This document shows positions 1 to 64,000 of a DNA stretch of 64,000 nucleotides, piece after piece (the stretch's first letter is position 1; every line of letters starts with the position of its first letter). A program made the position numbers and the translations under genes. The notes under the pieces are model-generated. The model worked only from the letters and a program-made list of their open reading frames with translations. It did not search any database and had not been told where the DNA came from. Origin of the DNA: Natronosalvus rutilus. Lineage in GTDB: Archaea; Halobacteriota; Halobacteria; Halobacteriales; Natrialbaceae. The stretch is taken from the NCBI RefSeq assembly GCF_024204665.1, contig NZ_CP100355.1, positions 2,461,451-2,525,450 on the forward strand, in the 5' to 3' direction.

Positions 1-656
1 CCGCCGCTGAAGGCAACTAGGTCGGCGCCTTGTTCGACGAATTTCGAGAGGTTCTCGGTCGGCGGCAACTCGGCTGCCGCGTCGACGATGACCGGGACGT
101 CGTGGTCGTGGGCGATCTCGACGACCGTCTCGAGCGGCGGTCGCGTGTAGGGTTTCTCCATGTAGGCCACCGCGACCGTCTCGTCGGTGATCGCCGCCTC
201 GATCTCCCACGGTTCGGTGTTCTCGGACCCGGTCCCGAGGGTGTAGTCGTTCGCCCCCACGTCGACGATCTCGGCACCGGCGACGCGCAGGGCGTGGTCG
301 TAGCCGTTGCGGTGGGTCCGGGGCATCACGATCTCGCTCGGTACGTTCTCGGTGTCAGGCAACTGCGCCATGACCTCGAGGTCGTCGCCCGCGATGCACG
401 CGGCTGCCGCCAGCGTGAGCGCGGAACTCGCGCCGTTAGTGACGTAGCCGGCGTCGGCGCCGGTCGCCTCGGCGATACGTTCGGAGGCGGCTGCCTGCAG
501 GTCCGAGAGACGGACGAACGCCTCCGCCGCGCGGTTCATCGCCTCGAGGGACTCCTCCCGGATGAGCGTGCCGCCGATCCGCGTTTTGGTGCCGGTCGCG
601 TTGACCACCGGCGGGACGCCGAGGTCGTCGTAGATCGTGTCTCCGTCGAGCGTCAT
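1..656 (-). CDS. SelA-like PLP-dependent enzyme (3' end beyond window)
   Basis: At least 218 N-terminal residues of a pyridoxal-phosphate, aspartate-aminotransferase-fold protein of the SelA-like group (selenocysteine synthase / D-glucosaminate-6-phosphate ammonia-lyase relatives). Visible hallmarks are the N-terminal VNATGTKTRIGG segment, the cofactor-binding turn VTNGASSALTLAAAACI, and VPVIVDAAAELPP, which carries the Asp that usually contacts the pyridine nitrogen. The lysine that would hold PLP lies outside the window. The ATG overlaps the stop of the upstream FAH-family gene by 4 bases, so the two are translationally coupled in an operon with the D-aminoacylase-like gene. In this company a role in amino-sugar-acid deamination or dehydration fits better than tRNA selenation. 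That is inference. Confidence 0.75.
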   Translation of the reverse strand, partial: MTLDGDTIYDDLGVPPVVNATGTKTRIGGTLIREESLEAMNRAAEAFVRLSDLQAAASERIAEATGADAGYVTNGASSALTLAAAACIAGDDLEVMAQLPDTENVPSEIVMPRTHRNGYDHALRVAGAEIVDVGANDYTLGTGSENTEPWEIEAAITDETVAVAYMEKPYTRPPLETVVEIAHDHDVPVIVDAAAELPPTENLSKFVEQGADLVAFSG

Positions 657-1387
657 CGGGCGATCACCCGGTTCTCGAGGACGCCGACGCCCTCGAACTC
701 GACCTCGACGACGTCGCCCGCGCTCAACTCGTCTGGCCCGAAGGGCGTCCCGGTCGCGATCACGTCGCCTGGCTCGAGGGTGATGAGTTCGGAGACGTCC
801 GAGACTAACTCCGGCACCGTGAAGATCAGGTGTTCGCGGGTGCTCTCCTGTTTCGTCTCGCCGTTCAGGCGCAACTCGAGAGTGGCATCGTCGGGCACCT
901 CCTCGGGTGTGGCCACCACGGGCCCCATCGGGAGCGAGGCGTCGAAGGCCTTCCCGCGGACCCAGTTGCGTTCTTCGGCCTGGTCGTCCCGGTTCGAGAT
1001 GTCGTTGAGGCAGGTGAATCCCTCGACGACGTTCATCGCGTCGTCGACCGAGACGTCGCGACACTGCTCGGCGATGACGACGCCGAACTCGGCCTCGAAC
1101 TCGACGCTCTCGCGTCCAGGCGGTAGTTCGATGGCGTCGCCGTGGGCGACGACGCAGTTGGGTGTCTTCAGGAAGAGTTCCGGACGCTCCGGTCGGTCGT
1201 CGAAGCCGGACTCCCGGCGGTGGTCCATGTACCCACCGGCCTGGCAGATAATCTTCGTCGGTTCCGACGGCGGGAGGACGTTCACCTCGTCGGGATCGTA
1301 CGTCTTGCCGTCGGCGACGATGCCGTCGTCGGTCCACTCACCGCGTCGTGCGTAGCCAGTCTGGTCGTTGAATCGTACCGTTCGCAT
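653..1387 (-). CDS. Fumarylacetoacetate hydrolase family protein
   Basis: A 244-residue protein with the FAH C-terminal fold, which acts on 2-keto or beta-diketo acids (hydrolysis, hydration or decarboxylation). Metal-binding acidic residues are visible in VEFEAEFGVVIAEQ, followed by GFTCLNDISNRDDQ, WVRGKAFDASLPMGP and the signature GDVIATGTPFG near residue 220. The start is taken at MRTVRFNDQTG (1387). A longer open frame to 1477 adds only a poorly conserved-looking, Arg-rich extension. The stop overlaps the start of the SelA-like gene, and 73 bases separate it from the upstream deacylase gene. In sugar-acid pathways such enzymes split diketo-deoxy acids, which would fit this locus. The exact substrate cannot be read from sequence. 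Confidence 0.85.
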   Translation of the reverse strand: MRTVRFNDQTGYARRGEWTDDGIVADGKTYDPDEVNVLPPSEPTKIICQAGGYMDHRRESGFDDRPERPELFLKTPNCVVAHGDAIELPPGRESVEFEAEFGVVIAEQCRDVSVDDAMNVVEGFTCLNDISNRDDQAEERNWVRGKAFDASLPMGPVVATPEEVPDDATLELRLNGETKQESTREHLIFTVPELVSDVSELITLEPGDVIATGTPFGPDELSAGDVVEVEFEGVGVLENRVIAR

Positions 1388-1460
1388 TGTCACTCGAGCA
1401 TTCCCGCGAGACACCAACGTTCTTTCGATCCCGCCAGTAATCGGCCGGTCGAACCGGTAC

Positions 1461-3056
1461 TCAGGCCCGAATCGCACCGCCAGGCCGAGCGCCGGTGTCC
1501 TCGCCGTCGCGAACGATCGGCGTCCCGTCGACCACGACGTGCTCGATCCCGAGCGGGTACTGCTCCGGATCGTCGAACGTCGCGCGGTCGTCGACCACCG
1601 CCGGATCGAAGACGACCAGATCCGCGTCGAGGCCCGGACGAAGCACGCCCTTCGAATCGAGTCCCATCGCTCGAGCGGGCAGCGACGTCATCGATCTGAC
1701 GGCCTTCTCGAGCGACAGGAGGTTCTCCTGGCGGACGTATTTCGCCAGGATGCGAGGGAACGACCCGTAGACGCGGGGGTGGGGACGGGCCCCGAACAGG
1801 CCGTCGGTGCCGACCATGACGCGCTCGCTTTGCATGATCGTTCGGACGTCCTCCTCGATCAGCCCGTGGGCGATCATCGACGCCTCGAAGTCCTCCGCGA
1901 GCAGGACGTCACAGAGGACGTCGATCGGCGTGCTGTCCCGTTCGATCGCGATGGTCGCGATGTCGCGTCCACCCTCCTCGCCGAACGCCTCGGAAGTGAG
2001 GTTCGTCACCTCGATTCGGTCCCACCCGGTCTTGCCGCCGACGTTCTCCCAGCCGTCGATGCGCCACTCCTCGATGTCCCGACGAATCTCCTCGCGCTGG
2101 TCGGGATCCGAGAGCGTCTCGCGGAGGGCGTCGGCGTCGCCCGACTGGACCCACGGCGGCAACAGCGACGTCAGCATGCTACTGCCCGCGGTGTAGGGGT
2201 ACTGGTCTGCGGTGACGTCGATACCGCGCTCGCGGGCGATTTCGACCTGTGCGAGCAGGCGGTCGGCCTTTCCCTGCTGTTCGCTGCCGGTAACTTTGAA
2301 GTGCGAAATCTGGAGCGGAATGCCGTGTTCGGCGCCGATGTCGACGAACTCGTCGAGGGCCTCCCAGATCCAGCGACCCTCGCTGCGGATGTGGGCGACG
2401 AACGGCCGCCCGTACGGGGCGAGTTCGGCCGCGAGTCGGGACACCTCCTCGGTCTCCGAGTACACCTGCGGCGTGTAGACGAGCCCCGTCGAGAAGCCGA
2501 TGGCGCCGTCCTCGAGGCCCTCGCGGACGAGCGCTGCCATCTCCTCGAGTTCGTCGTCGGTCGGCTGGACGTCATCCATGCCGAGCACGTCGTAGCGGGC
2601 GGTGCCGTGGCCGACCAGCGTTGCCACGTTCGGCGCGATTTCGGCGTCGTCGACCGCGTCGAGGTACTCGCCGAGGGAGTTCCACGACCACTCGCGCTCG
2701 AGCCTCCCGGCCAGGCCGCTGAGGTACTCCTGCCACGGGCCGATTCCCTCCTCGCGGTAGAGCGGGGCCATCGAGAACCCGTCCTGGCCGAAGATTTCGG
2801 TGGTGATCCCCTGCCGGGTCTTCGGGGCAAGGGAGGGGTCGGCGAACAGCTCGAGGTCGGAGTGGGAGTGGGCGTCGATGAAGCCCGGGCAGACGACGCT
2901 CCCGTCGGCGTCGATACGCGCGTCGGCGTCGAGGCCGTGGTCGGGGGCCGTCGCGATTCGGTCGATGCGACCGTCGACGACGCCGACCGCGCCGCGGATC
3001 CAGGGCGCGCCCGTGCCGTCGACGATCCGGGCGTTTTCGACGAGTAAATCGATCAT
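1461..3056 (-). CDS. N-acyl-D-amino-acid deacylase-type amidohydrolase
   Basis: A 531-residue amidohydrolase-superfamily protein, close to D-aminoacylase in length and motif order. The first metal motif is GFIDAHSHSDLELF (about residue 58 on). Later come VAHIRSEG, PLQISHFKVTG and the catalytic-Asp region VMVGTDGLFGARPHPRVYGSFPR. Where classical D-aminoacylases have a metal-binding Cys (GNCGFS), this protein has FGQDGFS, so the metal site uses Asp or differs. The start at 3056 is preferred to one 17 codons upstream because the beta-strand MIDLLVENARIVDG begins the family fold. It is the first gene of the operon that runs on to the FAH and SelA-like genes, and it is divergent from the lyase at 3256. 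Likely role: removal of an N-acyl group from an amino sugar or D-amino acid. Confidence 0.8.
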   Translation of the reverse strand: MIDLLVENARIVDGTGAPWIRGAVGVVDGRIDRIATAPDHGLDADARIDADGSVVCPGFIDAHSHSDLELFADPSLAPKTRQGITTEIFGQDGFSMAPLYREEGIGPWQEYLSGLAGRLEREWSWNSLGEYLDAVDDAEIAPNVATLVGHGTARYDVLGMDDVQPTDDELEEMAALVREGLEDGAIGFSTGLVYTPQVYSETEEVSRLAAELAPYGRPFVAHIRSEGRWIWEALDEFVDIGAEHGIPLQISHFKVTGSEQQGKADRLLAQVEIARERGIDVTADQYPYTAGSSMLTSLLPPWVQSGDADALRETLSDPDQREEIRRDIEEWRIDGWENVGGKTGWDRIEVTNLTSEAFGEEGGRDIATIAIERDSTPIDVLCDVLLAEDFEASMIAHGLIEEDVRTIMQSERVMVGTDGLFGARPHPRVYGSFPRILAKYVRQENLLSLEKAVRSMTSLPARAMGLDSKGVLRPGLDADLVVFDPAVVDDRATFDDPEQYPLGIEHVVVDGTPIVRDGEDTGARPGGAIRA

Positions 3057-3224
3057 GCTCACCCAATTCGTTGCCCGCGTCCTAAATCCACCGCTCGGTC
3101 GTGGCAACTGGCTCGCTGAGTGGGCTCCAGTCGCGTTCCCTTGACCGGCCTCGAGCCACCTGTCCTCGCGCTGACTGAACCTCCCTTTCGTGTTATCGTA
3201 AAAATGTATTCTCGTAATGAAAAT

Positions 3225-3232
3225 CTATATAT
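3225..3232 (+). promoter_or_regulatory. TATA box of the first polysaccharide lyase gene
   Basis: An AT-only core (ctatatat) in an otherwise GC-rich intergenic stretch lies about 26 bases before the ATG at 3256. That spacing gives a leaderless or nearly leaderless transcript, common in haloarchaea, and it argues for 3256 rather than the in-frame ATG at 3217 as the start. Confidence 0.6.
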
Positions 3233-3255
3233 CCTACGAGTCTGAGTGTTATTTG

Positions 3256-6200
3256 ATGTCACAGCGCAAGCAACGTGAGCGTGAGCGTGAGGAGTGTCCT
3301 CCCGAAACCGATAACGACCACCAGTGGGGAATCGATCATCTGAGCGCGGTTCGAAACCCCCCGACGAATCTGGATCTCTCGCGACGGTCGGTACTAACGG
3401 CAACCGGCGCCGGGTTACTCGCCGGATTGGTGCCAGCGGGTACTACCACCGCAGCTGAAGACGACGAGCGCTATCACCACAAGACCCGGCCGACGATGTG
3501 GACCGAGACGATGCGGGAGAACGCTCGACGGAACATCGAGCGATATAACTGGGCCGCGGGCCAGCGCGACAACGCCGTCGAATCGGCCGATAGCTACCTC
3601 GAGAAGTACGGCCCCGATCTCGACAGCCTCTGGAGCCTCGTTACGTCCCAGCAGGTCCCCCGTGGTGGTGGCCTCTCGAACGAACGCCTCATCCTGGGTG
3701 GCGACAGCGAGCCTGGCACCGACCGCCTCTGGAAGATAGAGACGACCGTCGACGACCCCCACGGCGACGGGAAGTTGACGGTGCCGACGAACGACTTCGG
3801 CGCCTACCGCGAGAGCGGCCTGAACGACCAGGGAATGTTCGACCCCGACCTCGCCGACGACTCCTTGCTGGTCAACGAGGAACACCCCGAGATGGGCGAG
3901 GGCTGGGGCGTCGACGATGGCTGGGGCTGGGTCGACGAGAACGACGACCTCGGGATGGGCGAGGGCAACCGATGGAACTTCGTCGCCTACTACAACCACT
4001 GGTTCGTCTGGCGCCCCGGTGGGGTTCGTCGAATTCTCGACGCGCTGGTCGACGCCTACCTGCTCACCGAGGAATCGAAGTACGCGGTCGCAGGGCTAGT
4101 ACTCATGGATCGAATCGCGGACGTCTACCCCGAGATGACGATCGCAGACTACCAGCAGAACGCACACGGCTTCTGGAACAGCCACGGCGGCCGCCAGACC
4201 GGGCGCATCATCGGGTCGCACTGGGAGGGGAACCTCGCCCGGCGGCTGCTGGTCGCCTACGACGCGTTCTTCCCCGCGCTCGACGATCCGTCAGTTGCGG
4301 ACGACGTCGTGAGCTTCCTCGACGGGAAGACCGGCGAATACCCGGGGCTGGCCGCCAAGGATTCGGTTGCACGTATTCGAGAGAACATCGAGGAGAACTA
4401 CATCAAAGAGATCTTCCCGGCCGCGAAGGCCTCCCAGATCGCCCCGGGACGGGGTCAGTTATCGGCACTCGCAATCTCGGCCCGGGTGCTCGACGACACG
4501 CGCGAGAACGGCTATACGCGGGAGGCCATCGAGTGGATCTTCCAGCCCGGCAACGAGTACTTCGACGGCGACGTCTGGAATGAAGAGCCCGAGAACTGGT
4601 ACACGACGGGTGGAAACGTGCTCGCCCCGATCGTCGACCAGTGCGACCGCGACGGGTACTGGCACGAGGGGTCGCTCGGCTACAACCGAATCCGGATGTC
4701 CTCGATCCTGCAGGTCGCCCAGAACCTGCAGGGCTACGACGGGTTCGACGGCGCCGACCTCTACCAGCATCCGAAGTTCCAGAGCGCTCTCAAGATCAAC
4801 TCGGACCTCCTCCTCCTGGACGAGTTCTCGCCCACGCTCGGTGATACCCACCACCCAGCGGGCAACGAGATGAGCCAGAGCGGCATCTCGGACGGCTATG
4901 AGGTGACGGGCGACTCCCGCTTCGCGCAGCTGTGGCACTACTCGAACGGCTACTCGACGGCCGGAATCAGGGGCTCGATCTATGACGCCGAACCCGAGGG
5001 GCTCGCCGAGGAGATCCAGTCGATCGTCGACGCCGAGGGACCACTCGACCTGCCGAGCCAGAACCTCGCCGGCTTCGGCTTCGCGGCGCTCCGGGACGGC
5101 GAGAACTACACGACTGAATCCTATGGCAAGACCTACGACACGTCCGACCTGTTCGCCGAGGCATCCGCGCCGATAAACGACAGCTTCGACGAGGCGATCC
5201 AGTTCGAAGCCAGCCAGGCAGGCGAGTGGTGGACCTTCGAATTCGACGTCGCAGACGCCGACGAGTACGAACTCGAGCTTGAGGCGCTATTCGTCAGCAC
5301 CTACGGCATCTACGACCTGTCCGTCAACGGCGAGTACGTCGACACCATCGATTTCATGACCGACGGCAGCGGTCGAGACACCATCTCGTACCTGCTCGAG
5401 CTGCCCGCGGGAACCAACACGATGCGCTTCGAGTGCGTCGGCAAGAACGACGACTCCGGGGGCTACAAGATGGCGCTGTACTACCTGACGTTGCTCGACG
5501 AAGAAGCCCGCGAACGTCGGGACGCGGCCGAACTGGGGAACGCGAAGCGCGCGTTCTGGATGTACTACGGCCGCAACGGAATCGGCGGCGGTGGAACCCC
5601 TCACGCTCACCGCGACACGCTACAGATCGGCGTCGCGGCCCACGAGATGGAACTCTCGCGCGATCTCGGCTATCCGGAGGCCACTGGCTCCTATCCGCCC
5701 CGGCAGTTCTTCACGGACAATACGATCAGCCACAATACGGTCGTGGTCAACGAGCGCGGCCAGGATCACCACTGGGTCGGCACGCCACGACACTTCGAGG
5801 GCGAGGACGAGCGGGTGAACCTGATCGACGTCGAGGCACCCCACGTCTACGAGGAGACCGACGAGTACCGACGAACGACTGCGACGATCACCGTCGACGA
5901 GGAACACTCCTACGCCGTGGACTTCTTCCGCGTCGCCGGCGGCGACGACCACCGCTACAGCTTCCACACGACGAAAGCCGACCTTACCACCGAGGGCCTC
6001 GACCTCGAGCCCCAGAACGGCGGAACGCTCGCCGGCGAGAACGTGGCGTACGCAGATTCGTCGTACAACAGTGCGCGGTCGCCGGACTCGCGGGGATCCG
6101 GGCTCAACTACTTCGATCAGGTCGAGCGCGACGACGACCCCGCAGACCGGGTCGTCCTCGACTGGGACGTCGAGGACCACTTCAACCGGCGCGACGACGA

Positions 6201-7041
6201 CGCCGACGGCGTCCACCTGCGACTCACGTCGTTCGGCGACTTCGACGACGTCGAACTGGCCAACGGCTATCCACCGAACAGCTCCGGCGGCGCCACGCCA
6301 GAGGACAGCCTCAGGTACGCCTTCCTCAACCGGCGTGGATCGGACCTCGAGACGACGTACACGTCCGTGATCGAGCACTTCGACGGCGACCGGGTCGTCG
6401 ACTCGCTCGAGGAGGTTCCGGTTTCCGGCGGGCCGGGCCACGCCGTCAGGGTCGAACTGACGAACGGGCGTACCGACTACGTGGTCTGCGCGTTCGAGAA
6501 GACCGACACGCTGACCGTCGACGACACCTTCGAGTTCAAGGGCTTCTTCGGCCTCTACTCGGTCGAAGACGGCGAGTCCGACTACGCTTACGTCCAGGAC
6601 GGAACACGGCTCGAACCCCTCGACGAATCACCGCTCATTCAGGAAGCGGAGGGATTCCTTCGGGGCACCGTCGAGGACTTCACCCGCGAAATGAGTCTCG
6701 AGAACGACCTGACGATCCGGGTTGCCGCCGATAGCGGTCTCCTCGAGCGCCACACCGGGTTCGTCTACGTCGACAACGACCAGCGCGACCCCTGGCGGGG
6801 CGAACCCGACCCCGAGAACCCGGTCCTGGGTCGCGACCAGCGCGGCCGAGGGAACGGTTCCTACCCGATTGAGGCCCTGGAGGACGGGCGCGGTAACCTG
6901 CTGACGGTCGACGTCGGCGAAAAGACGTTCACCCGTGACTTCGTCGACCCCGACCAGCTCGAGGACGGCGGTTACAACTACATCATCGAGGAAGGCGACG
7001 ACGTTCGTATCCCGCTGGCGTCTGCGTGGTCGCAGGAGTAG
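3256..7041 (+). CDS. Tat-exported heparinase II/III-family polysaccharide lyase
   Basis: A 1261-residue secreted protein. After a charged N-tail, a Tat signal SRRSVLTATGAGLLAGL sits near residue 42, followed by Ala-rich residues. Residues about 70-620 look like the alpha/alpha-toroid of alginate/heparin lyases (many Trp, Tyr and Asn). About 635-745 is a beta-rich, carbohydrate-binding-like insert (EWWTFEFDVADADEYELELE ... YKMALYYLTLLDE). From about 770 the heparinase II/III beta-sandwich follows, with HAHRDTLQI near 781 and NTISHNTVVVNE near 825, the usual catalytic-face motifs. It should cleave uronic-acid-containing polysaccharide outside the cell by beta-elimination. A paralogue lies at 21675-25445 and shares long identical blocks (for example FDPDLADDSLLVNE). 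The exact PL family and substrate are not decidable by eye. Confidence 0.85.
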   Translation: MSQRKQREREREECPPETDNDHQWGIDHLSAVRNPPTNLDLSRRSVLTATGAGLLAGLVPAGTTTAAEDDERYHHKTRPTMWTETMRENARRNIERYNWAAGQRDNAVESADSYLEKYGPDLDSLWSLVTSQQVPRGGGLSNERLILGGDSEPGTDRLWKIETTVDDPHGDGKLTVPTNDFGAYRESGLNDQGMFDPDLADDSLLVNEEHPEMGEGWGVDDGWGWVDENDDLGMGEGNRWNFVAYYNHWFVWRPGGVRRILDALVDAYLLTEESKYAVAGLVLMDRIADVYPEMTIADYQQNAHGFWNSHGGRQTGRIIGSHWEGNLARRLLVAYDAFFPALDDPSVADDVVSFLDGKTGEYPGLAAKDSVARIRENIEENYIKEIFPAAKASQIAPGRGQLSALAISARVLDDTRENGYTREAIEWIFQPGNEYFDGDVWNEEPENWYTTGGNVLAPIVDQCDRDGYWHEGSLGYNRIRMSSILQVAQNLQGYDGFDGADLYQHPKFQSALKINSDLLLLDEFSPTLGDTHHPAGNEMSQSGISDGYEVTGDSRFAQLWHYSNGYSTAGIRGSIYDAEPEGLAEEIQSIVDAEGPLDLPSQNLAGFGFAALRDGENYTTESYGKTYDTSDLFAEASAPINDSFDEAIQFEASQAGEWWTFEFDVADADEYELELEALFVSTYGIYDLSVNGEYVDTIDFMTDGSGRDTISYLLELPAGTNTMRFECVGKNDDSGGYKMALYYLTLLDEEARERRDAAELGNAKRAFWMYYGRNGIGGGGTPHAHRDTLQIGVAAHEMELSRDLGYPEATGSYPPRQFFTDNTISHNTVVVNERGQDHHWVGTPRHFEGEDERVNLIDVEAPHVYEETDEYRRTTATITVDEEHSYAVDFFRVAGGDDHRYSFHTTKADLTTEGLDLEPQNGGTLAGENVAYADSSYNSARSPDSRGSGLNYFDQVERDDDPADRVVLDWDVEDHFNRRDDDADGVHLRLTSFGDFDDVELANGYPPNSSGGATPEDSLRYAFLNRRGSDLETTYTSVIEHFDGDRVVDSLEEVPVSGGPGHAVRVELTNGRTDYVVCAFEKTDTLTVDDTFEFKGFFGLYSVEDGESDYAYVQDGTRLEPLDESPLIQEAEGFLRGTVEDFTREMSLENDLTIRVAADSGLLERHTGFVYVDNDQRDPWRGEPDPENPVLGRDQRGRGNGSYPIEALEDGRGNLLTVDVGEKTFTRDFVDPDQLEDGGYNYIIEEGDDVRIPLASAWSQE

Positions 7042-7190
7042 GCGCTCGCGAGTCCTGTTTTTCTCTTCTCACGTTCGTGATCCCGACCTTCGTCGAGCGC
7101 CTTCCGACTTGCAGTCGGCGCGCCCGACTCGCACATCGTCGATTGCTTCGGCGCTTGAGCGACTGAGGTTCGGTCAAAACGTTACAGCGC

Positions 7191-7243
7191 TCGAGCGGCT
7201 CGGCTGGAACGGGGGAGTACTCGAGCGGGGCTCGGCTGGAACG
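7191..7243. repeat. Imperfect direct repeat in intergenic region
   Basis: Two copies of a segment reading tcgagcgg(gg)ctcggctggaacg, at 7191-7211 and 7221-7243, lie between the convergent lyase and amidotransferase genes. They look like a local duplication of about 30 bases with no visible function. A T-rich stretch at about 7057-7070 just after the lyase stop could serve as its terminator. Confidence 0.5.
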
Positions 7244-7263
7244 ACGGAGAACACGAAAAACGG

Positions 7264-7971
7264 TCAGGCTCGCGACTCGTTTGTCGGCCGCTCGGCCGAC
7301 AGCGACTCGACGTACTCGAGGAAGTTGTCGAACAGCACTTTGGCATCGGCCGCCGTGACGACGTTCTCTTCGGTAATCCCGTCGAGGACGGTGTCGATTC
7401 GTTCCTCGGGGAGGTCCTTCTCGCGGGTGATCCGCTCGGCGGTCGCGCGGTCGTACTCGGGATGGAACTGGACGCCGAAGACGTGGCCGGCGCGGAAGCC
7501 GTGAATCGAGTAGTCGTTCTCGGCCGTGAGTTCGGCTCCAGGCGGGAGTTTCGTCACCTCGTCCGAGTGCGTCGTGAACGCCAGGAACCGGTCGGGGAGT
7601 CCCGACAGCAACTGCGAGTCGCCAACGCGTTCGATTTCCCGGTAGCCAATCTCGTACTCTCCCATCGGTTCGACCCGGCCGCCGAGGACGTGCGCGAGCA
7701 ACTGGTGGCCGAAGCAGACGCCGAGCACGGGGAGGTCGCGGTCGATCGCCTCGTCTACCCACTCGAGCAGTGGCGGAATCCACGGTTCGTCGCCGTAGAC
7801 CGACGCGCCCGAGCCACTGACGATTACGGCATCATAGTCGTAGGTGTCGGGGAGTTCGCCTTCGTCCACCGCGAACGAGCGGAGGTTAGCCTGTACGTCT
7901 CGATCGAAGTTCCGCGTCGTCGCCTCGTCGTTGTACGAGGCGTTCAACAGCGCTACTCGGAGTGCGTCCAT
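7264..7971 (-). CDS. Class I glutamine amidotransferase-like protein
   Basis: A 235-residue protein with the GMP-synthase-type amidotransferase fold. The nucleophile elbow is PVLGVCFGHQLL with Cys86, and the His-Glu pair is in VFGVQFHPEYD (His170, Glu172), so the catalytic triad is complete. No synthetase domain is attached. Stand-alone members include gamma-glutamyl hydrolases/transferases and partners of other enzymes. It is the last of five minus-strand genes that begin with the oxidoreductase at 12229. The gap to the sugar-isomerase gene is 39 bases, so co-transcription is likely. The substrate is unknown. Confidence 0.85.
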   Translation of the reverse strand: MDALRVALLNASYNDEATTRNFDRDVQANLRSFAVDEGELPDTYDYDAVIVSGSGASVYGDEPWIPPLLEWVDEAIDRDLPVLGVCFGHQLLAHVLGGRVEPMGEYEIGYREIERVGDSQLLSGLPDRFLAFTTHSDEVTKLPPGAELTAENDYSIHGFRAGHVFGVQFHPEYDRATAERITREKDLPEERIDTVLDGITEENVVTAADAKVLFDNFLEYVESLSAERPTNESRA

Positions 7972-8010
7972 ATTTGTTGAGCGGTACGAAACACTGGAGC
8001 GTCAAATACG

Positions 8011-8790
8011 TTACCGTCCCGTCGAGACGATCGAGCGAACAGTTTCGAGGTCGGCCTCGATTGCCTCCCGGTAGGGACGCTCGTCGGTCACGAACTCCAC
8101 GTTCGCGAAGCCGTCGAATCCGTCCTCGAGGAACGGCTCGAGGATCGCCTCGAGGTCGTAGTAGGCTTCGGCGAGTGGGGCACGAGCGCGTTCGGTTCGC
8201 TCGCGCGTAGTCTGGAGGTGAAGCTGATTCGAGAGCGGCGCGAGTTCCCAAGCTTCGCGCTCGAGTTCGTCGGACGGAATGGAGAAGCCCGGCTGGTAGT
8301 TCAGACGACAGCGCTCGTCGTCGATCGCCTCGACGAGCCGCCTGGCGCCCTCGCGGGTGTGCGTGACCGTGTTGTTGTGCTTCTCCACGGTGATCTCTAC
8401 GTCGTAGTCGGCGGCGTGCTCGGTCAGTCGCTCGAGGTCGGCGACGACCCGGTCCCAGTGCTCGTCGTCGTGATCGCCGTACTCCTGGCTGCCGGCCCAG
8501 ACCCGGATAATGTCCGTGTCGAGGCGGTCGGTCACCGCGAGTTCGTGCTCGAGGTCGTCGGCGAAGTCGTCGCTACCACAGCGCAGGTACGAGCCGTACG
8601 AGGCAATCTCGAGGCCTCGAGCGCTCGCTGCCTCGTTGATCCGCTCGCAGGTCGCCTCGGAGCCGTCACCGACGTGATCGCGGCCCCAGAGTTCGACGCC
8701 GTCGTACCCGGCGTCTGCGGCCAGTTCGAGGACCTCCTCGACGGGGCGCTCTTTGGCCGATATCGTACACAGGCCAACGTGCATCGTCAT
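8011..8790 (-). CDS. Sugar phosphate isomerase/epimerase-like TIM barrel
   Basis: A 259-residue xylose-isomerase-like barrel (AP endonuclease 2 superfamily). The first strand MHVGLCTIS is followed by DAGYDGVELWGRDHVGDG. Probable metal ligands are in VEITVEKHNNT, then RCRLNYQPGFS, and FANVEFVTDERPY at the C-terminus. Such proteins isomerise or epimerise keto-sugars, inositol or sugar acids and often neighbour Gfo/Idh/MocA oxidoreductases, as here (173-base gap to the next gene upstream). The ATG codons at 8790 and 8784 are both possible starts. Confidence 0.8.
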   Translation of the reverse strand: MTMHVGLCTISAKERPVEEVLELAADAGYDGVELWGRDHVGDGSEATCERINEAASARGLEIASYGSYLRCGSDDFADDLEHELAVTDRLDTDIIRVWAGSQEYGDHDDEHWDRVVADLERLTEHAADYDVEITVEKHNNTVTHTREGARRLVEAIDDERCRLNYQPGFSIPSDELEREAWELAPLSNQLHLQTTRERTERARAPLAEAYYDLEAILEPFLEDGFDGFANVEFVTDERPYREAIEADLETVRSIVSTGR

Positions 8791-8958
8791 GATTGTCCCT
8801 CGGTATCGAGAACTGCGTTCGATTTCGTATCGAGTCGCCAGGGGCCGGAACGTGGCGGCAACGCTACCGGTCCGACCGAGTCCAGTGATCGTTTCTCCAT
8901 GTATCGGTACTGTGAGTCCGTCACCAAAGAGGTAGGGGATCGGCAGTCCTCGCAGTCG

Positions 8959-9963
8959 TCATCGCTCGAGGGTCACCGCTCGCCCTCGCTCGCTCGACTC
9001 GTAGATGGCGTCGATCACCCGCTGGACGAGGAGCGCTTCCTCGACCGTCCCCGCGACCGGATCGGCGTCCCCGGCCACCGCGTCGAGGAACGCCCGGTCC
9101 TCCGCGAGGTGCATGTCGGCGGTACCGACCTCGACGGTGTCGACGGGCTCGTCGGCGTCGGCGCTGACGACGGTCAGTTCAGCCCCCGACACCTCGAATG
9201 CGAGCCCACTCTCCGTCCCGCGAACCACGCACTCCCTCGAGGGGGCCGCCGTTCCGTGCCAGGACGTCTCGACGGAGATCGTTCGACCGTCTGCACACCG
9301 CAGCAACGCGGTCGCGGAATCGTCGACGGCGTACTCGCCGAACTCGGAGCGCGTCTGGCCGCTCACCTCGGCCACGGTCGGGTAGTCGAACAGGTGTAAC
9401 GCCAGATCGATGATGTGAACGCCCAGGTCCATCAGGACGCCACCGCCAGCGAGCGACTCGTCGGTGAACCAGCCCCGTCCGCCGCCGGGGACGCCGCCCC
9501 GCCTGAGGTAGTCGACGCTCACGTGCGAAATCGAGCCGAGGCGTCCCGCCTCTCGCAGTTCGATTGCCCGTTTCGTCGCGTTCGCGTACCGCATGGTGAA
9601 CCCGACTGTACAGAATCCGTTGGCGTCCCGGGCGGCCACCGCGATCCGTTCGGCGCTCTCGAGGGAGTGAGCCAGTGGCTTCTCGAGAAGGACGTCGACG
9701 CCGGCCTCGAGCGCATCGACCGCAACTTCCTCGTGGACGCGGTTCGGGACGCCGACGACTACCGCGTCGACGCCGGACTCGAGCAGGGCCTCGTGGTCTT
9801 CGTACGTCGGTGCGTCGAACTCGTCGGCGAAGTCGGTTCTGGCCTCGGCATCGAGATCGGCGCCCGCCAGGTCGGCACCGAGGTCGTCGAGCCGGGTAGC
9901 GTGGATTCGGCCGATCGTCCCGAGACCGACAACCCCAATGCGGGGGGCTCGTTCGTCGTTCAT
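8959..9963 (-). CDS. Gfo/Idh/MocA family oxidoreductase (copy 1)
   Basis: A 334-residue NAD(P)-dependent sugar or polyol dehydrogenase. The Rossmann motif is IGVVGLGTIGRIHATRL at the N-terminus, the family signature is VLLEKPLAHS near residue 95, and the substrate domain has GGGVLMDLGVHIIDLALHLFDYP with the usual Asp/His region. The start at MNDERAPR (9963) is preferred; the open frame continues 23 codons upstream without Rossmann-like sequence. It is the third of three family members in a row. Such sets commonly act together in 3-keto-sugar chemistry or uronic/inositol catabolism, but the substrate is not readable from sequence. Confidence 0.88.
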   Translation of the reverse strand: MNDERAPRIGVVGLGTIGRIHATRLDDLGADLAGADLDAEARTDFADEFDAPTYEDHEALLESGVDAVVVGVPNRVHEEVAVDALEAGVDVLLEKPLAHSLESAERIAVAARDANGFCTVGFTMRYANATKRAIELREAGRLGSISHVSVDYLRRGGVPGGGRGWFTDESLAGGGVLMDLGVHIIDLALHLFDYPTVAEVSGQTRSEFGEYAVDDSATALLRCADGRTISVETSWHGTAAPSRECVVRGTESGLAFEVSGAELTVVSADADEPVDTVEVGTADMHLAEDRAFLDAVAGDADPVAGTVEEALLVQRVIDAIYESSERGRAVTLER

Positions 9964-10041
9964 TGGGAACGGACTCTTCCCCCGAGCACAAAAATGTACG
10001 TACTCCCGGATCTCGATCGTCGAGGACGACACTCGAGTCGC

Positions 10042-11088
10042 TCACTCGTCAGGCGGTAGCTCCCCCGACTCGATGAGGGCGGCCAGCGGATTGTCCTCGA
10101 TTTCCAGCGGGAGACTGACGCGCCCTCGTTTGCGCGCTGACTCCCAGATGCCGAAAACTATCTCCGTCGATCCGAGCGCTCGTCGGCCACTGATGATCGG
10201 CTCCTCGTCGGTCTCGAGGGCCTCGAGGAGCGTCACGATGGCTGCGTCCTGGGCGGCGTCGCCACCGACCTCGACGGTCCGCCACTCGCCGTCGGTTCGG
10301 ATGCGATACTCGTCGCCGAGTTGGAATTCGATTTCGCCGTCGGTCCCGATGAAGCGATTGGTGTGGTGGCCGACGGCCTCGGCACCTGCGCCAGTAGAGC
10401 AGAGCGCGTGAACGCCGGATTCGTACGCCCACATGCCGAGTCCCTGGCGTTCGGACGGCATGTTCGTGTACCAGATGTGTTCTTCCGGGTAGTCAATCTG
10501 CCCGAGCACCCACTCGACGGGTTCGTCACCGAGGACGTAGTTCGCGAGGTCGACGTGGTGGAGCCCCGTCTGGAGTAAATCCTGGCGACCGAGTTCGATG
10601 CGCTCGAGGTCGCCGATCGCCCCGTCGTCGATGACGCGCCTGATCTCGCCAGCGGCGTCGCTGCACCGGTTCTGGAGGTTGATCGTCAACTGAACGCTAG
10701 CGTCCTCACAGACCTCGACGAGACGATGGCTCTCCCCGACCGTCTCGGCCATCGGCTTCTCGCAGTGAATCCCCTGCACCGACTCGTGGCGAGCACACGT
10801 TTCGACCAGCTCCCCGTGCGTGGACGGTGGGGTGCAGATACTGACGACGTCGGGGGTCGCCCCGTCGAGCATCGCCTGGACGTCCGTGAACACCCGTTCG
10901 TCGTCGAGACCGAACTCGTCCCCGAACGCGGCCGCGTGGTCGGCCACGATGTCCGCGCAGGCTGCCACTCGGCAGCCGTCGGCCCGTCGAAAACTTCGCG
11001 CGTGACGGTAGCCCATGGAGTAGCCGTCGTGATCCGAATTCTCGGGGTGTGGCCCGGTTCCGACGATTCCAACCGTGTAGTCGCTCAT
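10042..11088 (-). CDS. Gfo/Idh/MocA family oxidoreductase (copy 2)
   Basis: A 348-residue family member. The N-terminus reads TVGIVGTGPHPENSDHDGYSMGYRHARSF, a glycine motif with a longer insertion than usual before the helix. The signature is IHCEKPMAETVGES. The C-terminal domain shows LLQTGLHHVDLANYVLGDEP. It lies in the same strand-run as copies 1 and 3, with gaps of 78 and 61 bases, so a shared transcript is plausible. It is not closely similar to copies 1 or 3 over most of its length, suggesting a different substrate or step rather than a recent duplication. Confidence 0.86.
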   Translation of the reverse strand: MSDYTVGIVGTGPHPENSDHDGYSMGYRHARSFRRADGCRVAACADIVADHAAAFGDEFGLDDERVFTDVQAMLDGATPDVVSICTPPSTHGELVETCARHESVQGIHCEKPMAETVGESHRLVEVCEDASVQLTINLQNRCSDAAGEIRRVIDDGAIGDLERIELGRQDLLQTGLHHVDLANYVLGDEPVEWVLGQIDYPEEHIWYTNMPSERQGLGMWAYESGVHALCSTGAGAEAVGHHTNRFIGTDGEIEFQLGDEYRIRTDGEWRTVEVGGDAAQDAAIVTLLEALETDEEPIISGRRALGSTEIVFGIWESARKRGRVSLPLEIEDNPLAALIESGELPPDE

Positions 11089-11149
11089 GGTGTAACGAAT
11101 CGTAGTTCCGGCGACCGTCTTATAAGCGTGCCGGTGGCCTCGATAACGG

Positions 11150-12229
11150 CTACGTCACGGACCCGTCGGTATCGACGTCGATCCACTCGCCCGTCTCTGT
11201 GGACTCGTAGGCGGCGTCGAGAATGCGGAGGACCGCGACAGCGTCCTCGAGGGTGACCGGTGGGTTGCGCTTTCCGTCACAAGCCTCGAAGAATTCCTCG
11301 ACGAAGTCCTTGCCCCACGATCCGCCATAGCCCGGGGCCGGGTCGTACTCGTGGGTGATCGTCCGGTGGGGCGTGCTGGCCCACTCGCCGCTCACGTCGT
11401 CGAGTTCGAGCGTCGTCTCGCCCTCGAATCCGAACTCCCGCCCCATCGGGTCCCAGCTACTGCGACCGTCGCTTCCGTACAGATCGATTCTGGTGTCGTA
11501 GACGCCCTCGCCGAGGTGGTAGCCGCAGTGGAGCGTGCCGATCGCACCCCCGGCCGTCTCGAGCTGGAGCGTCGCGACGTCCTCGACAGCGACCCCCTCG
11601 GTACCTGACGCCATGTTCGCGTTGACGCGTACGATGGGTTCCTCGAGGAGGTAGTCGATCAGCTGGAGCCAGTGGATGCCGAGCCACTGGAGGATGCCGC
11701 CACGACTCGCGTCCGGGTCGAAGATGAAGTGATCGGTGTCCCGGAACGACAGCTGCGACGCGACGTAGCGCGCCTCGAACGCGCGGACGTCGCCGAAGAA
11801 CCTGTCCTCGACCAGCCCACGGAGGTCTCGAGCGATCGGATGTGATTGCCACGGATACGACACGCAGACGGTTTCGTCGGCGCTCGCGGCCCGCTCGAGC
11901 ACGGGCTCGAGGTCGGCGACCTGGCGGGCCGCTGGCTTCTCCGTGTAGACGTCGACCCCGGAGTCGAGCGCTCGTTCGATGGCATTGGGCGTGTCGCGAT
12001 TCGGAAGAGTGAGGAAGATCGTATCGACCGACTCGGCCGCCAGCAATGTCTCGAGCGAGTCGTAGACGGGGACGTCGCCGAGAGAGGCGACGGTGGACGG
12101 ATCGAAAGCCGGATTCGGTTCGCACGCGCACGTCACCGTCGCCTTCGCCTGAAGCGCGTCGAGGGTCTGCAGGTAGGGCTCTGCGTGGTGGTGGTCGAGG
12201 CCGACGTAGCCGATGGCTCGCTCCGTCAT
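11150..12229 (-). CDS. Gfo/Idh/MocA family oxidoreductase (copy 3), atypical nucleotide motif
   Basis: A 359-residue protein opening the five-gene minus-strand run. The fold is recognised from TIFLTLPNRDTP, VYTEKPAARQVADLEP and GGILQWLGIHWLQLIDYLLEEP. The N-terminal nucleotide motif is unusual: AIGYVGLDHHHAEPYLQ has only the first glycines of GxGxxG and carries three consecutive His residues. NAD(P) binding is therefore less certain than in copies 1 and 2. The gene probably starts the operon, since the next 590 bases upstream have no convincing coding sequence on this strand. Confidence 0.8.
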   Translation of the reverse strand: MTERAIGYVGLDHHHAEPYLQTLDALQAKATVTCACEPNPAFDPSTVASLGDVPVYDSLETLLAAESVDTIFLTLPNRDTPNAIERALDSGVDVYTEKPAARQVADLEPVLERAASADETVCVSYPWQSHPIARDLRGLVEDRFFGDVRAFEARYVASQLSFRDTDHFIFDPDASRGGILQWLGIHWLQLIDYLLEEPIVRVNANMASGTEGVAVEDVATLQLETAGGAIGTLHCGYHLGEGVYDTRIDLYGSDGRSSWDPMGREFGFEGETTLELDDVSGEWASTPHRTITHEYDPAPGYGGSWGKDFVEEFFEACDGKRNPPVTLEDAVAVLRILDAAYESTETGEWIDVDTDGSVT

Positions 12230-12812
12230 TTCGTTGCCTCCAGGCCGTCGTCAGTTCGGTCGAACGCGCGAGCGATGCGATGACGGCCCTCGTTCCTGTT
12301 GCACCGAGTCGTTCGCCACCGGTAGCGGACGACGGTTGACAGCATCGCTGTCCGCCTGGCGACGGTATTCGATTCGCACGGTCCGGGGACGTGTCGGGTT
12401 CGGGGACCAAGAGGGGTCACGTCAGGCTCACCTGCGGAAGATCCGATTCGCATAGCTGCATCGTTATCACTCGGTTCATGGTGGCAAGTTGTAATGTACG
12501 TTGTGGTGAGAGACGTGTCACGACTCGATGGACGGGTGTTTCGGGAATCCAAATTCGAACACACTTTACCACGGATGATGGAGGGTGCCGATCGCGATAG
12601 TACCGTACTCGAGCGAGAGCGGTCGAAGACGCCGTTACGACCAAACAGCGAACGTGGACAAACCGGAAATCGTTTTGCACACGTAAACAGCCGTTCACGC
12701 TCGAGAGCGAACGTCGTTACTGCCGTATTTCGCCATTATATCGGTAATGAGTGCCACAGAGATCCATAACGTGACTCTCATACGTCTGTAACAGCCTGTG
12801 ACTGTTTCACAC

Positions 12813-12839
12813 CCTGTGTTTTGCTATGTAAAACACAGG
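12813..12839. repeat. Perfect 10-bp inverted repeat (hairpin)
   Basis: Arms cctgtgtttt (12813-12822) and aaaacacagg (12830-12839) flank a 7-base loop. The loop includes the stop codon of the minus-strand gene remnant. It could act as a terminator-like hairpin or mark an old insertion edge. Direct observation; function unknown. Confidence 0.6.
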
Positions 12840-13051
12840 TCGGAAAACTTCGAACGTACTGTCCCGACGAGGTACTCGTTCGTCAGCACCGTCGACTTCG
12901 CCAGTTCGTCTGCGAACTCGAGCCCAATTCGAGGCGATACGAACCGTTTCGGGTGCCCACACTGTAGTTTGGTCATTCGTGTATCACCCTTCCAGGCGAC
13001 CGTCCCGTCGCCGTTGTAGCCGGACCAGACGGGCAGGATCCGGTCGGCGCC
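12824..13051 (-). pseudogene. Gene remnant, C-terminal fragment only
   Basis: An open minus-strand frame of about 75 codons ends in TAG at 12824. It starts directly after an in-frame TGA, without a usable early start codon. It reads as convincing protein in its first half (DRILPVWSGYNGDGTVAWKG; later PRIGLEFADELAKSTVL) and its third codon positions are largely G or C, as in genuine genes of this genome. The only ATG lies about 25 codons in. This looks like the 3' end of a gene whose 5' part was deleted. I do not recognise the family; a secreted glycosidase or sialidase-like tail is only a guess. Confidence 0.45.
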
Positions 13052-13216
13052 TCAGACGGGGAGAGAGGAATGGGGTGTTTGACGATCGGAAACGACTCGA
13101 CCAGGACCGACGTCGATGGTCGGTAACCGACTTCGACGGCCAGTGACTAACGTCGGTGGTCGACGACCAACGACCGGTGGCTTGATACCCGGACGTTCCC
13201 TCGTATCGAGCGACCT

Positions 13217-13948
13217 ATGACGAACGTACTCCTCGCCGGTGAGTCCTGGCAGCTGCTCACCTTCGAGATCAAGGGACAGGACGTCCTCACCGGGGCGTCA
13301 TACGACGAAGCGCCGGATCACCTCATCGCGGCCCTCAAGGTCGCGGGCGCGTCGGTGACTTACCAGCCCTGTCACGTCGCGACCCGCGAGTTCCCTCGCA
13401 CGCGGGCCGACCTCGAGGCGTACGACCTCGTGATCCTGAGCGACATCGGCGCGGATACCCTCCAGCTCACGCCGCAGGTCCGACGGGGCGAGGCCGACGT
13501 CGACCGATGCGAACTCCTGGCGTCGTACGTCGAAGACGGCGGCGCACTGGGGATGATCGGCGGCTACATGAGTTTCGCGGGCGTCAACGGCCAGGCGCGG
13601 TACGACCGCACCGCGCTCGCCGACGTCCTGCCGGTCTCGATCGGTCCCGGCGACGACCGGGTGGAAGCGCCGGCCGGCGTTCGGCCGACGAACGAAGGGG
13701 TTCTAGGAGCGGACCTCGACGACGAGTGGCCCGCCGTCCTCGGCTACAACCGAGTCGTCGCCGACGCCGACGCAGACGTCTGGGCGACGGTCGGCGACGA
13801 TCCCCTGGTCGCCGTCGGCTCGTACGGGGACGGACGGACGTTCGCGTTCACCACCGACTGTGCGCCCCACTGGGCGCCGCCGACGTTCCTCGAGTGGGAC
13901 GGCCTTCCCACCCTCTGGGAGGCACTGCTCGAGGACGTCACCGGCTGA
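13217..13948 (+). CDS. Glutamine-amidotransferase-like conserved protein
   Basis: A 243-residue protein with the flavodoxin-like/GATase1-like fold of conserved proteins often annotated as putative glutamine amidotransferases. Visible features are NVLLAGESWQLLTFEIKGQD at the N-terminus, VILSDIGADTLQL, YVEDGGALGMIGGYMSFAG and a C-terminal AFTTDCAPHWAPPTFLEWDG. There is no GxCxGxQ nucleophile elbow, so amidotransferase activity is doubtful. Members of this family occur near sugar dehydrogenases and in uncharacterised carbohydrate operons, in keeping with this locus. It is a single gene on the plus strand. Confidence 0.7.
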   Translation: MTNVLLAGESWQLLTFEIKGQDVLTGASYDEAPDHLIAALKVAGASVTYQPCHVATREFPRTRADLEAYDLVILSDIGADTLQLTPQVRRGEADVDRCELLASYVEDGGALGMIGGYMSFAGVNGQARYDRTALADVLPVSIGPGDDRVEAPAGVRPTNEGVLGADLDDEWPAVLGYNRVVADADADVWATVGDDPLVAVGSYGDGRTFAFTTDCAPHWAPPTFLEWDGLPTLWEALLEDVTG

Positions 13949-14054
13949 CCAAGGCGGTAGGGGTTCGGTCGCCTAACCAGAGACCAAAAAGAAGATCGAT
14001 CACACGACCTGGCGACCCAAACGTACTTTTGCGTGACCCACGCTACGCCAACGT

Positions 14055-14414
14055 ATGGAACGCTACGAAACGCGCGTCGAGGGCGGAACGGTCTACTTCG
14101 AGACCGACGAGGGGGACCTCGAGATCGGTGACCTCAATACCATCGTGGACGTAATCGGCAACGAGACGTACACGATCACCTACGACGAGAAGCAACGAAC
14201 CCAGGCGTGGCTCGAGACCGACGAGGACGGAGCGGTGACGTTCGACGTCCGCGAGACCATCGTCGACCTCGACCACCGGCGTGAATTCGTCGAGAAGATG
14301 CGGTCGATCGATCGGTCCGAAGAGAAGTACGGATTGCCGGAGCGGGCCGTCGAATTTGCCGAGGAGATCGTGTCGATCTTCGAGCAGCAAGGTGCCTCGA
14401 CGCAGACGACGTAG
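14055..14414 (+). CDS. Conserved hypothetical acidic protein
   Basis: A 119-residue, strongly acidic protein without signal peptide or membrane segment. The first half is predicted beta (RVEGGTVYFETDEGDLEIGD ... ETYTITYDEKQRTQAWLE) and the end is helical (PERAVEFAEEIVSIFEQQG). I do not recognise a family. It precedes the ceramidase-like gene by 43 bases on the same strand and may be co-transcribed with it. Codon usage is typical of real genes here. Confidence 0.7.
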   Translation: MERYETRVEGGTVYFETDEGDLEIGDLNTIVDVIGNETYTITYDEKQRTQAWLETDEDGAVTFDVRETIVDLDHRREFVEKMRSIDRSEEKYGLPERAVEFAEEIVSIFEQQGASTQTT

Positions 14415-14457
14415 CAGTTGCTCGAGTGCTTCGAGCACGAAACGCCGCCACACCCAT

Positions 14458-15849
14458 ATGGGATCGGAACCAACCGACAACCGATCTTCGATGCCACGGG
14501 ACGCACCCGATACGTCTTCGAGCAGTTACGGGTGGCGGGCTGGCACCGCCACTCGCGTCATTACGCCCGAGCAACCGATGTGGATGGCGGGTTTCGCAAA
14601 GCGCGACGAACCCGCCACGGGCGTCGAGCACGACCTCGAGGCGACGGCGCTGGCGCTCGAGGACGAGTCGGGAACGCTCGCAGCCATCGTCTCCGCCGAC
14701 GTGTTGTTCGTCCCGAGAGCGATCCGAGACGCCGTCACGCAGCGCTGTGAGGTGAAATACGGACTGGATCCCGATTCCATCGTGCTCGCGGCGACGCACA
14801 CCCACTGCGGACCGGAATTCCGGGATTTCAAGGTGCGAATGTACGCCGACGACGTCGAGCGGTATCGAACGAACGCGGCCGACTATCGCGAACGACTCGA
14901 GGACGAACTGATCGCCGTAATCGGGGAGGCCCTCGACGACCGAGAGCCGGCGCGGATCAGCTATAGCCACGCCCGATGTGGGTTCGCGATGAATCGACGA
15001 CTGCCGGTCGAGGACGGGATTGCCCACGAGCAAAACCCCGACGCGCCGGTCGATCACAAGGTTCCAGTTCTCGTCGTCGAACCCGACGAAGGGGTCGACC
15101 GGACCGACGGAGCGGCACCCTCGGCCATCGTGTTCGGCTACGCGTGCCACACGACGACCCTCTTTTTCACGAAGTACTGCGGTGACTGGGCCGGGTTCGC
15201 CCGCCGGTACCTCGAGGAGCGCTATCCGGGAGCCACCGCGCTCTGTCTCCTGGGCTGTGCCGGCGACCAGAATCCGTATCCACGCGGTGACGTCGACCTG
15301 GCGAAACGCCACGGACGCACGATGGCCACGACCGTCCGCGCGGCGATCGAGTCCCGGAGACGGCCGGTTCGAGGACCGCTCAGAACCGGCTTCGAGGACT
15401 GTGCACTCGAGTTCGAGGACCCGCCGAGCAGGGACGAACTCGAGGCGATGCGGAAGGGCGACGTGCGACACCTGCGCGTCCGCGCGGAGGCGTTGCTCAC
15501 CGAACTCGACGAAACGGGCGCGATTCGAACCGAGCACCCGTATCCGATACAGACGTTCGGCTTCGGCAACGATCTCACGCTGGTGGCCCTCGGCGGCGAA
15601 GTTCTCGTCGAATACGGGATTCAATTGAAGGATCGCCTCGAGGGGCCGGTCTGGGTGGCCGGGTACGCGAACGACAAGTTCACGTACGTACCGACGGCCA
15701 GGGCGAGAGCCGAGGGTGGCTACGAGAGCGAGGGGGCGATCCGCCGGTCGACGTTTTCGGGTCCACTCGACCCGAACGCCGAGGAGCGAATCCTTCGACA
15801 CGTGCAGGCCCTTGCCGAGCGCGTACGTATCTCGAGGACGATACAATAG
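14458..15849 (+). CDS. Neutral/alkaline ceramidase-family protein
   Basis: A 463-residue protein resembling the N-terminal catalytic domain of neutral ceramidases (zinc amidases). It shows RAGTATRVITPEQPMWMAGF, the zinc/His motif LAATHTHCGPEF near residue 115, a second His in FGYACHTTTLFF, and LGCAGDQNPYPRGD, which corresponds to the family GD-NP motif. VALGGEVLVEYG and GYANDKFTYVPT complete the family pattern. No signal peptide is apparent, unlike secreted bacterial ceramidases, so it may act inside the cell. Archaeal lipids lack ceramide, so the true amide or ester substrate is unknown. Starts at 14458 and 14491 are both possible. Confidence 0.8.
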   Translation: MGSEPTDNRSSMPRDAPDTSSSSYGWRAGTATRVITPEQPMWMAGFAKRDEPATGVEHDLEATALALEDESGTLAAIVSADVLFVPRAIRDAVTQRCEVKYGLDPDSIVLAATHTHCGPEFRDFKVRMYADDVERYRTNAADYRERLEDELIAVIGEALDDREPARISYSHARCGFAMNRRLPVEDGIAHEQNPDAPVDHKVPVLVVEPDEGVDRTDGAAPSAIVFGYACHTTTLFFTKYCGDWAGFARRYLEERYPGATALCLLGCAGDQNPYPRGDVDLAKRHGRTMATTVRAAIESRRRPVRGPLRTGFEDCALEFEDPPSRDELEAMRKGDVRHLRVRAEALLTELDETGAIRTEHPYPIQTFGFGNDLTLVALGGEVLVEYGIQLKDRLEGPVWVAGYANDKFTYVPTARARAEGGYESEGAIRRSTFSGPLDPNAEERILRHVQALAERVRISRTIQ

Positions 15850-16026
15850 GTAGGGTAGGATAAATAGGTGCGATAGGTACAATAGATGGGGGCCGGCGCA
15901 TCAGGTCCAGTAATGATAGACCGGGACATACACCGAGTTCGAATGAGCGAGTCCGTCGAGCCGCGGATATCGACCCAATGACTTTAGTCTCGAGCCCGAC
16001 CAGTACCCAGCGAACCCAGACGACCC

Positions 16027-18447
16027 ATGCCCGCAGACACACCCCAGGACGACTACCCGCTACACCCCGAACGAATCCATGGACCGCCGTCGTCGGCCGA
16101 GGAGCGCGAACACCGACAGGCGTACCTCGAGGAACTGCGTCCCCTGCTCGCGCCCGTGGCCGACGAGTACGGCTCCGACCCGCGCCTCTCTCACCGGGAC
16201 GACAGCTGGCTCGCCTGGCAGGAACGGACGGGCGAACTTCCGCCCGGTTTCGAGCGGTTGCCGGCCATCGCCGAGCTTCCCGACCCCCTCGTTCAGTACG
16301 GGCCCGATGCGGAACGCCGCGCCGAGATTACGACCCGTGAAGAGTGGGAACAGCAGCGAGATCGATACAAACACCAGCTCGAATACTGGCTCTACGGACG
16401 GATGCCTCCCGCGCCGGACAACGTTCGGGCGAGCGAGCTCGACACCCGGTCGGTGGAGGGAGCCACGATTCGCGACGTCAGACTCGCGTTCGGTCCGAAC
16501 CACGACCTGACGCTCGACCTCGAGTTCATGGTCCCGGACGGGACGGGTCCGTTTCCGGTCTTTATGACCCAGTGGAACCACCGCAAGTGGGCGCTGCTCG
16601 CCCTCCAGCGGGGTTACGCGGCCGTCGTCTACGCGGCGGCCGACGCCCGGGACGACGCGGCCGACTACGGCGAATCCTATCCCGATTACGACTTCCAGTT
16701 GCTCGCCAGGCGAGCGTGGGCCGCCCATCGCGTCGTCGACTACCTCGAGACGGTGCCTGAAGCCGACGACGATCAGATCGCGATCACGGGCGCCTCGCGA
16801 AACGGCAAGCAGTCGCTGATCGCCGCGGCGTTCGACGAGCGCATCGCCGCGGTCGCCCCTTGTAGCGCCGGGAGCGGGGCCGTCGTCGCGGCGCGCTTCG
16901 ATCGGGACGACTGCTACGCCGGGGACATGTCGGTCCACGCACGCCTTCGGCGCAGCTGGTTCCACCCGCGCTGGCGCTTCTTCGTCGGTCGGGAGAATCG
17001 CCTCCCCGTCGACGCCAACCACCTCGTCTCGCTCGTCGCGCCGCGGGCCTGTCTGCTCCACACGGCGCTGAACGAGCGGACGACGAGCGCGTGGGCCGTC
17101 GCGCAGTTGTACCGATCCGCCAACTCCGTCTACGACCTCCTGGAGGCTGACGACCGACTCGCCCTGCAGTATCGCCAGGGTCGTCACGCCAGGACCACCC
17201 GAGACGTTCACCAGATCCTGGACTTCTTCGACGACGCGTTCGGACGCGGCGAGTACGACGATCCGACGCAGCTCTACCACGACTTTTCGTTCGAGGAGTG
17301 GCGTCGGACGGCGGGCGAAGACGTCGACGTCGACGGATTCCCCGAGCGGGGGCTCGAGGACCCCCTGATAGACGACGACGGCACCCGAGCCGAGACGATC
17401 GAGGAGTGGACCGATCGAAAACCCACGCTCCGAGACCGGCTCCGCTGGAGCTTCGGCGAGCGACCGCCGCGTGCGTCGAATCCGCCGGCGTCCTCGCTCG
17501 AGGAGGCGGGTCGGGGCGGGAAACCGGACTACCTCGCGGACGTCATCGGTCGACCCGACCCACCGGACGGCGTCGAGAAACGGTGGCTGTCGCCGTCGCG
17601 CACGTACGGCGAACGCGTCGAGGGCGACCTCTACTATCCGCAATCGGCCGATAGTGACCGCCCGAACGAACAGTTACCCGCCATCGTCTGGTTGCACCCC
17701 TACGCCTACAACACAGGGTACGGGGCGGGCGGTCGCGGCCAGGTCCCAATCGAGGGTTCCACCGACCGCGGGTTCGCGCTGTACGCGTACGATCAGCTCG
17801 GCTTCGGCACCCGGATCGAGGAGGGCAAGCATTTCTACGAGCGTCACCCGAACTGGTCGAAGATGGGCAAGCTGGTCGACGACGCGCTGGCCGCCGTCGA
17901 GACGCTCTCGGGGCTCGAGTGCATCGATAGCGACCGGATCTTCGTTCTAGGGTACGCACTCGGAGCCACCGTCGGGCTGTACGCGGCGGCGCTCGACGAG
18001 CGCATCGCCGGCGTCGCCTCGGTCGGTGGGTTCGCGCCGTTCCGGACGAGCGATTCCGAAGCCGAACGCGCTAATGCGGTGATCGGACGACTGTCTCACA
18101 TGCATGGGCTTCAACCCCGTCTCGGACTGTTTCGGGATGACCCCGAACGAGTCCCGTTCGACTTCCACGAGGTGCTCGGACTGATCGCTCCTCGGCCGAC
18201 GCTCGCGGTGGCCCCGTCGCTCGACTGGACGCACCCACAGGCGGACGTCCTTCGATGCGTCTCCGAAGCCCGGTCCGTCTACGACCTCTACGGGGTGCCC
18301 GAGGCGCTCGAGGTCCGCGCGCCGGACGACCTGTTGAGCTTCGATTACCACGAGGCTCGCCTCGGCGGCGGACCCGGGAAGTCGCCCGGGGCGTTCTCCA
18401 CGGACCGACGGGACGCCGTCTTCGACTGGATCGCCGACCAGGCCTGA
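16027..18447 (+). CDS. Double alpha/beta-hydrolase protein, CE15/acetyl-xylan-esterase-like
   Basis: An 806-residue cytoplasmic protein with two alpha/beta-hydrolase domains. Domain 1 (about 90-410) contains GASRNGKQSLIAAAFDERI with Ser257 in the GxSRxGK context typical of CE15 glucuronoyl esterases, plus LVAPRACLLHTALNE. Domain 2 (about 540-800) has LPAIVWLHPYAYNTG, LYAYDQLGFG, and FVLGYALGATVGLY, where the nucleophile position (GxSxG) is Ala644, so it is probably inactive. ASLDWTHP-like and FDYHEARLGGG segments would hold acid and His. No signal peptide is visible. It probably removes ester groups from uronate- or acyl-decorated sugars. A 177-base gap separates it from the ceramidase-like gene. 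Confidence 0.72.
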   Translation: MPADTPQDDYPLHPERIHGPPSSAEEREHRQAYLEELRPLLAPVADEYGSDPRLSHRDDSWLAWQERTGELPPGFERLPAIAELPDPLVQYGPDAERRAEITTREEWEQQRDRYKHQLEYWLYGRMPPAPDNVRASELDTRSVEGATIRDVRLAFGPNHDLTLDLEFMVPDGTGPFPVFMTQWNHRKWALLALQRGYAAVVYAAADARDDAADYGESYPDYDFQLLARRAWAAHRVVDYLETVPEADDDQIAITGASRNGKQSLIAAAFDERIAAVAPCSAGSGAVVAARFDRDDCYAGDMSVHARLRRSWFHPRWRFFVGRENRLPVDANHLVSLVAPRACLLHTALNERTTSAWAVAQLYRSANSVYDLLEADDRLALQYRQGRHARTTRDVHQILDFFDDAFGRGEYDDPTQLYHDFSFEEWRRTAGEDVDVDGFPERGLEDPLIDDDGTRAETIEEWTDRKPTLRDRLRWSFGERPPRASNPPASSLEEAGRGGKPDYLADVIGRPDPPDGVEKRWLSPSRTYGERVEGDLYYPQSADSDRPNEQLPAIVWLHPYAYNTGYGAGGRGQVPIEGSTDRGFALYAYDQLGFGTRIEEGKHFYERHPNWSKMGKLVDDALAAVETLSGLECIDSDRIFVLGYALGATVGLYAAALDERIAGVASVGGFAPFRTSDSEAERANAVIGRLSHMHGLQPRLGLFRDDPERVPFDFHEVLGLIAPRPTLAVAPSLDWTHPQADVLRCVSEARSVYDLYGVPEALEVRAPDDLLSFDYHEARLGGGPGKSPGAFSTDRRDAVFDWIADQA

Positions 18448-18472
18448 GCTCCCCGCACTCGAGCAAAGGTAT

Positions 18473-19930
18473 ATGGTCGAGCCGAAAAAACCGGTGGGCC
18501 GATGGACGTCCGATCGCTCGAGAGCCGGTTCCGAATCGATCTCGAAACCGCTGGCCAGGGAAGTGAGGAAGTCGATGAGTGACGATGGCTCGAGGGGCAC
18601 GAGTGGCGACCGTTCGAAGGACTCGAGTGTCGAAGGCTCGACAGTCGTGAGCGACGACCTGGAAACAGTGATCGACCTCGACCCCGGAACGGATCGCGAC
18701 CGATCCGGCGGTGACCACTGGTCGATGATCGTCGCCGGCGACTGCGCGCTCAATCGGGACGCCAGGCCGACCGCCGATCGAACGGTGTCGTCGCCCCTTC
18801 GGGAACGGATCGGCGCGGCCGACGTTTCGATCCTCAACGTCGAAGCCCCCATCGTCTCCGAGGAGACGACACCAATCGACAAGAGCGGGCCGTGCGTCGA
18901 GAATCCGGATGGGACGGCCGAAACGGTAGCGGACGTCGGCTTCGACGTCTGCACGCTCGCGAACAACCACGTCCGCGACTACGGACCCGAAGGCGTCGTG
19001 ACGACGCTCAAGGCGCTTCACGACGCCGGCCTCGCGACCGTCGGCGTCGGATCGACGCCCGAGGAGGCGTACGAGCCGCTCGCGGTCGGTCCCGACGCGT
19101 CGGTCGCAATCGTCAACGTCTGCGAACAGGAGTTCAACCTCGTCGACGAACGGGGCCACGGGGCGGCGTGGCTCTCCGATCGCCGTGCTCGAGAGGCCAT
19201 CCGCGCGGCCGATCGCGAGTACGACAGCGTGATCGTCGTCGCCCACAGCGGCGTGGAGTACGTCCCGTTGCCAGCTCCGCGGCTCCAGGGACTCCTGCGG
19301 GAGTTCGTCGACATCGGGGCCGACCTCGTCGTCGGGCACCACCCGCACGTCCCCCAGGGCTGGGAGCGCTACGGCGACGGAGCGATCTTCTACAGCCTCG
19401 GCAACTTCCTGTTCGACAGCATGACCGACGAGGAGAACACGTCCTGGGGGCTCGTCCTGGAGGTCGAATTCGACGGGGCGATGCCGATTGCCGTCGAACT
19501 CGTGCCGACCGAAACCGTCGACGGCGTCGTCCACCCGCTCGGGCTAACTCGAGATCGCGAAGATTACCTGTCGTACCTCAACCGTCTCGCCGAGATCACC
19601 ACCGACGCGGCGACGCTCGAGGCCTACTGGCAAGAAATCGCCGTCCGGGTGTTCCACGAACGGTACTCCAACTGGCTCCATACGGGTGTCGGGGCGAACC
19701 TCGCGCGTGCTCGGTCGGCGCCGAACGACCCGCGACTGCAGCGATCGATCTGGGATCCCGAAACCCGTCGGGCGGAACTCTTCGTCCTGCTGAACGTCAT
19801 CCGGGCGGAGTCCCATCGGTGGCTCACGACCACGGCGCTCGAGGTGCTCTCCGGCGAAGGGATCGACAGGCGGACCCCGGAGATCAGCGACGAAGCGCGG
19901 CGACTGTTAGCTCGAACCGCCCGCGAGTGA
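18473..19930 (+). CDS. CapA-family metallophosphoesterase-like protein
   Basis: Up to 485 residues; an ATG at 18575 would give 451. The first 80 residues are Ser/Asp-rich and probably disordered. The CapA fold (poly-gamma-glutamate synthesis accessory family, calcineurin-like core) is shown in order by SMIVAGDCALN, VSILNVEAPIV, CTLANNHVRDYGPEG, VIVVAHSGVEYV, DLVVGHHPHVPQGWE and FYSLGNFLFDS. No membrane anchor is seen, unlike many bacterial CapA proteins. It follows the esterase gene by 25 bases, so the two are probably in one transcript. The function in this locus is unclear. Confidence 0.82.
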   Translation: MVEPKKPVGRWTSDRSRAGSESISKPLAREVRKSMSDDGSRGTSGDRSKDSSVEGSTVVSDDLETVIDLDPGTDRDRSGGDHWSMIVAGDCALNRDARPTADRTVSSPLRERIGAADVSILNVEAPIVSEETTPIDKSGPCVENPDGTAETVADVGFDVCTLANNHVRDYGPEGVVTTLKALHDAGLATVGVGSTPEEAYEPLAVGPDASVAIVNVCEQEFNLVDERGHGAAWLSDRRAREAIRAADREYDSVIVVAHSGVEYVPLPAPRLQGLLREFVDIGADLVVGHHPHVPQGWERYGDGAIFYSLGNFLFDSMTDEENTSWGLVLEVEFDGAMPIAVELVPTETVDGVVHPLGLTRDREDYLSYLNRLAEITTDAATLEAYWQEIAVRVFHERYSNWLHTGVGANLARARSAPNDPRLQRSIWDPETRRAELFVLLNVIRAESHRWLTTTALEVLSGEGIDRRTPEISDEARRLLARTARE

Positions 19931-20630
19931 GGTCGCTCGAGCGGTCGAACGATACGGGACGATGCTGGCGGGTACGGATTACTGCATACCAGTCATATCG
20001 AATTTACGCCATAGTTTGGTTGATGACAGTTCTCTTCGTTTCCAGAGTGAGACGATCCGTTCGAGGTCACCACTACCAACGACGATCGAACGGTGAATCC
20101 CTCGTCGGCGCCCCCCGACGATCCGAATGTAGTTCGATTTCTGGATGCGCTAAGCAGGATACAGTGTCCTGAATCGTACGTCCAAATAGACCGCAAGAAT
20201 CCGTCCACAGGAGTCTTTCCGACGGTTCCCGTATCTGATTTGGTCACCTCGTTCGACCTGGGGACCAGCAACACCTCACTCGTCGATGCCAGTCCCCTGA
20301 TTTAGCTGACACCGCGCTTACTCGAGACTCAAGTCGGAGGAGAACGATTCCTTCAGCATTCAGAGTAATAGTCGAAGCTTGTAGAATCTACACACTTCCC
20401 CAGGGGTCAGTTTTCGACGAGTTACGGACCCACACGTCGATAGCAGGAATCGTGTAGCGTACGAAACGGGCCCGTCGTCCTCGAGAAACGCGTCGTCCGA
20501 GTGGTGACACCGGAAGAACGGCGATAGTAACGTCAAGGCTTCTAGAGAGACTCGAATCGGTGGCACGTCGTGCGATTGCCACGAACGACAAGTTTCACCG
20601 CTCCGTTCACCGTTCTAACCGACTGAACAC
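19931..20630. other. Intergenic region without convincing gene
   Basis: About 700 bases between the CapA-like gene and the convergent M14 peptidase gene. It is less GC-rich than its surroundings. A plus-strand open frame at 20093-20305 (GTG start, 70 codons) has irregular third positions and no recognisable family, so I do not call it. No repeat, RNA gene or insertion-sequence end is evident. Confidence 0.5.
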
Positions 20631-21644
20631 TTACCCGATGTGTGGGATTTCTTCGACTCGATCAGGATCGCGATCGTGAATGTCACCGGTGGCCGCCGTT
20701 CCGAGCAGCGAGAGGAGCGACGCCAGCGTCGTGCGCGTTCGAGTTCGATACTGGTCGACCGACTTCGGTTCGACGACTTCGTAGATGATGCTGCCCCGGT
20801 CCTGTAATCCGTACGCCTTGTGTGCGACACCGGGATACGCTGCCGTCGCCGGATACCGGCTGACGACGCGGTCGAACCGGCTGAGGTGATCGTAGACCTG
20901 CACGCACATCTTTTTGGACAGCGTGAGTCCATCCTCGGGAATCGGCTTTTCTCCCAGGACGGGCCACATCACCGAGTGTGTGACGGCTGCTCCGTCCTCG
21001 GTCGTTTTCTCGCCTTGCCCGTGGATGTCGATGAACAATTCGGGGTCGACGCGATCGACGGCCTCGGTTACTGCCCGCGCTTCTGGAACCGGATTCTCCG
21101 GGAACTGCTCCGAGTGGTGCCTGTAGAGGCGACTCTCGGTCCAGTCGAGGAAGTGATACCGGTTCGGATCCCAGCCACGACCCTGGTAGGTCGTCGTGAA
21201 GATACCCTCGTCAGTATCCGGATCCGGCGCGTCCGGATCGACGTTACCGCGGAGCTCGATCTCCGCCCCGTCCGGGTTCGCTCGCGGAACGACGTGAACA
21301 GTCACGTCGTCCAGGTGCGCCTCGGACTTGCCGCTCGCGAGGTAGTGCAAGAGCGCGACGAGGCTCATCGAACCGGACGATTCGTTCCCGTGTTGCTGTC
21401 CGACGAACAGAACGTCTGTATCGCCGCGACCGACCGAGATCATGTCGATGTCCCGACCCTGGTTCGACGTGCCGACCGTCGTCCTCGAGAACGGCCGTCC
21501 GGCCATCTCGAGGTGGTCGAGCACCCTCTGTAGCTCCGCGTAGGGCCGATGTTTTTCGTCGCGGGGGGTCGCGTCGGTACCGAGCGGCGCGTCGCCGAAT
21601 ATGCCGTCGTGTTGCGTCTCTGTTAATGGTCGAATTCGTGTCAT
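20631..21644 (-). CDS. M14-family zinc carboxypeptidase
   Basis: A 337-residue metallocarboxypeptidase-like protein. Zinc ligands are visible as VLFVGQQHGNESSGS (His and Glu of HxxE, near residue 88) and DPELFIDIHGQG (third His, near 217). NPDGAEIELRGNVD matches the substrate Asn-Arg region. The catalytic Glu is in GSIIYEVVEPKS. No signal peptide is seen. It starts 30 bases after the stop of the second polysaccharide lyase on the same strand, so the two form an operon. It may trim peptide or amide-linked groups, with a peptidoglycan- or glycopeptide-like substrate possible; that is inference. Confidence 0.85.
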   Translation of the reverse strand: MTRIRPLTETQHDGIFGDAPLGTDATPRDEKHRPYAELQRVLDHLEMAGRPFSRTTVGTSNQGRDIDMISVGRGDTDVLFVGQQHGNESSGSMSLVALLHYLASGKSEAHLDDVTVHVVPRANPDGAEIELRGNVDPDAPDPDTDEGIFTTTYQGRGWDPNRYHFLDWTESRLYRHHSEQFPENPVPEARAVTEAVDRVDPELFIDIHGQGEKTTEDGAAVTHSVMWPVLGEKPIPEDGLTLSKKMCVQVYDHLSRFDRVVSRYPATAAYPGVAHKAYGLQDRGSIIYEVVEPKSVDQYRTRTRTTLASLLSLLGTAATGDIHDRDPDRVEEIPHIG

Positions 21645-21674
21645 TCGTATGTTCTCGTTGTTGTTTTCGAACGG

Positions 21675-24600
21675 TCAGTCGGTGCGCTCCCAGGTGTGCG
21701 ATAGCGGAATGCGCAACGGTGCGCCCGTTTCGATCGTGTACTCGTAGCCGGCGTCGGGATTCGATTGATCGACGTACCCCTCGACCGTCGTCGCGTCGCC
21801 GATATCGAGCGAGAGTTGATTGGCTTGGTCGCTCGTCGCGCCTTCAATGCGGTACGCTTCGACGCCCGTTCCCGTCTCGACGTAGAGCCACTCGCCGACC
21901 AGGTCGTCAGCGGCGTCGGGTCGGTGTTCGGACGTCAGTCGGACCTGAATCTCGTTCGTCCGCGACGGCTCGCGCGTGAGGTCCTCCACGCGACCTTCGA
22001 ATGCGTCGGGTTGATCGCGAATCAGCGGCGGTCCATCGCGAGTGGGCGCGAGCATCGATCCGTCCTCGAGGAATGCCGACTCCGCGGTGCCCTCGCGCTC
22101 GGAGTAGACGGCCAGGAATCCGTCGAACCGGAACACGTCCCCGACCCGGCAGGTCGAGTCGCCGGGTGCGTAGGCGACGTAGTCGGTGCGGCCGTTCGTC
22201 AGCGTCACCTGAACGGCCCTCGCTACGCCGTCGTTCGAGTGAGCCGGCACCGGTTCGATCGATTCGACGTTCCGCGAACCGCGGTAGGGTTCGATAACGG
22301 AGGTGAACGTAGTCTCGAGGTTCGATCCCCACCGTCGGGCGAGAGCATACCGGAGGCTCCACGGGTTCCCGGTGTGACGCGGCGGCCGTCCGTCCGCGAG
22401 GGCGACTTCGTCGACGTCGCCGACCATCGTCAGCCGAAGGTGGGCGTCACCCTCGTCCGGGACGATACCCGGCGCGTCCGTGACCTCCCAGTCGACGCTG
22501 AATCGGTCCGCCGGATCGTCGTCGCGGACGACGTCGTCCAGGTAGTCGAAGCCGTTGCCGACCGCGCGTTCGTAGGCGGATTCTTCGCTGTAGGCGGGCC
22601 GGGGTACGTCGGGTCTAGCGTAAGTTCCGACGTCCTGGGCCTCGAGGTCGAGCCCGCTCGTCGTGGCCGACCCGGCCGCGCCGTGGAAACTGAAGCGATG
22701 GTCGTCGCCGCCGACGATCCGGAAGAAGTCGACCGCGTACGAGTGGTGGTCGTCGATTCGCACCATCGCGGTGGTTCGGCGGTACTGGCTCGTCGTCGGG
22801 TACGCGTCCGTCGAGTCGATGTCGGCGAGGCGTACACGCTCCGTCTCCCTGAAGTGGTGTGGTGACCCGCCCTCGGTTTCCGACTGCGGGGACTCGTCGA
22901 CCACGACGGTGTTGTGACTGATCGTGTTCGACGTCCAGTGTCTCCCCTTCGGCCACGCCGGCGACTCGCCAGGCGAGTCGGGGTCCGGCCAGAAACCGGT
23001 GTGCTCGGGGTAGCCCAGGGCCGGAGCGAGGTCGCCGCCGTAGGCGTGGACGTCCAAGTGTAACGCGTCTCGATACGACCGGTCAGATCCCTCACCGTCC
23101 GGCGTCGACGCTCCGTACCGGAGGGCGAACGATCGCTGGGTGTTCCCGCGTTCCGCCTCGAGTTCCTCCTCGCGCTGGGCACGTTCGTCGAGGAATTTGC
23201 ACTCGATGACGCCCATCTTGTAGTTCGTGGCGGCAGGCCGCTTGCCAGTGTTCTCGAACGTGATCCGGTGCTCGCCCCTCGAGAGGTCGACCTCGTCGGC
23301 GAGCACGGTGAACTCCTTCGCACCCGTCACCTCGTCGTAGAAGTCGTACTCGGCGATCCGCTCGCCGTCGATCAGCACGTCGTAGGTGCCGTACCCCGAC
23401 GATCTGAACGGTTTCAGGCTGAACTCGTAGGTTTCGGCGACCGGAATCGAGAACTGGAACGAGATCGACTGGCCCGCCGTGTCCGCCTCGAACTGGACCG
23501 TGCCGCTGTTGCTGTAGACGGTGTAGTCGGTCGTGCGCTCGAGGACGGTCATCGAGGGGAACTGGTCGACGACGCGGTAGCCGCCGCGGATGTAGTGTTC
23601 GCCGTCCCGGAGCGCGGCGAACCCTGTTCCCGCCTGGTTCGTGCTCGAGAGTTCCAGCGGGCCGTCGGCGTCGATCACCTCGCGCACCGCCTCCGCAGTG
23701 CCCGCCGGGTCCGGACTGAAGATGCTGCCGTGGACGCCGTCGTACCCGTACCCGTTCGCGAGGAACGCCCCCTTCGCAAACTGGCCGTCGCCGAAGGACT
23801 CCAGGGCGGTCGTCATCGCTTCGGTTTCGATCGGCAGCCACGGCACGCCGGTTCGTCCCATCGCCCCGATACTGGGCAGGTACGCTTCGCGAAGCACCTG
23901 CGGGAGTCGGCCGGCGGCCGCTCGCTCGAGTTTCGGGTGGTCGGCCAGCCCCGGACCGTCGTCTCTCTTGTACTCCTCGAGGACAGTCGTCACGCGTTCG
24001 AGCGCCCGATACGCCCGTTCGGCGGCCGCTGGCGATCCCGGCGCGTTGCCGTCCCGATCGACGGCGTCGACCAGCTCGGCGCGCAGGTTGCCGCCGGTGA
24101 CGCCCCACTCGCCCCAGTACGAGCCGTCGTCGTGGTGGGTCCGCTCGCCAGGTCGAAGGAGGAACTCGAGGACGTCGCCGGTGTAGCCCTCGGGGTCGTT
24201 CTGGACGGCGCCGGCCATCGCGAGGGCCGTTCGGTGACCGCCCGATGGCGAGTGAATCTGGTGGTTCCGCACGGCGGGTAACACCGTCCGGACGACTTTC
24301 GATTCGACGTTCTCGCGGAGGTCGTCGGCCGTCCCTTTCGAGCCGATATCGTACTCGTTCGCCCGCTCGTCCAGGAACGCGAGCAGTTCGGCGTCGTCCA
24401 TTGCGGGGAGGAACGCGTCGTACGCGCTCACGAGTACGCGAACCGTGATCGTCTCCTGGACGCAGCCGCAGATTTTCCCCTGGCCGGTCCACTGGTGGAC
24501 GCTGGCGTAGCCGTCGTCGTAGCGATAGGGAGACAGATCCATCTCGGGGTAGACGTCCGCGATCCGGTCCAGGAGGACGAGTCCAGCCCGTGCGTACTCG

Positions 24601-25445
24601 ACGTCCTCGGTGAACAGGTACGCGTCGCGAAATGCCCGGAGTGCCTCGAGCAGTTGCTCCCAGCGGTAGACCCGGTTGAAGTAGGCCACGAAGTGGTAGC
24701 GGGCGCCTTCGACGCCGAGGTAGCCGTCCTCGTCGACCCAGCCCGTGCCGTCGTCGACGCCCCAGTCGTCGGGTTTGTCGGGCCGTCGCTCGTTGACGAG
24801 CAGCGAGTCGTCGGCCAGGTCCGGATCGAAGACGCCGCGATCGTCGAGGCCGCTTTCGCGGTAGGCAGCGAAGTCGTTCGTCGGGAACACCCCGCCGCTC
24901 GAGGGTTCGACGACGGTCCACGGTTCGTCGGTCGCGAACGTCACGTCCTGGCGCTCGACGCCCGGGGTCGAATCGATCAGTTCCCACGGCCGCCGCGTCG
25001 ACTCGGCCTCGAACGGAACCTCGTCGAACGACTCGTAGACGCCCGCGTCGTTGAGCGGGCGGTCTCCCTCGGCCGTCGCGGAGAGGGCCACGTTCCGAGG
25101 AACGGATTGCCCGGTAACGGCCTGCCACAGCCCGTCCAGCCCGCTGTAAGCCTCGAGGTACTCGGTCGCGGTTTCGACGGCCGACGCTCGCCGATCGGCC
25201 GCCCAGGTGTAGTTCTGGACGTTCTCGAGCGCCGCGGTTCGACGCTCCGGCGTGTACAGATTCGATCGATACTTCTCGGCCGCGAGCGCGGTAGACCCGG
25301 CGTTGTCCCCCCGCGTCGGGTCGGCCGACAGGAGCAAACCGAGCGAGAGCAGGCTCGTGGTCTGGAGGAACTCCCGGCGGCCGTGCCCTCGGAAATCCGA
25401 TAGTGCGTCATTCCGGCGATTCGTCCGCTCCTCACTGTTACTCAT
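21675..25445 (-). CDS. Tat-exported heparinase II/III-family polysaccharide lyase (paralogue)
   Basis: A 1256-residue paralogue of the protein at 3256-7041. The Tat signal is GRREFLQTTSLLSLGLLL near residue 22. Shared blocks include PTNDFAAYRESGL and FDPDLADDSLLVNE in the alpha/alpha domain. The carbohydrate-binding-like insert ends in YKMGVIECKFLDE. The C-terminal lyase sandwich has NTISHNTVVVDE near residue 843. Where the other copy has HAHRD, this one has SYRDALHLDVHAYGG, so a catalytic-face His is replaced by Tyr; substrate or mechanism may differ. The ATG at 25445 is supported by a TATA box at 25479-25489. The M14 peptidase gene follows in the same operon. Confidence 0.85.
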   Translation of the reverse strand: MSNSEERTNRRNDALSDFRGHGRREFLQTTSLLSLGLLLSADPTRGDNAGSTALAAEKYRSNLYTPERRTAALENVQNYTWAADRRASAVETATEYLEAYSGLDGLWQAVTGQSVPRNVALSATAEGDRPLNDAGVYESFDEVPFEAESTRRPWELIDSTPGVERQDVTFATDEPWTVVEPSSGGVFPTNDFAAYRESGLDDRGVFDPDLADDSLLVNERRPDKPDDWGVDDGTGWVDEDGYLGVEGARYHFVAYFNRVYRWEQLLEALRAFRDAYLFTEDVEYARAGLVLLDRIADVYPEMDLSPYRYDDGYASVHQWTGQGKICGCVQETITVRVLVSAYDAFLPAMDDAELLAFLDERANEYDIGSKGTADDLRENVESKVVRTVLPAVRNHQIHSPSGGHRTALAMAGAVQNDPEGYTGDVLEFLLRPGERTHHDDGSYWGEWGVTGGNLRAELVDAVDRDGNAPGSPAAAERAYRALERVTTVLEEYKRDDGPGLADHPKLERAAAGRLPQVLREAYLPSIGAMGRTGVPWLPIETEAMTTALESFGDGQFAKGAFLANGYGYDGVHGSIFSPDPAGTAEAVREVIDADGPLELSSTNQAGTGFAALRDGEHYIRGGYRVVDQFPSMTVLERTTDYTVYSNSGTVQFEADTAGQSISFQFSIPVAETYEFSLKPFRSSGYGTYDVLIDGERIAEYDFYDEVTGAKEFTVLADEVDLSRGEHRITFENTGKRPAATNYKMGVIECKFLDERAQREEELEAERGNTQRSFALRYGASTPDGEGSDRSYRDALHLDVHAYGGDLAPALGYPEHTGFWPDPDSPGESPAWPKGRHWTSNTISHNTVVVDESPQSETEGGSPHHFRETERVRLADIDSTDAYPTTSQYRRTTAMVRIDDHHSYAVDFFRIVGGDDHRFSFHGAAGSATTSGLDLEAQDVGTYARPDVPRPAYSEESAYERAVGNGFDYLDDVVRDDDPADRFSVDWEVTDAPGIVPDEGDAHLRLTMVGDVDEVALADGRPPRHTGNPWSLRYALARRWGSNLETTFTSVIEPYRGSRNVESIEPVPAHSNDGVARAVQVTLTNGRTDYVAYAPGDSTCRVGDVFRFDGFLAVYSEREGTAESAFLEDGSMLAPTRDGPPLIRDQPDAFEGRVEDLTREPSRTNEIQVRLTSEHRPDAADDLVGEWLYVETGTGVEAYRIEGATSDQANQLSLDIGDATTVEGYVDQSNPDAGYEYTIETGAPLRIPLSHTWERTD

Positions 25446-25798
25446 TATCAACCACACCACACCTTTCGAAGATTTCGTAATATAATTTTGGGTTACATTC
25501 TGTGAGAGTGATGAAAACGTTCTATGGGATTAATCTAACAGACCTGTAAAACAACCACCGAATGTTTTGGTATATTCAGGCTTGATGCGACATGCCGGCG
25601 GACGGATGGGCGGTTACACACTCCGCGACAGAGACGAACGCGCTCCGGCAACGTGAACGGACGCCCACCGTCAGGTACGAGGCACCACTTCCGCTTCGTC
25701 CTCGAGAACCGACGAGCGGTTCGGTATCAGCACCGTTCGGGGTCACCGCGGAGCCCCGTCCAGTCGAGGTCACCGCGGAGATTCGTTCAACCGGATGT
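25446..25798. other. Intergenic region with lyase promoter
   Basis: About 350 bases between the second lyase gene and the stop of the subtilase gene, both on the minus strand. The 60 bases nearest the lyase are AT-rich. On the minus strand an AT-only core lies about 34 bases before the ATG at 25445 (plus-strand aatataatttt, 25479-25489), a good TATA box with a short 5' leader. No gene is supported in the remainder. Confidence 0.55.
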
Positions 25799-28700
25799 TC
25801 AGTCGTCGGTGGCGACCGATCGTCGCATCCTCGAGAGCGTCGAACCACCCTGCTTCTCTTCGTGTGACTCTACGGTTCGATGGGGGTCCGTTTCGTCACC
25901 TTCCTCGTCGAGGAACTCGGCCTGGATCAGCGTCTCGACGGCCCGCTCGGCCGTGAGGTCCGTCGCCTCCACCACGAGGTCGGTGTGCGCCGACGGCGCC
26001 TTGGCGGCCGTCGTCTCCGCCGTCGTTGAGAACTCCTCGAGCACGTCGTCCAGGTCGGCGTCGAGGTCAGCGGTTGCGAACCGTTCCGTGACGAAAGCCG
26101 CTACCCGCTCGACGGTCGTTTCCTCGTCGCCGGGAGCCTCGAGCACGCTCTCGAGCGTCCGATCCATCCCGCCGGCGTCGACCGAGGGGCCGGGATTCGC
26201 GTGAATCTGTGGATCGAGGCCGAGTCCCTCGTAGAGTTCCGTCATCGTCGGATCGTACGTCGTGATCCCGGCGTCGAGCCAGTGGGCGTCCGTGGCCTCG
26301 ACCAGGTAGCCGGTGAAGGCGGTCAGCTGGCCGTCGCCGATCTGCCCACCGGGTGCGTGCAGCGAGTCGTCGATGGTCTCGACTCGGTCCGTATCGAAGA
26401 CTTCCTCTTCGTCGCCGTACGCCGGCGCGGCGACGAAGTTCCAGCCCTCCTGGAGGTAAGTTTTCTCGAGGTCGCTGTCGCGGTGGCCCGGCGGCGTTCC
26501 GTCCGGCCCGACCGGCGGGTCGTCCGCTCGCTGGAAGTGGACCTCGACGCGCACGCCTTCCGCCGGCGTCACCGTGAACGCGTAGAGCGTATCGGCGTAC
26601 TGCAGGCTCCCGTCGCCGGTGACGGACTTCCAGTTGCCGGCGTCGTGGTTCCACATCTCGATCTCGCCGGCGAACTCGCCGTACCCGTCGACGCCGAGCA
26701 CGTCGTAGATCGTCTGATCAGTCGGCCCCGGGAAACCGATGGCGTACGAACCATCCGGATCGAGGTACAGGTCCGTCGCGATTGCCGTCGGTTCGATCGC
26801 GTCGACGTCGAGGGATCCTGCATCCACGGCACCCGACTCGAGTTCCGCTGGCGGGACGGTCAGGTAGGGATCGTACGCGACGTCGCCGTCCACGATCGTA
26901 TCGCCGTAGCTTCGGTCACCGAGGTAGTTCTCGCGACAGTCGAACGGTCCCTCGGGCGTGTTCCATCCGTCGCCGGGCTCACCGCGGAATGGCAGGTCGG
27001 TGGCAGAGAGGTCGTTGTACCGCGCCAGGACCGCGTCGGCGTCGAGGCCGAAGTAGCCGGGTCCGAGGTCGAGACCGGTTGCGGCCTCGACGTCGTTGAA
27101 CGCGAACAGCGCCGTGTCGCCGAACTGCCGGAAGCCGATTCCGGCGTTTTCGATGGTGTTCCGTTCGATGCTGACCGCTGGCGGGTCGATACCGAACCCG
27201 TACTCTGCGACGCGAATCCCCGTGTAGGAGTCGACGATGTGATTGTCCTCGATCTCGACGTTAACGCCGTCGACGTAGATGCCGTTGTTCGAGTCGTCCG
27301 AGTAGGGTTCCTCGTCGGGGCCGACGATCGTGTTGTTCGCGATACGACAATCCTCGCCGCCGTTGAAGGGGCCGGAGAGCGCCACGCTCGCGCGATCGCC
27401 GTCTTCGTGCTCGAGGTGGCAGTCGGTGACGGTGACGCGGGTCGCGCCATTGACGATCACGCCGCCCTGGAAGGAGTAGTCGGGGCTGTCGGTCACCGTG
27501 ACGTTCCGGATCGTCGCCCCGTCGACGGTGCCGAAGAATCCGGAGTCGGTACCGACGCCGACGACCGTCCCGAACGCGGTGACGTTCTCGACGAGCACGT
27601 CGGTCGTCTCGCGGAGCTGGACGCCGAACGTCCCGGCCGCGGTCACGTTCCTGATCGTCACGTCGTGCGCGCCGTCACCGGCGAGCACTCCAGTGCCGAT
27701 AGCGTTCTTCTCGTCCACCTCGCCGTCGATTACGTTCGCCTCGACGTTCTCGAGGGTGACGTCGTCTGCGCCGATGTGGATAATCCGCGGTCCAGGCAGG
27801 TCCCGTTCGTGGACGATCGAGGGGGTCGCACCGTCGACGCCCCGGATCGTGATCCCGGGCGTACCGACGTATAGACCGGTCTGGAAGCCGCGGTCCGGCG
27901 CGTCGACCTCGTAGACGCCGTCGGCGAGTTCGACGGTGTCGCCCTCGCGCACGAAGTCCACTGCCGCCTGCAGGTCGTCGACCTGCTCCGGGACGCGAAG
28001 CGGCGACTCGTAGACGGTCGTCGGACGGAACGTCGCCGCCGTCTCGATCGGCTGACCGCGCTCGCCGAGCGTGACGAATCGAGTGCTGATCGCGAACTCG
28101 CCGACCCGATCGAACGTATCGACCGTGATCTCGACCGTCCCGTCGAAGGCGTCGTACTCGAGCGGGTCGTCGAAGGAGACGCTCTCGCCATCGATCGAGA
28201 GCGAGAGGTCGCTCTCGTCGAGGAACTGGAGCCCGGTGACGCCAATTTCCAGTTCCTCGAGGTTCTCGACGGCGACCTCGAGGGTAACCGACTCGCCGGG
28301 AGCCAGCCGTTCGGCCGGCGCGGTGACGACGTCGATCGGCGGCGCCGTGGCGGCGTGAGCGACGAGATTGCCCAACAGCGATTGTCCAGCGTCGGTGACG
28401 GCGTCTCGGTCGACGAACGTCCCGAGGCCGAGCGACGACGCGTGGACGACTCGAGATAGGTCGTCGATCGCGAGGCCGTCGCCCGTCTCTGTGGACGCGA
28501 CGGCCGTCGAGGCTACCGTCGAGCCGGCGACGCCGCCGCTGTACCCCTCGAAGTAGCTGTGGAACCCGCTGTAGTACACGCCGATCCCGACCGAAACTGG
28601 CTCGGGTTCGGTGATGGTGACGCTCTCGCCTTCGGCAGCGATTCCCTCGAACACGGGGTGCGCTTCCGAAAGTTCGTACTCGATCGGATACGCGATCGGG

Positions 28701-30946
28701 TACGGCACCTGGGCAACGACCTCGCTCGTCTCGCGCGGGTCGCCGGTCGCATCGGACACCTGGGAGACGGCGTCACTCGCGTCGCCGAACTGGTCGAGGT
28801 ACACCGCACCGATTTCGGGCGCAGAGGCGACGTCGACGAAGTCGGCGACGAGGTCAGCGTCGTCGCCCAGGTTCTGCACGACGTAGCCCTCGTGGTCGCG
28901 ACTCTCGGCTGCGTCGAGGGCGGCCGCTGGCTCGAGTCGGTCGAACCGGTATCGCGGGTGCATCGCTTCGGCGAGAATCGTCTCGAGGTCGGCCGCGTAG
29001 CCGCTCCCGGCGTCCACGATGCCGATCGGAACCGGCTCATCGTAGACGAACGTCGGCCCCGTCGAGACGGTGACGGAGTCGCCGAGCCCTGCGAAGGTGT
29101 GCTCGAGCTCGAGGTTGCCGACGCCGTCGTATTCGGTCCCGACGGTGATCGTGACCTCGTCCGAGCGGGCAGATTCGAAGTCGACGCGTTCGCCGAACGC
29201 GGCTGGCTCGCCGTCGACCTCGAGCCAGGCCTCGCCGACGTAGTCTCCGACCTGTTCGACGGTGACCGACTCGACGTGGGCGACGTTCGCCGCCACGTCG
29301 AACGACTCGCCGGCTTCGAGGCCCTCGGGCTGGCCGTCGACGACGGCGATTGCGAGGCTGTCACCGAGCGTGAAGTCGACCGAGTGAAAGCCGTCGTCGA
29401 CCTCGACGGTGACGGTGTCGGCGGTGTAGCCGAACGCGTCCGCGGTCAGCTCGTACGTGCCGGGGATCGCCCGGACCTGGAACTCGCCGTCGGCGTTCGT
29501 CTCGACCGGGAACCCGTCAAGCGTGACGGTCGCTTCGTCGATGGGGGCGCCGTCGGAGTCGGTGACGGTCCCGGTGACGCCGCTATCGGCGGCGACGCGA
29601 CCGACGGCAGCGAAGGCATCGACGATTCCAAGTCCGTACCGAATATCGGGGTCGTCCGACTCGCCTTCGGGTTTCCAGGCGGTGGCGGCGAGGGCGCGTT
29701 TCACTCGCTCCGGCGTGGCTTCCTCGAGGGCCGCCGACCTGATGATGCCGACGACGCCCGCGACGTGTGGCGACGCCATCGACGTCCCCGAGATGGCGTG
29801 GTACGGGCCGTTCGAGTGGTCGACCGGGAACGCGCTGGTCACGTCCACGCCCGGCGCCGACACGTCCGGGACGACGTAGCTTTCGGGCCAGTCGTCCGGA
29901 GCGAGGTGGCCCCAGGCGCTCTCCGTCGAGATCGTTTCGCCGCTCGAGAACTCGGCGATCGTCTCGTCCTCGTTGGAGGCCCCGATGGCGAAGGCGTCGT
30001 AGACGTTGGCGGGCGACCCGGACGTTCCGACCCTGCTGTTGCCCGACGAAGAGACGACGACCGTGCCAGCCCGATCTGCGTTCCGGACCGGTTCGATCAT
30101 CTCGCCCACGTAGCCGGAAACCCCGAGGCTCATGTTGATCGCGTCGGCGTCTTCCTCGACGGCCCACTGCATGCCGCCGATGATCTGGGCGAACGACCCG
30201 CCCCCATCCGGGAGGACGAGTCCACCGAGCAACGTCGCGTCTGGAGCGACGCCGATTGCAGTGCCGGAATCGTTTCCACCCGCGACCGTTCCGCTCACGT
30301 GCGTGCCGTGATAGTGCGAATCGTGGGGCTCTGAATCCACCTGCTCGCCGTCGCCGTCGAACTCGGCGAAGTTGTCGGACTCGAGGTCGATGTCCGGATG
30401 CGTTGGATCGACGCCAGTGTCGAGCACTGCGATCCGGGTGCCCTCGCCTCGCGACTCGTACGCGTCCCAGGCCGCGGGCACGTCGATCTGCTCGAGGCCG
30501 TACGTGACGTCGCCCGTCTCCTCGCTGGCGATTCCGGCGTCCGGTTCTGGGATCTCGTAGCGAAAGTTAGGGTGGACCTCCGAGACGCCCTCCTGGGCGG
30601 TCACCTGCTCGAGGTCGACGACGCCGGTGTCGACTTCGAGGAGGAGCGCGTTCGCGAGCCAGAAGCGGTTCTTTACCGCGAGGCCGTCCGTTTCGTCGAC
30701 GTACTCGACGATGAGGGCCTGGCTCTCCTCGGCCGTCGCCTTGAGTTTGTCGACGACGGACGCGGATGCGACGAGTGGAACGTCCACGTCCTCCGCACGG
30801 ACGACGACTTCGGTCGTCTCGCCGGCGCTGCCACTCGCCGTCGGGAAGAGCGCGAGTAGACCGGCACCCGCCGTTCCCTGGAGAACCTGCCGGCGCGACA
30901 CGACGGATGGCGATTCGTCTACTCCTTTGGGGGGACGCTCTGTCAT
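25799..30946 (-). CDS. Giant Tat-exported subtilase with beta-helix domain
   Basis: A 1715-residue secreted protein. The Tat signal SRRQVLQGTAGAGLLALF is near residue 18, and an inhibitor-like propeptide spans about 45-130. The S8 protease domain spans about 150-450 with a complete triad: Asp176 in AVLDTGVDPTHPD, His213 in HGTHVSGT and Ser389 in GTSMASPHVAG. A carboxypeptidase-regulatory-like fold follows (GVTGTVTDSDGAPIDEATVT, about 455-530), then all-beta segments. A right-handed beta-helix of about 1000-1440 (NosD/pectate-lyase style; VRNVTVTDSPDYS-like turns with many Asn) and an acidic helical tail complete it. Such fusions to a parallel beta-helix suggest proteolysis at a polysaccharide or glycoprotein surface. 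A promoter is visible at 30991-31000. Confidence 0.85.
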   Translation of the reverse strand: MTERPPKGVDESPSVVSRRQVLQGTAGAGLLALFPTASGSAGETTEVVVRAEDVDVPLVASASVVDKLKATAEESQALIVEYVDETDGLAVKNRFWLANALLLEVDTGVVDLEQVTAQEGVSEVHPNFRYEIPEPDAGIASEETGDVTYGLEQIDVPAAWDAYESRGEGTRIAVLDTGVDPTHPDIDLESDNFAEFDGDGEQVDSEPHDSHYHGTHVSGTVAGGNDSGTAIGVAPDATLLGGLVLPDGGGSFAQIIGGMQWAVEEDADAINMSLGVSGYVGEMIEPVRNADRAGTVVVSSSGNSRVGTSGSPANVYDAFAIGASNEDETIAEFSSGETISTESAWGHLAPDDWPESYVVPDVSAPGVDVTSAFPVDHSNGPYHAISGTSMASPHVAGVVGIIRSAALEEATPERVKRALAATAWKPEGESDDPDIRYGLGIVDAFAAVGRVAADSGVTGTVTDSDGAPIDEATVTLDGFPVETNADGEFQVRAIPGTYELTADAFGYTADTVTVEVDDGFHSVDFTLGDSLAIAVVDGQPEGLEAGESFDVAANVAHVESVTVEQVGDYVGEAWLEVDGEPAAFGERVDFESARSDEVTITVGTEYDGVGNLELEHTFAGLGDSVTVSTGPTFVYDEPVPIGIVDAGSGYAADLETILAEAMHPRYRFDRLEPAAALDAAESRDHEGYVVQNLGDDADLVADFVDVASAPEIGAVYLDQFGDASDAVSQVSDATGDPRETSEVVAQVPYPIAYPIEYELSEAHPVFEGIAAEGESVTITEPEPVSVGIGVYYSGFHSYFEGYSGGVAGSTVASTAVASTETGDGLAIDDLSRVVHASSLGLGTFVDRDAVTDAGQSLLGNLVAHAATAPPIDVVTAPAERLAPGESVTLEVAVENLEELEIGVTGLQFLDESDLSLSIDGESVSFDDPLEYDAFDGTVEITVDTFDRVGEFAISTRFVTLGERGQPIETAATFRPTTVYESPLRVPEQVDDLQAAVDFVREGDTVELADGVYEVDAPDRGFQTGLYVGTPGITIRGVDGATPSIVHERDLPGPRIIHIGADDVTLENVEANVIDGEVDEKNAIGTGVLAGDGAHDVTIRNVTAAGTFGVQLRETTDVLVENVTAFGTVVGVGTDSGFFGTVDGATIRNVTVTDSPDYSFQGGVIVNGATRVTVTDCHLEHEDGDRASVALSGPFNGGEDCRIANNTIVGPDEEPYSDDSNNGIYVDGVNVEIEDNHIVDSYTGIRVAEYGFGIDPPAVSIERNTIENAGIGFRQFGDTALFAFNDVEAATGLDLGPGYFGLDADAVLARYNDLSATDLPFRGEPGDGWNTPEGPFDCRENYLGDRSYGDTIVDGDVAYDPYLTVPPAELESGAVDAGSLDVDAIEPTAIATDLYLDPDGSYAIGFPGPTDQTIYDVLGVDGYGEFAGEIEMWNHDAGNWKSVTGDGSLQYADTLYAFTVTPAEGVRVEVHFQRADDPPVGPDGTPPGHRDSDLEKTYLQEGWNFVAAPAYGDEEEVFDTDRVETIDDSLHAPGGQIGDGQLTAFTGYLVEATDAHWLDAGITTYDPTMTELYEGLGLDPQIHANPGPSVDAGGMDRTLESVLEAPGDEETTVERVAAFVTERFATADLDADLDDVLEEFSTTAETTAAKAPSAHTDLVVEATDLTAERAVETLIQAEFLDEEGDETDPHRTVESHEEKQGGSTLSRMRRSVATDD

Positions 30947-30990
30947 CTGTTATCGACTGGTCTGGGAACCATACGAACCCCGCCTCACCC

Positions 30991-31000
30991 GAATATAGTA
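30991..31000 (-). promoter_or_regulatory. TATA box of the subtilase gene
   Basis: On the minus strand this reads tactatattc, an AT-rich core about 47 bases before the subtilase ATG, giving a predicted 5' leader of about 20 bases. It lies in a low-GC intergenic stretch shared with the divergent AsnC-TRASH regulator gene. Confidence 0.45.
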
Positions 31001-31181
31001 AAGAGACGTACAGTCGTCGTTTTTTGAAAGTCGCCAAAAATAATATGTTCATGGGTGATGTATTTAGGCAATTATTTCCGGCTACAGGCAAAGCGATTCC
31101 AGCATCGGGGTCGGACGCGTATAGACCTCGAGCATAGCGCCCTATCGACGCGCTATTAGGGAACGAATCGCTAGGCTGAGT

Positions 31182-31775
31182 ATGCACACGCTCGACGAAA
31201 TCGACGTGGAAATTCTGTCGCTCCTGGGGGAGGACGCTCGCCGTCCGTTCAGCGACATCGCGGAGACCGTCGGACTGTCCGGACCGGCCGTCTCCGACCG
31301 CGTCGCCCGCCTCGAGGACGCCGGCGTCATCAACCGGTTCACGATCGATGTCGACCGATCGACGATCAGGGGAGGCGTTCCCATCTTCGTCCAGGCCGAC
31401 GTTGGGGGCGCGAGTGCGGACGTCGATCCGCTCAGAGAGCGGATCGGCGACGCCGACGCGGTCGAACACCTCTTCGTAACCGCCGAGGGCGACGTCTGGT
31501 TTTACGCCCGTGCAGAGGGGCGAAACGTCCGTCGCTGGCTCGAGGAGTTGCTCGGAAACGGCGACCTCGAGTATCGCGTCACGCTGATGGACGACGTCGA
31601 GTGGCGCCCGTCGCTCGGTGGGACCGCGTTCGCGCTAACCTGCGCGGAGTGCGGGAACACCGTCGACAGCGAGGGCGAATCGGCGACCATCGGCGGCGAC
31701 GCCTACCACTTCTGTTGCCCATCGTGTCGGGAGCGATTCGAGAATCGGTACGCCCGACTCGAGGAAGGGGCGTGA
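31182..31775 (+). CDS. AsnC/Lrp-type regulator with C-terminal TRASH metal-binding domain
   Basis: A 197-residue DNA-binding protein. The N-terminal winged helix is LDEIDVEILSLLGEDARRPFSDIAETVGLSGPAVSDRVARLED (about residues 3-45). A ligand-binding RAM-like region follows. The C-terminus is a TRASH domain with CAECG and CCPSCRERFENRY, a treble-clef metal site known from archaeal copper and heavy-metal regulators. Usually such genes sit beside a P-type ATPase or metallochaperone, but here none is adjacent. Its neighbour is the divergent subtilase gene, which it might regulate, though this is inference from position only. Confidence 0.88.
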   Translation: MHTLDEIDVEILSLLGEDARRPFSDIAETVGLSGPAVSDRVARLEDAGVINRFTIDVDRSTIRGGVPIFVQADVGGASADVDPLRERIGDADAVEHLFVTAEGDVWFYARAEGRNVRRWLEELLGNGDLEYRVTLMDDVEWRPSLGGTAFALTCAECGNTVDSEGESATIGGDAYHFCCPSCRERFENRYARLEEGA

Positions 31776-32042
31776 TTGGACCGGAGTGAACTCGGCTCGA
31801 GTCGATGGGCGTCGCTCCCTGGTGATGTGGTTTTCAGCTAACCGCTCGAGATGCGCTCGAAAACGGCCGAGAGAGTCAATACTGCGACCGGTCAGGGACG
31901 AACCGTTCACTGTTGTCCGAACCAATGGACTCCTCCAGCACGGAATCAGTGCTGCGGATACGATCGAAGCATGACGGATGAGGACTCTCATGGCGGGAGA
32001 ATCGCCGGTCGATAAACAATCGTCGCGAACGAAGAAACAGGT

Positions 32043-32990
32043 ATGATCGCGGCTGCTCGATCCTGGATCGCCCAGCACCGTATTGTGAGCTTCCTTCTCA
32101 TCACGTACGCGTTCACGTGGTCGATTCAGGCGGTACTCGCAGCGACGGACATGGAGGCCTCGTGGACGCTGTCGATTCTGGTCGGCTTCGGTGCGTTCGG
32201 GCCACCGATCGGTGCGGCGGTGGTCCTCTGGGCGAGCGGCGGCGACCTGCGTTCCTGGATTTCACAGTTATTCATGTGGCGAATCGGAGTACGATGGTGG
32301 GTCCTCGCGCTCGGTCTTCCGATCGCTATTCTCGCTGCGGGAAGCGCCCTGTACGCGCTCTTTGGCGGTCCAGTCGACGTCGGCTCGCTCCCGTTCGTCG
32401 GCATCTACGTCTTCGCGATGGCATGGGGCATTATCTGGGGTGGCGGCCAGGAGGAACTCGGCTGGCGCGGCTTCATGCTCCCCGTCTTGCAAGCGCGCTA
32501 CAGCGCGCTCACGTCGAGTCTCGTCGTCGGAATCGCCTGGGCAGGGTGGCACCTGCCACTGTTCCTCAACGCCAACACCACCCACGGCGGGTGGCCGCTC
32601 TCTCAACAGCTCATCTGGATCGTGACGATCCTCGCTGGATCGGTGCTCTGGACGTGGATGTACAACAGCACGGGCGGGAGCGTCCTCGCCGTCGCTGTCT
32701 TTCACGCAGGCATCAACACCATGGGAATCTTCCACCCTGCGGACAGGGACGCACTCGCCCCCGGTGGGGTTCCAGATCCGTGGCTGAATCTGCTGGCCGA
32801 AGCTACCACCGGTGTCGTTCTGGTCGCGATTGCCGTTGGACTCGTCCTCGTGTGGGGTTCGTCGCATCTCTCACCGCGGCGACGTCCTGGCCTCGAAGCC
32901 GTCAGTCTCGCCGGTTCTCGAGAGTCACGCGCACGTACTCACGATGACGCCAATCGTGACCGTGGTTCCGATAGGGGTGACAGTCGGTAG
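32043..32990 (+). CDS. CPBP-family intramembrane metalloprotease
   Basis: A 315-residue polytopic protein with about seven hydrophobic segments. Abi/CAAX-protease motifs are complete: EELGWRGFMLPVLQARYSAL (motif 1, near residue 140), WAGWHLPLFLN (motif 2) and VAVFHAGINTMGIF (motif 3). These Glu and His residues form the metal-dependent catalytic site in the membrane. The C-terminal 40 residues are charged and probably cytoplasmic. The gene stands alone on the plus strand. Archaeal members have mostly unknown targets. Confidence 0.88.
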   Translation: MIAAARSWIAQHRIVSFLLITYAFTWSIQAVLAATDMEASWTLSILVGFGAFGPPIGAAVVLWASGGDLRSWISQLFMWRIGVRWWVLALGLPIAILAAGSALYALFGGPVDVGSLPFVGIYVFAMAWGIIWGGGQEELGWRGFMLPVLQARYSALTSSLVVGIAWAGWHLPLFLNANTTHGGWPLSQQLIWIVTILAGSVLWTWMYNSTGGSVLAVAVFHAGINTMGIFHPADRDALAPGGVPDPWLNLLAEATTGVVLVAIAVGLVLVWGSSHLSPRRRPGLEAVSLAGSRESRARTHDDANRDRGSDRGDSR

Positions 32991-33434
32991 TGTTCTATAC
33001 CGGTTCGTGAACCTTTCTGGTCCTTTGTCACAAACGTCTACCACACGTCACGGGCCTATTTCCGTCCCGATCTGCTCGAGACGACAGCGGGTTGACGTTC
33101 GACGAGGAGGCGTGGGCAGCATAAGTCAAAGAACGCAAACTGGAGGAAACGATTTCGTTGAAACCCTCAACCGGTGACATCTATTGACACCCACGCTGAA
33201 TACAGGGCGCGGCTGTGCACGAGTTGAGAGTCGATCTGCGGGGATTCGTAATCAGTCAGGCAGGGTGCAAATGGAGCACCAGCCAGGAACGCTTATCACG
33301 GGAGACAAAACGCACAATCCAGGGAAGCCGTTGTTGAGGCTATCAGTGATTCGGGAGCATCAAATACGTCGCATAAAGTTTCTCCGCATTGAAAATAAAG
33401 AAGATTTTTGTAGATGAGTTGTTAGGATGCTATT
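32991..33434. other. Low-GC intergenic region without clear gene
   Basis: About 440 bases with lower GC than most of the window and an AT-rich end at about 33375-33430. I found no credible coding frame, tRNA, inverted repeat or insertion-sequence end. It begins a lower-GC stretch that continues through the membrane-protein and lipoprotein genes to tRNA-Leu. Confidence 0.4.
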
Positions 33435-34250
33435 ATGATCCCGCCCTCTAGAGAAACCCCTAGTAGTAGTCTGCCCACATTTGGCGACCTACTCCCCCGT
33501 ACCTTCACACATCTCGACCGTCTCCTCGTACTGGCGCTCGTGCCACTTGCGACGTCGGTGCTGAATGTGAGTGATCTGCTGGCCACCGCACAGAGCCGTG
33601 GAATGTCCATCTCCGCGTCGTTTCCCATCTACCGGTACGATCTCTGGAGTTTCGTCAACGCACCCGACGATGGCGGCCTCACAGTCTCGGTGCCATTCGG
33701 AACAATGGAGTCGGTCATACTTGCTGTCCCACTGCTCGTAACGTATCTCGTCATTTCCGGTGTGCTCAGCGCGGGGTACTTCGGGAGTATCGCGTCGGGC
33801 ATCACGACTGGGTCGTTCGATTTCATCGCTAACCTACGTAAATTCGCCGTTAGAATGATCGCGCTGGAAGTGCTCGTCGTCGTCGGGTTGCTCGTCGTCT
33901 TCTTCCCATTGCTCGTCGTACCCCCGCTGTTCGTACTTGCGATCTTCCTCTTGCTGGTCGTCGGATACCTTCTGTTCCCGGCTGTGTACGTTCTGGTGCT
34001 GGAAGATCGCGGAATCGAATCCGCCATTAGACGAGCGTACGGCCTCGTTAGCGAGCACCAGCCGATCTGGTTCTTTCTCACGCTCGTCGTAGCGACGCTC
34101 GTCTGTGCGATCCCGTTGAGTGTTCTCGCTCACTCCGGGATTAGTGGTGCGATCATAGCGGTAATCGTCGCCGCACCGATCAGCCTCGCATTCAACGTCA
34201 CTACCGCATTGATGGTGGCCGAAATGGCCGGTCTCGAGGTTTTGGAGTGA
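33435..34250 (+). CDS. Conserved haloarchaeal polytopic membrane protein
   Basis: A 271-residue membrane protein. Hydrophobic segments appear at about 30-50, 95-120, 145-190 (two, separated by a short Pro-containing turn), 215-235 and 240-262. A soluble-looking stretch about 190-212 (VLVLEDRGIESAIRRAYGLV) matches the pattern of haloarchaeal DUF4013/DUF7847-like proteins, in which an amphipathic helix follows the fourth segment. No catalytic motif is visible. The codon usage is less GC-biased than in neighbouring regions. The function is unknown. Confidence 0.75.
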   Translation: MIPPSRETPSSSLPTFGDLLPRTFTHLDRLLVLALVPLATSVLNVSDLLATAQSRGMSISASFPIYRYDLWSFVNAPDDGGLTVSVPFGTMESVILAVPLLVTYLVISGVLSAGYFGSIASGITTGSFDFIANLRKFAVRMIALEVLVVVGLLVVFFPLLVVPPLFVLAIFLLLVVGYLLFPAVYVLVLEDRGIESAIRRAYGLVSEHQPIWFFLTLVVATLVCAIPLSVLAHSGISGAIIAVIVAAPISLAFNVTTALMVAEMAGLEVLE

Positions 34251-34459
34251 GTTACTCGGTACGTCGGAAGACTTGATGGGTTATGAAGATGCAGGTCAAA
34301 TTATCGCCTGATTCAACGTAGTTCGGTTGGAATAAACAATTCGCAAATAGAGTTCCCGTTCAGTGCAGTTGGTATAGTGAGCGCAGACGAGTCGTGTTCA
34401 AACTCTTTGACGTTAGGGTTAAAATCGAAGTGAGAAATTCGAAGAGTTCGATGGGTGAT

Positions 34460-35092
34460 TCAGGGTTCCGTAACGGCTACCTCGAACCCCCAGTCAAACG
34501 ATAAATCGGCGGCAGTAGAGCTACCCTTTGCATCGGGATCATTCCAGATGGAAACCTGTCGTTCCCATCGGTAAGTGCCGGTCTCAAAATAACCCTCGAC
34601 ACGGTAATCATCCCACAGTTCGTACTGAGTTGTGAGTGATTCATGGGGCTCAAATGGGTGTGGTGGGCATCCCTGGTTGGAAAACCCACGGTACTCATCG
34701 GCGCTCCGATCTTCCGTCCATTTCCCTTCGTCCCGCTCAATTCGGTCAGCGTGTCCAGGTGAATAGAGCCAGAGCCCTTCGGGGGTATGACTTCCACCTT
34801 TCGATCGATTAAAGAGACTACAACTACCGTCTCCAACGGAGAAGGCCCGCTCTGCCCCTTCATTCGTTATGTGAATTTGCAATCTTACTGGTTGTGAATC
34901 TGTAGTTCTCTCTTCGAGAAGTTCAGCATCGATCGTAACGTCAGAGTCAGCCGGAGTCGAATCCTGGTCGTGAATACTCACTTCCCGTTGAGAAGTTCCA
35001 CTCCCGGAAGCAGCGGGTATCTGGCCAAGACACCCAGAAACGCTCACGACAGAGGCCGATCCAACGCCGTAAAGAAACGAACGTCGATTCAT
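34460..35092 (-). CDS. Putative Tat lipoprotein, hypothetical
   Basis: A 210-residue protein whose start at 35092 gives MNRRSFLYGVGSASVVSVSGCLG, a Tat signal followed by a lipobox ending in SGC, typical of haloarchaeal lipoproteins anchored outside the membrane. The rest is beta-rich and low in GC, with a QPVRLQIHITNEGAERAFSV strand pair that suggests an Ig-like fold. No enzymatic motif is visible. The open frame extends eight codons further upstream, but the signal peptide is best placed from 35092. Low GC and an isolated position hint at acquired DNA. Confidence 0.75.
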   Translation of the reverse strand: MNRRSFLYGVGSASVVSVSGCLGQIPAASGSGTSQREVSIHDQDSTPADSDVTIDAELLEERTTDSQPVRLQIHITNEGAERAFSVGDGSCSLFNRSKGGSHTPEGLWLYSPGHADRIERDEGKWTEDRSADEYRGFSNQGCPPHPFEPHESLTTQYELWDDYRVEGYFETGTYRWERQVSIWNDPDAKGSSTAADLSFDWGFEVAVTEP

Positions 35093-35487
35093 ATTGATTG
35101 TCAGTTGGCTAGTCACATGTAATTTGGGTTAACTGAAACGCTGATTCGAGCAATGCGCATTCGTATATATCGATTGCTTCCGGCCGGAAATGGTTAAGCA
35201 ATCAAATCTGCTGTGGTGCATCGATCCTCTCTACTCAGCAGACAGACCCTGTAAATGCTGGGGATTTCAACGAAGTCGAATGGACGAATAGCAATACTAC
35301 AGGGACCAACCACAATTATATTGGAACCAACCCAAAGAACAGTGCCAATCGCATCCTCCTATATTAGTAAATATTCTGGCTGAAAGCTGGAATGAAAGCG
35401 AAAGCGATAGGCTCCCTTCGCAGATTTTGTTTCGGTAGAATTTTTGCGAGGGAAGATCACTGCCGCAGGACCTTCCGCATCTTACGA
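35093..35487. other. Low-GC intergenic region with nested inverted repeats
   Basis: Between the lipoprotein gene and tRNA-Leu. Outer arms gattgctt (35172-35179) and aagcaatc (35196-35203) enclose the perfect palindrome ttccggccggaa (35178-35189). An AT-rich core (tatatat, 35164-35170) lies immediately to the left. The arrangement resembles a promoter with an operator or a terminator-like structure, but no gene follows in a convincing frame. The rest contains no supported feature. Confidence 0.4.
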
Positions 35488-35570
35488 TGCGAGGGGAGGG
35501 AATCGAACCCACGAACTCCTACGAGAGCGGATCTTGAGTCCGCCGCCGTTGGCCGCTTGGCTACCCTCGC
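35488..35570 (-). tRNA. tRNA-Leu (anticodon CAA)
   Basis: The reverse strand folds as a class II tRNA of 83 bases including the discriminator A. The acceptor arms are GCGAGGG and CCCTCGC, and the D-arm region is GCCAAGCGGCCAACGGC. The anticodon stem-loop GCGGA-CTCAAGA-TCCGC gives anticodon CAA (codon UUG). A long variable arm (TCTCGTAGGAGTTC) identifies it as leucine type. The T-arm GTGGG-TTCGAAT-CCCTC has one U-U mismatch. CCA is not encoded. There is no intron. Confidence 0.9.
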
Positions 35571-35618
35571 ACGCGCTAGCGAGTAAGCAGGTGGCCCTTG
35601 AATACTCTACGGTTTCGT

Positions 35619-35933
35619 TCACCCCTCGCCCTCGGGCGCCGGAAGCACGTTCTCCTCGAAGTCCTCGAGAAACACCGTCTGATTCGTGGTGACGTTGCGT
35701 AGGTACACCCGGTTGGCCTCGTCAACAGCGCGATCTACCTGGCGAGTACTCGAGGCGAGGCGACGAATTGAACCGCGATTCGCGGAAAGACGAGCGACGG
35801 TGAAGGTGACGGTGGCGTGTCGAGGGAATCGATTGGCAGTGACGGCGGCGTGTCGACGGAATCGATCGGCAATGACGGCGGTACGTCGCTGGAATGGAGC
35901 GATACGCACGACAGAAGACGAGTGCGGCGCCAC
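35619..35933 (-). CDS. Short ORF with repeat-expanded N-terminus (possible partial gene)
   Basis: The last 35 codons (35619-35723) have strongly GC-biased third positions and read like a genuine conserved haloarchaeal tail (RVYLRNVTTNQTVFLED, ending PAPEGEG). Upstream, the frame stays open through a degenerate tandem repeat with no normal protein pattern (F-R-H-A-x-V units). The ATG at 35933 is the only available start. Either a short gene lost its true beginning through repeat growth, or the start is non-standard and the repeats are non-coding. Family not recognised. Confidence 0.35.
   Translation of the reverse strand: MAPHSSSVVRIAPFQRRTAVIADRFRRHAAVTANRFPRHATVTFTVARLSANRGSIRRLASSTRQVDRAVDEANRVYLRNVTTNQTVFLEDFEENVLPAPEGEG
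35800..35895. repeat. Degenerate tandem repeat, about 33-bp unit
   Basis: Two to three imperfect copies of gtgtcga(g/c)ggaatcgat followed by (t/c)ggca(g/a)tgacggcg are seen, with partial copies at both ends. The unit is a multiple of three, so translation stays in frame. Probably a local minisatellite. Confidence 0.55.
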
Positions 35934-35960
35934 GCCGCTCGCGAGGAACGCAGGAACTGC

Positions 35961-36272
35961 TCAGGACGACGGCGTCTCGAGGAGAATCGGCGTCGCGGGG
36001 CGGCGACGGTCGTCGTCCCGTTCGTGGGCACGCTCGGCCGATTCGGGTGGGTCGATGTGCGAAACTGGCTCGACGACGAGTTCCGTTTCGCTCTCTCGCG
36101 AACCACCGGAGTCGGGAGACGAAGGACCGTCCGAGGACTCGCCCCGTCCGTCGGATTCGTCCTGGTCGTACCGGGCCCCGCAATTGTGACACACGACCCC
36201 GCCGTCGACGTGAGCGAACAGCCGTTCGCCACACGCCACACACCGTTGCGACGGATAGATCATTACTTCCAT
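35961..36272 (-). CDS. Small zinc-ribbon protein with acidic tail
   Basis: A 103-residue protein. The first 40 residues form a zinc ribbon: CVACGERLFAHVDGGVVCHNCGARY, with CxxC knuckles 18 residues apart. The remainder is Ser/Glu/Asp-rich and likely disordered. A start three codons later (MIYPSQR) is also possible. Such minimal ribbons bind nucleic acid or proteins; no specific role can be assigned. It is divergent from the DUF309 gene, and the 110 bases between them hold both promoters. Confidence 0.7.
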   Translation of the reverse strand: MEVMIYPSQRCVACGERLFAHVDGGVVCHNCGARYDQDESDGRGESSDGPSSPDSGGSRESETELVVEPVSHIDPPESAERAHERDDDRRRPATPILLETPSS

Positions 36273-36382
36273 TCGTCAATCGAATCCTATAAGCGCTCCG
36301 GCCAATCTACGACCCCGGGAACGGCTCGGCGGTTCGCGCGGAGGCGCCAAGACGTTTTACCCTGCCCCTCCTCTATCCACCC

Positions 36383-36871
36383 GTGGACGAACACACACGA
36401 GCTCCCGACGTGGACCCGCCGTCGGACTCGAGCGCGCCGACGGGCTGGCGGCCCGAACTCGACCGCTGGGAGCACGGAACGCTCCGGCGGGCGACGGTTC
36501 ACGGCGTCAGACTGTTCAATGCCGGCGACTACCACGCGAGCCACGACTGTTTCGAGGACGAGTGGTACAACTACGGCCGTGGAACGGTCGAGAGCCAGTT
36601 CCTCCACGGCATGGTACAGGTCGCCGCCGGCGTCTACAAGCACGTCGACTTCGAGGACGACGACGGGATGCGAAGCCTGTTCGCCACCGCCCTGCAGTAC
36701 CTCCACGACGTCCCGAACGACTTCTACGGCGTCGACCTGCTCGAGGTCCGGACCACGTTGACGAACGCGCAGAACGACCCGTCGGTCCTCGACGGGTGGA
36801 AACTCCCGCTCGACGGTCGGCACCCGGAGGCGACCGAGGCCGATGTCACCTACGCCGAAGGTCTCGAGTAA
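36383..36871 (+). CDS. DUF309-family protein
   Basis: A 162-residue helical protein with the family motif [18 protein letters not shown] (His and Glu positioned like a metal-binding pair), then [18 protein letters not shown] and a helix rich in Leu. The start is GTG at 36383. The DUF309 family is widespread in bacteria and archaea and has no established activity. Proteins with this HxxxExxW-like pattern are suspected hydrolases. The N-terminal 25 residues are acidic and unstructured. Confidence 0.8.
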
Positions 36872-37055
36872 GGGGTGCGTCGACGTCGTCCCGATGACTG
36901 TCGTCGCACGATCGACTGCCGTCACGCAAGTACGAGTCGCCCAACTCAAGTAGGTAGTACGTGAGCGACGGTCACCGCCTGCATTCACCGTCAGAACGAC
37001 GACCGATTCATCAGAAACTGAAGCTTTTTGTCCACACCGAGCGAGGGTGAGACGT

Positions 37056-38126
37056 ATGCGAGAGGCGCTTGCCGAGTGGCGGCCGGTGATCGACGACGCC
37101 ATCGCCGAGATACTCCCACGGGAGGTCGACGGCGACGACCTCGAGGCGTTCTTCGGTGAGCCAACGTTCGCCTACGATCCGGAGGGGATCCAGCGCGCGC
37201 TCGCCGATCCGCTCTGGGACCTCCTGGATCGCGGCGGCAAACGGTGGCGGGCCGTCCTGTTTCTGGTGTTCGTCGACGCGCTCGGCGAGGATCCCCAAGC
37301 ATTCCACCCCTACGCCTGCATTCCCGAGATCCTCCACAACGGGACGATCATCGTCGACGACGTCGAGGACGGGGCGTCGATTCGACGCGGCGAACCGGCG
37401 CTCCACCATGTCCACGGCGAGGACATCGCCCTGAACGCCGGCAACGCGATGTACTTTCTCCCGCTGAAGATCCTGACGCACGATCCGGGCGACCTCGGTG
37501 CAGAAACGCGGCTTCGAGCCTACGAGATGCTGCTGTACGAACTCAACCGGACCCACCTCGGACAGGGGATGGACATCTGCTGGCACAACGAGCGCGGCGT
37601 CCGCATCTCGACCGAGCAGTACCTCGAGATGTGCGCCTGCAAGACCGGGTGTCTGAGCCGGATCGTCGCCAGGCTGGCGGCCATCGTCACCGACCAGGAA
37701 CCGGCCGTCGAGGACGCACTCGCCCGGTACGCCGAACTGACGGCCATCGCGTTCCAGATCGGCGATGACATCCTGGACGTCGAGCACTCGCTGGGGCGGG
37801 CAGGCGAGTTCGGCAAGGAGTTCGGCAACGACATCCGGGAGGGGAAGACGACGCTGCTGGTGTTACACGCCATCGAAACCGCCGGCGCCGAGCGAGCGGG
37901 TCGACTCGAGGAGATCCTCGAGACGGACGCCAACACCGACGAGGAAGTCGCCGACGCGCTCGCGATAATAGAGGACGTGGGGAGCATCGAGCACGCCCGC
38001 GAGCGCGCGCTCGAGTTCTCGGAACAGGCACGAGGGGCGCTCGAGGACCTGCCAGTCGACCTTGAGCTGGAACCGAGAGCGCAGTTGCTCGAGTTTACCG
38101 AGTTCGTCGTCGACCGGGACGTTTGA
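37056..38126 (+). CDS. Polyprenyl (geranylgeranyl-type) diphosphate synthase
   Basis: A 356-residue trans-prenyltransferase that condenses isopentenyl diphosphate with allylic diphosphates for archaeal ether lipids or carotenoids. The first aspartate-rich motif is IIVDDVEDGASIRRGEPALHH (about 100), the basic motif GGKRWR precedes it, and the second motif is FQIGDDILD (about 233), followed by KEFGNDIREGKTTLL. The basic motif has Trp instead of the more usual phenyl/leucyl neighbour. The GTG at 37047 is an alternative start. The gene is convergent with the epimerase gene and stands alone. Confidence 0.9.
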   Translation: MREALAEWRPVIDDAIAEILPREVDGDDLEAFFGEPTFAYDPEGIQRALADPLWDLLDRGGKRWRAVLFLVFVDALGEDPQAFHPYACIPEILHNGTIIVDDVEDGASIRRGEPALHHVHGEDIALNAGNAMYFLPLKILTHDPGDLGAETRLRAYEMLLYELNRTHLGQGMDICWHNERGVRISTEQYLEMCACKTGCLSRIVARLAAIVTDQEPAVEDALARYAELTAIAFQIGDDILDVEHSLGRAGEFGKEFGNDIREGKTTLLVLHAIETAGAERAGRLEEILETDANTDEEVADALAIIEDVGSIEHARERALEFSEQARGALEDLPVDLELEPRAQLLEFTEFVVDRDV

Positions 38127-38159
38127 GACCTATTTACCGATTTCTTCGGGGCTCTGGCG

Positions 38160-39098
38160 TTATCGCTCGTCGTTCTCGTCAGCCTCGAGGTACGGCCGAC
38201 AGACCCGTTCGACGCCGTCCTCGAAGTCGATTTCGGGACGCCATCCAGTCGCGTCCCTGAACGCCGAACTGTCGGCGCAGGTGTCATGGACGTAGTTCGT
38301 CAGCGGGATGGGTTCGTAGACCGGTTCGACGTCGGTCCCGAGGGCGTCGTTGAGCAGGTCGACCACTTCGTTGAACGAGTACGACTCCCCGGTCCCGAGA
38401 TTATAGACGCCAGCGAGCCGGTTTTCGGCGGCGAGTTCGAGGCCACGGACGACGTCCTCGACGTGCGTGAAGTCCCGGGTCTGGCTGCCGTCGCCCCACA
38501 AGACCGGCGGGGTGCCGCTGGCGATTTTCTCGGCGAACTGCGAGACGGTGTTCGCGAACGTCCCCTTGTGACTCTCCGCCCCGCCGTACCCCTGGTACAC
38601 CGAGAAGAATCGCATGCCGGCCAGCGCGAGGTCGTCGTAAAAGTCGTTGTAGTACTCCGCGTATCGCTCCCTGGCGAGCATCGACGCGTCGTACCCGGTC
38701 GAGGCGTCGATGGGGACGTCCTCGGGGATCGGTTCGGTCCGGTCGCCGTAGATCGAGGAGGTCGACGCGTACACGACCGTCTCACAGCCGTCGGCCATCG
38801 CCTGCTCGACGACGTTGACGAACCCCTCGACGTTCACTCGCGTCCCTTCCCGCGGGTGGTCCTCGAGCAGTTGCCGACTCGAGAGCGCCGCCAGGTGGTA
38901 GACGACGTCGACGTCGGTGGGGAGGTCGTCGTCGAGGACGTCCGCCTCGACGTACGTGACCGCGTCCTCGAGGTTGTCGACCGTGCCAAGGTAGCCGTTG
39001 TCGAGGGCGGCGACGTCGTTGTCCGTGGCGAGCGCGTTCGCGAGGTTCGAGCCGATGAACCCCGTGCCGCCAGTGACGAGAACTCGCTTTCCGTTCAT
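38160..39098 (-). CDS. NAD-dependent nucleotide-sugar epimerase/dehydratase with altered catalytic lysine
   Basis: A 312-residue extended-SDR protein. The cofactor motif is VLVTGGTGFIGSNLA, with the Asp for the ribose in VAALDNGYLG. Ser/Thr of the active site is in VVYASTSSIYGD. The expected YxxxK is YDASM, so the lysine is replaced by Met although the flanking sequence is typical (TGYDASMLARERYAEYY). Substrate motifs VLWGDGSQTRDFTHVEDV and VYNLGTGESYSFNEV are intact. Enzymes of this group form UDP-galactose, UDP-glucuronate derivatives and similar sugars. It belongs to the glycosylation group but has its own promoter. Confidence 0.85.
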   Translation of the reverse strand: MNGKRVLVTGGTGFIGSNLANALATDNDVAALDNGYLGTVDNLEDAVTYVEADVLDDDLPTDVDVVYHLAALSSRQLLEDHPREGTRVNVEGFVNVVEQAMADGCETVVYASTSSIYGDRTEPIPEDVPIDASTGYDASMLARERYAEYYNDFYDDLALAGMRFFSVYQGYGGAESHKGTFANTVSQFAEKIASGTPPVLWGDGSQTRDFTHVEDVVRGLELAAENRLAGVYNLGTGESYSFNEVVDLLNDALGTDVEPVYEPIPLTNYVHDTCADSSAFRDATGWRPEIDFEDGVERVCRPYLEADENDER

Positions 39099-39120
39099 AG
39101 GAAATCGTTCCGACCTCCGT

Positions 39121-39161
39121 CATATAGGGGTACTGATTACTGAGTACTGATTGCTGATTAC
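39121..39161 (-). promoter_or_regulatory. TATA box with upstream direct repeats for epimerase gene
   Basis: On the minus strand an AT core (cctatatg, plus 39121-39128) lies about 25 bases before the ATG at 39098, implying a leaderless transcript. Immediately upstream (39131-39161) are three copies of an aatcag-containing direct repeat, at the usual place for an activator or for the BRE. Direct observation; the regulator is unknown. Confidence 0.5.
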
Positions 39162-39281
39162 TCGCGTTGTCGCGTGCGGACTGCGCTCGGCCTGTGCTCG
39201 AGCGGTGCTCGGGGTACCGACGATCGGATCAGCCGTAGACCATCGAATGGCCGCCGTAGACAGCCGTCGAACAACCGCCAA

Positions 39282-40379
39282 TCAGTCCTCGTGAGACGGC
39301 TGCCACTGCAAATCCTCGAGCGCGGACGCCGCCGGCGTCGTCAGCGGCACGTTGTGGTACAGTTGCTCGAGGTGGACCAGCGTCCGGTCGATGGCGTAGC
39401 GCTCGACGGCCGCCCGGGTATCGCGGTCGGTCTCGAGACAGGACTCGATCCCCCCGGCCATCGCCTCGAGGTCACCCAGGGCGAACCGGTCGCCGTTCTC
39501 GGGCCTGATGGTCTCGTCGAACGGCGGGACGTCGGCGGCCGCGACCGGTGTCCCGCAGGCGTTGGCCTCGAGCGTCGACAGGCCCAGAGTGTCGCCCGTC
39601 GAGGCCGTCACGAAGACGTCGAGAGAGGAGTAGAACGTGGGAACGTCCTCGCGCGGGAGGAAGTCCCGCAGGGTGACGTTCTCGGGTGCCTGCGCCTCGA
39701 GTGGTTCGCGGTACGGCCCCTCGCCGACGACGACGAACTCGTACTCGGGCAGTTCGGCGGCGACGCGCAGGATCTCGTCGACGTTCTTCTCCATGCTCAG
39801 CCGACCGCTGTACCCGACGACGGTCTGGTCCGGGTCGGGGTACCAGTCATCGTCGGTCGGCTGGAAGAACTCCATGTCGATGCCGACCGGGAGTTCGATG
39901 TACTCGACCGCTCGATTGATCCGACTCGTCGAGGCAGTGACGACGTCGAAACTCCCGAGCAGGGAGTTCTCCCAGGGTACGTACAGCTTGCTCAGGCCGC
40001 GAGCGACCGTCTTCGACTTCACGCTCTGGTGGAAGTACTCCTCGAGCGGCGTGTGATGAGTGTAAATCGACGGCACGGCGTGCTTCCAGGCGTAGTAGCG
40101 CCCGAGGATGCCCACCGGAGCGGGCCCGTGGCAGTGGACGACGTCAAGATCCGGCAATTTCGAGGTTCGCTTGGACAGCGGAATCCGATAGCCCCGGTAG
40201 AACGGATTCGGCAGGGAGCGGACCGGAATCTCGTTGTCATCCGGTTCGTAATCGCCGTCCGGATACACGACGTACACCTCGTGTCCCTTCGCCTCGAGTT
40301 CCGCCCTCCAGAGGTCGATCGTGTACGTGACGCCGTCGATGCCGGGGAAGTAGCTGTCGGTGAAGAAGCCAATCTTCAT
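39282..40379 (-). CDS. Family 4 glycosyltransferase
   Basis: A 365-residue GT-B retaining glycosyltransferase. The N-terminal domain starts KIGFFTDSYFPGIDGVTYTI, a pattern shared with lipid glycosyltransferases that glucosylate diacylglycerol-type acceptors. The donor-binding C-terminal domain has VVGYSGRLSMEKNVDEIL, FVVVGEGPYRE and TGDTLGLSTLEANACGTPVAAAD with the E-x7-E region. It probably uses a nucleotide sugar on a lipid or glycan acceptor. Its ATG directly follows the stop of the next glycosyltransferase gene (adjacent at 40379/40380), so the two are coupled in an operon. Confidence 0.87.
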   Translation of the reverse strand: MKIGFFTDSYFPGIDGVTYTIDLWRAELEAKGHEVYVVYPDGDYEPDDNEIPVRSLPNPFYRGYRIPLSKRTSKLPDLDVVHCHGPAPVGILGRYYAWKHAVPSIYTHHTPLEEYFHQSVKSKTVARGLSKLYVPWENSLLGSFDVVTASTSRINRAVEYIELPVGIDMEFFQPTDDDWYPDPDQTVVGYSGRLSMEKNVDEILRVAAELPEYEFVVVGEGPYREPLEAQAPENVTLRDFLPREDVPTFYSSLDVFVTASTGDTLGLSTLEANACGTPVAAADVPPFDETIRPENGDRFALGDLEAMAGGIESCLETDRDTRAAVERYAIDRTLVHLEQLYHNVPLTTPAASALEDLQWQPSHED

Positions 40380-41363
40380 TCAGGTCACCTCCGCGTACAG
40401 GGTCTCGTAGCGACCGGCGACCTCCGAGAGCGAGAACGCCTCACTTCGGCTCGCAGCGTTGTCGCCCAACCGCTGGCGAACGTCGGGATCGCGAAGCCGT
40501 TCGATCGCCGTTTCGAACCCCTCGGTGCCGTCCGCGTCGACTTTGAGGCAGTCCTCGCCATCCTCGAGCCAGGAGAACGTCTCGATGTCGCGGACGACGA
40601 CGGGCTTGCCGGCCGCCATCGCCTCAAGCAGGGCGATGCCCTCGTTCTCCTCGTGGGTCGGGAAGAAGAAGACGTCGCCCGCCGCGAACGCGCCGCGAAT
40701 GTCCTCGACGTAGCCGGTGAACGTACAATTCGATGGGGCATCGTCGACGAGACGGAGCGTCTCCCGCCCCTTCAGCGAGCGATCGATCGGGCCGAACCAG
40801 ACGAAGTCGACGTCCGGAAGCCGCCGAGCCGTCTCGACGAACGTCTCCAGCCCCTTGCGCTTGATGACGTGACCCACGAGGAAGACGACGGGGGGCTCGA
40901 GGTCGTAGCGTTCCCGGTAGGTCTCCTCGAGCGACTCGAATCCCTCGAGTTTCTCGACGTCGACGCCGTTGGAGATGACGGTCGTCGGTACGTCGGCGTA
41001 CGATTCGATCAGGTCCTGGTTGTACGCCGAGGGACAGACGAGCGCGTCGGCCAGGCCATAGGCTCGCTCGAGGTACGGCCGTAGCAGCTTCGCCAGCGCA
41101 TTGGTGAACCGGAAGCTGTCGCCGAAGTCCTCAGCGGTGACGTGCGTATTGGCGACGACCGGAACCCCCCTCGAACGAGCGCGCCGGGCGTACCAGACCG
41201 ACTGCGGCCCCATGAGGTTGCAGTGAAACACGTCGACGTCGAGGCGGGGTTCGGTCGTGTACGTGACGTCCAGTCGGTCCAGCATTTTGCGTTGATGGGC
41301 GACCGACTCCCGGATGCCGCCGGTGACGTGCTCTTCGAACTCGAAATAGTGGGAGACATTCAC
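40380..41363 (-). CDS. Family 4 glycosyltransferase
   Basis: A 327-residue GT-B enzyme. It lacks the long acceptor-domain start of its neighbour: the first residues are MNVSHYFEFEEHVTGGIRES. The glycan-binding pattern then includes VVANTHVTAEDF, TTVISNGVDVEKLEG, VFLVGHVIKRKGLETFVE and EENEGIALLEAMAAGKPVVVRD, the family donor motif. It is slightly short for GT4 proteins but all core motifs are present. It is transcribed with the gene at 39282 and the sulfatase-fold gene at 41422 (gap 58 bases). Confidence 0.87.
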   Translation of the reverse strand: MNVSHYFEFEEHVTGGIRESVAHQRKMLDRLDVTYTTEPRLDVDVFHCNLMGPQSVWYARRARSRGVPVVANTHVTAEDFGDSFRFTNALAKLLRPYLERAYGLADALVCPSAYNQDLIESYADVPTTVISNGVDVEKLEGFESLEETYRERYDLEPPVVFLVGHVIKRKGLETFVETARRLPDVDFVWFGPIDRSLKGRETLRLVDDAPSNCTFTGYVEDIRGAFAAGDVFFFPTHEENEGIALLEAMAAGKPVVVRDIETFSWLEDGEDCLKVDADGTEGFETAIERLRDPDVRQRLGDNAASRSEAFSLSEVAGRYETLYAEVT

Positions 41364-41421
41364 GCGAGGTCACCCCTCGATACCCGCCGATTCGTCCCGG
41401 CCGACGGGTCGCTCCGCCGAC

Positions 41422-42279
41422 TCACTCGAGGACGAGCCACGGGACCTCCATGAGCGCCGGAATGTGCGTTTCGATGTGGTGCTCCCAGACGCCCTCCTCG
41501 CCGAACGCCTCCCCGTGATCGGCAGTGACGACGACCCGCCCCTCGAGTTCCGGGACGAGGGCCGCGACGGACTCGAGGGCGATTCGCAGGTTCTCCTCGT
41601 AGAGGGCCATTGCGGCGTCGCGGGTACCGTTGCGGACGAGGTCCGCCGGGTCAAGCTCAAGCCAGAGTCCCGCCTTCTGGGCGAGTTCGCTCCCCTCGAG
41701 GGTCGACTCCACCTTCGGTCTGACCGTCTCGCCGAGGGAGTCGAGGACGCCCCCGTCGTCCTCGTCCTCGTCGGCTTCGTCCTGCCGTCGGATGCCCTTC
41801 TGGATCTGTTTCAGTTTCTGCCCCGTGCCCCGTGCGAGGTACGGTGCGTGGGGTTGCATGTAGTGAAGGACTGTCCGATCGGCCGTCTCGACCAGGTCGC
41901 GGTGCTCGGCGAACGACTCCGCTACACTGTCGGGCGGGACGGTGCCGAGGTCGTCGTCCCATCCGTGCTTCCAGACGTCTACGACGTCGCTGATGTGTTC
42001 GTTCGCCGTCCACTCGTAGTCGCAACTGGCCCCCCATTTGAGTTCGTTCAGCGGAATCCCGAGGTCGTTGATGAACGGGTTCCCCGAAAAGTACGCGATG
42101 TCGTGGTCGCCGGTGAACGTTCGAGACGCCCACTCCGGTGTCGACGACCCCGTACTCCGTCGCTTCTCGAGCGTGCCCTCGAGGTACTCGTCGTACACCT
42201 CGCTAAACACGTCGTACCGGCACGCGTCCAGGACGAGACAGTAGTCCCACTTCGAGTCGAGGAAACGCTGGCCTTTCAT
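41422..42279 (-). CDS. Alkaline phosphatase/sulfatase-superfamily hydrolase
   Basis: A 285-residue protein with the sulfatase fold: DYCLVLDACRYDVF (first metal Asp; Cys/Arg nearby at the nucleophile site), HYMQPHAPYL in the middle, and VVVTADHGEAFGEEGVWEHHIE with Asp-His and a further His as metal ligands. It contains an acidic insertion (RRQDEADEDEDDGG). Related enzymes transfer or remove phospho-groups on glycans and lipids (such as LTA-synthase and phosphoethanolamine transferase relatives) or act as sulfatases. No membrane segments are seen. First gene of the operon with two glycosyltransferases. Confidence 0.8.
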   Translation of the reverse strand: MKGQRFLDSKWDYCLVLDACRYDVFSEVYDEYLEGTLEKRRSTGSSTPEWASRTFTGDHDIAYFSGNPFINDLGIPLNELKWGASCDYEWTANEHISDVVDVWKHGWDDDLGTVPPDSVAESFAEHRDLVETADRTVLHYMQPHAPYLARGTGQKLKQIQKGIRRQDEADEDEDDGGVLDSLGETVRPKVESTLEGSELAQKAGLWLELDPADLVRNGTRDAAMALYEENLRIALESVAALVPELEGRVVVTADHGEAFGEEGVWEHHIETHIPALMEVPWLVLE

Positions 42280-42409
42280 CTGTTATGTCCCGTTTGCTAT
42301 CCAATCGACGTATCTTTACTGGTTCGTCGGCTGGCGGCAAAAAACCGGTACTTGCGCCGAATTCGAGGCGAATCAGGACGTTCAAGGGGATCGGTCCGTA
42401 CTCTCAGGT

Positions 42410-43429
42410 ATGGCACCTGGGAGTCGGCGGGCCTTGCTTCTCGGCGCGTTCGGCGCGCTCGCGGTGTTCGTCGTCCTGTTCGTCGTCGTCGGCGCCGAGT
42501 ACGTCGTTGACGCGCTGCTGGCGGCCGACCCGGCGTTCGTCGCGGCGACGATCGTCCTCGGCCTCGCCTGGCTCGCGTCCTGGAGTCTCATGCTCCGAAC
42601 CGTGCTCGAGACACTGGGCGTCGGCGTCACCGTCGGGAAGGCGTTCCTGGTCTACGCGGGAGCCGTCTTCGCGAACAACGTGACGCCGTTCGGACAGGCC
42701 GGCGGGGAACCCTTCTCCGCGCTGCTCATCTCCAGGAGCACGGGTGCGAAGTACGAGACCGGCCTCGCCGGCATCGCCACCGTCGACGTCTCCAACGTCG
42801 CCCCGTCCGTCCTCCTGGCGCTCGTGGGCGTCGGCTACTACGCGACGACCGCCACGGTCGGTCCGCGACTCGAAAACGCACTGACGGGTGCGATCGCGCT
42901 CGTCGCTGTCCTCGGCCTGGTACTCGCGCTCGGGTGGGCCGTTCGAGAGCGTATCGAGGCACACGTGCCGGCGACCATCGCGAAGGTAGCCGGTCGATTC
43001 GGCGGCGGGCGACTCAATCCGGTCACGCTCGAGCGCGAGATCGCGAGGCGGGTGGCGCGTTTCTTCGCCAACCTGCGCCAGGTCGGGACGAGTCGCCGAC
43101 AGCTCGCGTTCATCGTCGGCCTCTCGCTTCTCGGCTGGCTCTTCCAGGCGGCGGCTCTCCTCACCGCGTTCGCGGCCGTCGGGTACAGCGTCCACGTCTC
43201 CGTCGTTCTCTTCGCGATTCCGCTGGCGAATCTTGCCGGCGCCGCGCCGCTCCCGGGTGGACTCGGGGGTATCGAAGCGGCGTTCGTCCTCCTGCTCGTC
43301 CCGACGACCGCCGTTCCACTTCCCGAGATCACCGCCGCCGTCCTCATCTTCCGTGGAGCCGTCTACTGGCTCCCGGTACTCATCGGGGGGAGTTCGACGG
43401 CCGCGATGGGAATCTGGACGGTCGCCTGA
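42410..43429 (+). CDS. AglD/YbhN-type lysylphosphatidylglycerol-synthase-like membrane protein
   Basis: A 339-residue polytopic membrane protein with about eight transmembrane segments. The UPF0104 motifs are visible: FANNVTPFGQAGGEPFSALLI, DVSNVAPSVLLALVGVGY and LPGGLGGIEAAFVLLLVP. In archaea AglD/AglR-type relatives take part in N-glycan lipid flipping or transfer. It is divergent from the glycosyltransferase operon and shares the 130-base intergenic promoter region, so a role in moving its glycolipid is plausible but unproven. Confidence 0.85.
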   Translation: MAPGSRRALLLGAFGALAVFVVLFVVVGAEYVVDALLAADPAFVAATIVLGLAWLASWSLMLRTVLETLGVGVTVGKAFLVYAGAVFANNVTPFGQAGGEPFSALLISRSTGAKYETGLAGIATVDVSNVAPSVLLALVGVGYYATTATVGPRLENALTGAIALVAVLGLVLALGWAVRERIEAHVPATIAKVAGRFGGGRLNPVTLEREIARRVARFFANLRQVGTSRRQLAFIVGLSLLGWLFQAAALLTAFAAVGYSVHVSVVLFAIPLANLAGAAPLPGGLGGIEAAFVLLLVPTTAVPLPEITAAVLIFRGAVYWLPVLIGGSSTAAMGIWTVA

Positions 43430-43514
43430 GTCATTCATCGCCGAGTGTCGGGACTCCCCGTTCGACCATCGTCATCGATCACTGGCAGGAAGCCGAGACG
43501 AGACGTCGATCGTC

Positions 43515-44375
43515 TCAGTCGCCGAGTTCGGAGGCGACGCTCTCCTCGCCGTCCTCGAGCGACGACGGTGCGTCCGTTTCGCCCTCGAACGTCTCGACGA
43601 CGCGCGTCGCCACGACGACGCTCCAGAGTCCGAGGACGAGGCCAGCGACGACGTCCGTGAGCCAGTGGATGCCGAGCACCATCGTCGACAGGACGACCGC
43701 CGTGGCCGTGATCGAGGACACGTAAAACCACAATGGGTACGTCTTCCGGGTTCGCCAGGCGAAGAGCGCGACGACGACCGCAAAGGACGTGTGGAGAGAC
43801 GGGAAGACGTCGGTGTTGGAGGACACGGCGGCCGTCAACGTCTGCGTCTCCGGGTAGATTTCGTACATCAACCCGGAGACGTGATGTGGCACTCGATTTC
43901 GAGGGCCGTAGGCGATAAAGAGCGTGTACAGAATCGCCCCGACGGCGTAGTTGAGGACGTAGGCGGTGAGGACTCCCTTGAGGTGCCGGCTCGAGGTGTG
44001 CACGAAGTACAGCACGAGCGGGACGACGAGCAGGTACGGGAATCCGAACATGTACATCGCCGAGAAGAAGGCGATGAGCGACTCGGGAACCGCTGCCTGC
44101 AGGTCGGCGACGAACAGCCCCTCGAGTTCGTACAGCGAGTCGGTGATGTCCCAGCCGAGCGCGCGCGAGATACGGAGACTGAGGTCGTTCGTCGCCTGTT
44201 TCGCCAGGAAAAAGAGCGCCGCCACGCCGAGGTACGGCGCGATTTCGACGAGCCGTCGGTCGAAGTCGGCGATGGCGTGACGGAACTGCTCGAGACTCGT
44301 GCTGAACGCACAGGTCGTGACGAGACCGGTTGCGACGATCAATCCAGTGACGAAGACGACGGTGAGGAGGGCCAT
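43515..44375 (-). CDS. PAP2-superfamily membrane phosphatase (Aur1/IPC-synthase-like)
   Basis: A 286-residue integral membrane protein with about six transmembrane helices. The second phosphatase motif is NTDVFPSLHTSFAVVV and the third is VLGIHWLTDVVAGLVLG, so His and Asp catalytic residues are present. It belongs to the PAP2_3 subgroup, which includes inositol-phosphorylceramide synthases. In archaea it may act on polyprenyl phosphate or a phospholipid head group, fitting the adjacent glycosylation genes. It is convergent with the flippase-like gene and divergent from the O-methyltransferase gene. Confidence 0.86.
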   Translation of the reverse strand: MALLTVVFVTGLIVATGLVTTCAFSTSLEQFRHAIADFDRRLVEIAPYLGVAALFFLAKQATNDLSLRISRALGWDITDSLYELEGLFVADLQAAVPESLIAFFSAMYMFGFPYLLVVPLVLYFVHTSSRHLKGVLTAYVLNYAVGAILYTLFIAYGPRNRVPHHVSGLMYEIYPETQTLTAAVSSNTDVFPSLHTSFAVVVALFAWRTRKTYPLWFYVSSITATAVVLSTMVLGIHWLTDVVAGLVLGLWSVVVATRVVETFEGETDAPSSLEDGEESVASELGD

Positions 44376-44604
44376 TGCGGATAGTTAGTGGAGGGATCGC
44401 GGAGTGGATGAACTGTCAACGGTGGGCGTTGAAACGTTTTGGGGAGATATATGCCGGGTGTGGCTCGAGAGGTGCCAATGTATCGTCATGTATTCGTATC
44501 AAATGGGGTCGTATATGGAAGTATCGATAGTCGGCCCCATCGATACGTCGTCCGGGCGCCCGTCTCACCCGGAGTTTTATTCGCGTCGCAGCGTATCACC
44601 GGCC

Positions 44605-45273
44605 ATGGTTGATGTTCTTGCAGACGAAATCGCCCGGTTCGTCCGGGCGACCGGCCCGGAACCGGACGAGACGCTCGTCGAGATGGACGAGTACGCGGCC
44701 GCCGAGGGCTTCCCCCACGTCGGTCCCGAAGTCGGCGGCTTCCTCCGCCTGATCGCTCGACTCGCCGACGCCGAGCGCATCTTCGAGTTCGGCTCCGGCT
44801 ACGGCTACTCCGCGTACTGGTTCGCCGAGGCGCTCCCCGACGACGGCGAAATCGTCCTCACCGAGGTCGACGCAGACGAACTCGAGCTGGCGAAGTCCTA
44901 CCTCGAGCGCGGCGGCTACGACGGCCTCGCCAGCTACGAACTCGGCGACGCGCTCGAGACGATCGAGGACTACGACGGACCGTTCGACGTCGCGTTGATC
45001 GACCACCAGAAACACCGCTACGCCGAGGCGTTCGAGGCCATCAGGCCGAAGCTCTCCATCGGTGGCGTGATCGTCGCGGACAACGCGATGCGAGCGGGGA
45101 TCATTCAGTTCGAGAAACTCCTCGAGGTCGTCGAGGGTGGCGATCCGGACGACGTCAATGAACACACTCAGGGCATTGCGACCTACCTCGAGACGGTTCG
45201 TGACGATCCGGACTTCGAAACCGTGGTGCTTCCGCTGGGGGAGGGAATCGCGGTGAGCTATCGGGTTCGATAG
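44605..45273 (+). CDS. SAM-dependent O-methyltransferase
   Basis: A 222-residue methyltransferase of the catechol/caffeoyl-CoA O-methyltransferase type. SAM motif I is IFEFGSGYGYSAYWFAEAL, the acidic residue that binds the ribose is in IVLTEVDADELELA, and the metal/substrate region is VALIDHQKHRYAEAFEAI and GGVIVADNAM. The ATG at 44605 is chosen because the open frame before it (back to 44404) is Cys- and Met-rich and poorly coding. Substrate unknown. It lies alone on the plus strand next to the divergent PAP2 gene. Confidence 0.88.
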   Translation: MVDVLADEIARFVRATGPEPDETLVEMDEYAAAEGFPHVGPEVGGFLRLIARLADAERIFEFGSGYGYSAYWFAEALPDDGEIVLTEVDADELELAKSYLERGGYDGLASYELGDALETIEDYDGPFDVALIDHQKHRYAEAFEAIRPKLSIGGVIVADNAMRAGIIQFEKLLEVVEGGDPDDVNEHTQGIATYLETVRDDPDFETVVLPLGEGIAVSYRVR

Positions 45274-45499
45274 CCGTGGCAGGCGGCGACGGCGGCGTCT
45301 CGAGTGTCGACTCCTGTATGGAGCAAGACACAGATTCGCGGGGGATTCGATGCGAATCGGCCTGAACCAGTACTATCGAATGTGCACCAATAAACTATTG
45401 TTTTTATAGTATAACCAATCGTCGACCAGCGGATCGGCACGGAGCGTCCCCATCTGTCGCTCGGGATCACTTCTCGAGATGGGGCGAAAAACGTCGGCG

Positions 45500-45949
45500 T
45501 TAGTAGTCGCAGTCCTGGTCGACGACGGATTCCTCGGCCGGAATCGCGTCAGTGCCGGCGTTGTACTCCTGGAAGGCGAGGAACGTCGTCGTCGAGGCGG
45601 CGCCCACGAGCGTCGCCCACGTGAGTGCGGTGAATCCGGCGACGACGCCGTCGGTGGGCGCCGGAAGGGCCGCGCCGGTCGTCTCGAGCCCCGGCAGGTG
45701 GAGGCCGGCGATGGCGATGAACGCGAGCCAGAGCCCGATCGAGAGGCGCGCCAGCGTCGGTCTGGAAACGCGTCGTGCGTAGCACGCGACGCCGTAGACG
45801 CCCACGACGGCGAGGGCGGCGCCCAGCGTCGTCTCGAGCGTCGTGGGTTCCAGAGAAGCGGTTCCTGCAGTTACCAGTCCCGAGACGCCGAAGGCGCCGA
45901 GGGACAGGGCGAGTAGGGGTCGAACCGAGTGTGTACGGAGGTCGCTCAC
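45500..45949 (-). CDS. Small hypothetical membrane protein
   Basis: About 149 residues (GTG start at 45949; the open frame reaches 45982) with four hydrophobic helices: LLALSLGAFGVSGLVTAG, TTLGAALAVVGVYGVACYA, LARLSIGLWLAFIAIAGL and DGVVAGFTALTWATLVGAAS. A short acidic tail with VVDQDCDY ends it. It resembles tetraspanning haloarchaeal proteins without assigned function. No catalytic residues stand out. It faces the ArfC gene on the same strand, 45 bases upstream of it, and an AT-rich patch (45400-45425) lies beyond its stop. Confidence 0.65.
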   Translation of the reverse strand: MSDLRTHSVRPLLALSLGAFGVSGLVTAGTASLEPTTLETTLGAALAVVGVYGVACYARRVSRPTLARLSIGLWLAFIAIAGLHLPGLETTGAALPAPTDGVVAGFTALTWATLVGAASTTTFLAFQEYNAGTDAIPAEESVVDQDCDY

Positions 45950-46027
45950 GTCGTGCACCGGTCGTTGGTGGGTGCAGAACACGGTGGGGTATATACCTGT
46001 TGGCTATCCCAGTGACGCGGGAACGAA

Positions 46028-46702
46028 TCACACAGCCGCGTCCGATTCGATTCGCCAGGACAGGACGACGCCCCCGTCGAGCCGTTCGACGGCCTCGAGT
46101 TCGAGTTCCGGAAAGTCCGCGACGTAGCCCTCGCCGTCTGCCACCGTCGGGGCGTCTCTTCCGCCGATGAGTCGCGGACCGACGAACACCCGCAACTCGT
46201 CGACCAGGTCGGCTTCGACCAGCGAGAAGATGAGTTCGCCGCCGCCCTCGACCATGATGGACTCGAGACCGGCCGACTCGAGGGCGGCGAATGCTTCGCG
46301 GAGGTCGACGCGGCCCGTTCCCGCGGGTACGACCGTCGCGCGCTCGGCGAGGGCATCGACGTTCTCGGTGGGTGCGTCCTCGGTCACGCAGACGTAGGTC
46401 TCGGCGGCGTCGTCGAGTACGGCCGAGTCGGTCGGCGTTCGCCCACGGGAGTCGACGACCACGCGGGCGGGCGACGGCGACTTACCAGCGTCGAGCCGTC
46501 GCTGCCGCCGTTCGTCGTCCTTGACGGTCAGGTGCGGGTCGTCGGCCAGCACCGTCCCGACGCCGACCACGACGGCGTCGCTCGCCGCCCGGAGCGCGTC
46601 CATCCGGTCGAAGTCCGCCTCGCCGCTGATGCGGACCTGTTCCCGTCGCCTCGAGGAGAGTTTCCCGTCGGCGCTCATCGCGGCGTTGACGACGACGTGC
46701 AT
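46028..46702 (-). CDS. arfC: 2,5-diamino-6-ribosylamino-pyrimidinone 5'-phosphate reductase
   Basis: A 224-residue NAD(P)H reductase of the RibD-C/Rib7 type. Archaea reduce the ribosyl side chain before deamination in riboflavin and F420 synthesis, and this stand-alone reductase does that step. Evidence: VVVNAAMSADGKLSSRRREQVRISG at the N-terminus, SDAVVVGVGTVLADDPHLTVK, ARVVVDSRGRTP, and LESIMVEGGGELIFSLVEADLVDELRVFVGP. The length matches the archaeal family. The presence of CofD in this window fits with F420-using archaea. Symbol by family, from memory. Confidence 0.85.
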   Translation of the reverse strand: MHVVVNAAMSADGKLSSRRREQVRISGEADFDRMDALRAASDAVVVGVGTVLADDPHLTVKDDERRQRRLDAGKSPSPARVVVDSRGRTPTDSAVLDDAAETYVCVTEDAPTENVDALAERATVVPAGTGRVDLREAFAALESAGLESIMVEGGGELIFSLVEADLVDELRVFVGPRLIGGRDAPTVADGEGYVADFPELELEAVERLDGGVVLSWRIESDAAV

Positions 46703-46802
46703 ACGCTCTCTCCGGAGCGGTGGGTAAAGAAAGCACCGCGAGGCCCATCAAACGTCGAGGATCGATCATCGGTCCGAAGAACGCGATGGAGTGCCGTGGC
46801 GC

Positions 46803-46979
46803 TCAGTGCCCGACGCCGAGGGGACGCTTGCAGTTCCGACAGAGGAATAGATCGCGGTTTCCGTAGAGGGTTAGTCCGTCCTCGTCCGGTTTCAGTTCGG
46901 TGACCTCGTGGCCCGCTTCCAGGTGTTCTCGTGAGCGAATCGTGTTCCCGCATTCCGGACAGGTCAGGGTATCGGCCAT
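46803..46979 (-). CDS. Small zinc-ribbon protein (58 residues)
   Basis: A minus-strand gene too short for standard length cut-offs. It reads MADTLTCPECGNTI at the start, then an acidic middle with NRDLFLCRNCKRPLGVGH at the end: two CxxC knuckles, about 38 residues apart, form a single zinc ribbon. Third codon positions are G/C-rich and the ATG is preceded by a plausible spacing to the next gene. This looks like a real, conserved-style haloarchaeal mini-protein of unknown function. It lies between the histidine kinase gene and arfC on the same strand. Confidence 0.7.
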   Translation of the reverse strand: MADTLTCPECGNTIRSREHLEAGHEVTELKPDEDGLTLYGNRDLFLCRNCKRPLGVGH

Positions 46980-47095
46980 GCTCGTTCAACGGGCTCGAGC
47001 GGTAAAGCGTTCACCGCAGCGAGGACCGTGACGAATAGCTCTGTTGAAACCCGTCGTGCCTGACAGTAGTTGACGTTAACAACGTGTGGTGCGAA

Positions 47096-48586
47096 TTAGT
47101 CGGTGGCAGTTTGAGTCATCGTCACGTTCTCGAATTCGAACCGAGCCCCACCAGTATCGCTCTTCGTCACCGAACACGTCCAACCGTACACGTCTGCTAA
47201 CTCTTTGACGAACGTCAACCCCAATCCCATCCCGGCTTCCGTGCTTGCCGTCGTATATCCCTCGTTGAAAATCTCATCGCGGTCGGCTGGAGGGATTCCG
47301 ACCCCATCGTCGGCAACGAAAAACCCGGTGGGAAGGTCACCGACTGTGATTGTAACGTCCGCCCCGCCATGTTTGACCGCATTCTCAAACAGATTCCGAA
47401 AGAGATGGCGGAGATACGTGCTATCAGCTTCTATCATCTGGTTTGCCGCCGTCTCCATTCTCGCTTCGGGGGCGTCCACCTCGTTCCACGTTTCCTGTGC
47501 CGTTTCCAGTACTGAGACTGGCGTTGGTTCAGACAGCGCGTCGCTCCCCCGCGTGATAACCAACATGGCGTCGATAATGTCTTCGATGCGGTCGAACGCT
47601 TCGGTGATGTACTCCTTCACCTCTGGTTTCGTTTCTGTCGGGAGTTGTCGACTGTAGATCTGGCCGATGCTAACGGGGTTCCGGAGTTCGTGGGCCAACA
47701 TTCCCGCGAACCTGTCCAGTCGTTCGTTCTGTTCGGTGAGTTGCTGTTCGCGTTCGTTACGCTCGGTTACGTCGCGTACAACGCCGACTCGCTCATAGTC
47801 GCCATCGTCCCGAATGATGGCAAATGAGGCTTCCGCCCGAACGGTTTCCCCGTCTGCGGTGTGAACGTCTGCCTCGAACTTGAGCGTCTCCTCCTCTTGC
47901 TCCTCATCAACGACCATCTGTTCTTGATAGTCGTACGCCGTTTCGACCGTCTCTTCGTCCACGACGAGCGAGCCATGGCTGCCGAGCAGTTCCTCGCGGT
48001 CGTAGCCGACCATCTCGCAGTAGGCGCTGTTGACCAGTGTGAAGTAGCCGTCTTCGTCCACGAGATAGATGCCATCGTTGACGGTCTCGACGATCGTTTC
48101 GTAGCGTTTGAGGTCGCGGTTCGCCCGTTCGAGTTTGCGGTTTGCCTGTTCGAGTTCACGCTGGCGGTCTTCAGCGTCTAACGCACGGGTTTTGGCCCGT
48201 GCATCCTTATACCCTAGTCCAAGCCCAGCAATGCTGGCGAGCGCCGGGAGCACGACGAAGCCAGCAATGAGGTCGTTGACGCCCCCCGTCAATGCGCTAA
48301 ACAGAACGATACTGAGCATGGCGCCGATGCCCCGGACACACCAACTGGCGATGTCTGCGTAGAGGTCGGGGCGGAGGTCGGTTCGTGGGAGACGATAGGC
48401 ACCAGATATGAGAACAATCCCACTTGCACCAAGTAGCACGCAATTGGTGAAGAGTTCGTCGAACGATCGGATGCCACCAACAGTGATGAGTGCGCATCCG
48501 ATAGCACCTGCGAGGTAGACACCTCCGAGACTGAAGATGAAACGCTGGCCTCCGATGTAGGTGATTCCCCGTGAGAAATACCCCAT
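47096..48586 (-). CDS. Membrane-bound PAS histidine kinase
   Basis: A 496-residue sensor kinase. Four to five hydrophobic segments occupy about residues 15-130, followed by a helical linker. A PAS domain is at about 165-290 (RYETIVETVNDGIYLVDEDGYF). The dimerisation/phosphoacceptor motif FAGMLAHELRNPVSIGQ carries the His (about 305). The ATPase domain has NLFENAVKHG (N-box), FVADDGVGIPP (G1) and GMGLGLTFVKELAD (G2). No receiver domain is attached and no response regulator gene is adjacent. Codon use is less GC-biased than in flanking genes, hinting at horizontal acquisition. The signal is unknown. Confidence 0.9.
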   Translation of the reverse strand: MGYFSRGITYIGGQRFIFSLGGVYLAGAIGCALITVGGIRSFDELFTNCVLLGASGIVLISGAYRLPRTDLRPDLYADIASWCVRGIGAMLSIVLFSALTGGVNDLIAGFVVLPALASIAGLGLGYKDARAKTRALDAEDRQRELEQANRKLERANRDLKRYETIVETVNDGIYLVDEDGYFTLVNSAYCEMVGYDREELLGSHGSLVVDEETVETAYDYQEQMVVDEEQEEETLKFEADVHTADGETVRAEASFAIIRDDGDYERVGVVRDVTERNEREQQLTEQNERLDRFAGMLAHELRNPVSIGQIYSRQLPTETKPEVKEYITEAFDRIEDIIDAMLVITRGSDALSEPTPVSVLETAQETWNEVDAPEARMETAANQMIEADSTYLRHLFRNLFENAVKHGGADVTITVGDLPTGFFVADDGVGIPPADRDEIFNEGYTTASTEAGMGLGLTFVKELADVYGWTCSVTKSDTGGARFEFENVTMTQTATD

Positions 48587-48845
48587 TGAGCGCTGTATTG
48601 TATCAGGGTGTTATGAGGATTTGGATTCGTCGTCGGTCAATCTACGCTCTGTATCGGGCACAGTCGATGCAATCCTATCAGCGAAGATAAATTATAACAA
48701 ATACAGGCAAATCGAGAGCGGCGGAAACGCTAGGGGGACACGGCGGTTCGACCCGCCCAGTTACGATCCCCGGGCCCTCGTTGGCGACGTTCACTTTCAC
48801 TCCGTTGCGGGAACGTTTTTTACCCTCCCGTTCGAAGGGAAGTCG

Positions 48846-50141
48846 ATGGATATCGATACCCATGCCGAGGATCTCGCCTCCGATCTCGGTGTTGACAAAG
48901 AGGAGGTCAAAGCAGACCTGCAGAACCTACTCGAGTACAGCGTCCCGCTCGAGGAGGCCACCCAGAGCCTCCGTCGAAAGTACGGCGACGGCTCGAGTGG
49001 CGGCTCGAGCGGCACGCCTTCGGCCAGAGACGTCGGGGATATCACGCCCGACGACGGCTCCGTGACGGTCACCGGGGTCGTCCTGAGCGCGGGCGAACGG
49101 TCGATCCGTTACCAGGGCTCGGACCACGTCATCGTCGAGGGCGAGCTCGCCGACGAAACCGGTGTGATCGACTTCACCGCCTGGGAGGACTTCGGCCTCT
49201 CGCCGGGCGACACGATCACCGCGGGCAACGCCGGCGTCCGCGAGTGGGACGGCGAACCCGAACTCAACCTCGGGGAGAGCACCTCGCTGTCGTTCCTCGA
49301 GGAGCCCCTGGAAATCCCCTACGAGGTCGGCGGCGACGCCAATCTCGCCGACCTTCGGACGGGCGACCGCGCGAAGACGATCGAGGTCGCCGTCCTCGAG
49401 TGCGAGGAGCGCACGATCAACGGTCGAGACGGCGAAACCGAGATCCTCAGCGGGGTCTTCGGTGACGAGAGTGGCCGACTACCGTTCACGAACTGGGACC
49501 CGGTTCCAGAAATCGAGGAGGGCGCCTCGATTCGCATCGAGAACGCCTACATCCGCGAGTTCCGCGGCGTGCCCGAAGTGAACGTCTCGGAATTCTCGAC
49601 GGTGACGGCGCTCGAGACGGACGTCGACGTCGGTTCCGACGCACCCAGACTCCCCATCGGAGAGGCCGTCGCGACCGGAGGCGTCTACGACGTGGAACTC
49701 GTCGGGAACCTGCTGGCCGTCCGCGACGGCTCCGGGCTGATCCAGCGCTGTCCCGAGTGCAATCGCGTGGTCCAGAAGGGGCAGTGTCGGACCCACGGCA
49801 ACGTCGACGGCGTCGACGACCTCCGGGTGAAGGCGATCCTGGACGACGGCACCGGCGCCGTGACGGTGGTCCTGGACGACGAACTCACCGAAGAGGTTTA
49901 CGGCGGCGACCTCGAGGACGCGAAGGACGAGGCCCGCGAGGCGATGGACCAGGAGGCCGTCGCGGACACCATCCGGGAGAACGTCGTCGGCACGGAGTAC
50001 CGCGTTCGCGGTCACCTCTCGGTCGACGAGTACGGTGCGAACCTGGACGCCAGCACATTCGAGGAGAGCGACGACGACCCGGTCGAGCGGGCGAAAACGC
50101 TACTCGACGGTCGTGACCGCGGGACGGAGGTGGACGCATGA
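48846..50141 (+). CDS. rpa1: Replication protein A, large-type single-strand DNA-binding protein
   Basis: A 431-residue RPA with several OB folds (about 70-165, 175-285 and 290-400). The first OB shows VTVTGVVLSAGERSIRYQGSD and VIDFTAWEDFGLSPGDTI; the second has FGDESGRLPFTNWDPVPEIEEG. A zinc finger at about 310 is CPECNRVVQKGQCRTHG. The start MDIDTHAEDLASDLGV begins a helical N-region; the open frame upstream to 48561 is not coding-like. It heads the operon with RPAP and a phosphoesterase, the gene order known for the haloarchaeal rpa1 cluster (from memory). A T-rich patch about 30 bases before the ATG may be the TATA element. Confidence 0.88.
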   Translation: MDIDTHAEDLASDLGVDKEEVKADLQNLLEYSVPLEEATQSLRRKYGDGSSGGSSGTPSARDVGDITPDDGSVTVTGVVLSAGERSIRYQGSDHVIVEGELADETGVIDFTAWEDFGLSPGDTITAGNAGVREWDGEPELNLGESTSLSFLEEPLEIPYEVGGDANLADLRTGDRAKTIEVAVLECEERTINGRDGETEILSGVFGDESGRLPFTNWDPVPEIEEGASIRIENAYIREFRGVPEVNVSEFSTVTALETDVDVGSDAPRLPIGEAVATGGVYDVELVGNLLAVRDGSGLIQRCPECNRVVQKGQCRTHGNVDGVDDLRVKAILDDGTGAVTVVLDDELTEEVYGGDLEDAKDEAREAMDQEAVADTIRENVVGTEYRVRGHLSVDEYGANLDASTFEESDDDPVERAKTLLDGRDRGTEVDA

Positions 50142-51793
50142 GTTCGAATTCGGACGAGGAGGTGCCGGGACGCGAGGTCGCCTACCGGGTCTTCGCAGCG
50201 GAATTCGACGACGCCGACTACTCCCACGCCGAGAGCGACGAGGAGCGGGCGCCGAACTACGTCATCACCCCGACCGGAGCGCGACTCAACCGGATGTTCG
50301 TCGTCGGGGCGCTCACGGAGGTCACGGCGGTCAACGACGAGATGCTCCGCGCACGCGTCGTCGATCCGACCGGGGCGTTCGTCGTCTACGCCGGTCAGTA
50401 CCAGCCCGACGAACTCGCCTTCCTCGAGCGGATCGACCCGCCGGCGTTCGTGGCCGTCACGGGCAAGGCACGCACGTTCCAGCCCGACGATTCGGACGTC
50501 GTCTACACGTCGATTCGCCCCGAGAGCATCGCCACGGTCGACCCCGAGACGCGGGAGCGCTGGGTGGTGTCGGCAGCCGAACAGACCCTCGAGCGCGTCG
50601 GCACCTACGCGGCGGCAGCCGACCTCGAGGCCTCGGGTGACGCGCTCGAGACGGCCCTGCGCGAGGCGGGCGTCGAACGCGGCCTCGCCGCCGGCATCCC
50701 GCTCGCCCAGGACCACTACGGGACCACGCCCGCCTACCTCGAGGGCGTTCGCGACCTCGCGCTCGATGCAGCAGCAGTCGTGGCCGGCGACAGAGACGAG
50801 GTGCGCGGATTGAACCGACAGCCGAGCGATTCGCAACCGAGTGCGCCGAGTTTCGCCGCGCTGGCGAGCGCCGAGTCCGTCGACCTTGACGTGGACGTGG
50901 ACGTGGACGTAGACGTCGACGGCGACAGCGACCTCGAGGATGCCGCTGCTCGGGATGAGAGCGAACCCGAGGCGCCGGCGGCAGCCGAAACCACAGACTC
51001 CGCGGTGACGACCGACACCGGGACCGAATCCGCCGGCCTCGAGGCCGACGACCCCAGCGGAGACGACGAACTGGGTGACTTCGACGCCGGAGAATCGGAT
51101 TCGACCGCCGACGAACTCGGCGATTTCGACGCCGGCGTCGAGGCCGATACCGAGGACGAGGTTGCCACCGCCGAGGAATCGGGTTCGACGGCCGACGATG
51201 GATCCGTTGACGATGAGTCCGTCGACGAGGAATCCGTCGACATCGGCCAGAACGGGGACCTCGAGGAAGACGAACTCGAAGATGCCTCCGGCATGTACGA
51301 GATGGACGACGAGGAGCGCGAGCAACTCGAGGCCGAGTTCGGGACCGAGTTTTCGACGGGAGCAGACGTCGACGAGCCGGGTGAGGCAGATATCGACGTG
51401 CCAGCGGGCGATGAGTCGGTCGAGGACGTCGAAGACGACGAAGTGGAACCCGAAGTCGACGAAGAAGAGAGTGCCGAGGAGGCCGAGGAAATCGGCGACG
51501 ACGAAGAAGGCGACGGGATCGACGAATCAGATGGAGAAGAGGAATCCGAGGAAGCCAACGACAGCGACGACGATGAGGAGGAGACCGACCTCGAGGACGT
51601 AGACCTTCAGGACCTCGTCGTCGAGACGATGACGGACCTCGACGACGGCGAGGGTGCGGATCGCTCGGCCGTGATCGACACCGTCAGCGACGAGACCGGC
51701 GCCGACGAGGACGACGTCGAGGAGGCCATCGACGACGCCCTGATGGGCGGGCAGTGTTACGAGCCCGGTGACGGCAAACTGAAGGCAATCTGA
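50138..51793 (+). CDS. rpap1: RPA-associated protein with very long acidic region
   Basis: A 551-residue protein whose first 200 residues are an OB-fold domain of the COG3390/RPAP type (NYVITPTGARLNRMFVVGALTE, VVDPTGAFVVYAGQYQP). A long acidic, Asp/Glu/Ser-rich segment follows (about 240-490), including a DVDVDVDVDVDGD run. The last 60 residues resemble a winged-helix tail (DLVVETMTDL, ..., GGQCYEPGDGKLKAI). The ATG overlaps the stop of the RPA gene by 4 bases, so stoichiometric co-translation is likely. It forms a complex with RPA in haloarchaea by established knowledge of the family. Confidence 0.85.
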   Translation: MSSNSDEEVPGREVAYRVFAAEFDDADYSHAESDEERAPNYVITPTGARLNRMFVVGALTEVTAVNDEMLRARVVDPTGAFVVYAGQYQPDELAFLERIDPPAFVAVTGKARTFQPDDSDVVYTSIRPESIATVDPETRERWVVSAAEQTLERVGTYAAAADLEASGDALETALREAGVERGLAAGIPLAQDHYGTTPAYLEGVRDLALDAAAVVAGDRDEVRGLNRQPSDSQPSAPSFAALASAESVDLDVDVDVDVDVDGDSDLEDAAARDESEPEAPAAAETTDSAVTTDTGTESAGLEADDPSGDDELGDFDAGESDSTADELGDFDAGVEADTEDEVATAEESGSTADDGSVDDESVDEESVDIGQNGDLEEDELEDASGMYEMDDEEREQLEAEFGTEFSTGADVDEPGEADIDVPAGDESVEDVEDDEVEPEVDEEESAEEAEEIGDDEEGDGIDESDGEEESEEANDSDDDEEETDLEDVDLQDLVVETMTDLDDGEGADRSAVIDTVSDETGADEDDVEEAIDDALMGGQCYEPGDGKLKAI

Positions 51794-51797
51794 GCCG

Positions 51798-52655
51798 ATG
51801 GTCCGCCTCGAGCCCGTACCCGACGAACCGGCGGCCGTCGCGGAGCTGGACGACGAGCGCGCGCTCGTGGTCGCGGACTACCACGCCGGCTACGAGGTCG
51901 GGTTGCGCTACGAGCGCGGCGTCGACGTCCCCAGTCGAGCGGCCGAGCGTCGAACCCGACTATGCTCGCTGCTCGAGCGAACCGCCGCGAATCGGCTGAT
52001 CGTCCTCGGCGACCTGATGCACGCCATCGGCGACCCAGGCGGCGCGGAGCGAGGCGAACTCGAGGTGCTGTTCGAGTCGCTTCCCGACGGCGTCTCGGTG
52101 ACGCTGGTCCGGGGCAACCACGACGGAGCCATCGAGGGGTGGCTGGGGGCGGGGTACGACGAACCTGGCGGCCTCGAGAACCACGACGGCGACGACAGCG
52201 GCTCCGTCGAGGGCAAACTGGGCGGTACACCCCTTCGGATCACGGACGGCACCGGCGTCCGTATCGATGGTCTCGGCTGCTGTCACGGTCACACCTGGCC
52301 CGACCGATCGGTGCTCGAGGCCGACATCGTCTGCCTCGGCCACGAACACCCCACCGTCCGACTCGAGGACGACGTCGGCGGCGCCCGCGTCGAGCGCGTC
52401 TGGCTTCGCGGACGCCTCGACCCCGCTCCGTTTCGTGGACGCGACGGCGAGGCCTACGACGGACTGCCGTGGCTCGAGGGCGACGCAGACCCGCCCGAGG
52501 TCGTGGTCGTGCCGGCGTTCAACGACCTGGCGGGCGGGACGTGGACCAACCGCGAGAACCAGTCGTTTCTCGCACCGTTTTTGCCGAAGGCCCTCGCCTC
52601 GACGGAGTCGTACCTGCTCGACGGCACTCGACTCGGGCCCTACCAGCGCGTGTGA
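51798..52655 (+). CDS. Calcineurin-like metallophosphoesterase of the RPA operon
   Basis: A 285-residue phosphoesterase. Metal-binding motifs are ALVVADYHAGYE (D-x-H), LIVLGDLMHAIG (GD), TLVRGNHDGAIEG (GNHD), GCCHGHTWP and LGHEHPTVRLED (GH-x-H). The gene begins 4 bases after RPAP. The third position of haloarchaeal rpa operons is commonly such a phosphoesterase, suggesting a nucleic-acid or nucleotide substrate, though its activity is not proved. The C-terminal region includes VVVPAFNDLAGGTWTNR, typical of this subgroup. Confidence 0.88.
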   Translation: MVRLEPVPDEPAAVAELDDERALVVADYHAGYEVGLRYERGVDVPSRAAERRTRLCSLLERTAANRLIVLGDLMHAIGDPGGAERGELEVLFESLPDGVSVTLVRGNHDGAIEGWLGAGYDEPGGLENHDGDDSGSVEGKLGGTPLRITDGTGVRIDGLGCCHGHTWPDRSVLEADIVCLGHEHPTVRLEDDVGGARVERVWLRGRLDPAPFRGRDGEAYDGLPWLEGDADPPEVVVVPAFNDLAGGTWTNRENQSFLAPFLPKALASTESYLLDGTRLGPYQRV

Positions 52656-52680
52656 AAACTGTCAATCGTCGACCGCGAAC

Positions 52681-53442
52681 TCAGGCCTCGCTCTCCTCAC
52701 TCTCGAGCGCCCGCTGTACCCGCTCGAGGACGGTCGGATTGTCGCTAGGCCGGCCGACGCTGACCGCGTCGGCGCCGTAGGCGAGGTATTCGTGAACCGT
52801 CGACTCGTCGCGGACACCGTTGTTGGCGATTACGTACAGATCGCAGGCGTCGGTGACATCCGCGATGACGGATTCGGAGTCCATCGCGTCGACGTGGACG
52901 AACGACGCGCCGGCGGCCTCGAGCGAGCGACACAGCGTCGGCAGGTCGACGCCCGGGACCTCGGCGCGGACCTTGACGCCGACGGTCGCGCCGTCGTCGG
53001 CGGCGGTGGCGACGTACTCGCCGAGTCGGTCCGCATCTCGCAGGAGCGTTTGACCACAGCCGACCGTACAGAGTTCGGGCTGGCGGCAGTGAGCGTTAAT
53101 CTCGAGCAACGCGTCTCGCTCCCGGCAGACGCGAGCGACGGGAGGGATGGCGTCGGCGCTCGCGCTCCTGACGTTGATTCCGGCCTGGATTGGCTCGTCC
53201 TCGAGGGTGGCGAGTTGATCGTCGACGAATGCGACCGGGTCGTCGGGCAGGAATTCGGTCCGGTCGCGGGCGACGAGTTCGCGGGCGGCCTCGCGGGACG
53301 GGGCGTCGAGCGCGATACCGCCGAGGAACGCACAGCCGGCCCACTCGGCGGCTGCGAGCGCCCACTCGGCGTCAGATTGTCCCGAGAGACTGGCCAGTGC
53401 GAGTGGCGGGGAGAGCGATGAGGAGAGCGGGTGCGATGACAT
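52681..53442 (-). CDS. tRNA-dihydrouridine-synthase-like barrel protein
   Basis: A 253-residue FMN-type TIM barrel, shorter than true Dus enzymes. Features include ALASLSGQSDAEWALAAAEWAGCAFLGG, the Dus-like active-site region LLEINAHCRQPELCTVGCGQTLL (Cys in the place of the catalytic Cys), VGVKVRAEVPG, and VIANNGVRDESTVHEYLAYGADAVSVGRPS at the phosphate-binding end. It is 3 bases downstream of cofD on the same strand. Adjacent pairing with cofD is a known arrangement in archaea as far as I recall. It might modify tRNA or another nucleotide; not proved. Confidence 0.75.
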   Translation of the reverse strand: MSSHPLSSSLSPPLALASLSGQSDAEWALAAAEWAGCAFLGGIALDAPSREAARELVARDRTEFLPDDPVAFVDDQLATLEDEPIQAGINVRSASADAIPPVARVCRERDALLEINAHCRQPELCTVGCGQTLLRDADRLGEYVATAADDGATVGVKVRAEVPGVDLPTLCRSLEAAGASFVHVDAMDSESVIADVTDACDLYVIANNGVRDESTVHEYLAYGADAVSVGRPSDNPTVLERVQRALESEESEA

Positions 53443-53445
53443 CGG

Positions 53446-54438
53446 TCAGGCGAGGATCGAGAGCGCCTCGTCGATGGCCTGGATCACGCGGCCGGCGTCC
53501 TCCGGTGAGTCGATCCGGATGTCGGTCTGAATCGTCGGCCGGTCGAACTCGGTCGGGTCATCCCTGTCGATGACGAACGCGTCGGCGAAGGGGTACGCCG
53601 TCGCCAGGCCAGCCGTGTTCGGCGTCGCGCCGACGGCCTCCATCAGGTCGGCCGCCGGACCCGAGAACGCCTCGTCACCCAGGAACGGCGAGACGGCGAC
53701 GACGGGCGTCTCCATCAGCGCCCTCGCGACGCCGGGCAGCGCGAGCATCGGTCCGATGCTCGTCACCGGGTTAGACGGCCCGATCACGACGACGTCGGAG
53801 AGCGCCTCGAGCACCCCCGGCGCCGGTTCGGCGGTCGACGAGCCGCGGAACTCGACGTTCGTGATCGTCGGTTCCCCGCGATGGGCGACCCAGTACTCCT
53901 GGAAGTGCATCAGGCCGTCCTCGGTGTGGATCAGGCTCGCGACGGCGTCGTCGCTCATCGGCAGGACGTCGATCGTCAGCCCGAATCCGTCGGCGAGGAC
54001 GTTGGTGGCCTCCGAGAGCGTGTGCCCCTGGTCGAGGAGGCTGGTCCGCGTGAGGTGAACTGCTCGGTCGCGGTCGCCGATCGTCATGAACTCTGCGATG
54101 CCCGAGAACCGACGCCACCGGGCGATGTCGCGACCCTCGGTCTGTCTCGAGGTCTCGAGATACTGCGGACCGTCGGGGAGGTCGGCCGCCGCGGCGATGT
54201 CGGAAAGTGCGGAGTGCGTGCGATGCGTGTCGCCCCTGATCCCCCACCAACGTTCGCGGTCGAGGACGCCGCCGCCTTGGAAGAGAAGCGTATCGACGTC
54301 GGGAGAGACGAAGAGACCGCCGAGTTCGATGTCGTCGCCGGTGTTGGCGACGACGGTAATCTCGTCCGGCGAGAACGCCGCTCCGGCCCCGTCTAACAGC
54401 TTCGGCGTGCCGGTACCCCCGGAGAGGAACGTAACCAT
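53446..54438 (-). CDS. cofD: 2-phospho-L-lactate transferase
   Basis: A 330-residue enzyme of coenzyme F420 synthesis; it transfers the lactyl (or enolpyruvyl) phospho-group to the deazaflavin Fo. The signature motifs are [17 protein letters not shown] at the N-terminus, [34 protein letters not shown] and [21 protein letters not shown]. Length and order match the family throughout. The ATG at 54438 has a clear 100-base intergenic region upstream towards the GCS2-like gene. It is co-directional with the Dus-like gene, with 3 bases between them. Confidence 0.95.
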
Positions 54439-54541
54439 ACGCGTCAGTTTCCGCTGGGGGGCTTAAGCAGTTGCGGCCAGATCGTGGTGGCTAATTGTAG
54501 CAGCTCGTTCTCAACAGCTCGAATCCGGCCGGGTTAGTGGA

Positions 54542-56116
54542 TCACGTCCAGTCCGCGAAACTCCCTTCGAACAGCGTCTCAGCCTGCTGTTCGACGTACT
54601 GACGTTGCATCACCTCGAGGGCGCCCGCGAGCGATTCCCCCGAGGCGACCTCGTCGGCCACTAGCTCGTGTTTCCAGCGGGCAGGGGTCAGTCCCTGGCG
54701 GACGCGGCGACGAAGCGGGTGGAGGTACGCTGCAACCTCCTCGTCGGTCAGGCCGCGACTCGAGAGGCCGTCTTCGGCGTGTGCGAAGAGGTCTGCGTAG
54801 ACGGCTTCCGTGTCGCTCGTCGTTTGCCCGTCGTTCGTGATCCACTCGAGGTCGGCCGCCAGTCCATCGCGCATCGCGGCGTAGAAGTTCTCGCGGGCGA
54901 TCTCCCAGTCGAGTTCGCGAACGGGATGCTCGAGGTGAGTGAGACTCTCCAGGAGCCCCGCGTAGGCCGCGAGGAATGCGACGGAGTCCCGGACGGTCGG
55001 CTGGGCCGGAATCGGGCGAAACTCGATGCGGGCGTTCGCCGCCGACCGACTCGAGCCGTCGAAGACCGGGCGCACCCACCGCCAGTAGGTGCCGTGCTTG
55101 CGCCGGAAGTGGGCGAACTGGTCGTCGAACCGGTCGCCGTCGCCGACCGGCATCGGCACGAGGGTGTCGTCGGTGGCGATTCGCTCGACAGCCTCCTCGA
55201 CGCTCTCGAGGTCGTGCGGGAAGCGGACTTTACCGGCCCCGGCCGAGGGATCGTTCAGGACGGTCTCGAAGATACTGATCCGGTGTTCCATCCAGGCATC
55301 GCGAAGGACGTCCTCAGCGGACGCGCCCTCGTCGTAGAGATCCGCCGGGAGGAACGGCGAGTTGACCCCCAGTGCGAGCAGCGGGCCGGCGATCCTGACG
55401 GCGTAGTTGAAGTACGTCGGCAGGTCGGGGGCGTGGGGAACCTGATAGTGGGGCTGGATCGAGGTGATGAGGCTCTCCGGCATCGCGGTCTCGGCGGCGA
55501 GCGAGACGTGCGGGCAGTCGAGGACCATCCCGGCGGCCTCGGCACGGTCGGTGTTGGCCATCGCGTGATACCGAGCGGCGTCGCTCATGTTCGTTGCGAG
55601 CGTGACGGTGCGCGAGTTGGTGCCCGCTTCCTCGCTGTCGCCTGAGGAATCGCCGACCTCGAGCGTCCGTTCGATCGTGTCCGTCAGGTACTCGCGAGCC
55701 AATTCGCCCGCCGGCGGCAGGGTCCAGAGGCCGTCGCTGACCAGGCGCATCCCCTCCGCGTTCGCAACGTTCTCGGCCGCGCGAAGGCGGGCGAGAATCT
55801 CTGATTCCTGGGCGCGAAGCCCGTCGGCGTTGAGCGGCTGCGGACTCGTCGTCATTTCCGCGTTGTGGAGGCCGAGTTCCTTCTCGAAGCCCATCAACTC
55901 GAGGAGACGCCGGGGAACGCGCTTGAGCGCGGCCGTTTCGGCGTCGATGGCGTAGAATTCGTACTCGAAGCCGACGATCGCCTGTGGGTTGTCGAACGCG
56001 CCCGACTCGATTCCCTCGACGATGACGTCGGCTTCCTCGATCGCGCGGTCGCGAAACGACTCGGCATCGACGGCGAGTACCTCCTCGAGACGCGACGCGA
56101 GTTCCTCGGCTCCCAT
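54542..56116 (-). CDS. Glutamate-cysteine-ligase-type (GCS2-like) protein
   Basis: A 524-residue carboxylate-amine-ligase-fold protein. It shows IVGFEYEFYAIDAETAA (first substrate/metal Glu), LHNAEMTTSPQPLNADG, TLATNMSDAARYHAMANTDRAEAAG, LVLDCPHVSLA-type and IQPHYQVPHAPDLPTYFNYAVRIAGP motifs, and FDGSSRSAANARIEFRPIPAQPTVRDS. This resembles gamma-glutamylcysteine synthetases. Haloarchaea make gamma-glutamylcysteine as their main thiol, but a shorter GCS2 homologue is the characterised enzyme, so this larger one may ligate another amine. The ATG at 56116 is preferred because upstream codons are Ser/Arg-rich. Confidence 0.72.
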   Translation of the reverse strand: MGAEELASRLEEVLAVDAESFRDRAIEEADVIVEGIESGAFDNPQAIVGFEYEFYAIDAETAALKRVPRRLLELMGFEKELGLHNAEMTTSPQPLNADGLRAQESEILARLRAAENVANAEGMRLVSDGLWTLPPAGELAREYLTDTIERTLEVGDSSGDSEEAGTNSRTVTLATNMSDAARYHAMANTDRAEAAGMVLDCPHVSLAAETAMPESLITSIQPHYQVPHAPDLPTYFNYAVRIAGPLLALGVNSPFLPADLYDEGASAEDVLRDAWMEHRISIFETVLNDPSAGAGKVRFPHDLESVEEAVERIATDDTLVPMPVGDGDRFDDQFAHFRRKHGTYWRWVRPVFDGSSRSAANARIEFRPIPAQPTVRDSVAFLAAYAGLLESLTHLEHPVRELDWEIARENFYAAMRDGLAADLEWITNDGQTTSDTEAVYADLFAHAEDGLSSRGLTDEEVAAYLHPLRRRVRQGLTPARWKHELVADEVASGESLAGALEVMQRQYVEQQAETLFEGSFADWT

Positions 56117-56644
56117 ACCACCGGGTCTGCTTTCCAGTGGGTTAAATGCAGTTATCCCTCGAGCGGACACTGTACTCGAGTTTTCGCCCCGGACCGTAGA
56201 CTGGCAGCCTGCATTCCCGAGCGACTGGCTGGTGGGGAGCGATTCCACCGGGAGACGGTGGCGGGACGCTGGATGCGGGTCGCAAGTCGTGGTTGCTGGT
56301 TGCAGGCCATCGGTCACAGGTCGTGGTTGTGTCTCGCAGTTTGCTCATGGGCGAACATCTCGAGAGCGCGCACCCACGCGCCGGTCGTGAGCGAGCCGTA
56401 TCGAGGCAGGCCACCAAAACACTATTCAGAACCGGACCATCACCGAATGTGAGAGGTGGTCGAGTTTCGTTGTATTCTTGTCAGATGAACGAATACCCCA
56501 CCGGGCGGTCTACGAGTCGTTTGAACCAGGAACTCGCTCCTCGAGGAGGACGCACACCGACAGCCAGAAGTAGTGACTGAAATATAACATCTAATCCATC
56601 CTAAACGTTAATAGGCCAGATTTTGTATTATTACCAGCTTGCAG
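56117..56644. other. Intergenic region before the stressosome-like operon
   Basis: About 530 bases without a supported gene. A patch at about 56276-56335 contains near-repeated gtcgtggttg words. The last 70 bases are AT-rich: a TATA-like tttgtattatt lies at about 56621-56631 and another AT core (aacgttaatagg) at about 56604-56615, either of which could drive the operon starting at 56645. Confidence 0.5.
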
Positions 56645-57454
56645 ATGCCATCCAGTGACCCCCCATACGAGAAATTAATCGAAAATGCACCTATCGGCAT
56701 CTTCCGGGTTCCAGTCGACGACATGGACCTCGAAGCGTCCGAGGTCGACCTGGAGAATCAGTACGCCAATCGGCGGCTCGCCAGAATGCTTTCTTTCGAT
56801 TCAGTCGAACAGCTTCGCTCGGAGATTTCGTCCATCGAATACGCGGATCCACAGGACGCCGAGCGATTCGAAGAACAGCTCAAGCGAACGGGTCGCGTGG
56901 ACGCGTTCGAAACGCAACTTCTCGGCAACAACGGCGAGACGATAGACGTGCTCGTCTCTGGAACCGTCGACGACGGGGAGTTCATCGCCTACGTCACCGA
57001 CATTTCCGAACGGAAACGACTCGAGCGGAAGACGGCCGAACAGGCCGAAGCGATTCTCGAACAGTCGACGCCGATCGTCGAGATCTGGGATTGCATCACG
57101 CTCGCAACCGTGGTCGGAACGCTGGATACGTCCCGCGCACAGCGGCTCACCGAAGAGTTGCTCACCGAACTCACGGAGAACGGAGCGGAGATCGCGCTGA
57201 TCGACATCACCGGCGTTCCGAACGTCGACACAGCGACGGCACAGCACCTCACCGATACGGTGAACGCCGTGTCGCTGCTGGGGAGCGAGGTCATCATCAC
57301 CGGAATCAATCCCGACATCGCCCAGACGCTGGTCCAGCTCGGGATCACGATGGACGACATCCGAACCAGGTCCACGTTGAGCGAGGGGCTGGAACTCGGA
57401 TTGCACCTCACCCAGAACATCGACATCGTGACGAATGCGTCCCAATCCCAGTAA
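56645..57454 (+). CDS. RsbR-like PAS-STAS protein (stressosome sensor)
   Basis: A 269-residue protein. An N-terminal PAS domain (about 1-120; PYEKLIENAPIGIFRVPVDD ... YVTDISERKRLE) is joined through a helix to a C-terminal STAS domain (about 140-265). The STAS part matches RsbR: EQSTPIVEIWDCITLATVVGTLDT, ELTENGAEIALIDITGVPNVDTATAQHL, VIITGINPDIAQTLVQLGI. Thr189 in DITGV corresponds to the RsbR residue phosphorylated by RsbT; Thr219 lies where the second site is expected. In bacteria RsbR proteins form the stressosome shell and sense signals; here the PAS is the candidate sensor. First gene of the operon; a TTG at 56639 is an alternative start. Confidence 0.85.
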   Translation: MPSSDPPYEKLIENAPIGIFRVPVDDMDLEASEVDLENQYANRRLARMLSFDSVEQLRSEISSIEYADPQDAERFEEQLKRTGRVDAFETQLLGNNGETIDVLVSGTVDDGEFIAYVTDISERKRLERKTAEQAEAILEQSTPIVEIWDCITLATVVGTLDTSRAQRLTEELLTELTENGAEIALIDITGVPNVDTATAQHLTDTVNAVSLLGSEVIITGINPDIAQTLVQLGITMDDIRTRSTLSEGLELGLHLTQNIDIVTNASQSQ

Positions 57455-57455
57455 C

Positions 57456-57830
57456 ATGACCCACACAGATCGCGTCACCGTTATCCAGGTGCGAGGAACG
57501 CTGATTGCGACCCTCCCCCCACACCCGTCGGACAGTACGATCGACGACCTCCAGGAGCGCATTCTCGAGCGGATCAATCAGACGAACCTCGAACGCATCG
57601 AGGGAGTCGTGCTCGACGTCTCCGACGTGCAAACGGTCGACTCGTTCTTCGCCCGCGTGATCGTCGAGACGGCGAAGATGGTCGAACTGATGGGCGTTCG
57701 ACCGATTCTCGTCGGCATCGGCCCTGCCATCGCCATCACGGTGACCGAACTCGGATTCGACCTCGGTGGTGTGCAGACGGCCAGGAGTATCGATGCGGCG
57801 CTAGATGCCCTCGGGATAGATTCGGGGTGA
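57456..57830 (+). CDS. RsbS-like STAS protein
   Basis: A 124-residue single STAS domain. RsbS-like features include VTVIQVRGTLIATLPPHPSD, GVVLDVSDVQTVDSFFARVI and LMGVRPILVGIGPAIAITVTELG. Ser56 in LDVSDV is in the position of the RsbS serine that RsbT phosphorylates. The ATG lies one base after the stop of the RsbR-like gene. RsbS normally co-assembles with RsbR and holds the kinase RsbT until stress; the same role is the simplest reading here. Confidence 0.85.
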   Translation: MTHTDRVTVIQVRGTLIATLPPHPSDSTIDDLQERILERINQTNLERIEGVVLDVSDVQTVDSFFARVIVETAKMVELMGVRPILVGIGPAIAITVTELGFDLGGVQTARSIDAALDALGIDSG

Positions 57831-57835
57831 GTCAC

Positions 57836-58261
57836 ATGGTGAGCGAAGAAGGGGTCCTCGAGATCGCCTCCGAATCGGACATCGTCACCGCCCGGACCAC
57901 GATTCGTAACGTCGTTTCGAACGTCGGTTTCGGGCTGACGGACACCACCCGGATCGTGACCGCGGTCTCCGAACTCGCCCGGAACATCTATCTCTACGCC
58001 GAGGTCGGGACGATGCGCTGGCGCGTCCGCTCGGAGGGGAGTCGGCGCGTCGTCGAAATCGTCTTCGACGACGATGGACCGGGAATTTCGGACGTCGATC
58101 GCGCCCTCGAGGAGGGGTACTCGACGTCGAGCGGAATGGGCCACGGCCTCTCCGGGGCCCAGAAGATGATGGACGAGTTCGAGATCGACACGAGTGCCGA
58201 AACGGGGACGACCGTCACCATTCGCAAGTACGTGCCACAAGTGGTCGCCAATGACGGGTGA
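57836..58261 (+). CDS. RsbT-like serine/threonine kinase (HATPase)
   Basis: A 141-residue GHKL kinase. All Bergerat motifs are present: AVSELARNIYLYAEVG (N-box, almost the bacterial RsbT signature), IVFDDDGPGISD (G1), and GMGHGLSGAQKMMDEFEID (G2). In bacteria RsbT phosphorylates RsbR and RsbS, then leaves the stressosome to activate a partner. A GTG at 57827 that overlaps the stop of the RsbS-like gene is an alternative start; either way the genes are coupled. Its stop lies inside the start region of the next gene. Confidence 0.88.
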   Translation: MVSEEGVLEIASESDIVTARTTIRNVVSNVGFGLTDTTRIVTAVSELARNIYLYAEVGTMRWRVRSEGSRRVVEIVFDDDGPGISDVDRALEEGYSTSSGMGHGLSGAQKMMDEFEIDTSAETGTTVTIRKYVPQVVANDG

Positions 58262-59270
58262 CGACGAGACGTCGATCACGATTTCCAAACAGGCCGACGT
58301 CATCCTCGCCGGCCGCCGGGCGAAGCCGATCCTGGCAGCGTTCGAACTCGACGAGTCGACCGTCGAAGAGGTCGTCCTCGTGATCCACGAACTGGCCTCG
58401 AACATCGTCAAACACGCCGGGGAAGGGACGATCACGCTCGTGCCCACGTCGTCGGACGACCATCGCGGTCTCGAGATTCACGCCGAGGACTCGGGGCCGG
58501 GAATCGGCGACGTCGATCGAGCGATCACCGACGGCTATTCGACGGCGGGGAGCCTGGGGTCCGGCCTCGGGGCGGTCGATCGGCTCATGGACGAATTCGA
58601 AGTCGTTCCTCGCCCCGACTCACACGCGGGCACGCATATCGTCGCCAAACGCGAATTTCGGACTCGAGCGCGTTCACAGAAGCCGTTTCCGCTCACGTTC
58701 GGAGCGGCGACGCGCCCCCGGACGCGCGGCGATCCGAACGGCGACGCGTTCGTCATCAAGCGGTGGGGAGACAGCGCCCTCGTCGGCGTCATCGACGGAC
58801 TGGGGCACGGACGGGATGCTCACACCGCCGCGGCGGCGGCGAAACGGTACGTCACGAGCCACTTCGATCAGTCGCTCACCGCGATCTTTCGAGGCGTCGA
58901 ACGGGTGTGTACCAGGACGCGCGGCGTCGTCATGGCGCTCGCTCGCTTCGACTGGTCCCAGGAGACGATTTCCTACGCCAGCGTCGGCAACATCTCGCAC
59001 AAGGTCGATGCCCCGGTGCCGTTCCAGTTCGTGACGCGACGGGGAGTGCTCGGGAACGACGCGCCGGAACCGTTGATCAAGGAAAACGAGTGGGACCCCG
59101 AGTACGCCCTGGCGCTGTATTCTGACGGCGTACGGTCACTCTGGAAGTGGGACGAATTCGTCCACCTCGTGGACGAACCGAGTTCGACGCTCGCACACCG
59201 GCTCCTGGCAGAGCTAGCGGACGAGAACGACGACGCGACCGTACTGGTGGTTACGAGGGGATCGCGATGA
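58251..59270 (+). CDS. RsbT/RsbW-like kinase fused to SpoIIE-type (RsbX-like) phosphatase
   Basis: A 339-residue two-domain protein. Residues about 1-135 are a second GHKL kinase-like domain (LVIHELASNIVKHAGEG, AEDSGPGIGD, GSLGSGLGAVDRLMDEFE). Residues about 150-339 are a PP2C/SpoIIE phosphatase with metal Asp residues at DPNGDAF, LVGVIDGLGHGRDAHTAA, LALYSDGVRSL and NDDATVLVV, so catalysis looks intact. Bacterial stressosome operons carry an RsbX phosphatase that resets RsbR/RsbS, sometimes as such a fusion. The ATG overlaps the kinase gene by 11 bases. It probably both reverses and tunes the switch. Confidence 0.85.
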   Translation: MTGDDETSITISKQADVILAGRRAKPILAAFELDESTVEEVVLVIHELASNIVKHAGEGTITLVPTSSDDHRGLEIHAEDSGPGIGDVDRAITDGYSTAGSLGSGLGAVDRLMDEFEVVPRPDSHAGTHIVAKREFRTRARSQKPFPLTFGAATRPRTRGDPNGDAFVIKRWGDSALVGVIDGLGHGRDAHTAAAAAKRYVTSHFDQSLTAIFRGVERVCTRTRGVVMALARFDWSQETISYASVGNISHKVDAPVPFQFVTRRGVLGNDAPEPLIKENEWDPEYALALYSDGVRSLWKWDEFVHLVDEPSSTLAHRLLAELADENDDATVLVVTRGSR

Positions 59271-61612
59271 GCGGCCAGGACGGTGACGAACAGACCTCTG
59301 ACCGGGATATGATCCAGGCACTGCAGGCGGAGCTCAGGGAGACGAACGAGGGGCTTCTCGCGCTCACCCTCGAACGCGAGGAACACGAACGGACGCTGAC
59401 GGCGCTCCACGAATCGAGCCGGGAACTGCTCCACGCCGAGACCGCCGAGGACGTGAGCGACCTGATCCTCGAGACGACGAACGAGGTCCTCGGCCTTCCC
59501 GGCGTGGGGGTGTACTTCGCCAATGAGGACGGAACCCGGCTCTCGCCGGCCGCGACGACCGAGTACGTCGAGAATAGGTTCGGATCCCTGTCGTCCGTGA
59601 GCCCCGACGACTCGGTCGCGTGGCGGTCGTTCGCCGAGCAAGAGACCATCGTGATGGACGACGGTATGACCGGTCGCGACGAGGGTCTCGAGGCGGCGTT
59701 CCCCAGCGGAATCTGGCTCCCGCTCAGCACCCATGGCGTCCTGGTCGCCGTCTCCGACGGGATCGGGGTGTTCGACGCGGACAAACGCCAGCTCGCCGGA
59801 CTGCTCGCAGCCACCGCCGAAGCAGCCCTCGACCGGGTCGAACAGGAGAAACGGCGACGCCGGCGGGAAGCGCAGCTCGAGGGACTCGTCGAGGCGACAG
59901 GGGAGTTGCTCGGAGCGGAGACGGTACGAGAGGTCTGTGATACCGTGGTCGAGACGGCCGAATCGGCGCTCAGTCTTCCGATTACGATGGTCGCGGTCTA
60001 CGATAGCGAGACGGGGACGCTCAGACCACGCGCACAGACGGCGATGGCCGAAACGATCGTCGACGCGGAGCAGATGTTCGACCCGCAGGCCGAACTGGCG
60101 TGGCAGGCGTTCGCCGAGAAACGAGTGACGGTTCACGACGAGATGGCGGTCGCCCCCGGGGCCGACGCCGACGGTGACACCTACGGCGTTGCGATCCTCC
60201 CGCTCGGGAGACACGGCGTGCTCGTCATCGGCTCGAGAACGACCGACGACGTACACGACGAGCGACTGTCGCTCGCCCGGATACTGGCCGCGAGCACGGA
60301 ACCGTCGCTGGCTCGGCTCCTGGCGACGAACGCCGAGTCCTCGCTCGATCGGGCCGAACGGGAATGCCAGCTCATCGAACGTGACGAACGCCTGCACGAA
60401 CAGAACGAGCGGCTCACGCGACTGAACCAGATCAACGACGTCATCCGTCACATCGATCAGGCGCTGGTGGCGGCGGATTCGCGAACGGCGATCGAACAGG
60501 CCGTCTGCACCCAGTTGACGACCGCCGGACCGTACACCTTCGCCTGGATCGGCGAGTACGACGCGGTGCACGACGCGGTGGCTCCCCAGGAGTGGGGCGG
60601 CGCCAACGACGGGTACCTCGATACGATCGACCCGCGAGAAAAAGCCGACTCGAGCGAACGAGGACCGACAGAACGGGCGAACGAGACACAGGAACCACAG
60701 GTGGTCGAGGACCTGCTCGGCGAGCCGCCACTCCCCCGGTGGCGCCGGGAGGCGCTCAAGCGCGGCTATCGCGCCTGTATCGCGATCCCGCTCGTGTATC
60801 GCGAGATGCGCTACGGCGTGTTGACGGTGTATTCGGATCGGCTCGAGACGTTCGGGGATCTAGAGCGCACCGTCCTCGTCGAACTCGGCGAGACCATCGC
60901 CTACGCGATCAACGCCGTCGAGAGCAAGAAAGCGCTCGTGAGCGACGAGTTCGTCGAAGTGGAGATAGAGATTCGGGACGACGCAATCCCGTTCCTCTCG
61001 GTGACGGCCGAGGTCGGTTGCGCCGTCGAACTCGAGAGCGTGGTCGCCCGGTCCGATGGCGGGTACCGCGTCTTCTTCACCACTCACGGGACGCCGCTGG
61101 AGCCCGTCCTCGAGCACATGGAGCGGGCGTTCGCGGTGGACGACACGCGGTTCATTTCGGAGAACGACGAGGAGTGTCTCTTCGAGTGTACGGTCGACGA
61201 GTCGAGTTTCTTCGGAACGCTCCTCGGTCACGGCGCCGTCCCCCAGCGATTCAGGGCGGAAGGCGGCGAAGGAACGATCGCCGTCGCCCTCCCGGAGAGC
61301 GCGGACGTGCGGCTGTTCATCGACACGATCCAGGCGACGTACGACCACTCGGAGTTGCTGGCGCGACGCGAGCAACCTCGAGAGCGGGATCGACAGACGA
61401 AGAGCGGGTTCACGGCGGACATGGACGAGATACTGACCGACCGTCAGCGAGAGGTGCTCCGGACCGCCTACGAGAGCGGATTCTTCGAGTCGCCACGCGA
61501 ACGCACCGGCAGCGAGATCAGCGACGCACTCGGCGTCTCACAGCCGACGTTCAACAATCACCTCCGCGCCGCCCAGCGAAAATTCTTCGAGCTCGTCTTC
61601 GAATCGGACTGA
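59267..61612 (+). CDS. GAF-containing HTH-10 (bacterio-opsin activator-like) regulator
   Basis: A 781-residue cytoplasmic regulator. A short coiled-coil (about 12-40) precedes three GAF domains (about 45-180, 200-345 and 395-545). The bat-family GAF/HTH-associated region follows (about 560-690), and then the HTH-10 domain (LTDRQREVLRTAYESGFFESP ... SEISDALGVSQPTFNNHLRAAQRKFF). Bat-type proteins are haloarchaeal transcription regulators. The ATG overlaps the phosphatase gene's stop by 4 bases (ATGA). It replaces the sigma-factor-related output that follows rsbRST in bacteria. I infer that it is the output of this operon's partner switch. Confidence 0.87.
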   Translation: MSGQDGDEQTSDRDMIQALQAELRETNEGLLALTLEREEHERTLTALHESSRELLHAETAEDVSDLILETTNEVLGLPGVGVYFANEDGTRLSPAATTEYVENRFGSLSSVSPDDSVAWRSFAEQETIVMDDGMTGRDEGLEAAFPSGIWLPLSTHGVLVAVSDGIGVFDADKRQLAGLLAATAEAALDRVEQEKRRRRREAQLEGLVEATGELLGAETVREVCDTVVETAESALSLPITMVAVYDSETGTLRPRAQTAMAETIVDAEQMFDPQAELAWQAFAEKRVTVHDEMAVAPGADADGDTYGVAILPLGRHGVLVIGSRTTDDVHDERLSLARILAASTEPSLARLLATNAESSLDRAERECQLIERDERLHEQNERLTRLNQINDVIRHIDQALVAADSRTAIEQAVCTQLTTAGPYTFAWIGEYDAVHDAVAPQEWGGANDGYLDTIDPREKADSSERGPTERANETQEPQVVEDLLGEPPLPRWRREALKRGYRACIAIPLVYREMRYGVLTVYSDRLETFGDLERTVLVELGETIAYAINAVESKKALVSDEFVEVEIEIRDDAIPFLSVTAEVGCAVELESVVARSDGGYRVFFTTHGTPLEPVLEHMERAFAVDDTRFISENDEECLFECTVDESSFFGTLLGHGAVPQRFRAEGGEGTIAVALPESADVRLFIDTIQATYDHSELLARREQPRERDRQTKSGFTADMDEILTDRQREVLRTAYESGFFESPRERTGSEISDALGVSQPTFNNHLRAAQRKFFELVFESD

Positions 61613-61719
61613 GACTCGAGCACCGGTTTTGCTATTCTAGCCACTGACATCGATTCACATGGCTTCGTGGCTAGCTACGCTCTCTTTTCCAGTAGAACAA
61701 GTACGTATAATTGAATATC

Positions 61720-63357
61720 ATGACTGGAATAGCAAACGAACGCGACGCAGACGATGGGCGATCTACCGACTTCGAGCAAGCATCTGACACCGACACCAAA
61801 TCCGAAACCGGCACCCACCGACCAGGGAGGCGGACGTTCGTGAAGGGTGCGGCCATTGCGGGTATCTCTGCGCTCGGTCTCTCTTCGACCGCCGCGGCCT
61901 CGGGCTCGTACACGAAGTACGACGGCGAGTACCGACACGTCGTCAACGTCGTCGAAGCCGGCGCCGACAACACCGGGAACCGATCGATCACCCCCGTTCT
62001 CAGGAACATTCGGAACGATAATACGCTGTTTTACTTCCCACCTGGGCGGTACTACATGGACGAACAGCTCCGGTTTACTGGCTTCGACAACGTCGCCTTC
62101 ATCGGCGACGACGCGACGCTCGTGCCCGCGAACTACTACAACTTCGACGGCCCGCAGTACCGGCTCTTCCGTCTCGGCGTCGGCTACAGACCAGGACGCC
62201 GTCTTCGTTTCGAGGGATTCGACATCGACCAGACGGCCCCCGACACCGGGATTCGCGTCATCGAGGCCCACGTCTCCGATCGCCTCGAGGTGCGCGACAT
62301 CAACATCAAAGGCCAGCACGACAGCGGGACGTGGGGACCAGGCCTGTTCAACGTCACTGATTCGAGCGGCTACGGCATCGTCGAGCGCTTCCGCGCCCCC
62401 CAGGGTGGCGAGTGGATCGACAACACCCCGACCGCCGGCGAACGCTGGCGCGGGCCGACCGGCATCCTGGCCAACCAGAACGCCGGCACCCTCGAGTTCA
62501 AACACTGTACGCTCGGTGCCTTCCCCGACAACGGTCTCTACGCCGCCGGCGGAAGCGGGAAAATCATCGTGAGTGGTGGCACCTACCGGAACAGTAACGG
62601 CGCGAACATCCGCGTCGGTGGCAACGGCAGCGAGATCAACTGGCCAAGCGTCAAAATCGACGACACCCGCCCGGAAGACGTGGCCCAGCGCGGAATCCGG
62701 ATCGAGAACGGCAAGAACCTGCGTATCAAAGGGGCAGCCGTCGAAATCACCTCGCCGATGCCGACCAGCCACGCAATCTCGGCGATGCCCACCTGTGACA
62801 GCGCTCGAATCGAGCGCGTCCGCATTGACATGCAGGGCAACGACGTCAATCACGGCATCGTCGTCTCCCCCAACTGCGGGGAGGTCATCATCGTCGAGAC
62901 GCAGATCAACCACGAAACCGCCGGCGGCTACCCGCTGTGGATCCGCAACACGAACGCGACCGACCGCGTGCTCGCCGAATACCTCACGATCACCGGCGAG
63001 GCAGGCGACGCCTCCGGATTCCGTGACGGCATCCGCGTCGAGCGAGACAACTGCCGGTTCAACGTGACCGAGGTCAACCAGTCCGCGCGCAGTGGCGCCA
63101 CCCGAAACGCGATCACGTCGACCGCCGACGACCTGACGGTCTGGAAGAGTACCCTTCGCGCGAACCAGTACCCCATCGTCGAACTCGGTTCCGAGTCGCT
63201 CTACCTGGAAGTCGACGCCGAGTCGACCGGCGGTAAACACGCGGCCTGCCTGTACGATCAGAGTAGCAATATCTCTATCCGCAACAGTCGAATGGTCAAT
63301 GGCGTGCGCGACCTCGGCTCCTCGAGCCTCGAGCTGTCGAACAACACGACCTACTGA
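61720..63357 (+). CDS. Tat-exported right-handed beta-helix protein
   Basis: A 545-residue secreted protein. After a charged N-tail comes the Tat signal GRRTFVKGAAIAGISALGL (about 37). The remainder is a parallel beta-helix of pectate-lyase type: NNTLFYFPPGRYYMDEQ-like start, then repeating Asn/Gly-turn strands such as GIRIENGKNLRIKGAAVEI and ARIERVRIDMQGNDVNHGIVV, ending in LELSNNTTY. The family contains polysaccharide lyases, hydrolases and structural proteins; no lyase-specific residues can be picked by eye. It complements the heparinase-type lyases of the first region. The gene begins 107 bases after the HTH-10 gene and probably has its own promoter (AT-rich 61700-61718). Confidence 0.8.
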   Translation: MTGIANERDADDGRSTDFEQASDTDTKSETGTHRPGRRTFVKGAAIAGISALGLSSTAAASGSYTKYDGEYRHVVNVVEAGADNTGNRSITPVLRNIRNDNTLFYFPPGRYYMDEQLRFTGFDNVAFIGDDATLVPANYYNFDGPQYRLFRLGVGYRPGRRLRFEGFDIDQTAPDTGIRVIEAHVSDRLEVRDINIKGQHDSGTWGPGLFNVTDSSGYGIVERFRAPQGGEWIDNTPTAGERWRGPTGILANQNAGTLEFKHCTLGAFPDNGLYAAGGSGKIIVSGGTYRNSNGANIRVGGNGSEINWPSVKIDDTRPEDVAQRGIRIENGKNLRIKGAAVEITSPMPTSHAISAMPTCDSARIERVRIDMQGNDVNHGIVVSPNCGEVIIVETQINHETAGGYPLWIRNTNATDRVLAEYLTITGEAGDASGFRDGIRVERDNCRFNVTEVNQSARSGATRNAITSTADDLTVWKSTLRANQYPIVELGSESLYLEVDAESTGGKHAACLYDQSSNISIRNSRMVNGVRDLGSSSLELSNNTTY

Positions 63358-63509
63358 TCACGCTGGTGAGGGTCGTTGCGGTGCAGTAACTGGCGACCGA
63401 AGCGGCCATCTCTCCGTCGGTATCTTCGAATTGGGCGTCGCTGTGGTGTTTTCTGATTCCTGAGACCCACCGGGGAAACACTTTACCTCCTTTCTTTCCC
63501 ACGTAGCCC

Positions 63510-63737
63510 ATGGAGCAGTTCGAGAAGTACGTCTCCTCGGCGACGCTTCGCGAGGAAAACGAGTCGATCAAGCAGTATCAGAACACGGTCGGCCTGGCGT
63601 GTCCGGCCTGCGACCAACCGTTCGACGACATGGTCGTCTGCAAGGACGAACACACAAGCCTGAACCAGACCATCCCGCTCGACATCTGTACGGGCGTCGA
63701 GGACGGGAAGCCAGTGTTGTTTACCCACAAACCCTAG
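63510..63737 (+). CDS. Conserved haloarchaeal small Cys-containing protein
   Basis: A 75-residue acidic protein. The first half is helical (EQFEKYVSSATLREENESIKQ), followed by LACPACDQPFDDMVVCKDEHTSLNQ, a CxxC plus a further Cys/His that could bind zinc, and a short end PVLFTHKP. Similar haloarchaeal proteins are annotated, without proof, as flagella-cluster proteins. A pyrimidine-rich leader precedes the ATG. Function unknown. Confidence 0.7.
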   Translation: MEQFEKYVSSATLREENESIKQYQNTVGLACPACDQPFDDMVVCKDEHTSLNQTIPLDICTGVEDGKPVLFTHKP

Positions 63738-63832
63738 TGGCAGTCGACGCCTGGAAGGGGACTGACCGGTCACACCGGTGGCCGACGCCATCTCGAACCC
63801 CTTAAGCGACCGCCGTCGCCTACACCCACGAC

Positions 63833-64000
63833 ATGGACTTCGCCACGTTCGCCGACCACGCCGCCACCATCGAGGCCGAACCCGCGAATCTCGAGACCGT
63901 TGCGCACGTCCGGTCGCTCCTCGAGGCAGCTGGCCCGGACCTCGAGGTCGTCGCCCGCTTCGTTCAGGGACGGGTGTTCCCCGCCTGGGACGCCCGAAAG
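63833..64000 (+). CDS. lig: ATP-dependent DNA ligase (N-terminal start, cut by window end)
   Basis: Only 56 codons are inside the window: DFATFADHAATIEAEP at the start and EVVARFVQGRVFPAWDARK at the edge. This is the start of the archaeal/eukaryotic-type DNA ligase I DNA-binding domain, in which FVQGRVFPAWD is well conserved. The enzyme seals nicks with ATP in replication and repair. The catalytic lysine is beyond the window. Frame and start are supported by GC-rich third positions. Confidence 0.8.
   Translation, partial: MDFATFADHAATIEAEPANLETVAHVRSLLEAAGPDLEVVARFVQGRVFPAWDARK

Follow-up and report, generated by a model that had tools for sequence, protein, structure and literature searches.

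The window analysed here, a 64,000-nucleotide stretch of the Natronosalvus rutilus genome, carries a tight single unit of five open reading frames, all on the plus strand. They encode RsbR, RsbS, RsbT, an RsbT-RsbX fusion (TX), and an output regulator (Table 1). The place, strand, and tight spacing of these genes are as an earlier note on this DNA had claimed. The spacings range from -11 to +5 bases. One base separates rsbR from rsbS, and five bases separate rsbS from rsbT if the ATG at 57836 is taken as the start (the alternative GTG at 57827 gives a 4-base GTGA overlap). The overlap is 11 bases between rsbT and TX and four bases between TX and the output gene. The block CCTAAACGTTAATAGGCCAGATTTTGTA upstream of the operon may be a TATA-like element.

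Table 1. Features of the operon and its surroundings (window coordinates)
Feature	Position	Strand	Basis
Segment missing from sister species G045 (operon and beta-helix gene)	56118..63496		blastn
Probable promoter region of the operon	56608..56644	+	CCTAAACGTTAATAGGCCAGATTTTGTA kept in three species (alignment of three upstream regions)
rsbR	56645..57454	+	Pfam PAS_9 (N-terminal sensor) and STAS (C-terminal)
rsbS	57456..57830	+	Pfam single STAS domain; stand-alone
rsbT	57836..58261 (alternative GTG start 57827)	+	Pfam HATPase_c_2; predicted GHKL-type switch kinase
rsbT-rsbX fusion (TX)	58251..59270	+	Pfam HATPase_c_2 and SpoIIE
Output regulator	59267..61612	+	Pfam GAF (three), BAT, and HTH_10; N-terminal ETN coil
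ETN coil, residues 15-43, MIQALQAELRETNEGLLALTLEREEHERT, proposed RsbT-docking helix	59309..59395	+	Bacteria-only model; sole such site in the genome; adjacency to RSTX

The Pfam search suggested in the earlier note returns STAS, HATPase_c_2, SpoIIE, and HTH_10. Among solved structures, RsbR matches Vibrio 7o0i (E 9e-29) and Listeria 7b0u (E 2e-28), and RsbS matches 2vy9 (E 8e-18) and the RsbS proteins of Moorella, Listeria, and others. The Vibrio chain is RsbR of Vibrio vulnificus. RsbT has the motifs ELARN (N-box), DDGPGI, and GMGHGL. In the PDB set it reaches only the anti-sigma F factor SpoIIAB, and its identity follows from its place and from the family model, of which it is the best match in the RSTX order. 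It is 31-59% identical to RsbT of bacterial RSTX loci. TX consists of a second RsbT-like GHKL domain (residues ~1-134) with an intact GHKL site and an RsbX-type PP2C phosphatase domain (~140-339). The C-terminal half matches RsbX structures 3zt9 and 3w40 (Moorella and Bacillus; E 1.6e-11), and the metal-binding residues D165, D182, and D292 are conserved. A structure model of TX alone is set aside (pLDDT 46.6). The kinase-phosphatase fusion pointed out earlier is real, but many bacterial modules have the same RsbT-RsbX fusion as a matter of course, and it is no oddity.

The phosphorylation sites named in the earlier note have to be moved. In RsbS, Ser56 (LDVSDV) had been proposed. The serine equivalent to the RsbS phosphosite is instead Ser63 (VDSF), which is Ser in all 37 archaeal sequences. 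The Moorella variant 3zxn carries Glu at the position aligned with Ser63, and the codon change of Listeria S56A falls on the serine of IDSF (ATT GAT TCA TTT), again aligned with Ser63. In RsbR, Thr189 had been proposed, while alignment with Listeria T175 and T209 gives Thr162 (LDTSRA) and Thr196 (NVDT), respectively. The Thr196 position holds Thr or Ser in every archaeal sequence and in almost every bacterial one. With these corrections, structure matches, gene order, and site conservation support the claim of a complete set of RsbR, RsbS, RsbT, and RsbX in which the switch residues are intact.

A gene-order survey shows that the order R-S-T-(T)X recurs in about 115 loci of bacteria and archaea, mostly with an output gene directly next. 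The matches of R, S, and TX, and the recurrence of this order in more than 100 loci, far exceed what chance would be expected to produce. The bacterial rsbRSTX modules (e.g., Moorella, Vibrio, Deinococcus, Verrucomicrobia, and Acidobacteria) share gene content, gene order, and phosphosites with the window's operon. They also share the RsbT-RsbX fusion (in most loci examined), the output gene directly downstream, and, in most outputs, the N-terminal segment described below. What differs is the output: it is a BAT/HTH_10 regulator in the window, and most outputs scanned have a histidine-kinase-type ATPase domain. Among 76 RSTX outputs scanned, 66 have the histidine-kinase-type ATPase domain, 62 HisKA, and seven RsbU_N. 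EAL and GGDEF have two matches each. HTH_10 with BAT is found only once, in the window's regulator.

The sigma-B stressosome of Bacillus and Listeria (RsbRSTUVW-SigB-RsbX) has the core R, S, and T and the phosphatase X in common with the operon. Its sensor is a non-heme globin, while the sensor in the window is a PAS domain. The parts that define the sigma-B pathway, an RsbU_N output phosphatase with RsbV and RsbW, are not found here: the Pfam scan shows no RsbU_N in the output protein, and the operon has no RsbV-type STAS protein. STAS_2 and a third STAS protein are likewise absent from the window's genome. With no further STAS protein encoded in the genome, it is unlikely that partner switching has a second tier as in the sigma-B pathway, and an RsbV/RsbW cascade was rejected as a candidate. 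It had been argued earlier that the classical output is excluded since archaea have no sigma factors. Sigma-free outputs are common in bacteria too. Reported outputs include sigma, kinase, PP2C, and cyclic-di-GMP pathways, most without RsbU_N, and their coupling is left unexplained (PMC9237108). It is also reported that stressosomes occur in "some archaeal species" (PMC9237108, PMC8942246, PMC10014275), and the mere presence of a stressosome in an archaeon is therefore no novelty. The features that appear to be new are the HTH_10 output and a coil specific to the module. No paper linking stressosomes with haloarchaeal work on this operon was found in a literature coverage that is incomplete.

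The output regulator has strong matches to BAT (1.5e-42) and HTH_10 (4.4e-20), from which a DNA-binding output and a role in archaeal gene control are predicted. The rewiring to archaeal gene control proposed in the earlier note is supported to this extent, and its concrete basis would be a docking-type coil on an HTH_10 regulator. The domain order GAF-BAT-HTH_10 is common to this protein and the Bat-like regulators of haloarchaea, but the window's protein has an extra N-terminal segment of ~30 residues, ELxETNxGxxALxxELE (ETN coil), which no Pfam model covers. The same segment is found in haloarchaeal and bacterial kinases, and an exact text search for the motif in papers found none.

In Halobacteria the ETN coil model matches eight of 391 genomes. 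All eight are among the 11 genomes with RsbS, and in each the match lies in the gene after the module (p ~1e-14). All nine strong matches in the phylum Halobacteriota adjoin a module. Since haloarchaeal rows in the model made this recall partly circular, the model was rebuilt from bacteria alone. It recovers all 15 archaeal coil proteins among 9855 ORFs, each encoded by the downstream gene. The window's coil matches the bacteria-only model less well than most coils do (25.6 bits) and has R37 in place of the usual Leu. The 80 bacterial loci were chosen by similarity to haloarchaeal RsbT, so the frequency of the coil in bacteria is biased. In all 22 whole bacterial genomes behind RSTX loci the coil adjoins the module, as judged from contig coordinates, and further copies elsewhere occur in only one Streptomyces. 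This genome, of Streptomyces spiroverticillatus, encodes three more ETN-coil proteins away from its RSTX locus, which may be further targets.

The coil is not obligatory, as the modules of Halonotius have no detectable ETN coil. In Halonotius roseus and H. aquaticus, RSTX is followed after 66-79 bases by histidine kinases without a detectable ETN coil or RsbU_N. The output kinase of Vibrio sp. THAF191c also has no ETN coil; its first 60 residues resemble a degenerate RsbT-like domain, possibly a third kind of coupling. At the other extreme are four loci of other Halobacteriota (L154-L157), whose outputs of 144-167 aa are minimal coil proteins after RSTX, made of the ETN coil and a short further stretch. 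In L154, the only one of them that was scanned, Pfam matches no domain.

The stressosome and the HTH_10 protein could be only co-transcribed, the regulator acting alone through its GAF domains and the stressosome acting elsewhere. Many BAT/HTH_10 proteins in the window's genome work without such a module, and the regulator might perceive signals by itself through its GAF domains. We regard this as unlikely. None of the other genes of the genome, BAT/HTH_10 proteins included, has an ETN coil even at E 10, and elsewhere the coil occurs almost exclusively in the output genes of RSTX modules. The overlap of the TX and output genes also argues against independent action.

In outputs that lack RsbU_N, the ETN coil is probably where RsbT docks. 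A total of 13 coil proteins, one of them archaeal, carry a fused RsbT-like domain immediately ahead of the coil, and a plasmid module of Deinococcus radiodurans has the same fusion. For one fused protein, the structure model shows an unbroken helix along the coil (pLDDT mostly 84-89). It is reported that RsbT binds the N-terminal domain of RsbU, upon which the linker becomes a rigid coiled coil and the effector domains dimerise (PMC12143880). Alternatively, the output regulator could be a phosphorylation target of RsbT, or of the kinase-like half of TX, and not a docking partner. Transient phosphorylation of the downstream kinase has been proposed for Vibrio outputs without RsbU_N (PMC9237108), and the conserved Thr26 of the ETN motif sits in the coil. 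However, a helix fused in cis to RsbT-like domains is what is expected of a binding element, and it is known that RsbU responds to RsbT by being bound (PMC12143880). Phosphorylation of the regulator is therefore improbable in our view. It is also possible that TX and not RsbT is the messenger: its RsbT-like domain would bind the coil and its phosphatase would act on R and S, so that one protein would link reset to output. TX adjoins the output gene in most loci and, as noted, keeps an intact GHKL site. Modules of the Halanaeroarchaeum type, in contrast, have X without the RsbT-like half yet keep a weak coil in the output, which makes a messenger role of TX rather improbable.

The operon is rare in haloarchaea. 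RsbS is found in 11 of 391 Halobacteria genomes (eight of 86 genera), and RsbT in 29 of 393 Halobacteriota, most of them outside Halobacteria. A single-protein scan of genome contigs with RsbS gave no confirmed relative, while the RsbT alignment did work. Two haloarchaeal copies of the module are on plasmids, in Halobaculum halophilum (186.7 kb) and Halanaeroarchaeum sp. HSR-CO (35 kb). In the window's genus, two other species carry the operon at the same locus. Sister species G045 lacks it, and its flanks are joined: the blastn alignments ending at window positions 56117 and 63497 are separated by only ~100 bases. Two further species have other genes at the operon site. At loci L196 and L197, in sister species without the operon, a different 738-aa gene exists between a glutamate-cysteine-ligase-like gene and a 75-aa gene, which suggests a variable integration spot between these two genes.

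The presence/absence segment also includes a gene at 61711-63357 for a right-handed beta-helix (pectate-lyase-like) protein with a Tat signal. This gene is present in two related species and is diverging fast (dN/dS ~0.43, dS 0.6). It was rejected as a fixed partner of the operon, because it is not near the other haloarchaeal modules examined and diverges much faster.

In a tree built from concatenated R-STAS, S, T, and X, all Halobacteria modules form one group (SH-aLRT 99). This group is sister to modules of Verrucomicrobia, Acidobacteria, Planctomycetes, Peptococcaceae, and others (100) and stands apart from other archaeal stressosomes. Among the latter are the modules of Halobacteriota outside Halobacteria, which we call methanogen-type; they share the order R-S-T-X, but many of their outputs have RsbU_N instead of the coil. 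A tree constrained to unite the archaea is worse by 196 log-likelihood units (AU p 2e-6, two odd rows being excluded from the constraint), and vertical inheritance with methanogen stressosomes is rejected by this test. The haloarchaeal modules are thus of bacterial origin. The simplest reading of the tree would be one transfer from bacteria to Halobacteria, followed by patchy spread or loss. Such patchiness, and the empty site in a sister species, might also be expected of a horizontally acquired module that is decayed or idle. This is very improbable, as dN/dS is 0.02-0.17 for all five operon genes, indicating purifying selection, no gene is broken in three species, and the catalytic residues are intact.

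We consider it fairly likely that the operon is a complete RSTX stressosome of bacterial descent with a transcription regulator as its output, in which RsbT signals via the ETN coil. By homology, the PAS-STAS protein RsbR and RsbS would form a core that holds RsbT. A signal sensed by the PAS domain would let RsbT phosphorylate Thr162 and Thr196 of RsbR and Ser63 of RsbS, and RsbT would be freed. Free RsbT would then bind the N-terminal ETN coil of the GAF-BAT-HTH_10 protein and alter its dimer state, enabling it to act on putative DNA targets. The RsbX domain of TX would dephosphorylate R and S to reset the switch, and the extra RsbT-like domain may anchor TX to the core or compete for the coil. 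By analogy with RsbU (PMC12143880), the RsbT-bound coil would change the dimer of whatever follows it, a kinase in most modules and the HTH_10 regulator here.

A wider proposal, which we think about equally likely to be right or wrong, is that the ETN coil is a general RsbT-receptor helix of outputs without RsbU_N. In this haloarchaeal genus the helix would have passed from a histidine kinase onto a DNA-binding regulator, and the stressosome would then reach a transcription factor in one step, needing no sigma factor and no phosphorelay. If true, the haloarchaeal case would be a bacterial stress switch plugged into archaeal transcription by a helix on a local regulator. A helix nearly confined to the gene after RSTX would offer a specific and testable answer to how outputs without RsbU_N are coupled to stressosomes in both bacteria and archaea.
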